Below are positions 1 through 34,172 of a DNA stretch of 34,172 nt, one piece after another; the first letter of the stretch is position 1; every line of letters starts with the position of its first letter. Below the pieces are notes generated by a model. That model was not told the DNA's origin. It searched no databases and worked only from the letters and a program-made list of their open reading frames with translations. The stretch spans positions 1 through 34,172 of the forward strand of contig CANQSK010000013.1 of the NCBI GenBank assembly GCA_947626475.1, read 5' to 3'. The translations under genes were made by a program, and so were the position numbers. Origin of the DNA: an uncultured Lachnospiraceae bacterium (GTDB taxonomy: Bacteria > Bacillota > Clostridia > Lachnospirales > Lachnospiraceae).

Positions 1-30
1 GTTATGGAAATTGGAGGCGATTTTTAGTCC

Positions 31-2019
31 ATGTTGTTCAAACTGCACAAAGAGTACGAGCCCACCGGCGACCAGCCGCAGGCCATCGAGGCGCTGGTAA
101 AAGGCTTTCAGGAGGGCAACCAGTTCCAGACTTTACTTGGGGTTACGGGTTCCGGAAAGACCTTCACGATGGCGAACGTGATCGAGCGGCTGCAGAAGCC
201 CACTTTGGTACTTGCGCACAATAAGACCCTTGCTGCACAGCTTTACGGCGAGTTCAAGGAATATTTCCCTGAGAACGCGGTGGAGTATTTTGTGTCCTAC
301 TATGATTATTACCAGCCGGAGGCCTACGTTCCCTCCACTGATACTTATATTGAGAAGGATTCCGACATCAACGACGAGATTGACAAGCTGCGCCATTCGG
401 CGACGGCCGCGCTCTCAGAGAGGAAAGACGTGATCATCGTGGCGTCGGTGTCCTGCATTTACGGTTTGGGCAGCCCTATCGACTATCAGAACATGGTAAT
501 CTCTCTGCGGCCGGGAATGGAGAAGGATAGGGACGAGGTGATCCGCAAGCTGATTGATATTCAGTACGAGAGAAATGACATGGATTTTCACCGTGGGACT
601 TTTCGGGTGCGGGGTGACGTTTTGGAGGTGTTCCCGGCTTATTCGGACAGCGAGGCTTATCGGATTGAGTTTTTCGGGGACGAGGTGGACCGGATTTCGG
701 AGATCGACACCCTGACCGGAGAGGTGAAGCTGCAGCTGGGACATGTCGCTATTTTTCCCGCTTCCCATTACGTGGTGGCCCCGGAGAAGATGGAACAGGC
801 CATTGGGACCATATTGGAGGAGCTGAAGGAAAGGGTCGCTTATTTCAAGAGCGAGGATAAGCTTCTGGAGGCCCAGCGCATCGCGGAGCGGACGAACTTT
901 GATGTGGAGATGATGAGGGAAACCGGCTTCTGCTCCGGCATTGAGAACTATTCCCGGCATCTGACGGGGACGGCTCCGGGGGAACCGCCTTATACTCTCA
1001 TAGACTATTTCCCTGACGAGTTTTTGATGATCGTGGATGAGTCTCATATGACCCTGCCTCAGGTGCGGGGGATGTACAATGGGGACCGTTCCAGAAAACA
1101 GACATTGGTAGATTATGGGTTTCGGCTTCCGTCCGCATTGGACAACCGGCCGCTGAATTTCGGCGAGTTTGAGAGCAAGATTGACCAGATGATGTTTGTG
1201 TCGGCCACGCCCGGTGATTATGAGGCGGAGCATGAGATGCTGCGGACAGAGCAGATCATCCGTCCCACGGGCCTTTTGGACCCGGAGGTATCCGTGCGGC
1301 CGGTAGAAGGCCAGATTGACGATCTGATCGCGGAGATTAACCGGGAGACCGGACGGGGCAATAAAGTGCTGGTCACCACTCTGACCAAACGGATGGCGGA
1401 GGATCTGACCGATTATATGCGGGAAGTGGGAATCCGGGTGAAATATCTGCACTCAGACATTGATACATTGGAGAGAGCGGAGATTATCCGGGACATGCGC
1501 ATGAATGTGTTTGACGTTCTGGTAGGAATCAACCTGCTTCGGGAAGGCCTGGATATCCCGGAGATTTCTCTGGTGGCGATTCTGGACGCGGACAAGGAGG
1601 GATTTCTGCGGTCCGAGACTTCACTGGTTCAGACCATCGGCCGCGCGGCCAGGAATGTGGATGGGCATGTGATCATGTACGCGGATGTGATTACGGACTC
1701 CATGGGAAGGGCCATTGATGAGACGAACCGCCGCCGCAAGATTCAGCAGAAATACAATGATGACCACAACATAACGCCCACCAGCATCCGGAAAGCGGTC
1801 CGGGATCTGATAGCGATCTCCAAAGCGGCGGATGAGGATACGAAGGCAAAGGGCAATGAGAAGGATCTGGAGTCTATGGACGCGGCTGAGCTGAATAAGC
1901 TGATGAAGGAGCTACAGAAGAAGATGCACAAGGCTGCCGCGGAGCTGAACTTTGAGGAGGCGGCAATCCTGCGCGACCGGATGCTGGAAGTGAAGAAAAT
2001 GCTCCTGGAGACGGAGTAG
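31..2019 (+). CDS. uvrB: UvrABC excinuclease subunit B
   Basis: UvrB is the damage-verifying helicase-like subunit of nucleotide excision repair; it is loaded by UvrA and recruits UvrC for incision. The 662-residue product has the usual full length. Visible are the Walker A GVTGSGKT at residues 37-44, the tyrosine-rich beta-hairpin [12 protein letters not shown] that clamps DNA, a DESH box (IVDESH), helicase motifs near the C-terminal half (QTIGRAARN) and a C-terminal UVR motif (roughly residues 625-655, [12 protein letters not shown]) that contacts UvrC. The ATG follows a GGAGG-like site at about 14-18. A hairpin terminator follows the stop, so this is the end of its transcript; uvrA may lie outside the window. 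Identification is secure. Confidence 0.98.
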
Positions 2020-2054
2020 TCGGAACAATCGGCATATATATGAAAAATGGTGTT

Positions 2055-2082
2055 AAAATGGCTGTTAATCGCAGCCATTTTA
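2055..2082 (+). terminator. Intrinsic terminator after uvrB
   Basis: A perfect 10-bp stem (AAAATGGCTG 2055-2064 pairing with CAGCCATTTT 2072-2081) has a 7-nt loop and is followed by a T-rich stretch. It separates uvrB from the iron-uptake promoter. Confidence 0.8.
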
Positions 2083-2083
2083 T

Positions 2084-2114
2084 TATTGACAATAATTCTC
2101 AATAAGAGTATGCT
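2084..2114 (+). promoter_or_regulatory. Fur-box promoter of feoAB
   Basis: A 21-bp near-perfect palindrome (2084-2104) contains TGACAATAATTCTCA, which matches 13 of 15 positions of the classical 7-1-7 Fur box TGATAATnATTATCA. It overlaps a TTGACA -35 (2086-2091); 17 bp further on lies a TATGCT -10 (2109-2114). A metal-loaded Fur-type repressor bound here would block the polymerase, so feoAB is probably iron-repressed. The box is seen directly; the identity of the regulator is inferred from the site and the genes it precedes. Confidence 0.8.
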
Positions 2115-2169
2115 CATGATGATAAAATAACTTAGTATGATACAGGAAGATATGACAGGAGATTCAGGC

Positions 2170-2415
2170 ATGAAACTGATTCAGGGAGAGATAGGGAAAA
2201 CGTATCTGGTTACGGCCGTTCATGTAGAAGAGAGGATTACGCGGCGCATGGAGGCGCTGGGAGTCAACGAACAGACGCCGGTGCTGGTATTGAATAAGAA
2301 AGGAAGCGGGAGTTTGATTATCAAAGTGCGGGGCACCAGGCTGGCCCTGGGCAGGAAGATAGCGGAAGGGATTGACGTGGCGGAGATGGAGACCGGGAAG
2401 GCGGTGCGGTCATGA
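2170..2415 (+). CDS. feoA: Ferrous iron transport protein A (FeoA)
   Basis: FeoA is a small cytosolic SH3-like (beta-barrel) protein that supports the FeoB iron permease. The 81-residue product begins MKLIQGEIGKTY and shows the FeoA pattern of a glycine-rich strand followed by RRMEALGV and a C-terminal LALGRKIAEGI strand. I chose the ATG at 2170 because AGGAGA (2157-2162) lies at proper spacing; the in-frame ATG at 2137 lacks such a site. The stop overlaps the feoB start by 4 bp (ATGA), so the two are translationally coupled. Confidence 0.92.
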   Translation: MKLIQGEIGKTYLVTAVHVEERITRRMEALGVNEQTPVLVLNKKGSGSLIIKVRGTRLALGRKIAEGIDVAEMETGKAVRS

Positions 2416-4409
2416 GCGAAAATCAGCCGATTACAGTCGGGTTTGTAGGCAATCCCAACTGCGGAAAGACGACGCTGTTCAACGCGTTTACCGGCGCGAA
2501 GCTGAAGGTGGCCAACTGGCCCGGCGTTACGGTGGAGCGGGTGGAAGGAGAGACCAGCTATAAGGGACGCCCCATCCGGATGATCGATACGCCGGGAATT
2601 TACAGTCTGACCTCTTATACCATAGAAGAGATCGTTACCAGAAACTGCATAGAAGACGATGATGTGGATGTTATTATCAATGTGGCCGACGCCTCTTCTC
2701 TGGAGCGCAATCTGTATCTGACCATGCAGCTGCTGGAGCTGAAGAAGCCGGTGATCCTGGCTCTGAATATGATGGATATTGTGGAAGAGCGGGGTATGGA
2801 GATCGATCTGCACCGTCTTCCGGAAATGTTGGGAGGAATACCCGTGGTCCCTGTCTCCGCGAGAAAGAGGACCGGTCTGGATGTGCTTCTTCACGCGGTG
2901 GTCCATCACTATGAGGAAGGCCCCCATGGAATTGTGGTCCATTATACGGACGAGCTGGAGCGGAAGATTTCTCAGGTGGAGAATGCTCTGCGCCGGAAAT
3001 ACGGAGAGATGGGAAATCTGCGCTGGCATGCGGTGAAGCTGCTGGAACAGGACGAGGAGGTGGCGAAAGACCATCCTGTCGACCTGACCGGGATTGTAAC
3101 CCAGTCCTACGAGAAACAGATCACCAATGAGAAATACGACTACATAGAAGAGGTAGTCAGGGAGTGCCTGTTTAACAAAGAAAAAAAGGCCGCTTTCACA
3201 GATAAGATCGATCATTATCTGGTTCATCCCTTCTGGGGCATTCCTATTTTTCTGGGGATTATGGCCCTGGTGTTCTTTCTGACCTTTACGGTGGGAGATT
3301 TCCTGAAGGGCTATTTTGAGGTGGCCCTTGAATATGTATCCGCGGCAGTCTACGAGGGACTGATCATGGCGGGAGCTTCCCAGTGGCTGATCTCTCTTCT
3401 GGTGGACGGAGTAGTGGCCGGCGTTGGCGGCATACTAACCTTTCTGCCCAATATTTTCATACTGTTTCTGGCCCTGGCGTTTCTGGAAGACAGCGGATAT
3501 ATGGCGCGGGTGGCCTATGTAATGAACGAAACCATGAGTAAGGTGGGATTGTCGGGCAAGGCGTTTCTGCCCATGCTCCTGGGCTTCGGCTGTACGGTGC
3601 CGGCGGTTATGGCGACGAGAGCGCTGGCCACTCAGAGGGACCGGCTTCGGACGATCCTGATCACGCCGTTTATGTCCTGCTCCGCGAGGCTTCCGATTTA
3701 TGTTCTGTTTTCCAGCATGTTTTTTGGCGATCATGCGCTTCTGGTGGCCTACTCTCTGTATCTGCTCGGACTGGCCGTGGCGATACTGGTGGCATTCGTC
3801 GTACATAAAACATCCAGGTCCACGGAAGAGGATACCCTTCTGATCGAACTGCCGGAGTACAAGACGCCCAACGCCCGAACCGTGGCAATCTACGTCTGGG
3901 ATAAGGTGAAGGATTATCTGAGCAAGGCCGGAACTACGATCTTTGTAGCGTCCATCGTCCTGTGGTTCGTGTTAAATGCAGGCCCGGGAGGCTTTGTGGA
4001 GGATGTGTCCGTCAGCTTTGCCGCCATGTTCGGCAGGCTTCTGGTGCCGGTCCTCCGTCCTGCAGGGCTTGGGAGCTGGCAGGTGGCAGTGGCTCTTCTG
4101 TCGGGACTGTCAGCCAAGGAAGTGGTAGTTTCCAGCTTCTCTGTACTTTACGGTATTGGCAACATCAATTCCGCGGATGGAATGCGTCAGCTGTCCGGAC
4201 AGCTGGCTTCCACCGGATTCGGCGCGGTAAACGCCTATGCGCTGATGGTATTCTGTCTGCTGTATTCTCCCTGCATTGCCGCTTTGGGCGTAGTAAAGCG
4301 GGAAACCAGATCTTTGAGATGGACGCTGGGAATGGTCTGCTTCCAGCTGCTGGTCGCGTGGGGGATGTCGGTGCTGGTATTTCAGATAGGGACGCTTCTG
4401 GTGGGTTAA
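2412..4409 (+). CDS. feoB: Ferrous iron transport protein B (FeoB)
   Basis: FeoB is the membrane Fe(II) uptake protein with a cytosolic N-terminal G domain. The 665-residue product carries G1 GNPNCGKT (13-20), G2 around NWPGVTVE, G3 DTPG (59-62), G4 NMMD (119-122) and a G5-like PVSARKRTG, then a helical linker and many membrane segments. The two Gate/core signatures GFGCTVPA and YSPCIAALG are present with their cysteines. Length is somewhat below the E. coli protein, as usual for Firmicutes. No feoC follows. The next gene converges from the other strand without a clear terminator between. Confidence 0.97.
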   Translation: MSENQPITVGFVGNPNCGKTTLFNAFTGAKLKVANWPGVTVERVEGETSYKGRPIRMIDTPGIYSLTSYTIEEIVTRNCIEDDDVDVIINVADASSLERNLYLTMQLLELKKPVILALNMMDIVEERGMEIDLHRLPEMLGGIPVVPVSARKRTGLDVLLHAVVHHYEEGPHGIVVHYTDELERKISQVENALRRKYGEMGNLRWHAVKLLEQDEEVAKDHPVDLTGIVTQSYEKQITNEKYDYIEEVVRECLFNKEKKAAFTDKIDHYLVHPFWGIPIFLGIMALVFFLTFTVGDFLKGYFEVALEYVSAAVYEGLIMAGASQWLISLLVDGVVAGVGGILTFLPNIFILFLALAFLEDSGYMARVAYVMNETMSKVGLSGKAFLPMLLGFGCTVPAVMATRALATQRDRLRTILITPFMSCSARLPIYVLFSSMFFGDHALLVAYSLYLLGLAVAILVAFVVHKTSRSTEEDTLLIELPEYKTPNARTVAIYVWDKVKDYLSKAGTTIFVASIVLWFVLNAGPGGFVEDVSVSFAAMFGRLLVPVLRPAGLGSWQVAVALLSGLSAKEVVVSSFSVLYGIGNINSADGMRQLSGQLASTGFGAVNAYALMVFCLLYSPCIAALGVVKRETRSLRWTLGMVCFQLLVAWGMSVLVFQIGTLLVG

Positions 4410-4444
4410 CTGCAGGTTACAAAATGAGACAGGTTAACAATAGG

Positions 4445-5392
4445 TTATGAAACGTGGGAGGAAGAGCAGCCGGGGACGGCAGTGACTTTGTTCAATAGCC
4501 TCGAATAGAAATAGACATGGTTGGAAAGCCGGTCCTCCAGGGGAACATGTTCCCGGTTGATGTTTATCACCATATCGGACAGCTCCCGGAAATCCAGGCT
4601 GTCCTCATAGGGGATCAGCAGCACTTCGTGAATGCTGGAGGGGAGAATGACCAGGTCTTTCTGGAAGGAATCGGCGGCGCCCTTTAGGGCGCAGGGATAC
4701 AGCATGGCCGCGGCGCCGTGAAGTCCGACAGAATTGGTGAGAACGAACATGGGAGCGTCCTCGTGCCGGGGAAGAATCTTCTCCATCAGGTCTTCCTGAT
4801 AATCCTTGCCCAGGTGTTCTTTGGCCATATCTTTAATGACCTGTGCCATGGTTTTCAGTTCCGCCGGCATCAGGCGCTGCGTGTTGGCGCAGGCCAGCGC
4901 GTACAGTTCTTCGGGAGAAGTGTTCCACATCCGCATGTGCCGGTTGTGAATGAGGGCCGTCATCTGTCTGAGCGGTCCCTGCTTCAGGTACAGATAAAAG
5001 ACAATGGAAAGGTCCAGGTAAGGGACGGAGGGAACGTCCTCCAGCAGCTTCTGGTTGGACAGGGTGTGAACCAGGCGGTAGACGACCTTGTCCCGAAGTC
5101 CGGAGAAGTCCTCCAGCATGGAGAAATCCGTATGCGTCACGGCGGAGTTCGCCCGGTAAACGGATACGATCTCATCTGCCAGCGCGTCCAGAGGCCGGCC
5201 GTTCTGAAACTGCTCGTAATATTGGTTCAGATAGACGGTCGGAGCTACGGCCTGGTCTCTGGGGCTGATGGACAGGCCGTTCAGCGTCAGGCCGTTATTC
5301 TTGGGAATCTTCTGCAGAAGCAGCCGGTACTCGTCTCCCAGCCGTTCCCGCAGCTTGGTTGTGATGGTTTCCTGAAACGTCTCGTATACCAT
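4445..5392 (-). CDS. DUF5688 family protein
   Basis: A 315-residue soluble protein of unknown function, assigned to DUF5688 from its KNNG-LNGLSI-APTVYLNQYYEQF N-terminal pattern; this family is common in Lachnospiraceae and related gut Firmicutes. No catalytic motif, signal peptide or membrane segment is evident. I place the start at 5392 because an AAAGGAGGT site lies just upstream (5401-5409); the longer frame begins upstream of that site. An 18-bp palindrome lies directly before the ribosome site. The gene lies between feoB and the recombinase module and is transcribed away from the module. Family assignment is moderately firm; the role is unknown. Confidence 0.75.
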   Translation of the reverse strand: MVYETFQETITTKLRERLGDEYRLLLQKIPKNNGLTLNGLSISPRDQAVAPTVYLNQYYEQFQNGRPLDALADEIVSVYRANSAVTHTDFSMLEDFSGLRDKVVYRLVHTLSNQKLLEDVPSVPYLDLSIVFYLYLKQGPLRQMTALIHNRHMRMWNTSPEELYALACANTQRLMPAELKTMAQVIKDMAKEHLGKDYQEDLMEKILPRHEDAPMFVLTNSVGLHGAAAMLYPCALKGAADSFQKDLVILPSSIHEVLLIPYEDSLDFRELSDMVININREHVPLEDRLSNHVYFYSRLLNKVTAVPGCSSSHVS

Positions 5393-5423
5393 AAATGTAT
5401 ACCTCCTTTGAAAATATTTATGT

Positions 5424-5441
5424 AAACTGTAAGAACAGTTT
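5424..5441 (-). promoter_or_regulatory. Palindrome upstream of the DUF5688 gene
   Basis: AAACTGT-AAGA-ACAGTTT is a perfect inverted repeat with 7-bp arms, 15 bp upstream of the ribosome binding site of the minus-strand gene. It is placed like an operator or a short 5'UTR hairpin. No regulator can be assigned. Confidence 0.4.
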
Positions 5442-5608
5442 GACATATCGAATTAAGTCTTTACGCACGGAATCTTCGGCCGGGTCCGGCCATTGAATTC
5501 AAATGACAAAAACGGATAAATGATGATGACTTCCTTTGAGTAAGTCCTATTATATCCCATGGAGAGGGAAGATACAAATAAAATCTTGTTTATATCTATA
5601 AAATTTTT

Positions 5609-5652
5609 AAAAACCCCGGAAGCGGCTTCCAACAGCCTGTTCCGGGGTTTTT
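5609..5652. terminator. Bidirectional intrinsic terminator left of the recombinase module
   Basis: A perfect 13-bp stem (5609-5621 with 5640-5652) has an 18-nt loop, with an A run on the left flank and a T run on the right, so it can act in both directions. No gene ends here on either strand. Its plausible job is to stop minus-strand transcription leaving the recombinase module through the left inverted repeat. Confidence 0.8.
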
Positions 5653-5675
5653 ATCTCGCAGAATGCTTCAAAAAA

Positions 5676-5700
5676 ATGTCGCAGATTTACTTAATCCGCG
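5676..5700 (+). repeat. Left 25-bp inverted repeat of the recombinase module
   Basis: This 25-mer is repeated in inverted orientation at 7159-7183 with 23 of 25 positions identical. Each copy is itself a rough dyad: CGCAGATT and AATCCGCG arms around a TACTT centre here. Short arms around a 5-6 bp spacer are the usual form of a tyrosine recombinase core site. Confidence 0.8.
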
Positions 5701-5708
5701 ATAACGAC

Positions 5709-5737
5709 ATTATAATATAATCTTTTTTGAAAATCAA
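5709..5737 (-). promoter_or_regulatory. Outward-facing promoter at the left end of the recombinase module
   Basis: On the minus strand TTGATT (5737-5732) is followed after exactly 17 bp by a consensus TATAAT (5714-5709). Transcription would start near 5702, cross the left inverted repeat and run into the terminator at 5609-5652. It therefore drives no gene in the present orientation, unless the product is an RNA of about 95 nt. Inversion of the segment would point it at the HU/IHF-like gene. Confidence 0.6.
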
Positions 5738-5925
5738 GAGAAGTTTCATATTTTTTTACCCGGTGCGCCTGGATTCTTATGGTATCATTGCTGTTTAAGG
5801 AGGCTCTTGCGGATAAAAAAACAGGGATTGGCTGGTTTATCGCAGTCAAACCGGCAGTCAGAAGCATGGCGGATAAGTTATGGGTCATAGTCAAATTCAA
5901 CGTGGCAGTACAGGAGGAATTTGAG

Positions 5926-7041
5926 ATGCCGAAAAGAGGAGAGAACATTTTCAAAAGGAAAGATGGACGATGGGAGGCCCGATATGTCAAAGGTTATGAG
6001 CTGTCCGGAAAGATTCGCTATGGGTTCTGTTACGGAAGAACCTACAGGGAGGCGAAGGAAAAGGTTATGCAGACCAGGGCCGCGCTTATGAGCGGCACGC
6101 CTGTCCCGGCGGCCCACAATCGCCGCTGCTTCGCTTTTTTCTGCGGGGAATGGCTGCAGTTTCAGCGCTTTAGGGTCAAAGAATCTACTTATGTGAAATA
6201 CGAGACCATGCTTCAGCGCCATATTCTGCCGAAGCTTGGCGGCTGTTTTCCTGCCGGAATCACGACGCAGACGGTGGAAGCGTTCAAATCGGAGCTTCTG
6301 GATGAAGGGCTTTCTCCTCAGTCGGTGAAGAGTATTCTGATGGAGCTTCGGGCTGTTCTGAAATATACGGCCGCTCAGTATCCCGGTATGTTCCCGGCCG
6401 TACAGGTAGCGTACCCAAAGGAACATAAAAAGGAAATGCGGGTGCTGATGCCGGAGGAACAGCAGAGGCTGATGGCGTATCTGCAGAATAATATGGATGC
6501 CTGCAGGTTCGGTATTCTGCTGGCGCTTATGACGGGCCTGCGCCTTGGAGAGACATGCGCTCTCAAATGGGAGAATATTTCTCTGAAAAACGGCACGATT
6601 CATATCAGTTCCACGATGCAGAGGTTAAAGAATATTGACGGCGGGGAAGGGGCCAGAACAAAAATCTCCATCAGCGGGCCGAAGAGCGAGACTTCAGTCC
6701 GGACGATCCCCCTGACGGAGGATGTGATCTGGCTTTGCAAAAAGAATGACCCGCACTGTCCCGCGGCCTATGTGCTGACGGGAACGCAGGAATTTATGGA
6801 GCCGCGCAAGCTTCAGCGGCGGCTTGAAAAGTACACAAAGGAGTGCGGTCTGGAAAATGTTCACTTTCACACGCTCCGACACACCTTTGCCACCCGGTGC
6901 GTTGAGGTGGGGTTTGAACTGAAAAGTCTCAGTGAGATTCTGGGCCATGCCAATACTTCCACAACGCTGGACCGCTATGTGCATTCCTCCATTGACCTGA
7001 AACGAAGCAATATGGAGAAGCTTAAAAAGTTCGTCCCGTAA
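5926..7041 (+). CDS. Tyrosine recombinase/integrase, phage-integrase type
   Basis: A site-specific tyrosine recombinase of 371 residues. The N-terminal part (GENIFKRKDGRWEARYVKG) is an arm-type DNA-binding-like region, followed by a SAM-like core-binding domain and a catalytic domain with R206 (TGLRLGE), H315-x-x-R318 (HTLRH), H341 (LGHAN) and the nucleophile Y351 (DRYVH). All key residues are present. I chose the ATG at 5926 because AGGAGG lies upstream; the frame is open back to 5779 but without a ribosome site. The gene lies alone between inverted 25-bp repeats with no phage or conjugation genes. A DNA invertase role is inferred from that context. A weak promoter TTTACC-N17-TATGGT lies at 5755-5783. 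Confidence 0.93.
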   Translation: MPKRGENIFKRKDGRWEARYVKGYELSGKIRYGFCYGRTYREAKEKVMQTRAALMSGTPVPAAHNRRCFAFFCGEWLQFQRFRVKESTYVKYETMLQRHILPKLGGCFPAGITTQTVEAFKSELLDEGLSPQSVKSILMELRAVLKYTAAQYPGMFPAVQVAYPKEHKKEMRVLMPEEQQRLMAYLQNNMDACRFGILLALMTGLRLGETCALKWENISLKNGTIHISSTMQRLKNIDGGEGARTKISISGPKSETSVRTIPLTEDVIWLCKKNDPHCPAAYVLTGTQEFMEPRKLQRRLEKYTKECGLENVHFHTLRHTFATRCVEVGFELKSLSEILGHANTSTTLDRYVHSSIDLKRSNMEKLKKFVP

Positions 7042-7158
7042 GGGATTCGCAGTCAGACTTTTCAGTCATCAGCGGCTGCTTCATGGAAACAAAACTCCGA
7101 ACATAAACGAAAATCCTTATAAAATCTATGAAATCATGACCATTGAACCGGCTTGCGG

Positions 7159-7183
7159 CGCAGATTAAGTAATTCTGCGACAT
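7159..7183 (-). repeat. Right 25-bp inverted repeat of the recombinase module
   Basis: The reverse complement of this segment matches 5676-5700 at 23 of 25 bases; the differences are at repeat positions 11 and 22. It lies 117 bp after the recombinase stop and 93 bp before the HU/IHF-like start. The dyad is followed on the plus strand by a TCTTTT run, so it could also act as a weak terminator. Confidence 0.8.
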
Positions 7184-7276
7184 AGTCTTTTATCATTATA
7201 TATTTTTCTGCTTCAGCATTTGCACGATTTATCAGAAAAATTATGGAAAAAGTATCAGGTGATGAGGAGAAAAGAG

Positions 7277-7615
7277 ATGCGTAAGCCGAACAATGGAGAA
7301 AATGTTTTGTATGGCCGGGAATTTATTCGTATGTTTGCCGCCCGCGCAGGCATGGATTATGAGGAGGCAAGAAATGTGACAGCCGTCTTCCTTCAGATGC
7401 TGACGGAGATGATGAGCAGCAATATTTCTGTCTGTTTCCGCAATTTCGGCGTCTTCCGGATCCGCGCTACATCCGGGCGCCCCGCGAGAAATCCCAAGAC
7501 AATGGAGGATTACATGATCCCGGAGGGGTATAAACCGGAGTTTAAGGCCAGCCGTTTTCTCAGAAAAACCGTTGACGGTCAGATTAAGGCGGCTGAAGCA
7601 GAGAGCGGGGAATAA
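7277..7615 (+). CDS. HU/IHF-family DNA-binding protein
   Basis: A 112-residue member of the HU/IHF family of DNA-bending proteins. The signature is clear: YGREFIRMFAARAG (helix 1), a second helix, then NFGVFRIRATSGRPARNPKT, equivalent to the GFGxF...RxxRxGRNPxT arm of HU, and a KASRFLRKTV tail. It is longer than typical HU (about 90 residues) and diverges from it, so it looks specialised. The ATG at 7277 has GAGGAGA upstream; the frame opens earlier at 7220. It lies just outside the right inverted repeat with no strong promoter of its own that I can see. Tyrosine recombinases often need IHF/HU as a bending cofactor, so a partnership is a reasonable inference. Confidence 0.85.
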   Translation: MRKPNNGENVLYGREFIRMFAARAGMDYEEARNVTAVFLQMLTEMMSSNISVCFRNFGVFRIRATSGRPARNPKTMEDYMIPEGYKPEFKASRFLRKTVDGQIKAAEAESGE

Positions 7616-7633
7616 GCAGTCAGGAAAAAAAGC

Positions 7634-7690
7634 TTGACAAAGCTGTCTAATGCCATTAGACTATATAATGTCTAACGGTATTAGACAGCT
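7634..7690 (+). promoter_or_regulatory. Double palindromic operator and promoter of the BlaI/M56 pair
   Basis: Two 17-bp palindromes lie in tandem: GTCTAAT-GCC-ATTAGAC (7645-7661, perfect) and GTCTAAC-GGT-ATTAGAC (7670-7686, one mismatched pair). A TTGACA -35 at 7634-7639 precedes the first; TAGACT (7657-7662) is at 17 bp and a better TATAAT (7664-7669) lies between the operators at a spacing that is too long. The two operators together also form a larger dyad (AAGCTGTCTAAT with ATTAGACAGCTT) ending in a T run, which could terminate upstream transcripts. Paired palindromes fit autoregulation by a BlaI-type dimer. Confidence 0.75.
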
Positions 7691-7750
7691 TTTTTGACGC
7701 GTATTGCCGTGATATCAGGATAGTGCCCAAAAGAAGGGAGATCGGGAGAG

Positions 7751-8119
7751 ATGGAAATCTATAAGTTGGGAGAGATGGAGGAGCGGTTCGCGGAGCTGAT
7801 CTGGGAACACGCGCCGGTGCGGTCGGGGGAGCTGGTCAGGCTCTGTGAGAAAGCATTTTCCTGGAAACGGACGACTACCTACACGATGCTGAAGCGGCTC
7901 TGCGACCGGGGACTGTTCGCCAATGAAAACGGCACGGTGACGGCCCTTATGAGCCGGGAGGATTTTAGGAGCGCCCGGGGAGAGCAGTTTATCAGGGAAA
8001 ATTTTGAGGATTCCCTGCCCTTATTCGTGGCGGCCTTCGCGCGAAAGAGGAGGCTTCGGGAGGAGGAAGTCCGGATGCTGAAAGAGCTGATTGACGCTTA
8101 TGAGGAGGAAAAACCGTGA
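7751..8119 (+). CDS. BlaI/MecI/CopY family transcriptional repressor
   Basis: A 122-residue winged-helix repressor of the BlaI/MecI/CopY (penicillinase repressor) family. The LGEMEERFAELIWEHAPVRSGELV segment and the recognition region WKRTTTYTMLKRLCDRGLF correspond to the family's W/RTTVxTxLxRLxxKG motif; the C-terminal helix would dimerise. It is followed without a gap by the M56 protease gene, the classical repressor-protease pair in which signalling leads to repressor cleavage. The double operator just upstream indicates autoregulation. No beta-lactamase or PBP gene is adjacent, so the inducing signal is unknown. Confidence 0.92.
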   Translation: MEIYKLGEMEERFAELIWEHAPVRSGELVRLCEKAFSWKRTTTYTMLKRLCDRGLFANENGTVTALMSREDFRSARGEQFIRENFEDSLPLFVAAFARKRRLREEEVRMLKELIDAYEEEKP

Positions 8120-10125
8120 TGCAGACTCATCTGTTTATCCGGATATTGAATATGAGCCTGACGTCTGTATTGATGATCCTGGCCGTTCTGGCGCTGCGGC
8201 TGCTGCTGAGGAGGGCTCCCCGGATCTTTGTCTATGCCTTATGGGCCGTAGTGCTGTTCCGTCTGCTCTGTCCCGTATCTTTTGAGAGCAGTTTTTCTCT
8301 GTTGAGCGTGCTGCGCGCGCCGACAACAGAGGGCGGTTCCGTGGAATATATTTCGCAGGAGTTTGAAAATATGATGTCCTGGATGGAGAGCATTCCCGAG
8401 GACGTGACGGGACAGGATATGATGGATTCCGGCCGGGGTGCGAAAGGCGCCGGAAGTGAAGGGGCAGCCGGGGGAGTCCCCGGAAACGGATTCTTGGCCC
8501 GGAAAACCTGGCAGGCGTTTTTGCATGTGGGAGGCCGTGTCTGGATGCTGGGAGTCCTTGCCATGCTGTTTTGCGGTGCAGTTTCCTATGGACGGCTTTG
8601 CCGCAGGCTGCGCGGGGCCGGAGAAGCCGGTTTGGGAGAGCGCGGGAGGATACGTATCCGCTGCAGCGGCACGGTGTCCACGCCCTTTGTGCTGGGATTT
8701 CTGCGGCCCTGCATTTATCTGCCGAAGGATCTGCCTGAAAAGGATCTGGAGTATATCCTGCTCCATGAGCGCATCCATATCCGCAGGGGAGATCCCCTGA
8801 CCAGGGCGGCGGCCTATCTGGCCCTCTGCCTGCACTGGTTTAATCCGTTTGTGTGGCTGGCCTTTTTCTTAAGCGGGCGGGACATGGAGATGTCCTGTGA
8901 CGAAGCTGTGATTGACCGGATCGGAAACGAGGGAAAAAAGGATTATTCCGCATCCCTGCTGTCGCTGGCCACGGGGAAGCAGATTACGGCGGGGATTCCA
9001 CTGGCCTTTGGGGAGGGAGAGCCAGGCGTCAGGATCAAAAACGTACTGCGCTACAAAAGGCCCGCCTTTGCTCTGGCTGCTGCGGCCCTCGCGGTCTGTG
9101 TGCTGGCTGCCGTCTTTTTGCTGGGAAATCCCGGAAAGCAGGAAAAGAAAGAGATGGAGACTCCGGAGGCCGAAACAGTGGAGCCTTATATAGAAATGGA
9201 TTTTACAAGTATGGAGGAAGGTGCGGCCGGTCAGGTGCCGGACGGAACTTACTGGGTATATCCCCGTTCCATCAGCCGCAGCGCGCGCTGCTTCGACCGT
9301 TATGTGACAGATGTATCCTCTGATGATCAGGACAAGACCGTGCTGGTTCCCGCATTCTCCGATGACTGCGCATTCCTGGTGAACCGTGAGATGGACAGTG
9401 TCCGCTTTGAGGAGATTAGCTTTGAGGAATTTGCCGATCTGATCACGGACGCCTGCGAACGAACGGATGTGTCCGTACTCTGTACCTTTCAGGACAATCT
9501 GATTGTGGAGGCGCGGCTTATGAGCGCCTGTATCAGCGAAGGGATTTCCTATATTGCCCTGACAGCGGAGACTTCGTGGTTTGAAGATATATGTGAAAAT
9601 GAGGGCAGGACAATGGACGAAATGCTGGAAGAGTATTATGAGCTTGCGCGGACGGAGGAGGCGGATGTCTCTGACGCGCCGGGCCCGGAGCGGATTGAGA
9701 TTTATCTGGGCAATATCGGAGACGGAGACAGCGGCATGATACTCATTTATGATGCGGACGGAAATCTGCTGCATACAGAGTCCGCCCATAGCGCCAGAGC
9801 CGGCTGGGTCAATTTCTATGAGGGAGAATTGGACGGAACGCCCTTCCTGCTGAGTGTGCATATCGAAGACCGGGACAATTTCGGGGAATACTGGTATCAG
9901 GTGTACCGCCTGGGGGAGACCGGAACGCCCCGGCAGATTGCAGGCTCGGATTTCCAGTGGAGAAGCAGTATCCTCTACGATGACGGCCTGTTCCGTGAAT
10001 GGGCGGACAAGCTGGAACATTATCTGGCGAACAGCCATCTTCTCCTCAGCTCTCAGGAGGGCGAGCTGCGCACGGAGGCCGTGTCCGAGGCGGACAAGTA
10101 CAATTACGGGACACTGCACAGGTGA
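8119..10125 (+). CDS. M56 family (BlaR1/MecR1-like) membrane metallopeptidase
   Basis: A 668-residue membrane zinc protease. N-terminal membrane helices are followed by a cytosolic zincin domain with HERIH (216-220) and a probable third ligand in DMEMSCDEAV (E257), then a membrane helix around 317-337 and an outer domain of about 330 residues. In BlaR1 the outer domain is a penicillin-binding sensor with an SxxK nucleophile; here I see no such fold signature, and the domain is acidic, so the ligand is unlikely to be a beta-lactam. The ATG at 8119 overlaps the repressor stop by one base; a GTG one codon earlier is also possible. Confidence 0.9.
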   Translation: MQTHLFIRILNMSLTSVLMILAVLALRLLLRRAPRIFVYALWAVVLFRLLCPVSFESSFSLLSVLRAPTTEGGSVEYISQEFENMMSWMESIPEDVTGQDMMDSGRGAKGAGSEGAAGGVPGNGFLARKTWQAFLHVGGRVWMLGVLAMLFCGAVSYGRLCRRLRGAGEAGLGERGRIRIRCSGTVSTPFVLGFLRPCIYLPKDLPEKDLEYILLHERIHIRRGDPLTRAAAYLALCLHWFNPFVWLAFFLSGRDMEMSCDEAVIDRIGNEGKKDYSASLLSLATGKQITAGIPLAFGEGEPGVRIKNVLRYKRPAFALAAAALAVCVLAAVFLLGNPGKQEKKEMETPEAETVEPYIEMDFTSMEEGAAGQVPDGTYWVYPRSISRSARCFDRYVTDVSSDDQDKTVLVPAFSDDCAFLVNREMDSVRFEEISFEEFADLITDACERTDVSVLCTFQDNLIVEARLMSACISEGISYIALTAETSWFEDICENEGRTMDEMLEEYYELARTEEADVSDAPGPERIEIYLGNIGDGDSGMILIYDADGNLLHTESAHSARAGWVNFYEGELDGTPFLLSVHIEDRDNFGEYWYQVYRLGETGTPRQIAGSDFQWRSSILYDDGLFREWADKLEHYLANSHLLLSSQEGELRTEAVSEADKYNYGTLHR

Positions 10126-10252
10126 TATGTTTTAAGGATGCGTTTTATGGGATGTGCTTCGGCAGGGATTAGTTTCTTCAGCCGTCGCGGGCAGGCGGCT
10201 CTTCAGGGCTTTTCTCGGATTCGCTGCTGCCAGCTTTTTGGGCATAAAAAAA

Positions 10253-10324
10253 CGTGTCTGAGAGGAATCGAACCTCCGCACGTGGCTCCGGAGGCCACTG
10301 CTCTATCCACTGAGCTACAGACAC
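10253..10324 (-). tRNA. tRNA-Arg (anticodon CCG)
   Basis: The reverse complement folds as a canonical tRNA: acceptor GTGTCTG/CAGACAC, D arm TAGCTCAGTGGATAGAGC, anticodon stem GTGGC/GCCAC with loop CTCCGGA (anticodon CCG, reading CGG), and a T loop TTCGATT. The discriminator is G, and CCA is not encoded. A T run follows directly as a terminator. Confidence 0.95.
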
Positions 10325-10334
10325 ATCATTTAGT

Positions 10335-10363
10335 ATAATACTACATTCTTGGAAATGGTGCAA
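10335..10363 (-). promoter_or_regulatory. Promoter of tRNA-Arg
   Basis: On the minus strand TTGCAC (10363-10358) and TATTAT (10340-10335) are separated by 17 bp, with the -10 ending 10 bp before the tRNA 5' end. Confidence 0.7.
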
Positions 10364-10376
10364 GCAAAATTTTGAT

Positions 10377-10416
10377 AAGAGTCAAAATTTTCTTTCGGAA
10401 ATGGAGACTCTTTTTT
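10377..10416 (+). terminator. Putative terminator between tRNA-Arg and the next plus-strand gene
   Basis: AAGAGTC (10377-10383) pairs with GACTCTT (10406-10412) and is followed by a run of T. It would stop transcripts coming through from the M56 operon before the next promoter. Confidence 0.5.
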
Positions 10417-10418
10417 CA

Positions 10419-10447
10419 TTGCTTTTTAGGTGGGATTTTGCTAGAAT
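10419..10447 (+). promoter_or_regulatory. Promoter of the 10.5-kb operon
   Basis: TTGCTT (10419-10424), a 17-bp spacer and TAGAAT (10442-10447) lie about 60 bp before the hypothetical gene that opens the queA-rluB-ligA-metA run. Confidence 0.6.
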
Positions 10448-10507
10448 AGAGCAAGGCTTGTTTTGAAGAGACGGAGGCTGCCGGGAAGGCAGTCTCGGGA
10501 GGGTGTT

Positions 10508-11380
10508 ATGTTTAAGAAGAAAAAAACGGGAAAATCTTTTCTCGACAGCGATATCATGCATTATCTGCGGTTTGCGGCGATCCCTGTGATCGCGGTGATC
10601 CTGATTGCCGTAATCATCCGGTCGGATTCCGGAAAAGGCCGGGAAGAGTCCCAGGCGCAGACTGAGGGGCAGCAGGCGGAAGCGGTGACAGAATCAGCGG
10701 GCGGAACTGTATCGGAAGAAATGGAAATACAGGATGAGAGCGGAACAGAGGAGGGCGAAAGCCTGCCGCTGGATGATGCGGAACCGGATGATGCGGTGCA
10801 GGAGGAGACGGAGTCAGAGACCGTCGCCTCAGAGCCGGAGACGGTTAGTTATGAGGATATAGACATTTCTCAGCTGACTCTTAAGCAGGATGAGGTGCCG
10901 GAGCTGTCGGCGCTGGTGCGGACCTATTGTCAGGCCAGAGAAGAGCAGGACGTGGAGCTGCTGGCCAGGCTGTACGGAATCAGCGGGCTGTCGGAGGATG
11001 AGATAGCGGAGGAGCGTGAGAAACTGGAACTGGTTCACGCCAGCATCCGCAGTTATGAGAATATTACCTGCTATTCCATCGAGGGCCCGGAACCGGATTC
11101 CTATGTGATATTCCCTTATTTTGAACTGAATTACCGGGAAGCGGAGGTAAACATGCCTCAGCTGACGTGGGCCTATGTTACGAAAATAGAGGACGGCAGC
11201 TACATTATGACTCAGGAGATCAGCCAGCCGGTGGCGGAGTATATCGCGAGGATCGGCGAGCTGGAAGAGGTAAAGGCGCTGAGAAATCAGGTGGAGGAGG
11301 CCAGAGCCGCGGCAATCGAGGCTGACGGGAAACTGAAAAGTATTTACGGCGGAGAAGAGTCGGAGGTTGTGATTTCATGA
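10508..11380 (+). CDS. Membrane-anchored hypothetical protein with acidic linker
   Basis: I do not recognise a family with certainty. The 290-residue product has a lysine-rich N-terminus (FKKKKTGK), one membrane helix (about residues 22-38, [15 protein letters not shown]), a long acidic Glu/Ser/Thr-rich linker, then a folded domain of about 170 residues starting near [15 protein letters not shown] and a C-terminal coiled-coil-like helix. Topology is probably N-in with the domain outside. The ATG at 10508 has GGGAGGG upstream; an earlier TTG/ATG frame at 10463 has no such site. The stop overlaps the queA start (ATGA), so it is cotranscribed with housekeeping genes. Confidence 0.8.
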
Positions 11381-12423
11381 ATGTGTCGGATTTTTATTTT
11401 GACCTGCCGAAGGAACTGATTGCCCAGGACCCGCTGGAGGACCGCTCTTCCTCCAGGCTGCTGGTGCTGGATAAGACGACCGGCGCCATAGAACACAGAG
11501 GGTTTCGGGACGTGGTTTCCTATCTTCGCGCGGGAGATTGTCTGGTGATCAATGACACCAAGGTGATTCCTGCCCGGCTGCTGGGTGTAAAGGAAGATAC
11601 CCGGGCCAAAATTGAGGTGCTTCTTCTGAAGCGGAAACAGGACGATGTGTGGGAAACGCTGGTAAAACCGGGCAAAAAGGCAAGGCCAGGCACCGTGATT
11701 TCCTTCGGTGACGGTCTTTTGACCGGCCGGGTACTGGATGTGGTGGAGGAAGGAAACCGGCTGATCCAGTTTTCCTATGACGGCATTTTTGAGGAAATTC
11801 TGGACCGCCTGGGGCAGATGCCCCTGCCTCCTTATATCACGCACCAGCTGAAGGACAAAAACCGCTATCAGACCGTTTACGCGAAGCATGAGGGTTCGGC
11901 GGCGGCGCCTACGGCGGGACTCCATTTTACGGAGGAACTTCTGGCTCAGATTGAGCAGATGGGTGTGAAGATCGCCAGAGTGACCCTGCATGTGGGTCTG
12001 GGAACCTTCCGTCCGGTGAAGGTGGAAAATGTTCTGGAACACCACATGCACTCTGAGTTTTACAGAATAGACGGGGAAGAGGCCCGGAAAATCAACGAGA
12101 CGAAGGAGGACGGCGGAAGAGTGATCTGCGTGGGAACCACCAGCTGCCGCACTATCGAGTCGGCGGCGGACGAGGACGGCCGCGTTCAGCCGGGCAGCGG
12201 ATGGACGGAGATTTTTATTTATCCGGGATACCGTTTCAAGGTGCTGGACGGCCTGATCACCAATTTTCATCTTCCTGAATCTACCCTGGTCATGCTGGTG
12301 TCGGCGCTGGCCGGCAGGGAGCATGTGCTGAACGCTTATCAGGAGGCGATCAGGGAACGATACCGCTTTTTTTCATTTGGAGACGCCATGCTGATCCTGG
12401 ACGGGACCGGCGGCAATGGCTGA
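11377..12423 (+). CDS. queA: S-adenosylmethionine:tRNA ribosyltransferase-isomerase
   Basis: QueA transfers and isomerises the ribosyl part of SAM onto 7-aminomethyl-deazaguanine in tRNA, giving epoxyqueuosine at position 34. The 348-residue product has the usual length and the expected blocks: [13 protein letters not shown] at the N-terminus, [39 protein letters not shown], and the C-terminal [10 protein letters not shown] and [16 protein letters not shown]. It is translationally coupled to the preceding gene through a 4-bp overlap. Confidence 0.97.
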
Positions 12424-12438
12424 CAGAGGAGAGACTGA

Positions 12439-13173
12439 TTGGAAGAGATTCGGCTGAACAAATATTTAAGTGAAATGGGAGTTTGTTCCCGCAGGGAGGC
12501 GGACCGGCTGATCGAGGCAGGCAAGGTGCTGATAGACGGTCGGACGGCCGGATTAGGCGACAAAGTGACCGAGGGGCAGCAGGTACTCTGCGACGGGAAA
12601 CCGGTGGGGAAGGCGGCGGCAAAGCCGAAGCCGGTGCTTCTGGCGGTGAACAAGCCCAGAGGCGTGGTCTGCACCACATCCGCCAAGGACCGGGCGCCCA
12701 ACATTGTGGAGCTGGTCCGCTATCCGGAACGGATCTATCCGGTCGGAAGGCTGGACAAGGATTCAGAGGGATTGATCTTCATGACCAATCAGGGAGATCT
12801 GGTCAACCGCCTGATGCGCGGCAGCGCAGGTCATGAGAAAGAGTACCTGGTAACGGTAGATAAGCCTGTGACTGCCGGTTTCCTGAAAAGCATGGAGGGA
12901 GGCCTGTGGCTGGAGGAGCTGCAGGTGCGGACAAAACCCTGCAGGGCCTGGGCCACGGGAAAGAGGGAGTTTCATATTGTGCTGACCCAGGGCCTGAACC
13001 GTCAGATCCGCAGAATGTGCGAGGCGCTGGGGTTTCATGTCCGGTCCCTGCGCCGTGTGCGTATTATGAACATCTGTCTGGGCAATTTAAAAGAGGGAAC
13101 CTTTCGGAAAGTAACCCGGGAAGAGTATGAGGAGCTGACTGCTCAGCTGGATAAGGACGGAAAGGACTCATAG
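12439..13173 (+). CDS. rluB: Pseudouridine synthase, RsuA/RluB family
   Basis: A 244-residue rRNA pseudouridine synthase of the RsuA/RluB/E/F group. An N-terminal S4 RNA-binding domain (IRLNKYLSEMGVCSRREADRLI) is followed by the catalytic domain with GRLDKDSEGL, catalytic aspartate D106, and the LTQGLNRQIRRMCEALG block typical of large-subunit rRNA enzymes. Among paralogues RluB (23S rRNA) is the best guess for a Firmicute; RluF or RsuA cannot be excluded. The start is a TTG at 12439 after AGAGGAGAG, which precedes the conserved S4 motif by three residues. Confidence 0.88.
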   Translation: MEEIRLNKYLSEMGVCSRREADRLIEAGKVLIDGRTAGLGDKVTEGQQVLCDGKPVGKAAAKPKPVLLAVNKPRGVVCTTSAKDRAPNIVELVRYPERIYPVGRLDKDSEGLIFMTNQGDLVNRLMRGSAGHEKEYLVTVDKPVTAGFLKSMEGGLWLEELQVRTKPCRAWATGKREFHIVLTQGLNRQIRRMCEALGFHVRSLRRVRIMNICLGNLKEGTFRKVTREEYEELTAQLDKDGKDS

Positions 13174-13199
13174 AAGGATTTTGCGGGAGAGGTCATATC

Positions 13200-15173
13200 A
13201 TGCAGGACAGAATTTCGAGAATGAGGGAACTGATCGCCCAGCTTTCCCAAGCTTCCAGAGCCTATTATCAGGAAAGCCGGGAGATTATGAGCAATTATGA
13301 ATATGATAGGCTTTACGATGAACTGACGGCCCTGGAGGCGGAGACCGGCACGGTGCTGGCCGGAAGCCCTACCCAGAAGGTAGGATACGAGGTGCTGAGC
13401 GAGCTCCCGAAGGAGGCGCACCCGTCTCCCATGCTGTCTTTGGACAAAACGAAAGAAGTGCCGGCGCTCTGCCAGTGGCTGGGGCAGCAGGAGGGCCTTC
13501 TCTCCTGGAAACTGGACGGTTTGACCGTAGTGCTGACTTACGAGGACGGACGGCTGGCAAAGGCGGTGACCCGCGGCAACGGCGAGGTAGGCGAAGTGAT
13601 CACGCCCAACGCCAGGACCTTTGTGAACATTCCTCTGCAGATTGCCTTCAGGGGCAGGCTGGTGCTGCGGGGAGAGGCGGTTATCCGTTATTCGGATTTT
13701 GAGAAGATTAATGATGAGATAGAGGATGTGGACGCCAAATATAAAAATCCCCGTAACCTGTGTTCCGGCTCCGTCCGGCAGCTGGATAGCCAGGTTACAG
13801 CGGAACGCCGCGTAAATTGCCTGATTTTTGCCCTGGTTTCCGCGGAAAACATGGATTTTCACAATTCCCGGACAGAGCAGTTTGCATGGCTGAAGGAGCA
13901 GGGGTTCGAGGTGGTGGAACATAGACAGGTTACAGCGGAGAGCCTGCCGGAGGCGGTGGAATATTTTGCGGAGCATATTCAGACCTATGACATTCCGTCA
14001 GACGGCCTGGTGCTTACGTTTGAAGACGTTGCCTACGGGGAGTCTCTGGGGCGCACTGCCAAATTCCCCCGCAATTCCATTGCCTTCAAATGGAAGGACG
14101 AGATTGCCCGGACGACGCTGTCCTATATTGAGTGGAGTCCGTCCCGGACCGGTCTTATCAATCCGGTGGCGGTTTTTGAGCCGGTAGAGCTGGAGGGGAC
14201 CACGGTCAGCCGGGCCAGCGTCCACAATATCAGTATTATGGAGGGGCTGGAGCTGGGGGCCGGCGATACCATTACAGTTTATAAGGCCAACATGATAATT
14301 CCTCAGATCGCGGACAATCTGACCAGAAGCGGCGTCAGGGACATTCCGAAAATCTGTCCGGTCTGCGGAGGAGACACGGCGATTCAGCAGATCAATGACG
14401 TGAAGGCCCTGTACTGTACCAATCCGGACTGCCAGGCAAAGAAGATCAAAAGCTTTACCCTGCTGGTCAGCCGGGACGCGCTGAACATTGACGGCTTTTC
14501 CGAGGCTACGCTGGAGAAGTTTATCGGAGCGGGCTTTATTCATGAGTACGCGGATATTTTCCGGCTGGAACGTCACAGGGATGCTATTGTGGAGATGGAA
14601 GGATTCGGGCAGAAATCCTACGACAACCTGATCCAGGCGGTGGAAGCTGCCAGGCACACGACGCTGGTGCGGGTGATTTATGGACTTGGAGTGGCGGGAA
14701 TCGGACTTGCCAATGCCAAGGTTCTGTGCCGGCAGTTTGGATATGATTTTGAGAAAATGCGCCGGGCCTCCGCGGAGGAGCTGATGGAGGCGGACGGTAT
14801 CGGCGGAGTGCTGGCGGACGCCTGGTGCAGTTACTTTGCGTCTGAGAAGAACAATGCGGCGGTGGATCACCTGATGGAGCAGCTGGAGCTGGAGGAAACG
14901 CCGGAAAGCGGAGGGGAGGGGGCGGTTCAGCCCCTTGCCGGGATGACATTTGTGATCACAGGTTCCGTAAATCACTTTTCCAACCGGAAGGAACTGCAGG
15001 AGCTGATTGAATCCAAAGGCGGCAAGGCCACCGGTTCGGTCACGGCCAGGACCACATATCTGATCAATAATGATGTAAATTCCGCGTCATCCAAAAACAG
15101 AAAGGCGCGGGAGCTGGGAATCCCGATCCTGTCAGAGGAAGATTTTTTGAAGCTGCTGAACGGCGGCCAATAA
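13200..15173 (+). CDS. ligA: NAD-dependent DNA ligase LigA, divergent type
   Basis: LigA seals nicks in replication and repair using NAD. The 657-residue product has the Ia domain (YYQES...NYEYDRLYDEL), the adenylation motif KLDG with K104, an OB fold, a four-cysteine zinc finger (CPVC...CTNPDC), helix-hairpin-helix repeats and a C-terminal BRCT domain (MTFVITGSVNHFSNRKEL). Several motifs differ from the textbook sequence: TRGNGEVGEVIT replaces TRGDGxxGEDVT (N127, V133), NPRNLCSGS replaces NPRNAAAGS and AFKW replaces AYKF. From memory, related Lachnospiraceae ligases share these changes, so it is probably functional. Whether it is the only ligase cannot be seen here. Confidence 0.95.
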   Translation: MQDRISRMRELIAQLSQASRAYYQESREIMSNYEYDRLYDELTALEAETGTVLAGSPTQKVGYEVLSELPKEAHPSPMLSLDKTKEVPALCQWLGQQEGLLSWKLDGLTVVLTYEDGRLAKAVTRGNGEVGEVITPNARTFVNIPLQIAFRGRLVLRGEAVIRYSDFEKINDEIEDVDAKYKNPRNLCSGSVRQLDSQVTAERRVNCLIFALVSAENMDFHNSRTEQFAWLKEQGFEVVEHRQVTAESLPEAVEYFAEHIQTYDIPSDGLVLTFEDVAYGESLGRTAKFPRNSIAFKWKDEIARTTLSYIEWSPSRTGLINPVAVFEPVELEGTTVSRASVHNISIMEGLELGAGDTITVYKANMIIPQIADNLTRSGVRDIPKICPVCGGDTAIQQINDVKALYCTNPDCQAKKIKSFTLLVSRDALNIDGFSEATLEKFIGAGFIHEYADIFRLERHRDAIVEMEGFGQKSYDNLIQAVEAARHTTLVRVIYGLGVAGIGLANAKVLCRQFGYDFEKMRRASAEELMEADGIGGVLADAWCSYFASEKNNAAVDHLMEQLELEETPESGGEGAVQPLAGMTFVITGSVNHFSNRKELQELIESKGGKATGSVTARTTYLINNDVNSASSKNRKARELGIPILSEEDFLKLLNGGQ

Positions 15174-15197
15174 ACGGCAGCAAGGAGGAATAAGACA

Positions 15198-16124
15198 ATG
15201 CCTGTCAAGATACAAAAGGATCTGCCTGCCAGGGCGATTCTGGAATCGGAAAATATTTTTGTTATGGATGAGGAACGGGCGATGAGTCAGGACATCCGTC
15301 CGCTGGAAATTCTGATCCTGAACCTGATGCCGGTGAAGGAAGAGACGGAGCTGCAGCTTCTGCGCTCTTTTTCCAACACACCTCTTCAGATCAACTGTAC
15401 CTTCATGATGCTGGCTTCCCACGTGTCCAAGAACACATCCGCCAGCCATATGGAACAGTTTTACCGGACTTTTCGGGAGATACGCAGAAAACGGTACGAC
15501 GGCATGATCATCACCGGAGCGCCGGTGGAGATGCTAGAGTACGAGGAGGTCAATTACTGGCAGGAGCTGACAGAGATCATGGAATGGAGCCGGAGTCATG
15601 TGACCTCCACCCTTCATCTCTGCTGGGGTGCTCAGGCAGGGCTTTATTACCACTACGGCATACCGAAATACAGGCGCGAGGAAAAACTCAGCGGTATTTA
15701 CCGGCATAAGGTTCTTCATCATAAGATACCGCTTATGAGAAATATGGACGATTACATTATGGCTCCCCATTCCCGCTATACGGAAATCCGGAAGGAGGAT
15801 GTGGAGAAGCATCCGGAGCTGCAGATTCTGGCGGAGTCGAAGGAGGCCGGTATCTTCCTGGTCATGCGTCAGGACGGCAGCCAGATTTTCATCCAGGGGC
15901 ACCCGGAGTATGACCGCATGACGCTGAACAATGAGTATCAGCGTGACATGAGCCGCGGACTGAATCCAAGGATTCCCTGTAATTATTACGAGAATGACGA
16001 TCCCCTGTCCAAGCCGGTGCTCAGCTGGCGGAACATGGCCAACACTCTTTACAGCAACTGGCTGAACTACTACGTGTACCAGGTGACGCCGTATACCCTG
16101 GTGGAGGATCCGGAGAATTCCTAG
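15198..16124 (+). CDS. metA: Homoserine O-acyltransferase, probably acetyl-CoA dependent
   Basis: MetA acylates homoserine in the first committed step of methionine synthesis. The 308-residue product has the catalytic C142 in LHLCWGAQAG and the His/Glu pair in FIQGHPEYDR. Residue 111 is glutamate (TGAPVE). In this family Glu111 goes with acetyl-CoA use and Gly111 with succinyl-CoA use, so despite the common name succinyltransferase this enzyme is expected to make O-acetylhomoserine. It starts 24 bp after ligA with an AAGGAGG site and probably shares its transcript. Confidence 0.96.
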   Translation: MPVKIQKDLPARAILESENIFVMDEERAMSQDIRPLEILILNLMPVKEETELQLLRSFSNTPLQINCTFMMLASHVSKNTSASHMEQFYRTFREIRRKRYDGMIITGAPVEMLEYEEVNYWQELTEIMEWSRSHVTSTLHLCWGAQAGLYYHYGIPKYRREEKLSGIYRHKVLHHKIPLMRNMDDYIMAPHSRYTEIRKEDVEKHPELQILAESKEAGIFLVMRQDGSQIFIQGHPEYDRMTLNNEYQRDMSRGLNPRIPCNYYENDDPLSKPVLSWRNMANTLYSNWLNYYVYQVTPYTLVEDPENS

Positions 16125-16175
16125 CTTTTTGTATGGCTCTGACTGTCTCTGAAAAAGTGAAAAATATGACAAGGA

Positions 16176-16209
16176 AGCGCCGCATCCGGCGCCGGCGCTG
16201 TGTTATAAT
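16176..16209 (+). promoter_or_regulatory. GC-rich dyad and -10 element before the coiled-coil gene
   Basis: AGCGCCG (16176-16182) and CGGCGCT (16193-16199) form a 7-bp dyad immediately before TATAAT (16204-16209). No good -35 is present at normal spacing; the dyad sits where it would be. It may be the metA transcript end, an operator, or both. Confidence 0.35.
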
Positions 16210-16247
16210 CGCTTTGTAAGGATTCGTGATCGGGAGAGACAGAAAGG

Positions 16248-16652
16248 ATGAGAAGTATGTTAGAACAAAAAGACTTGGAAATGATTGCACGGATTGTAAC
16301 AGACGCAGTGGCACCCCTGAGGCAGGATATAGCAGTTCTGCAGAAGGAAGTGGCAGATCTGCGGAACGACATGACAGCGCTGCAGAAAGAAGTGGCGGAT
16401 CTGCAGAGGAAAGTGGCAGATCTGCAGGAGAGAGTGACGGTTCTTGAGAGAGGTATGACGGAACTGAGTTTTATTGTGGAAACAGATATCAATAAGCAGA
16501 TTGCCGTTGTTGCGGAAGGTCACCTGGATTTGGGCCGGAAACTGGACCAGGCGTTGAAGGACAGGACGGAAAGAGAAGGTCAGGAGCTGAGGATAATAAA
16601 ACTGGAGAGAGATGTCCGGCAGCTGAAAAAGAAAGTGGAAGCCATGGCATGA
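16248..16652 (+). CDS. Small coiled-coil protein of unknown function
   Basis: A 134-residue, nearly all-helical protein. Residues from about 31 to 70 form regular heptads (LQKEVADL, LQKEVADLQRKVADLQERV) and a second coiled coil ends the protein (ELRIIKLERDVRQLKKKVEAM). No membrane segment, signal peptide or catalytic motif is seen. The heptads are encoded by recognisable 21-bp DNA repeats. Two ATGs (16248 and 16257) could serve as the start; the ribosome site is weak for both. Similar proteins are often annotated only as hypothetical. It precedes the TIGR04076 gene by 34 bp. Confidence 0.7.
   Translation: MRSMLEQKDLEMIARIVTDAVAPLRQDIAVLQKEVADLRNDMTALQKEVADLQRKVADLQERVTVLERGMTELSFIVETDINKQIAVVAEGHLDLGRKLDQALKDRTEREGQELRIIKLERDVRQLKKKVEAMA
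16338..16442 (+). repeat. Five 21-bp tandem repeats coding for heptads
   Basis: Units begin with CTGCAGAAG, CTGCGGAAC, CTGCAGAAA, CTGCAGAGG and CTGCAGGAG at 16338, 16359, 16380, 16401 and 16422. Each codes for one seven-residue coiled-coil turn, so copy-number change would keep the reading frame. Confidence 0.8.
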
Positions 16653-16686
16653 TGGAATGGGAATCCCTGTGGGTTAGTTAAGGATC

Positions 16687-17001
16687 ATGAAAAAAGTAAA
16701 GATTACGGTCATGAAAATGGCCTGTTACACAGATCTGATGGAAAAATATGAAAATCCTCTTGAGCATCCCTGCGATATGCAGATGGGGCAGGTTTTTGTC
16801 GCTAACGGCTGGCAAAAACCTGACGGATTCTGCGACAGCGCCTGGGACAGCGTTTCGCCTTTTGTCATGGCCCTTGCCCACGGCGGCGAGGATTTTTATA
16901 ACGGCTGGATGAAGAACAAGAGGTCTGCGATGATCTCCTGCAACGACGGCTTCCGGCCGGTCAGCTTCCTTCTGGAAACCATGGAGGAGGACGTCAGATA
17001 A
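16687..17001 (+). CDS. TIGR04076 family protein
   Basis: A 104-residue protein of the TIGR04076 family, recognised from the N-terminal KKVKITVMK strand followed by a conserved cysteine, the CDMQMGQVF block and the WDSVSPFVMALAHGGEDFYNGW segment. The function of the family is unknown. Conserved cysteines (C13, C29, C49 region) suggest metal or redox chemistry, but this is inference. An AAGGA site precedes the start, and a strong terminator follows the stop. Confidence 0.8.
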   Translation: MKKVKITVMKMACYTDLMEKYENPLEHPCDMQMGQVFVANGWQKPDGFCDSAWDSVSPFVMALAHGGEDFYNGWMKNKRSAMISCNDGFRPVSFLLETMEEDVR

Positions 17002-17005
17002 AAAT

Positions 17006-17062
17006 AAAAAATGCCCATTCCCTCCGGCTGATACCATCAGCGCTGCGGGGACGGGCATTTTT
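17006..17062. terminator. Bidirectional terminator between convergent genes
   Basis: AAAAATGCCC pairs with GGGCATTTTT at the two ends of this interval, with an A run at the left and T run at the right. It serves both the TIGR04076 gene and the small minus-strand gene. Confidence 0.8.
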
Positions 17063-17106
17063 GTTCCTCTTGCTTTACCTTTTATCCGTTGGACGGATAT
17101 TCCGGC

Positions 17107-17304
17107 TTAAACCTCCAGACCGAGCTTCGCGGCAACTTCCTCAGCGGACATTCCGGCTTCTTTTGCTTTTGCCATAACCGCCCGCATAGAGATGGGATGG
17201 AGCAGCTTCTGCTTCTGCGCTTCCAGCGCAGCGATCTCAGCCTGTTTTTTCGCAATCTTCTCGTCAATGACGGCGATGCGTTCTTCTACGTTTTTTGCTG
17301 CCAT
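17107..17304 (-). CDS. Small coiled-coil protein with C-terminal helix-turn-helix-like tail
   Basis: A 65-residue protein: a charged coiled coil (NVEERIAVIDEKIAKKQAEIAALEAQKQKLL) followed by a short helical tail (RAVMAKAKEAGMSAEEVAAKLGLEV) that resembles a helix-turn-helix or H-NS-like tail. No family name can be assigned. It has its own consensus promoter (TTGACA, 18 bp, TATAAT) and terminator, so it is a real and probably well expressed monocistronic gene. Confidence 0.75.
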   Translation of the reverse strand: MAAKNVEERIAVIDEKIAKKQAEIAALEAQKQKLLHPISMRAVMAKAKEAGMSAEEVAAKLGLEV

Positions 17305-17350
17305 GTGATAAACCAGCCTTTCTTCAGAAAAGTTTTAAATTTACCAATTT

Positions 17351-17380
17351 ATTATATAATTTTGTGCTCGTTTCTGTCAA
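17351..17380 (-). promoter_or_regulatory. Consensus promoter of the 65-residue protein gene
   Basis: On the minus strand TTGACA (17380-17375), an 18-bp spacer and TATAAT (17356-17351) are both perfect matches to the vegetative sigma-A consensus. Confidence 0.8.
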
Positions 17381-17519
17381 GTAACTAGGGAGAATAAACC
17401 GCACAATTTTCAGTAATCTCTCAAAAACACGCATATTTTATATGAGTGTATCCCCAAAGAATAAACAATTTCTTAAGCATAAGTCAGACGGAGTTAATGA
17501 ATACGTAAGAATCCCCTTA

Positions 17520-17572
17520 TTGACAATGGAAATCCTGTATGCTATAACTGTATTAAGCATACTAATACAGTT
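17520..17572 (+). promoter_or_regulatory. Promoter and palindromic operator of the GntR-ABC operon
   Basis: TTGACA (17520-17525), a 17-bp spacer and TATAAC (17543-17548) form the promoter. A perfect palindrome AACTGTATTA-N7-TAATACAGTT (17546-17572) begins inside the -10 and covers the start site. This is the position expected for autorepression by the GntR protein encoded 24 bp downstream. Confidence 0.85.
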
Positions 17573-17596
17573 AACAATCAGGAAAGGAGACCAGGC

Positions 17597-17977
17597 ATGA
17601 TCATACTGGATTACAGAGACCGCCGGCCAATCTATGAGCAGATTGTGGAGCGGTTTCAGGAGCTGATGGCGACCGGCGTTCTGCCTCAGGACAGCCAGCT
17701 GCCGTCTGTCAGAAGCCTGGCCATGGAATTGTCCATTAACCCCAATACCATCCAGAGGGCCTACGCGGAGCTGGAACGGCAGAGATATATTTATTCCGTG
17801 AAAGGAAAGGGCAGTTTCGTGGCGGACAACAGCCGCATCCGTGACAACAGGCGGATGGAACTTCTGAACGAATGGCAGGAGCTTGCCAGGAGAGCGAAGG
17901 GATTGGGCATAGAAAAGCAGCAGGTTTTTGACATCATTGACAAGGTCTATGGCGAAGGAGGGGATGAACATGATTGA
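17597..17977 (+). CDS. GntR family regulator, YtrA subfamily
   Basis: A 126-residue short GntR protein: winged helix with RPIYEQIVERFQ, LPSVRSLAMELSINPNTIQRAYAELER and the wing KGKGSFVA, then a short helical dimerisation tail in place of a ligand domain. That size and its pairing with ABC genes mark the YtrA subfamily, known for repressing its own ABC operon, often induced by cell-wall stress. The stop overlaps the ATPase start by 8 bp. Confidence 0.93.
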   Translation: MIILDYRDRRPIYEQIVERFQELMATGVLPQDSQLPSVRSLAMELSINPNTIQRAYAELERQRYIYSVKGKGSFVADNSRIRDNRRMELLNEWQELARRAKGLGIEKQQVFDIIDKVYGEGGDEHD

Positions 17978-18869
17978 GGCCAGCAATCTGACTAAGCGGT
18001 TTGACGATGTTCTGGCGGTGGATCATATTAACGCCGTCATAAAAGAAGGCAGTGTGTTCGGGCTGATCGGGACCAACGGCTCCGGCAAGAGCACGTTTTT
18101 GAGGATGGTCAGCGGGATTTTGAAGCCGGATGAGGGAACTATCACGATCGACGGCAGGGACGTGTATGAGAACCCGGAAGTGAAGAGCCGGTTCTTCTAC
18201 ATTTCCGATGACCAGTATTTCTTCAGCAATTCCACACCGGAAGAGATGATGAATTTCTATCGGATGGTGTATCCGAAATTTGACCGGAACCGGTTCGTTC
18301 ACCTGATGGACAGCTTTGAGCTGGACAGAAGGAGGAAGATCAACACATTTTCCAAGGGCATGAAAAAGCAGGTGTCAGTAATCTGCGGAATCTGCGCCGG
18401 GACTGATTATCTGTTCTGCGATGAGACTTTCGACGGTCTGGATCCGGTTATGCGGCAGACAGTGAAGAGCATTTTTGTGGGGGATATGGAGGAGAGGAAT
18501 CTGACGCCGGTCATCGCTTCCCACAATCTGCGGGAGCTGGAGGACATCTGCGACCATGTGGGCCTGCTCCACAAGGGAGGGATCCTTCTCAGCAAAGAGC
18601 TGGACGACATGAAGCTGAACATTCACAAGATCCAGTGCGTGCTGGCGCCGGGAACCGCGGCGGAGGAGCTGACAGACCTTAACATTGTGAAAAAAGAGGA
18701 GAGAGGCAGCCTTCTGACGCTGACGGTCAGGGGCAGCAGAGAGGAAGTGGAGACGGCCATCCGCGGTCATCAGCCGGTTTTTGCGGAGATCATTCCGCTC
18801 TCCCTGGAAGAGATATTTATCAGTGAAACGGAGGTGGTAGGTTATGACATCAGGAAACTTGTATTTTAA
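17970..18869 (+). CDS. ABC transporter ATP-binding protein (YtrB-like)
   Basis: A 299-residue ABC ATPase with Walker A GTNGSGKST, a signature variant FSKGMKKQ, Walker B LFCDETFDGLD and H-loop ASHN. It resembles the YtrB/BcrA group used with large permeases in stress-responsive exporters. I use the ATG at 17970, preceded by GAAGGAGGGG, although the frame opens earlier. Its end overlaps the permease start by 26 bp, so all three genes are coupled. Substrate is unknown. Confidence 0.94.
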   Translation: MIEASNLTKRFDDVLAVDHINAVIKEGSVFGLIGTNGSGKSTFLRMVSGILKPDEGTITIDGRDVYENPEVKSRFFYISDDQYFFSNSTPEEMMNFYRMVYPKFDRNRFVHLMDSFELDRRRKINTFSKGMKKQVSVICGICAGTDYLFCDETFDGLDPVMRQTVKSIFVGDMEERNLTPVIASHNLRELEDICDHVGLLHKGGILLSKELDDMKLNIHKIQCVLAPGTAAEELTDLNIVKKEERGSLLTLTVRGSREEVETAIRGHQPVFAEIIPLSLEEIFISETEVVGYDIRKLVF

Positions 18870-21117
18870 GCTGATGAAGGAAGATTTGAAACGGCGTGTC
18901 TGGACTATCGCCTGGAGCGTTCTGAGTACATTTTTCGGCCTGGTCGTACCGGTAGCCCTGAAATGCGGCGATTATAAGGAAAGGCTTGCGGGCGGTCTTG
19001 ATGAGCCATCGCGCCTGAGAGCCGTGACGAATCTTGTGGAAATGCTGTACAACAGTTATTTTTACCTGTTTTTGCTGGTTGGAGTATCGGCGGTTCTGTG
19101 GGCTGTGTCCGGTTACCATTATCTGCATAACAGCAGAAAGACGGACTTCTACCACAGCCTTCCGCTGAAACGGCATCAGCTGTTTCTGGCCTCCTGGCTG
19201 AACGGCATCCTGGTTCCCCTGCTCTGTTATCTGGCGGGCGAAGCAGTGTCTGTGGTCCTGGCGGCCCAGGTGGGAGTGGGGCCTGCCGTTTACGGAAATC
19301 AGCCCTGGCTCAGCACCTTCCTGAATATGGCCTATTACAGTCTTGCCTACTCTACGGTGACGGTGGCCATGATGATGACCGGAAATGTGGTAGTAGCCCT
19401 TCTGGGCGCCGCCGTCTTCTACGGATACGGACCGGCTGCTGCCCTTCTGATTCAGGGATACTGTGAAAGCTGGTTTCATACGTTCTGCCAGCAGTCCACA
19501 GAATTTTTGGTCATGAGGATCGTGAGGTATACATCGCCTGTCGCCAACTATATTTTCGCTTTAAATGATTTTAGCAGGCAGCAGTGGAGTCCGTTCCGGG
19601 GAGTTCTGGTACTTGTGGCAGCGGCGGCTCTGGCATTTCTGTCCTACGGACTGTACCGGGTCCGGCCCTCGGAGGCGGCGGGCAAAGCCATGGCGTTCGC
19701 AAAGACCAAAGCGCCGATACGGATTCTTCTCACGGTTCCGGTATCTGTGGCGTCGGGGATTTTCTTCTATGCGCTGCGGAACACCGGCGGCCGCATGGCC
19801 AGCCTGGGATGGCTGATTTTCGGAACAGTCTGCGGAGCGGTGCTGATGCACTGCCTGATGGAGATCATCTACCACTTTGATTTCCGGAAGCTGTTCTCTT
19901 GCAGGATTCAGCTGGCCTGCTGTACCATTTTCTGCCTGGTGCTGTCTCTGGCCGGATATTTTGACTGGTACGGCTATGACAGATGGCTTCCCGACGCGGA
20001 GAAGGTGGAGAGCGCCGCGATTGAGGACTATTATGATAATTGGGTCAGCCAGGGGCATGTGGAGCTGAATAATGACGTATCCAATTCTTTTTACTACTGG
20101 GACTATGAAACTGGATACGAATTGGGCCATATGGAGCTGACGGATCTGTATCCGGTAATGGAGATTGCCGGAAAGGGTATTGAGATGGTGGAGAACGGCC
20201 GGAATCAGGCAGCGGCAGACGGCGCCTTCCGGGAATGGACTACCTGTACGGTGAAATATCGGATGAAGAACGGCCGGGAGGTTTACCGCAGATACAATGT
20301 GCCTCTGGACAGCCATATGCAGGAAATGTACGCTTCAATCCATGAAAGCGCGGAATATAAGATGGGCAAGTATCCCATCATGAGTCAGACGGCGGAGGAT
20401 ACGTCGGAGGTTTATTTCCAGCAGTATAACCAGGTACAGAGAGCGGATCTGGACGCGCAGGAGACTGCCGGCCTTCTGGAAGCATTCCAGCGGGACATGG
20501 CGGAGCTGACCACGGAGACCAGAAAGCAGGAGATGCCCATCGCTACCATTCAGTTCCGGACGAAGGAAATGACGGAGGCCATCGAATACAACCGGCGCGT
20601 GGAAACCAACTGGTATGACCGCATCTCGGACCGCTGCTATTATCCCGTATTCCCGTCCTTTGAGCGGACCCTTGGGATTTTGGCAGAGAAGGGAATCGAG
20701 CCGGAAGAGCTGGGGGCCGGGCTGCTTGAGAAGCTGCAGATCCGGTATGACGGTTTCTATTACGACCGGGCCGCTTCCGGTGAGAGCGAGCTCATTGAGA
20801 TCTCAGAGCCGGAAAATATTGAGGAACTGGCCCCGGGCCTGCTCTACCAGCATTATCTCAGCATGAACAATGATTATCAGAGAGAAACGGTTTCCGGTCT
20901 TGATGTTACCGCGCTGCGGAAGGGTCAGGGCACGGGAAACGGCACCGAATATGAAGACAGCGCTTACCTGGCGTTCCAGATCGACCTGAACCGGCTTTCG
21001 GCCGGGACCATAGAAAAATACGGATTTCTGGATTCAGCGGAAGCGGAAGCCACGGAAACAACGGAAGCAGGAAATGCGGAAACAGCGGAAACGGATGTGA
21101 TCGCGGCCCTCCCTTGA
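18844..21117 (+). CDS. ABC transporter permease, large YtrC/D-like protein
   Basis: A 757-residue membrane protein. About seven membrane helices occupy the first half (to roughly residue 375), followed by a soluble domain of about 380 residues with no recognised catalytic motif, similar to the DUF6449 part of YtrC/D-type permeases. KTDFYHSLPLKRHQLF early in the protein is a typical block of this permease group. The last 25 residues are a simple Glu/Ala/Thr tail (EAEATETTEAGNAETAET). With the preceding ATPase it forms a half-transporter that probably dimerises. Substrate unknown. Confidence 0.88.
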   Translation: MTSGNLYFKLMKEDLKRRVWTIAWSVLSTFFGLVVPVALKCGDYKERLAGGLDEPSRLRAVTNLVEMLYNSYFYLFLLVGVSAVLWAVSGYHYLHNSRKTDFYHSLPLKRHQLFLASWLNGILVPLLCYLAGEAVSVVLAAQVGVGPAVYGNQPWLSTFLNMAYYSLAYSTVTVAMMMTGNVVVALLGAAVFYGYGPAAALLIQGYCESWFHTFCQQSTEFLVMRIVRYTSPVANYIFALNDFSRQQWSPFRGVLVLVAAAALAFLSYGLYRVRPSEAAGKAMAFAKTKAPIRILLTVPVSVASGIFFYALRNTGGRMASLGWLIFGTVCGAVLMHCLMEIIYHFDFRKLFSCRIQLACCTIFCLVLSLAGYFDWYGYDRWLPDAEKVESAAIEDYYDNWVSQGHVELNNDVSNSFYYWDYETGYELGHMELTDLYPVMEIAGKGIEMVENGRNQAAADGAFREWTTCTVKYRMKNGREVYRRYNVPLDSHMQEMYASIHESAEYKMGKYPIMSQTAEDTSEVYFQQYNQVQRADLDAQETAGLLEAFQRDMAELTTETRKQEMPIATIQFRTKEMTEAIEYNRRVETNWYDRISDRCYYPVFPSFERTLGILAEKGIEPEELGAGLLEKLQIRYDGFYYDRAASGESELIEISEPENIEELAPGLLYQHYLSMNNDYQRETVSGLDVTALRKGQGTGNGTEYEDSAYLAFQIDLNRLSAGTIEKYGFLDSAEAEATETTEAGNAETAETDVIAALP

Positions 21118-21119
21118 TA

Positions 21120-21148
21120 TTGACAATCTGCCGGAAACACGGTAGAAT
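21120..21148 (+). promoter_or_regulatory. Promoter of the zinc-ribbon protein gene
   Basis: TTGACA (21120-21125), a 17-bp spacer and TAGAAT (21143-21148) begin three bases after the permease stop, so the zinc-ribbon gene has its own promoter and a leader of about 95 nt. Confidence 0.75.
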
Positions 21149-21249
21149 GTAAGAAAATGAACAGTCCCGGATGCCGTCCGGAACGCTCCGAAGGTTTCAG
21201 AGCGGGGGCGGTGTACGGAGGCTGGAAAAAGGATGAGGGGGTACTTATC

Positions 21250-21762
21250 ATGGCGTTATTTGATGACATCAGCAAGACACTTGCGGACAAGGGGAAGGAA
21301 GCGGCCCAGAAGGCCAAGGATGTGGCGGAGATCGTGCAGCTGAAAGCCCAGGCGACTTCTGAGAAAAGCAAGATAAAGTCTCTTTACGGGGCGATCGGCC
21401 AGCTGTATTACAAGAATCATAAAGACGACAGCGACGGCGAGTATCAGTCCATTGTGGATGAGATTTCGGCGTCCCTGGCTAAAGTGGCGGACCTGCAGGA
21501 GCAGATCCGCAAGCTGGACGGAAGCGCTGTCTGCCCGTCCTGCGGAGCGGCCGTGAAGAAGGGCAACAAGTTCTGCGGCAAATGCGGCGCGGCGATTCCG
21601 GAGCCTGCGGAGGAGCCGGAAGACGAACCGGCGGAGGAACCTGCAGACGAAGAGGAGGCCGTCGAGGACGATATTGAGGACGTGCTTGATGATGTGAAGG
21701 AAGCGGCGGAAGAGGCAGAAGCCGCGGCTGAGGAAGTCCCTGAGGAGGAGAAGGCAGAATAA
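21250..21762 (+). CDS. Zinc-ribbon protein with acidic tail
   Basis: A 170-residue protein: an N-terminal helical region (residues 1-90, coiled-coil-like), one zinc ribbon with C95-x2-C98 and C109-x2-C112 (CPSCG, CGKCG), and an acidic Glu/Ala/Pro tail of about 55 residues. No enzymatic motif is present. Similar zinc-ribbon proteins are widespread in Firmicutes, with unknown function. The ATG at 21250 is used because of the GGGGG-rich site before it; the frame is open from 21157. A strong terminator follows. Confidence 0.85.
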   Translation: MALFDDISKTLADKGKEAAQKAKDVAEIVQLKAQATSEKSKIKSLYGAIGQLYYKNHKDDSDGEYQSIVDEISASLAKVADLQEQIRKLDGSAVCPSCGAAVKKGNKFCGKCGAAIPEPAEEPEDEPAEEPADEEEAVEDDIEDVLDDVKEAAEEAEAAAEEVPEEEKAE

Positions 21763-21779
21763 TCTTATAATGGTATTGC

Positions 21780-21826
21780 AAAACCGGCACAGATGGCGCG
21801 GATAACGCCTGCTGTGCCGGTTTTTT
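21780..21826. terminator. Terminator between the zinc-ribbon and recombinase genes
   Basis: AAAACCGGCACAG pairs with CTGTGCCGGTTTT, followed by further T residues. The A run on the left lets it also stop the minus-strand recombinase transcript. Confidence 0.85.
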
Positions 21827-21832
21827 GCAGTC

Positions 21833-22408
21833 TTACAGATTCATTTTCAGGAACACCTGATCCCGGTCGTCCTGATCTATGGACAGATAACGTTTGGTAA
21901 TCTCCAGAGAGGAATGATTGTAGATCGACATGATCAGCGCCGGCGGAACGCCGTTTTTCCACGCGTGATAGCCAAAGGTCTTCCGCAGGGAATGGCAGCT
22001 GATGATGCCCTCCAGGTGGAGGTCCGTCACCGCGTTCCGGATGATGCGGAACGCCCATGTCCGGTCAATGGGCCGGTTGGTGCCCTCGCGGCTTTGGAAT
22101 ATGTAATCGCCGGGCACGGGGTCAGAGAAATTCCGAAGCAGCTTCAGCGACGAGAGCGCTTCCTTGTTCAGGGCGATCAGATTGCGCTTTCCGGTCTTCT
22201 GTTCAATCAATTCAATGTGGCTGTGATAATGTCTGGTTTCAAAATCGTAGACATCGTTCCATTTCAGGAGAAGCAGGTCGCCGATTCGCAGAGACGTATT
22301 GACGGCCAGCGTGACCATGGTATAGTTCCGGATCTGGTGGCGGTCCAAATAGTACTGCTTGAGTCTCTGGATATCCCGCCTGTTCTTGATTGGCTGAGTT
22401 TTTCCCAT
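21833..22408 (-). CDS. Compact tyrosine recombinase (FimB-sized)
   Basis: A 191-residue recombinase that consists of essentially the catalytic domain alone. All active-site residues are present: R41 (NTSLRIGD), H139-x-x-R142 (CHSLRKT), H165 (YNHSS) and nucleophile Y174 (KRYLSI). The length is like the FimB/FimE DNA invertases, which also lack a separate core-binding domain. The start at 22408 follows GGAGGTAGG. No phage or plasmid genes are adjacent. Its target is unknown; an inverted repeat lies directly in its leader. Confidence 0.9.
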   Translation of the reverse strand: MGKTQPIKNRRDIQRLKQYYLDRHQIRNYTMVTLAVNTSLRIGDLLLLKWNDVYDFETRHYHSHIELIEQKTGKRNLIALNKEALSSLKLLRNFSDPVPGDYIFQSREGTNRPIDRTWAFRIIRNAVTDLHLEGIISCHSLRKTFGYHAWKNGVPPALIMSIYNHSSLEITKRYLSIDQDDRDQVFLKMNL

Positions 22409-22420
22409 TTTTCCTACCTC

Positions 22421-22471
22421 CATTGCTGATATTTGGCGACAAATCGCCGTGTATTTATAATATCAACAATG
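22421..22471 (-). repeat. Nested inverted repeat in the leader of the compact recombinase
   Basis: CATTGCTGATATT (22421-22433) and AATATCAACAATG (22459-22471) are inverted copies with one mismatch in 13. The 25-bp centre holds a second dyad GGCGA-CAAA-TCGCC (22435-22448). The outer arm abuts the ribosome site of the recombinase. It could be a recombinase binding site or an mRNA hairpin controlling translation. Confidence 0.6.
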
Positions 22472-22535
22472 CTACCGTTTTTTGACGGATTATAGGGCGA
22501 GATATTGGTACATTAAATGGGAATGGCCGCCGGAT

Positions 22536-23420
22536 TCAGCGTTCTCCCAGCATATAGGTTATTGCGGCTCCGGCTGCGGCCGCCGCCAGGCCCGGAATGA
22601 CCTGCAAAGCTGAAAGGGAAGACAGCTGAGACAGCAGGCCGGTGTTGTAAAAAATGGCGAATGGCGAGGCGATAATCAGTCCCAGGATAGCGCAGTACGT
22701 ATTGACGCCGTATTTTTCAAAAAGAAAAGTGATCAGCCTGGCGATCAGGAAGATTCCCAGGAGGACGCCGATGCCGAAGGGGGCCAGAAGGATGGTGCCG
22801 TGTATCAGGCCGTTTAAGTCGAAGGCCCGCAGGGCATCCAGGAAAGAACGGATGGTATTGATGATTCCGTAATAATAGCCCAGGATCATCATGACCAGAG
22901 AGCCGCTGACGCCGGGGATGACCATGGTGGCCGCGGCGATAACGCCCACCAGGAACAGGCACAGCAGAGTGCCTGGAGTGGCGGAAAAGGTCTTCAGGAC
23001 CTCATCGTCCGCTCCCATCATGGGCAGGAACACGGCCACGCAGAACAGAATGAGAAAAGCCAGAATGCCGGCAATTCCGATGGAAGAGGAAGACCGCCGC
23101 ATTTCTTTGCGCAGGGCCTGCACCAGAGCGGGCAGTCCGCCCAGGATCAGTCCCACAAAGGCCATGCAGGTGACGAAGGTGTGCTGGCTGAGAAGATATT
23201 CGATTGCGTAGGTGAAGCCTACGATTCCCAGGCCGCAGCCTACGATCAGGGGAAACAGTGTCTTTATGCTGGCCTTCCAGTCCTTCAGAAAGTTAGAGAC
23301 AGCGGAGATCAGCTTGTCGTAAACGCCCAGGGACACGGCCATGGTGCCGCCGCTGACGCCGGGGATAATATTTGCGATTCCGATAAAAATTCCTATTATG
23401 ATATCCATAATCAGTTTCAT
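22536..23420 (-). CDS. DUF368 (PopT-type) membrane protein
   Basis: A 294-residue polytopic membrane protein of the DUF368 family. Two pseudo-repeats each contain the motif PGVSG (IIPGVSGGTMAVSLG near the N-terminus and VIPGVSGSLVMMILG in the middle). Members of this family (PopT) have been reported to recycle undecaprenyl phosphate across the membrane for envelope synthesis, so that role is likely here by homology. The start at 23420 follows AGAGAGGA. It is monocistronic and divergent from the NUDIX region. Confidence 0.9.
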   Translation of the reverse strand: MKLIMDIIIGIFIGIANIIPGVSGGTMAVSLGVYDKLISAVSNFLKDWKASIKTLFPLIVGCGLGIVGFTYAIEYLLSQHTFVTCMAFVGLILGGLPALVQALRKEMRRSSSSIGIAGILAFLILFCVAVFLPMMGADDEVLKTFSATPGTLLCLFLVGVIAAATMVIPGVSGSLVMMILGYYYGIINTIRSFLDALRAFDLNGLIHGTILLAPFGIGVLLGIFLIARLITFLFEKYGVNTYCAILGLIIASPFAIFYNTGLLSQLSSLSALQVIPGLAAAAAGAAITYMLGER

Positions 23421-23611
23421 GATAAAATCCTCTCTGAACCAGTTCGTTTTATAGTATATGCTGGCTGCCGCTGGCTATTATACCACAGAATCGGCGTCTT
23501 GAACAGAGGCCGATTTTGGGGATGAAAAACGATGTTACAAAACGGCGTTTTCTGCGTTTTATATTATGTAGGCTCCGGAGTCTGCAAAACTGGGTCGAAA
23601 GGAGGAATGCC

Positions 23612-23641
23612 ATGGAACCTTTATTTTTACAGGATAACTGA
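23612..23641 (+). other. Possible 9-codon leader ORF followed by a hairpin
   Basis: ATG-initiated MEPLFLQDN and a TGA stop follow an excellent AAAGGAGGA ribosome site (23598-23606) at proper spacing. Eighteen bases after the stop comes a 12-bp hairpin. A ribosome site this good in front of so short a frame suggests a leader peptide or toxin-size peptide, but nothing else supports expression. Confidence 0.35.
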
Positions 23642-23659
23642 TTGAAACTTCCAGGGAGG

Positions 23660-23690
23660 GAGGTCTGAACGGCAGCGTTCGGGCCTCTTT
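23660..23690 (+). terminator. Hairpin terminator after the 9-codon ORF
   Basis: A 12-bp stem (23660-23671 with 23676-23687, two G-T pairs) closes on a GCAG tetraloop and is followed by TTTCTC. The next 160 bases are purine-rich with no gene that I can support. Confidence 0.6.
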
Positions 23691-23851
23691 CTCTGTGTCT
23701 GCGGCAGTATGCGGGGAAATTTGTCGGCGCAAGGGGGCAGTTGGAGGCGGGAAGGGGGAAGGCTGTCCGATTTTGGGTATGGGGGATTCGGGCGGGAGGA
23801 ATAGAGGAAGAAAAGGAGAGAAGAGTCAGGAGAGGGATTGTCACAAAAGAA

Positions 23852-23880
23852 TTGACGGCTTAAATGGCACTACGTATAAT
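23852..23880 (+). promoter_or_regulatory. Promoter upstream of the NUDIX gene
   Basis: TTGACG (23852-23857), a 17-bp spacer and a consensus TATAAT (23875-23880) lie about 120 bp before the NUDIX start. It overlaps the 46-codon ORF described separately. Confidence 0.7.
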
Positions 23881-24004
23881 ATACAAGGAGAGCGCCGATT
23901 GCGATTGTATCAGGCAGTGTTTGACGGGTATCTCCAGTGAGACGGTAGTTGAAATGGCAGTGCAGAAGGCGGATTTGGATTTCTTTTTTGTAGACAATAA
24001 ATGA
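23864..24004 (+). CDS. Possible 46-residue ORF coupled to the NUDIX gene
   Basis: An ATG frame of 46 codons (starts MALRIIYKESADCDC, ends DLDFFFVDNK) stops in an ATGA overlap with the NUDIX start. The NUDIX gene has no clear ribosome site of its own, which would make sense if ribosomes arrive from this frame. Against it: no good ribosome site of its own at 23864, and a promoter -10 lies inside it. It may be the remnant of a longer gene. No family recognised. Confidence 0.3.
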   Translation: MALRIIYKESADCDCIRQCLTGISSETVVEMAVQKADLDFFFVDNK

Positions 24005-24396
24005 ATTATAAGAAAATAATTTATGTGGCAGCAGCAGTAATCACCCACGAAAACGCCATCTTCGCCACCCAGCGGGGTTACGGTGATTTTAAGGGCGGCT
24101 GGGAGTTCCCGGGCGGTAAGGTGGAACCCGGGGAGACGCCTGAGCAGGCCCTGAAGAGGGAAATTATGGAGGAGCTTGGAGCGGAAATTGAGGTGGGGGA
24201 GTGGATTGATAAAATCGAGTATGACTACCCGGCTTTTCATCTTTCCATGGACTGTTTCTGGTGTACGGTGAAATCAGGCAGGCTGGTTCTGAAGGAACAT
24301 GAGGCTGCCAGATGGCTGACGAAAGATACGCTGGACAGTGTGGACTGGCTGCCGGCAGACCGGAGTCTGCTTGAGAAAGTGAAGGCATCGTTATAA
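24001..24396 (+). CDS. NUDIX hydrolase, MutT-like
   Basis: A 131-residue (deoxy)nucleoside triphosphate pyrophosphohydrolase. The complete Nudix box G39-x5-E45-x7-REIMEELG (R53, E54, E57, E58) is present, in the short form typical of MutT-type proteins that remove oxidised dGTP. A WEFPGGK segment, characteristic of this group, precedes the box. The exact substrate is inferred. The start lacks a clear ribosome site and overlaps a short upstream frame. A GNAT gene follows after 24 bp. Confidence 0.93.
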   Translation: MNYKKIIYVAAAVITHENAIFATQRGYGDFKGGWEFPGGKVEPGETPEQALKREIMEELGAEIEVGEWIDKIEYDYPAFHLSMDCFWCTVKSGRLVLKEHEAARWLTKDTLDSVDWLPADRSLLEKVKASL

Positions 24397-24420
24397 TCGA
24401 TTGGGAAAGAGGTTAAAAGT

Positions 24421-24903
24421 ATGAACATCCGAACAGCGGCAATAACCGATCTGGATGCTGTGACAGCGGTGGAGGCAGTTTGTTTTCCGGCTGCGGAGGC
24501 AGCTCCAAGAGAGACCATGAAGGACCGGCTGATTCATTATCCGAATCATTTCTGGCTACTGGAGGACGGCAATGTGGTGGTGAGCTTTGTGAACGGTCTG
24601 GTGACGAACCAGGAGCATCTGGAGGATATTATGTTTGCGGATGCGTCTATGCATGACGAGCATGGCGCGTGGCAGATGATCTTCGGAGTAGATACCATAC
24701 CCGCGTACCGGCGGCAGGGCTGCGCGGCCCGCCTGCTCCGCCATGTGATCGAGACGGCCAGGGAACAGGGGCGGAAAGGGCTGGTCCTCACCTGCAAGGA
24801 GCATATGATTCACTACTATGCGAAATTTGATTTCACGGACGAAGGACTCTCCCAGTCCAGCCACGGCGGAGCGGTCTGGCACGAGATGCGGATTACATTC
24901 TAA
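24421..24903 (+). CDS. GNAT family N-acetyltransferase
   Basis: A 160-residue acetyltransferase. The acetyl-CoA binding motif A is visible (IPAYRRQGCAARLLRHVIETAREQG) followed by LVLTCKEHMIHYYAKFDF, where the tyrosine is the usual proton donor region. It resembles small amine or peptide acetyltransferases; the substrate is unknown. The gene's last 48 bases include a 36-bp segment that recurs downstream of the RloAB pair. The present C-terminus (HEMRITF) therefore may not be the original one (HEMRLVFQPK survives at the second copy). Confidence 0.92.
   Translation: MNIRTAAITDLDAVTAVEAVCFPAAEAAPRETMKDRLIHYPNHFWLLEDGNVVVSFVNGLVTNQEHLEDIMFADASMHDEHGAWQMIFGVDTIPAYRRQGCAARLLRHVIETAREQGRKGLVLTCKEHMIHYYAKFDFTDEGLSQSSHGGAVWHEMRITF
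24856..24891 (+). repeat. 36-bp direct repeat, left copy (inside the GNAT 3' end)
   Basis: This 36-bp segment is identical to 26903-26938 in the same orientation. It encodes SSHGGAVWHEMR near the C-terminus of the acetyltransferase. Confidence 0.95.
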
Positions 24904-24935
24904 TATCGAAAAATCAAATATAAAAATGAATAAAA

Positions 24936-24985
24936 TGTGAATATTTCACAAAAATATTGACATAATAATTGAATCGGCATATTAT
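24936..24985 (+). promoter_or_regulatory. Promoter and palindrome of the RloAB pair
   Basis: TTGACA (24957-24962), a 17-bp spacer and TATTAT (24980-24985) precede the ATPase gene. A perfect palindrome TGTGAATATTTCACA (24936-24950) lies 6 bp upstream of the -35, an operator-like position. No regulator is encoded in the module. Confidence 0.75.
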
Positions 24986-25008
24986 ATTTACGTAGGAGGG
25001 ATAAATAT

Positions 25009-26211
25009 ATGTTGGTTCAATTTTCATTGAAGAATGTATTGTCTTTCAGAGATGAAACGGTTTTGGATATGACCGCGGTCAATGCATATAAAGAGCATGC
25101 TGACAATGTGATTGATTTGGGGCTGAAGGACAAGGAGAGTTTTTTGCGCGTAGCGGCAATTTACGGGGCCAATGCCAGCGGAAAGTCTAATTTGAATATA
25201 GCCATGTCTTATTTCAACGGCATTGTGCGGGAATCCTTTGACAATGTAGGGGACGGAGAAAGCACTGTGCTGGAAAAGTATTATGTGCCTTTCTTGTTTG
25301 ATGATGGGGAATATGAGAATTCTGAGTTTCAGATTGTGGAAATTCTGGGAGATTTTGAGTATCGCTATGGGTTTGCGTATAATGATCAGGCGATTGAAGA
25401 AGAATGGCTCTACAGAAAGAGTTTAAAATCAAACCGAACGGTGATTATTTTTGAGAGAAAAGAAGAGACGGTAGAGTTTGGCGCTGCTGTCAGGCGGGAA
25501 TGCAGTCTGTATCAAAAGCAGATTCCCAGGGAGACACTGGTCTTGTCTTTTTTCAATAAACTGAAATTAAAGACGGCTGAATTCAGGAATGTATACAACG
25601 GTATTATGAATACATTGGTTGTCTCGTCTGATTTTTGCGAAGATACTCGTTTTCTGGAAGCCTTTCTTCCTCGGATTATCGATAAAGAAAAAGAAAAGCT
25701 GCTCTCATTTTTGAATGCTATCGATGTAGGCATCAAGGATATTGAGTATGACGACAGTGAAAAAGGTATCCGCTTCTGGACTTATCATCTGGGAAAAGAC
25801 GGAGAGCGGCATGAACTCGGTCTGTATAGTGAATCTGAAGGAACGATTAAGAGTATTAATCTGTTCATTTATGCGCAGATGGCATTGATGAGAGATGCGT
25901 CTTTGTTTGTTGATGAGTTAAATGTAAAGCTTCATCCGCTGCTGTTAAAATTTATTATTGACCTTTTCTATGACGCCAGATCCAGGGCGCAGCTGATCTA
26001 CACAACCCATGATACCACGCTGATGGATAAGAAATTTTTCCGAAGGGATCAGATCTGGTTTGTGGATAAGGATGAATATGGATATTCCAGATTGGCGGCG
26101 CTTTCGGATTATAAGGTTCGGTCGGATGCCTCTTTCGAGAAGGATTATCTGGCCGGAGTGTATGGGGGGATTCCGTTTTTGAAGGAGTTTGACATGAGAG
26201 AAGGTGAATAA
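25009..26211 (+). CDS. AAA/ABC-type ATPase, RloA-like
   Basis: A 400-residue ATPase of the RecF/SMC-like AAA15 group. Walker A GANASGKS (53-60) and Walker B SLFVDELNVKLHP followed by YTTHDTTLMD are clear; the N-terminal LVQFSLKNVLSFRDETVLDM is typical. It is directly followed by an RloB-like TOPRIM protein. ATPase plus TOPRIM pairs occur in several phage-defence systems (OLD, Gabija, PARIS, RloAB), and a defence role is inferred from this pairing. Ribosome site GTAGGAGGG precedes the start. Base composition is lower in GC than its neighbours. Confidence 0.85.
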   Translation: MLVQFSLKNVLSFRDETVLDMTAVNAYKEHADNVIDLGLKDKESFLRVAAIYGANASGKSNLNIAMSYFNGIVRESFDNVGDGESTVLEKYYVPFLFDDGEYENSEFQIVEILGDFEYRYGFAYNDQAIEEEWLYRKSLKSNRTVIIFERKEETVEFGAAVRRECSLYQKQIPRETLVLSFFNKLKLKTAEFRNVYNGIMNTLVVSSDFCEDTRFLEAFLPRIIDKEKEKLLSFLNAIDVGIKDIEYDDSEKGIRFWTYHLGKDGERHELGLYSESEGTIKSINLFIYAQMALMRDASLFVDELNVKLHPLLLKFIIDLFYDARSRAQLIYTTHDTTLMDKKFFRRDQIWFVDKDEYGYSRLAALSDYKVRSDASFEKDYLAGVYGGIPFLKEFDMREGE

Positions 26212-26895
26212 GTGGGGACAGACGAATTATTTAAGAAAAGACGGAAAGAACGGAAGCAGAGAAGATATGAATATCGGATGCCGCGTGCGAATTCCTATCT
26301 GATCGCTACGGAAGGGACTCGAACCGAACCATTGTATTTTGAAGGTATAAAGAAAGAGATTTTGAAGAAAATCGGAGGCCGGGTTGACGTTGTCAGTGTA
26401 CCGCTGATACAAATCGAGGGAGAGGGCTCCTCTACGGGAAGATTGATTGAAACAGCAGATGAAATCGTAAAGAAAGCGAATATCTGGTATCAGAATGTTT
26501 GGATTGTGTTCGACAGAGATGACTTTCGGGATTTTGACTGGGCGATAGCGGAGGGAAAAAGGAGAGGATATCATATTGCATGGAGTAATCCGTCTTTTGA
26601 GTATTGGCTGTACCTGCATTTTGCCTATAGTGATTCGGCGCTGCACAGAGATGACTGGAATCAAAAACTTGATGTACTATTTAAAGAGTACAGTTTAGGA
26701 GAAGGAAAATACAAAAAGAATTATACAGATATTTATGATTTAGTTGATACATATGGCGGTGTGGATACGGCGGTCAAAAATGCAAAGAGACGTATGGCGG
26801 ATTTTGATGAGGGAAATTGCAAACCGTCAGCATTTGATCCTGGAACTACGGTATTTGAATTAGTGGAAGAGTTGAAAAAGATGCTGGAGTATTAA
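26212..26895 (+). CDS. RloB-like protein with TOPRIM-type motifs
   Basis: A 227-residue RloB family protein. The TOPRIM-like acidic set is visible: E34 in YLIATEGTRTEPLYF and D101-x-D103 in WIVFDRDDF, plus the family block SNPSFEYWLYLHF (126-136). Such proteins are presumed nucleases that act with their partner ATPase. The GTG start at 26212 immediately follows the stop of the ATPase gene with no spacing, so the two are tightly coupled. A basic N-terminus (KKRRKERKQRRYEYR) could bind nucleic acid. Confidence 0.87.
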   Translation: MGTDELFKKRRKERKQRRYEYRMPRANSYLIATEGTRTEPLYFEGIKKEILKKIGGRVDVVSVPLIQIEGEGSSTGRLIETADEIVKKANIWYQNVWIVFDRDDFRDFDWAIAEGKRRGYHIAWSNPSFEYWLYLHFAYSDSALHRDDWNQKLDVLFKEYSLGEGKYKKNYTDIYDLVDTYGGVDTAVKNAKRRMADFDEGNCKPSAFDPGTTVFELVEELKKMLEY

Positions 26896-26902
26896 TTCAG
26901 AA

Positions 26903-26959
26903 TCCAGCCACGGCGGAGCGGTCTGGCACGAGATGCGGCTGGTGTTTCAGCCGAAATAA
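26903..26959 (+). pseudogene. 36-bp direct repeat (right copy) with orphan 3' tail of the GNAT gene
   Basis: Bases 26903-26938 repeat 24856-24891 exactly. Continuing in the same frame the fragment reads SSHGGAVWHEMRLVFQPK and a TAA stop, that is the tail of an acetyltransferase without the rest of the gene. It has no start and is not translated by itself. It most likely marks the original end of the GNAT gene before the insertion. Confidence 0.8.
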
Positions 26960-26966
26960 AACCGCC

Positions 26967-26995
26967 TTGTGGATTTTTCTGATATCTGATAGAAT
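26967..26995 (+). promoter_or_regulatory. Promoter upstream of bcp
   Basis: TTGTGG (26967-26972), a 17-bp spacer and TAGAAT (26990-26995) lie about 90 bp before the peroxiredoxin start. Confidence 0.55.
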
Positions 26996-27086
26996 TAAGA
27001 GAGTAAAAAATATTCAGCTGTGAGAGTTCGCTGCACCGTGGGACAGCATCGGTTCAGCGATAATAATACGAAGGGAGTTATGGATT

Positions 27087-27539
27087 ATGTTAGAGGTTGG
27101 GACCAAAGCACCGGCGTTTACCCTGCCGGATCAGAACGGAGAGATGCATTCGCTGGAGGATTATAAGGGCCAGAAGGTGATTCTGTATTTTTATCCCAAA
27201 GACAATACCTCCGGCTGCACGGCTCAGGCCTGCAGCTTTGGAGAGCTGTACCCTCAGTTCTGGGAGAAAGGGGCGGTGGTCCTGGGCGTCAGCAAGGACA
27301 GCGTAGCGTCCCACAAGAAGTTTGAGAAGAATTATGGGCTGCCGTTCACCCTTTTGTCCGACACGGAGCTGGAAACTATCCAGGCCTATGACGCATGGCA
27401 GGAGAAGAGCATGTACGGCAGAAAATTTATGGGCATTGTCCGCACGACTTATCTGATTGATGAAAATGGAGTGATTGAGAAGGCGTTTTCTAAAGTGAAG
27501 GCCAAGGAGAATGCGGCGCAGATGCTGAAGCTGCTGTAG
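27087..27539 (+). CDS. bcp: Thiol peroxidase, Bcp/PrxQ type
   Basis: Bcp reduces hydrogen peroxide and organic peroxides with electrons from thioredoxin. The 150-residue product has the thioredoxin-like N-terminus (GTKAPAFTLPDQNG) and the Bcp cysteine pair C44 and C49 (SGCTAQACSF), peroxidatic and resolving, with the usual four residues between. Length is standard. A GAAGGGAG site precedes the start. It opens a run of oxidative-stress genes (yaaA, nitroreductase, glycosylase). Confidence 0.96.
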   Translation: MLEVGTKAPAFTLPDQNGEMHSLEDYKGQKVILYFYPKDNTSGCTAQACSFGELYPQFWEKGAVVLGVSKDSVASHKKFEKNYGLPFTLLSDTELETIQAYDAWQEKSMYGRKFMGIVRTTYLIDENGVIEKAFSKVKAKENAAQMLKLL

Positions 27540-27654
27540 CTGTTGTAGGGCGAGAGCGCAGGTCCGGCCGAATGCCGGTTGGCGGAATGGAAGCAGGCCG
27601 CAGCGCGGGCTTCGGATCAGCAGGCGGCAGCCAGTGAGAGCGGGAGGATATCAT

Positions 27655-28428
27655 ATGCGGATTATCATATCTCCGGCCAAGAAGATGAATGTGGACAGCG
27701 ACTCTATGGCATGGGAGTCGCTGCCCTGTTTTCTGGATGACGCGGAGAGGCTTGCGGAATGGATGAAAGGGCGGACTTTGGAGGAAGCCAGAGCAGTCTG
27801 GAACTGCAATGAGAAGCTGGCGGTCATGAATTACCGGCGGTTTCAGGAGATGGACCTGCGGCGGAACCTGACGCCGGCGATTCTGGCCTACGAGGGAATC
27901 CAGTATCAATATATGGCGCCGATGGCATTTACGAGACAGGCCTGGGATTACGTGCAGCGGAACCTGCGGATTCTGTCAGGCTTTTATGGGGCGCTTAAGC
28001 CCCTGGACGGCGTGGTGCCCTACCGGCTGGAGATGCAGGCGAAGACGGGGAATCTGAAGGGCGGGGAGAATCTGTATGAATACTGGGGCGGCCGGATTTA
28101 TGGGGAGATTGCGGATGACAGCCGGATCATTATCAACCTGGCTTCCAGGGAGTATTCCAGATGTGTGGAAGATTACCTGACAGAGAAGGACTGTTTTATA
28201 ACCTGTGTTTTTGGAGAGGTGCAGAAAGGTAAGGTTATACAGAAGGGTACATATGCCAAGATGGCCCGCGGGGAGATGGTTCGTTTTCTGGCTGAGAATC
28301 AGGTAGAGAGCCCTGAACGGATCAAAGATTTCCGCGGACTGGGATACCGGTTTGCGGAGGGGCTGTCCGGTGAGAAGGAATATGTGTTTGTGAAGGAATC
28401 AGGTTTAAAATCAGAGAGGGGGATTTAG
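27655..28428 (+). CDS. yaaA: Peroxide stress protein YaaA
   Basis: YaaA (DUF328/UPF0246) limits intracellular free iron during peroxide stress in E. coli and binds DNA. The 257-residue product has the family start RIIISPAKKMN, a central YEGIQYQYM-type block, FYGALKPLDGVVPYRLEM and the C-terminal MARGEMVRFL and FRGLGYRF. The ATG at 27655 begins the conserved motif and has CGGGAGGA upstream; the frame is open from 27634. Adjacent bcp supports a role in peroxide defence. Confidence 0.95.
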   Translation: MRIIISPAKKMNVDSDSMAWESLPCFLDDAERLAEWMKGRTLEEARAVWNCNEKLAVMNYRRFQEMDLRRNLTPAILAYEGIQYQYMAPMAFTRQAWDYVQRNLRILSGFYGALKPLDGVVPYRLEMQAKTGNLKGGENLYEYWGGRIYGEIADDSRIIINLASREYSRCVEDYLTEKDCFITCVFGEVQKGKVIQKGTYAKMARGEMVRFLAENQVESPERIKDFRGLGYRFAEGLSGEKEYVFVKESGLKSERGI

Positions 28429-28430
28429 AT

Positions 28431-29090
28431 ATGGATGTTTTTCAGGCGATTCAGGAGCGTCATTCGGTGCGGGCCTATACGGACCGGCCGGTTGAGGAGG
28501 AGAAGAGGCTTAAGCTGCAGGCTCTGGCGGATGAGTGTAATAAGGAGAGCGGCCTGCACATTTTTATCCGGTATGACGACCCGGAAGGATTTGACTGCCG
28601 GATGGCGCATTACGGGAGTTTCCGCAATGTGAGGAATTACATTGTGCTGGCGGGACCGGAGGGAACGGATATCCAGGAAGCCTGCGGGTATTACGGTGAG
28701 AAGCTGGTGCTGGAGGCCCAGATGATGGGGCTGAATACCTGTTGGGCGGCGCTGACTTTCAATAAGAAGATGGTAAAGAAACTGATTCCGGACGGCGAGC
28801 AGCTGTGCATGGTGATTGCACTCGGATACGGGGAGAATCAGGGCGCTGCCCATAAAAGCAAGTCCCTGGATGCTCTGATGGCGACGGGAGGCAACATGCC
28901 GGACTGGTTCCGGAAGGGCGCCGAGGCGGCCATGCTGGCGCCTACGGCAGTCAACCAGCAGAAATTTAAGATGGGGATTAAGGACGGGCAGCCGGTGATC
29001 AAAAAAGACGGCAGAGGCTTTTATACGAAGACGGACCTGGGTATTGTAAAATACCATTTCGAGGCGGCGTCCGGCCGGAAGGTACAGTAG
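28431..29090 (+). CDS. Nitroreductase family protein
   Basis: A 219-residue flavin-dependent nitroreductase-like protein. VFQAIQERHSVRAYTDRPV at the N-terminus is the family FMN-binding signature; the YGEKLVLEAQMMGLNTCWAALTFNK block and the PTAVNQQKF segment complete the fold. It lacks a long insertion and resembles the putative TM1586-type group. Substrate is unknown. It starts 2 bp after yaaA with GAGAGGGGG upstream and is part of the same transcript. Confidence 0.93.
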   Translation: MDVFQAIQERHSVRAYTDRPVEEEKRLKLQALADECNKESGLHIFIRYDDPEGFDCRMAHYGSFRNVRNYIVLAGPEGTDIQEACGYYGEKLVLEAQMMGLNTCWAALTFNKKMVKKLIPDGEQLCMVIALGYGENQGAAHKSKSLDALMATGGNMPDWFRKGAEAAMLAPTAVNQQKFKMGIKDGQPVIKKDGRGFYTKTDLGIVKYHFEAASGRKVQ

Positions 29091-29110
29091 TGGAGAAGCG
29101 GGGCATTTCT

Positions 29111-30127
29111 ATGGTGATAAGAGAACTGCGGCAATTTAACCTTCGCCAGATCGCCCTGTCCGGCCAGTGCTTCCGAATGACAGAGATTCCGGTGGAAGAG
29201 ATTTCCGGTGCGGCGGAAGAGATTTCCAAGGCGGTTGCGTTCCCTAGAGGCAGCGAAGGATTCGATGCGGCGGAAGAGATTTCCAAGGCGGCTGCGTGCC
29301 CGGGAGGCAGCGAAGGGTATGGTGCGGCGGAGGCGGCCCATTCCGCTTACCGCGTCATCAGCGGTTCCCGCATTCTGACGGTTGCTCAGGCCGGAGAGAC
29401 AGTAACCTTCTTCTGTGGGGAGGAGGAATTTCCCTACTGGGAGAATTATTTTGACCTGCAGACGGACTACGGGAGATTTGTGGAATCCGTGGACGGGAAG
29501 GATGCCTATCTTCAGAGGGCGGCGGCCTTTGGCAGCGGAATCCGGATTCTGCGGCAGGATGTCTGGGAGATGATCATCACCTTTGTGATCTCCCAGCAGA
29601 AGACCATACCGGCCATCCGGTCCCTGGTGGAGGGGATTTCGGAGAGGTACGGGAGCCGGATCACGTCAGGCGGAAACGATTTTTATGCCTTTCCCACGCC
29701 CTGCCAGCTGTCCCGCGCAGCCCTGGAGGAGCTGCAGCAGCTGAAATTAGGTTACAGGGCCAAGTACATATATCAGATCTGCCGGGATGTGTGCTCCGGC
29801 GCTTTGGATCTGGAGAAGCTGAAATCTTACGACTATCCCGCGGCGTTCGCCTATCTTCAGCAGTTTTATGGGATTGGAGGAAAGGTGGCCAACTGCGTCT
29901 GCCTGTTCGGGCTTCATCACATCGGCGCGTTCCCGGTAGATACCTGGATTCATAAGGTTCTGATGAAAGAATATGCCTGCCGCTGCCGCCCTTCTGTCCT
30001 GGACAGGGTGCCCCGGACCAGGCAGTGCGACTTCCTGGTGAAGAAGTTTTTCTCAGAATATAAGGGTTATGCCGGCGTCATGCAGCAGTATATCTTCTAT
30101 TATGAGAGGTACGCTGTGCCGCGCTAG
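29111..30127 (+). CDS. OGG1-like 8-oxoguanine DNA glycosylase with a repeat insertion
   Basis: A base-excision glycosylase/lyase of the HhH-GPD superfamily, OGG family. FNLRQIALSGQCFRM is the N-terminal signature; FVISQQKTIPAIRSLVE carries the conserved glutamine and lysine region, and a helix-hairpin-helix (FYGIGGKVANCVCLFG) is followed by the catalytic aspartate in VDTWIHK. Between residues about 27 and 75 lies an Ala/Glu-rich insertion encoded by 57-bp tandem repeats. The ATG at 29111 aligns with the conserved start; a GTG at 29090 after GGAAGG, overlapping the nitroreductase stop, is an alternative. Confidence 0.88.
   Translation: MVIRELRQFNLRQIALSGQCFRMTEIPVEEISGAAEEISKAVAFPRGSEGFDAAEEISKAAACPGGSEGYGAAEAAHSAYRVISGSRILTVAQAGETVTFFCGEEEFPYWENYFDLQTDYGRFVESVDGKDAYLQRAAAFGSGIRILRQDVWEMIITFVISQQKTIPAIRSLVEGISERYGSRITSGGNDFYAFPTPCQLSRAALEELQQLKLGYRAKYIYQICRDVCSGALDLEKLKSYDYPAAFAYLQQFYGIGGKVANCVCLFGLHHIGAFPVDTWIHKVLMKEYACRCRPSVLDRVPRTRQCDFLVKKFFSEYKGYAGVMQQYIFYYERYAVPR
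29209..29335 (+). repeat. 57-bp tandem repeats inside the glycosylase gene
   Basis: Two copies of a 57-bp unit start at 29209 and 29266, with a partial third at 29323; each begins TGCGGCGGAAGAGATTTCC or a close variant. The unit is 19 codons, so the frame is kept (AAEEISKA, then RGSEG or GGSEG). Confidence 0.85.
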
Positions 30128-30188
30128 CGCATTAAAATATTGCTGCATTTTTATTCTGCATCCGGTATAATTTTGTGGAAAATTTTCG

Positions 30189-30217
30189 TTGAAAATGAAA
30201 AATAAGTGTGTTATCAT
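30189..30217 (+). promoter_or_regulatory. Promoter of the aspS-gatCAB operon
   Basis: TTGAAA (30189-30194), a 17-bp spacer and TATCAT (30212-30217) give a start near 30224, just ahead of the T-box leader. Confidence 0.65.
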
Positions 30218-30223
30218 AAGAAC

Positions 30224-30510
30224 ATATTTTTTATAAGCAACGGCTGAGAAGGAGACTCTTGCCAGGGAGCTTGACAGGAAGAGGGCGTCACCGACTGAGA
30301 GCGCCGTCATGAGGGAAGCGGCACAGGGAACACTCCGGAGCCGGTATGTCGAAACAGCAGTAGGCATATCCGTTGGCACACGTTACGTGCATACGAGGGG
30401 AGATGTCCGCCCGGTACTTTAGGCGGTGTCTCAATGCGGGTGGTACCGCGGGAATCGTTCATGATGATATCCCGTCCCGGAATATTTATAGTATTCCGGG
30501 GCGGGTTCTT
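30224..30510 (+). ncRNA. T-box riboswitch, probably tRNA-Asn responsive
   Basis: The leader contains the T-box sequence TGGTACCGCG (30441-30450) that pairs with uncharged tRNA, and downstream a terminator hairpin CCCG-TCCCGGAAT with ATTCCGGG-GCGGG (30471-30505) ending in TTCTT. Stem I starts near 30242. On its 3' side, GGGAACACTCC places AAC (30329-30331) followed by a purine in the position expected for the specifier, which would read tRNA-Asn. That fits the operon's job of making Asn-tRNA. The specifier is my reading of the fold; the T-box call itself is firm. Confidence 0.88.
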
Positions 30511-30595
30511 GTGTTTGGGGAAACGGGAATGTTTCCGGCCGGGCGCCGGGCCGGCCGCCGGAATATCAATCCATTTCAGGCAAGGAGGAGTCAGC

Positions 30596-31927
30596 ATGGA
30601 ATTTATCAGTGGAGTGAGACAGAAGGATGATTTGACGATCAAGGCGGTTTTAAACGGCGGCTATGAGGGCAGCTCGGTGAAAATGCGCGGCGCCGTCCAT
30701 ACCATACGCGATATGGGCGAGGTTGCCTTTGTGATCCTGCGGAAAGCCGAGGGCCTGGTCCAGTGCGTTTATGAGGAAGGTGCGCTGGCATTTCCTCTGA
30801 AGGATCTGAAGGAAGAGTCGGCAGTGGAAGTGGTTGGCAGGGTAGTGACGGAGGAGCGGGCGCCCTTTGGCTTTGAGCTTCATCTGGAACAGCTGGAGGT
30901 GCTGTCGGAGCCGGCGGAGATTCTGCCCATGGCGGTCAATAAATATAAGCTGAACACCTCTCTGGAGGCCAAGCTGGCCCTGCGTCCGGTGTCTCTGAGA
31001 AATGTGACGGAGCGGGCCAAGTTCAAGATTCAGGAGGGAATCGTCCGGGGATTTCGGGATTTCCTCATGAGCCAGGGTTTTACGGAGGTACACACGCCGA
31101 AGATCGTGGCCCGGGGCGCGGAGGGCGGTTCCAACGTGTTCAAGCTGGATTATTTTAACAAGAAGGCGGAGCTGGGACAGAGTCCTCAGTTCTACAAACA
31201 GACCATGGTGGGCGTCTACGACCGGGTGTTTGAGGTGGCTCCCGTGTTCCGGGCGGAGAAGCACAACACAACCCGCCATCTGAACGAGTACGTCAGCCTG
31301 GATTTTGAGATGGGATACATTGACAGTTTCGAGGATGTGATGGCCATGGAGACCGGATTTCTGCAGTACACCATGGACCTTCTGGCCAGGGAGTATAAGA
31401 AAGAGCTGGAGATGCTGGAGGTGAAGCTGCCGGACGTGAGCCGGATCCCGTCGGTGCGGTTTGATAAGGCCAAGGAGCTGGTGGCGGAGAAATACAACCG
31501 GAAGATCCGCAATCCCTTTGATCTGGAACCGGAGGAGGAGCTGCTGATCGGGCGGTATTTCCAGGAAGAGTACGGCAGCGATTTTGTGTTTGTGACCCAT
31601 TATCCGTCCAAGAAGCGCCCCTTCTACGCCATGGACGACCCGGCGGACGCCAGGTTTACTCTGAGCTTTGACCTGCTGTTCCGGGGCCTTGAGGTGACCA
31701 CCGGCGGTCAGCGTATCCATGATTACCGGGAGATTTTGGGAAAAATGGAGAAGCGGGGCATGGATCCGGCGGATATTGAATCTTATCTGATGATTTTTAA
31801 ATACGGCATGCCGCCTCACGGCGGTCTGGGCATTGGCCTGGAGAGACTGACCATGCGGCTTCTGGATGAGCAGAACGTCAGGGAAGCGTCTTTGTTCCCC
31901 CGTGATGTCACCCGTCTGGAGCCATAG
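30596..31927 (+). CDS. aspS: Aspartyl-tRNA synthetase, archaeal type, non-discriminating
   Basis: A 443-residue class II synthetase of the short archaeal/AspS2 type. It has the N-terminal OB fold, motif 2 (VAPVFRAEKHNTTRHLNEYVSLDFEMGYI) and motif 3 (GGLGIGLERLTMRLL), and no bacterial GAD insertion. Its place ahead of gatCAB and behind a probable Asn T-box indicates that it charges both tRNA-Asp and tRNA-Asn with aspartate. I place the start at 30596 because AAGGAGGAG precedes it; the frame also opens upstream at 30434 inside the leader. Confidence 0.94.
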   Translation: MEFISGVRQKDDLTIKAVLNGGYEGSSVKMRGAVHTIRDMGEVAFVILRKAEGLVQCVYEEGALAFPLKDLKEESAVEVVGRVVTEERAPFGFELHLEQLEVLSEPAEILPMAVNKYKLNTSLEAKLALRPVSLRNVTERAKFKIQEGIVRGFRDFLMSQGFTEVHTPKIVARGAEGGSNVFKLDYFNKKAELGQSPQFYKQTMVGVYDRVFEVAPVFRAEKHNTTRHLNEYVSLDFEMGYIDSFEDVMAMETGFLQYTMDLLAREYKKELEMLEVKLPDVSRIPSVRFDKAKELVAEKYNRKIRNPFDLEPEEELLIGRYFQEEYGSDFVFVTHYPSKKRPFYAMDDPADARFTLSFDLLFRGLEVTTGGQRIHDYREILGKMEKRGMDPADIESYLMIFKYGMPPHGGLGIGLERLTMRLLDEQNVREASLFPRDVTRLEP

Positions 31928-31957
31928 GAACTGAGTTTTGGGAAGGAGAGAGGCAGG

Positions 31958-32251
31958 ATGGCAAACATAATCAGTGATGAGACCATTGAGTACGTAGGGA
32001 TTCTGGCAAAGCTGGATCTGTCCGAGGAAGAGAAGGAAGAGGCCAAGAAGGATATGGGCCGGATGCTGGATTACATTGATATGCTGAACGAGCTGGATAC
32101 CAGCGGCGTGGAGCCCATGTCCCATGTGTTTGCGGTGAACAATGTGTTCCGGGAGGACGTGGTTACCAACGGAGACGACAGAGAGAACATTTTGAAAAAC
32201 GCTCCGGAGCAGAAGGACGGCGCCTTCAAGGTTCCCAAGACCGTAGAATGA
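31958..32251 (+). CDS. gatC: Asp-tRNA(Asn)/Glu-tRNA(Gln) amidotransferase subunit C
   Basis: GatC is the small stabilising subunit of the GatCAB amidotransferase. The 97-residue product begins with the family helix ([44 protein letters not shown]) and continues with GVEPMSHVF and REDVV, a standard layout and length. AAGGAGAG precedes the start. It lies 30 bp after aspS and upstream of gatA. Confidence 0.96.
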
Positions 32252-32360
32252 CGTGGGAACCGAAGCCGTTGGGGCAAGAATGTATAAAGCGGAGATATCT
32301 GTGACGCCGGTGCCAAAGCCGGACGCATCAGAGACAACAGCATGGGAGAGGAGAACGGAC

Positions 32361-33836
32361 GTGAGTATATTGGAGATGACTGCCGTGGAGCTCGGCAGAA
32401 GAATAAAGGCCGGAGACGTGGGCGCGGCGGAGGCCGCCCGCGCCTGCCTGGATCAGATAGAAGCCCTGGAGCCTGCCGTGGGCGCTTATGTGACGGTGGA
32501 CCGGGAAGGCGCCCTGAAACGGGCGGAAGAGGTTCAGAAAAAGATTGACGCAGGCGAACTGAAGGGCCCCCTGGCCGGCGTGCCTGTGGCCATTAAGGAC
32601 AATATGTGCACCGAGGGAATGCGCACCACCTGCAGTTCCTGGATCCTGTATAATTTTATACCGACCTACACGGCGGAGGCCGTGAAAAACCTGGAGAAGG
32701 CCGGGGCTGTGATTCTTGGCAAGACCAACATGGATGAGTTTGCCATGGGCAGCACCACGGAGACCTCGGCCTGCGGGGTCACCAGAAATCCCTGGAACAC
32801 GGACCATGTGCCCGGCGGTTCTTCCGGCGGTTCCTGCGCGGCGGTGGCGGCCAACGAGTGTTTCTGTGCCCTCGGTTCCGACACAGGCGGCTCCATCCGG
32901 CAGCCCAGCTCCTTCTGCGGCGTTACCGGGCTTAAGCCTACCTACGGCACGGTTTCCCGGTACGGGCTTATCGCTTACGGCTCCTCTCTGGATCAGATTG
33001 GGCCGATCGCGAAGGACGTGACCGACTGCGCCGCTATTCTTGAGACCATCGCCTCTTATGACAAAAAGGACAGCACATCCATTGCCAGGGAGGACTGCGA
33101 TTTTACGTCGGCCCTGACGGAGGACGTGGCGGGAATGCGGATCGGCATCCCCAGAGATTATTTTGGAGAGGGCCTGGACGAGGAAGTGAAGCAGGCGATC
33201 CTGGCGGCCGCCGGGGTCCTGAAAGAAAAGGGAGCCATTGTCGAGGAGTTTGATCTGAGCCTGGTGAAGTACGCGATCCCGGCTTACTATGTGATCGCAT
33301 CGGCGGAAGCCAGCTCCAACCTGTCCCGGTTTGACGGGGTAAAATACGGCCTGCGGGCAAAGGAGTATGAGGGCCTTCACGATATGTACAAAAAAAGCCG
33401 TTCCGAGGGCTTCGGGCCGGAGGTGAAGCGCCGGATTATGCTGGGAGCCTTTGTTCTCAGCTCCGGTTATTATGACGCATACTATCTGAAAGCCCTGAGA
33501 ACGAAAGCTTTGATCAAGAAGGCTTTTGACAGGGCCTTTGAGGCTTACGACGTGATTCTCGCTCCGGCTTCGCCGTCCACGGCGCCCAGGCTGGGGGAAT
33601 CTTTAAGCGATCCGCTGAAAATGTATCTGGGAGACATTTATACCATCTCCGTGAATCTGGCCGGCCTGCCGGGAATGACGGTTCCCTGCGGTCTGGATTC
33701 CAAAGGGCTTCCTATCGGAATGCAGCTGATCGGAGACTGTTTCCAGGAGAAGAAGATCATCCGCGCCGGCTACGCCTATGAACAGAGCAGAAGCTATCAG
33801 GCGCCTGGGCTGGCGGTGGGAAAGGAGGTCCGGTAA
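32361..33836 (+). CDS. gatA: Asp-tRNA(Asn)/Glu-tRNA(Gln) amidotransferase subunit A
   Basis: GatA is the glutaminase subunit, an amidase-signature enzyme that releases ammonia from glutamine. The 491-residue product has the catalytic Ser-cisSer-Lys set: VAIKDN (Lys), [12 protein letters not shown] (cis-Ser region) and [10 protein letters not shown] (nucleophile). I choose the GTG at 32361, preceded by GAGGAGAAC and leading to [11 protein letters not shown], the usual N-terminus. The frame is open from a GTG at 32253, which would add 36 residues with no family match. Confidence 0.95.
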
Positions 33837-33838
33837 TC

Positions 33839-34172
33839 ATGAGCAGACAGTATGAGACAGTCATCGGCCTGGAGGTTCATGTAGAACTGGCCACAAAAAC
33901 CAAGATTTTCTGCGGCTGTTCCACCGAGTTCGGCGGAGCGCCCAACACCCATACCTGCCCGGTCTGCACCGGAATGCCCGGTTCTCTGCCGGTGCTGAAC
34001 AAGCAGGTGGTAGAGTACGCCCTGGCAGTAGGCCTGGCTACCAACTGCGGGATCAATCAGTACTGCAAATTTGACCGGAAGAATTATTTCTATCCGGATA
34101 ATCCCCAGAATTACCAGATTTCCCAGCTGTATCTGCCCATCTGCCATGACGGCTGGGTGGAGATCGATACGC
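33839..34172 (+). CDS. gatB: Asp-tRNA(Asn)/Glu-tRNA(Gln) amidotransferase subunit B (5' part)
   Basis: GatB binds the misacylated tRNA and activates the side-chain carboxylate. Only the first 111 residues lie in the window; the gene runs off the end. [21 protein letters not shown] and the zinc-cysteine set CGC...CPVC are the N-terminal signatures of the family, followed by [28 protein letters not shown] precedes the ATG, 2 bp after gatA, so it continues the operon. Confidence 0.97.

Follow-up and report, generated by a model that had tools for sequence, protein, structure and literature searches.

A two-gene phage defense system, AbiL, lies behind the 3' end of a chromosomal GNAT acetyltransferase gene in the gut-bacterial DNA analyzed here and is followed by a second copy of that gene end. 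We consider it slightly better than an even bet (about 0.55) that GNAT-linked AbiL DNA entered a variable defense locus through recombination at GNAT combined with non-homologous joining, and that the earlier gene end stayed as a leftover. The window, which is the whole of a 34,172-nucleotide contig (C13) from a 3.1-Mb draft genome, carries NUDIX, GNAT, AbiLi, AbiLii, an orphan GNAT tail, bcp, and YaaA in that order. Its features are given below, with G008 and G024 denoting the nearest relatives that have the same genes.

5779-7041, plus strand: Phage_integrase gene (Pfam)
21833-22423, minus strand: Phage_integrase gene (Pfam), a free-standing 196-aa tyrosine recombinase 2.4 kb left of repeat copy 1
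24001-24396, plus strand: NUDIX (MutT-like) gene, the left neighbor common to relatives (Pfam NUDIX 8.2e-20; NCBIfam mutt 100.4 bits, cut-off 97.9)
24421-24903, plus strand: GNAT acetyltransferase gene, intact, ending HEMRITF-stop (Pfam Acetyltransf_1 2e-11; orthologues 89% in G008 and 86% in G024)
24856-24891, plus strand: 36-bp repeat copy 1, within GNAT
24892-24903, plus strand: GNAT tail past copy 1, I-T-F-stop
24917-25008, plus strand: AT-rich region 5' of AbiLi, conserved among AbiL loci in an alignment of ten, left limit approximate, containing GTGAATATTTCAC at 24937 and TTGACA at 24957
25009-26211, plus strand: AbiLi ATPase gene (PADLOC AbiLi 1e-84; Pfam AAA_21 9.6e-26)
26212-26895, plus strand: AbiLii gene, RloB family (PADLOC AbiLii 1.9e-30; Pfam RloB 1.2e-42)
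26903-26938, plus strand: 36-bp repeat copy 2
26939-26959, plus strand: orphan GNAT tail, L-V-F-Q-P-K-stop
26962-26995, plus strand: DNA common with the stretch 5' of bcp in G008 (in G024, from 26966), by local alignment
27087-27539, plus strand: bcp-type peroxiredoxin gene, the right neighbor (Pfam AhpC-TSA 1.7e-41; 97% in G008 and G024)

Both copies of the repeat and their two tails are directly visible in the window. The copies are identical over 36 bp and start 2,047 bp apart, and copy 2 read in the GNAT frame gives SSHGGAVWHEMRLVFQPK and a stop, ending at 26959, which leaves a 57-bp gene tail after AbiLii. The first-pass annotation had described this perfect repeat of the GNAT end, the in-frame orphan tail with its different ending (RLVFQPK-stop versus ITF-stop), and AT-rich DNA between the copies, and comparison within the window bears out all three: GC content between the copies is 40.2% versus 52.8% for the window, with none of 322 sampled same-length stretches as low. 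Apart from the two copies, no ungapped stretch of the window agrees with the 36-mer at more than 21 of 36 positions, compared with best matches of 20 to 22 in eight letter-shuffled windows (plus strand). A 141-base query around copy 1 returned 11 matches from its own genome. One was the query and another was copy 2 (E 5.2e-12), while the E values of the nine others were 0.11 or higher, and no third copy of the segment was found in the assembly. The window's 36 bp differ from G008 at six positions and from G024 at five; as the two copies are nonetheless identical to each other, either donor and resident were close or the copies have been evened out. The sequence changes sharply after base 36, with 3 of the next 10 bases alike past the two copies, and no clear microhomology could be seen by eye at the right junction.

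The pair between the copies had been called RloAB-like. An ATPase gene and an RloB-family gene are indeed present, but judged by PADLOC, AbiL fits better as a name, and we assign the pair to AbiLi/AbiLii on these model matches. AbiLi has weaker matches to AriA (2.6e-24) and PDC-M12A (7.5e-19), while AbiLii has a single PADLOC match and scores 146.7 bits against a cut-off of 31.5 for Pfam RloB; no solved relative of AbiLii was found by sequence to E 0.1. The two genes directly adjoin on one strand, AbiLi ending at 26211 and AbiLii starting at 26212, and their order is kept in relatives. Open reading frames of at least 80 aa between the copies comprise these two genes and one antisense frame (26227-26664, minus strand), with no recombinase among them. 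As in the AbiL system of Lactococcus, an ATPase gene precedes an RloB-family gene and both match the PADLOC models, but the pair here is chromosomal and predicted from sequence, whereas the Lactococcus system is plasmid-encoded according to the available text of its description (PMC10440598). Abortive infection upon phage attack, known for the family, would be the predicted function of the pair. The same genome contains two further, divergent AbiL-type pairs (G000:C94 and G000:C49), and AbiLii is broken by a stop or frame break in four other loci as assembled (L106, L110, L111, and L139).

Comparison with the nearest relatives supports the pair as an addition behind GNAT. In G024, AbiL is absent; GNAT ends in RLTF and is followed by two genes without a Pfam match and then bcp. 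In G008, GNAT is followed by a 115-bp 3' fragment of AbiLii with 90% identity to the gene in the window, with the GNAT frame continuing into this remnant, and then by the same two genes and further DNA common with G024. G008 thus has a single gene end, a second GNAT end being absent. When the remnant was compared with 16 AbiL loci, the AbiLii of the window matched best, and four loci gave no match. The BLAST match between G008 and G024 ends after the codon at which the two copies in the window diverge, and 9 of the 10 bases past the repeat in G008 agree with copy 1 of the window versus 6 with G024. These roughly 10 bp hint that tail and AbiL travelled together. An artefact of assembly, joining two strains at a short repeat in this draft (207 contigs, contamination 2.87%), could in principle produce such a structure. 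However, a chimeric join via a common stretch would run through that stretch once, and a remnant of AbiL occupies the corresponding site in the separately assembled G008, which makes this account highly improbable.

The two-gene block that separates GNAT from bcp in G008 and G024 (L041 6266-7421 and L042 5647-6802, respectively, with the two genes adjacent) is missing from the window. Neither of the G024 proteins has a Pfam or PADLOC match, and among 99 genomes the second gene is found only in G008 and G024. The DNA common before bcp starts inside the last codons of this second gene. Both observations would fit a two-step history, in which AbiL was already in place when some subsequent rearrangement, for instance one that removed the block, produced the orphan tail. 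Yet simple duplication does not produce two different tails, and the bases past copy 2 resemble the end of the second gene only weakly (shuffle P of 0.01 for G008 and 0.03 for G024, in a test that took in the common pre-bcp part), so that we regard such a history as improbable. Beyond YaaA, G008 carries two extra open reading frames that are not at this place in the window (L041 8934-10336), the second with SocA/Panacea and MqsA-antitoxin matches.

Among 31 related GNATs, 5 end exactly in R(L/I)TF-stop, 7 in R(L/I)xF-stop, and 17 at the F matching that of the window; in the remainder the final residue is another one or the protein extends past F, with short tails in several. The exact I-T-F-stop ending also occurs in two of them (L044 and L069), and the first tail in the window therefore looks like a real gene end; the ending of the intact gene fits a common pattern among these relatives. 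The orphan ending RLVFQPK was not seen among the 31, nor was a GNAT ending HEMRLVFQPK found directly before bcp in a search of one genome per species. Since short tails past F do occur in relatives, RLVFQPK may be the normal ending in the species of the window. It had been argued that relatives normally ending in RITF and followed by unrelated sequence would speak against an integration, and the 5 exact and 17 F-terminal endings go in that direction, but the several short tails past F do not.

Because the first tail resembles an authentic gene end, AbiL probably arrived on DNA that also carried the end of a GNAT gene. Which DNA served as donor, how the events were ordered, and what type of recombination took place are inferred. 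In the favored reading, the donor would have had an AbiL pair, complete with a promoter region, sitting behind a GNAT gene 3' end, all acquired together. Homologous recombination between donor and resident would have taken place at GNAT on the left, and on the right AbiL DNA would have been joined inside the resident GNAT gene without long homology. The product would be an intact GNAT with the donor tail, followed by AbiL and by an orphan made up of the final bases of the resident gene. A single event with two joins would thus account for the intact gene as well as for the duplicate and the orphan. Similar orphaned 3' ends are described, in the available text of PMC5361080, for Vibrio type VI secretion effector-immunity arrays and Rhs loci, where homology-facilitated illegitimate recombination places a new module on a conserved upstream part and leaves the old 3' end downstream; here, a 57-bp gene tail rather than an immunity gene is left, and the example is a single one. 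The same text calls the process rare, and a frequency of 3x10^-10 per recipient is given for E. coli in PMC3240628, which weakens our favored reading. It is also weakened by the lack of a donor among the genomes searched, one per species, by the extra residues past F in several related GNATs, by the tyrosine recombinase 2.4 kb away, and by the small extent, about 10 bp, of the tail evidence from G008.

Site-specific integration is the other account that fits the sharp change after base 36. The 36-bp GNAT end would then be an attachment core at which a recombinase encoded elsewhere inserted a small AbiL circle, supplying the new tail and displacing the old one. An identical core does lie at both ends of the unit and overlaps a gene 3' end, as in site-specific elements, the match between G008 and G024 stops after the same codon, and RLVFQPK as a normal native ending would suit this account as well. 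An identical map would result from a single crossover with a circle or from the action of a site-specific recombinase. Recombinases are also at hand. The first-pass annotation had noted the lack of an integrase, which is true of the DNA between the repeats but not of the window, given its two Phage_integrase genes. The 196-aa protein has a clear Pfam match yet falls well below all listed NCBIfam cut-offs, and eight inverted-repeat pairs (13 to 21 nt, 76 to 93%) surround its gene, including a 19-nt hairpin at 21780-21824. Across the whole genome, Phage_integrase is matched 15 times, 14 of them above the cut-off and some by fragments of a single gene, and resolvase is matched twice.

Several comparisons argue against a site-specific event, and we therefore hold it to be possible but unlikely. 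The second core is absent in G008, and a long repeat at NUDIX is absent in two further relatives with AbiL, G002 and G009. Other cargo in the same spot had been suggested as a check; neither this nor the same core at other insertions was found in G008, G002, or G009, and the 31 other GNAT loci have no second gene end by exact matching (longest match, 13 bp), a search that diverged copies may escape and that had less than 2 kb of downstream DNA for four of the loci. Nor was a third copy found in the genome. Neither window recombinase has a match in 189 loci, although for G008 and G024 these stop short of the equivalent DNA on the left; the left flanks of the two relatives as compared differ from that of the window. 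The proposed footprint of integration at a gene 3' end with the target restored thus stands as geometry, with an intact gene and a displaced second tail, but not in G008 with its one gene end. Integrative elements at gene 3' ends likewise produce a direct repeat of the gene end and an intact target gene; the unit here differs in having no internal recombinase, and comparable AbiL insertions lack this repeat. Even less probable, in our estimate, is the more general idea that small tyrosine recombinases standing alone, the 196-aa protein being an example, can capture two-gene defense units such as AbiL at the 3' end of a protein gene, with the unit supplying a replacement tail.

AbiL also occupies a second position in the same locus. 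AbiLi of at least 68% identity is present in 5 of 26 genus genomes (that of the window, G021, G009, G002, and G023), and in G002 and G009 AbiL follows the orthologous NUDIX gene (81 to 82%). The stretch has no GNAT in either genome, and bcp lies 2.6 kb further on in G002. Compared by eye with the AbiL-free G012, AbiL DNA replaces the NUDIX tail and spacer in both genomes, the NUDIX tail is changed, and the AbiLii stop lies directly 5' of the next ribosome-binding site. No long copy of the NUDIX end was found right of AbiL in either; G002 has a 13-bp match to it 241 bp downstream, and a 16- to 17-bp repeat lies further out in both. No NUDIX, GNAT, or bcp match was found in the stretch examined in G021 and G023. 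The AbiLi tree groups the window with G331, G021, G002, and G009 (91/95) without settling an order among them, and is compatible with one or several entries into the locus.

Across AbiL loci more broadly, conservation outside the pair lies on its left. In an alignment of ten loci, about 90 bp 5' of AbiLi are conserved and conservation stops at AbiLii; a common right end of the unit was rejected, as no block 3' of AbiLii is common to the ten. TTGACATA precedes AbiLi in 9 of the 10, and 5' of it is a palindrome-like motif that starts with GTGA in six and ends with TCAC in five, with both in two including the window. In the window this motif is GTGAATATTTCAC (24937-24949), before the promoter-like region of AbiLi; one half-site is often kept among the ten loci, and the motif is possibly an operator. 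A GNAT-like tail carried by AbiL elsewhere was also considered, but the alignment did not uphold a similarity to one locus at ATATCGA.

Flanking repeats were surveyed at 18 AbiL loci with flanks of up to 3 kb (one side shorter in six) and were rejected as a general feature of AbiL, 13 loci having none at E 0.01. Direct repeats were found in the window (36 bp), L109a (172 bp at 77%), L106 (49 bp at 98%), and L139 and L140 (16 to 17 bp); the substantial ones, in 3 of the 18, each differ in kind. That of 49 bp is palindromic and intergenic. The 172-bp repeats at L109 (G169:C33, reverse strand, about 3370-3540 and 6186-6356) enclose a divergent AbiL pair, one of three AbiL-type pairs within about 15 kb, and presumably resemble the first part of spoIIID, cut short. 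As to mobile carriers, two viral-contig scans, covering close relatives only, confirmed no GNAT or AbiLii relative, and RloB proteins in plasmid and phage records (2 and 4 records) were at most 33.3% identical. For E. coli, Staphylococcus aureus, and Streptococcus pyogenes, the available text of PMC2884548 reports direct repeats flanking 10 to 18% of small variable segments, 66 to 94% of these repeats being shorter than 30 bp, and a repeat beside a small insertion is thus not unusual.

Judged from gene content, the stretch from NUDIX to bcp is a changeable defense locus. As in a defense hotspot, differing defense genes lie between or beside common neighbors, with AbiL in the window, G002, and G009 and its remnant in G008. 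This NUDIX gene is present in 13 genomes, and the DNA on its left was compared in four of them: G008 has a type II restriction-modification set, G024 a type IV restriction-like enzyme, and G002 and G009 a cytosine methylase; the window has a VCA0040-like gene and no defense match there. The locus resembles cDHS1 of Pseudomonas aeruginosa in having fixed neighbors around changing defense genes. In the available text of PMC10250203, cDHS1 does not obviously belong to one mobile-element group, and it is far larger, with a median of 26 kb and over 1600 regions, whereas here the genomes are few and the neighbors vary too. The earlier proposal of an integrase-free cassette mobilized in trans is therefore sustained in part: the pair was acquired, being absent from G024 and a remnant in G008, and other defense genes lie nearby in four relatives, but the idea of a recombinase moving a defined two-gene cassette gains no support. 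Taken together, the comparisons point to ordinary DNA exchange at a changeable defense locus and away from a mobile cassette of a new kind.

The locus is a readable footprint of how a two-gene phage defense system that brings no mobility genes comes to lie next to a chromosomal gene. It can be compared with one relative that has no AbiL, with another in which the copy has decayed, and with AbiL at its other position nearby. It thus offers a small place in which to study how bare defense units move. If the recombinase reading were true, defense genes would move as integrase-free cassettes, and the locus would matter more.
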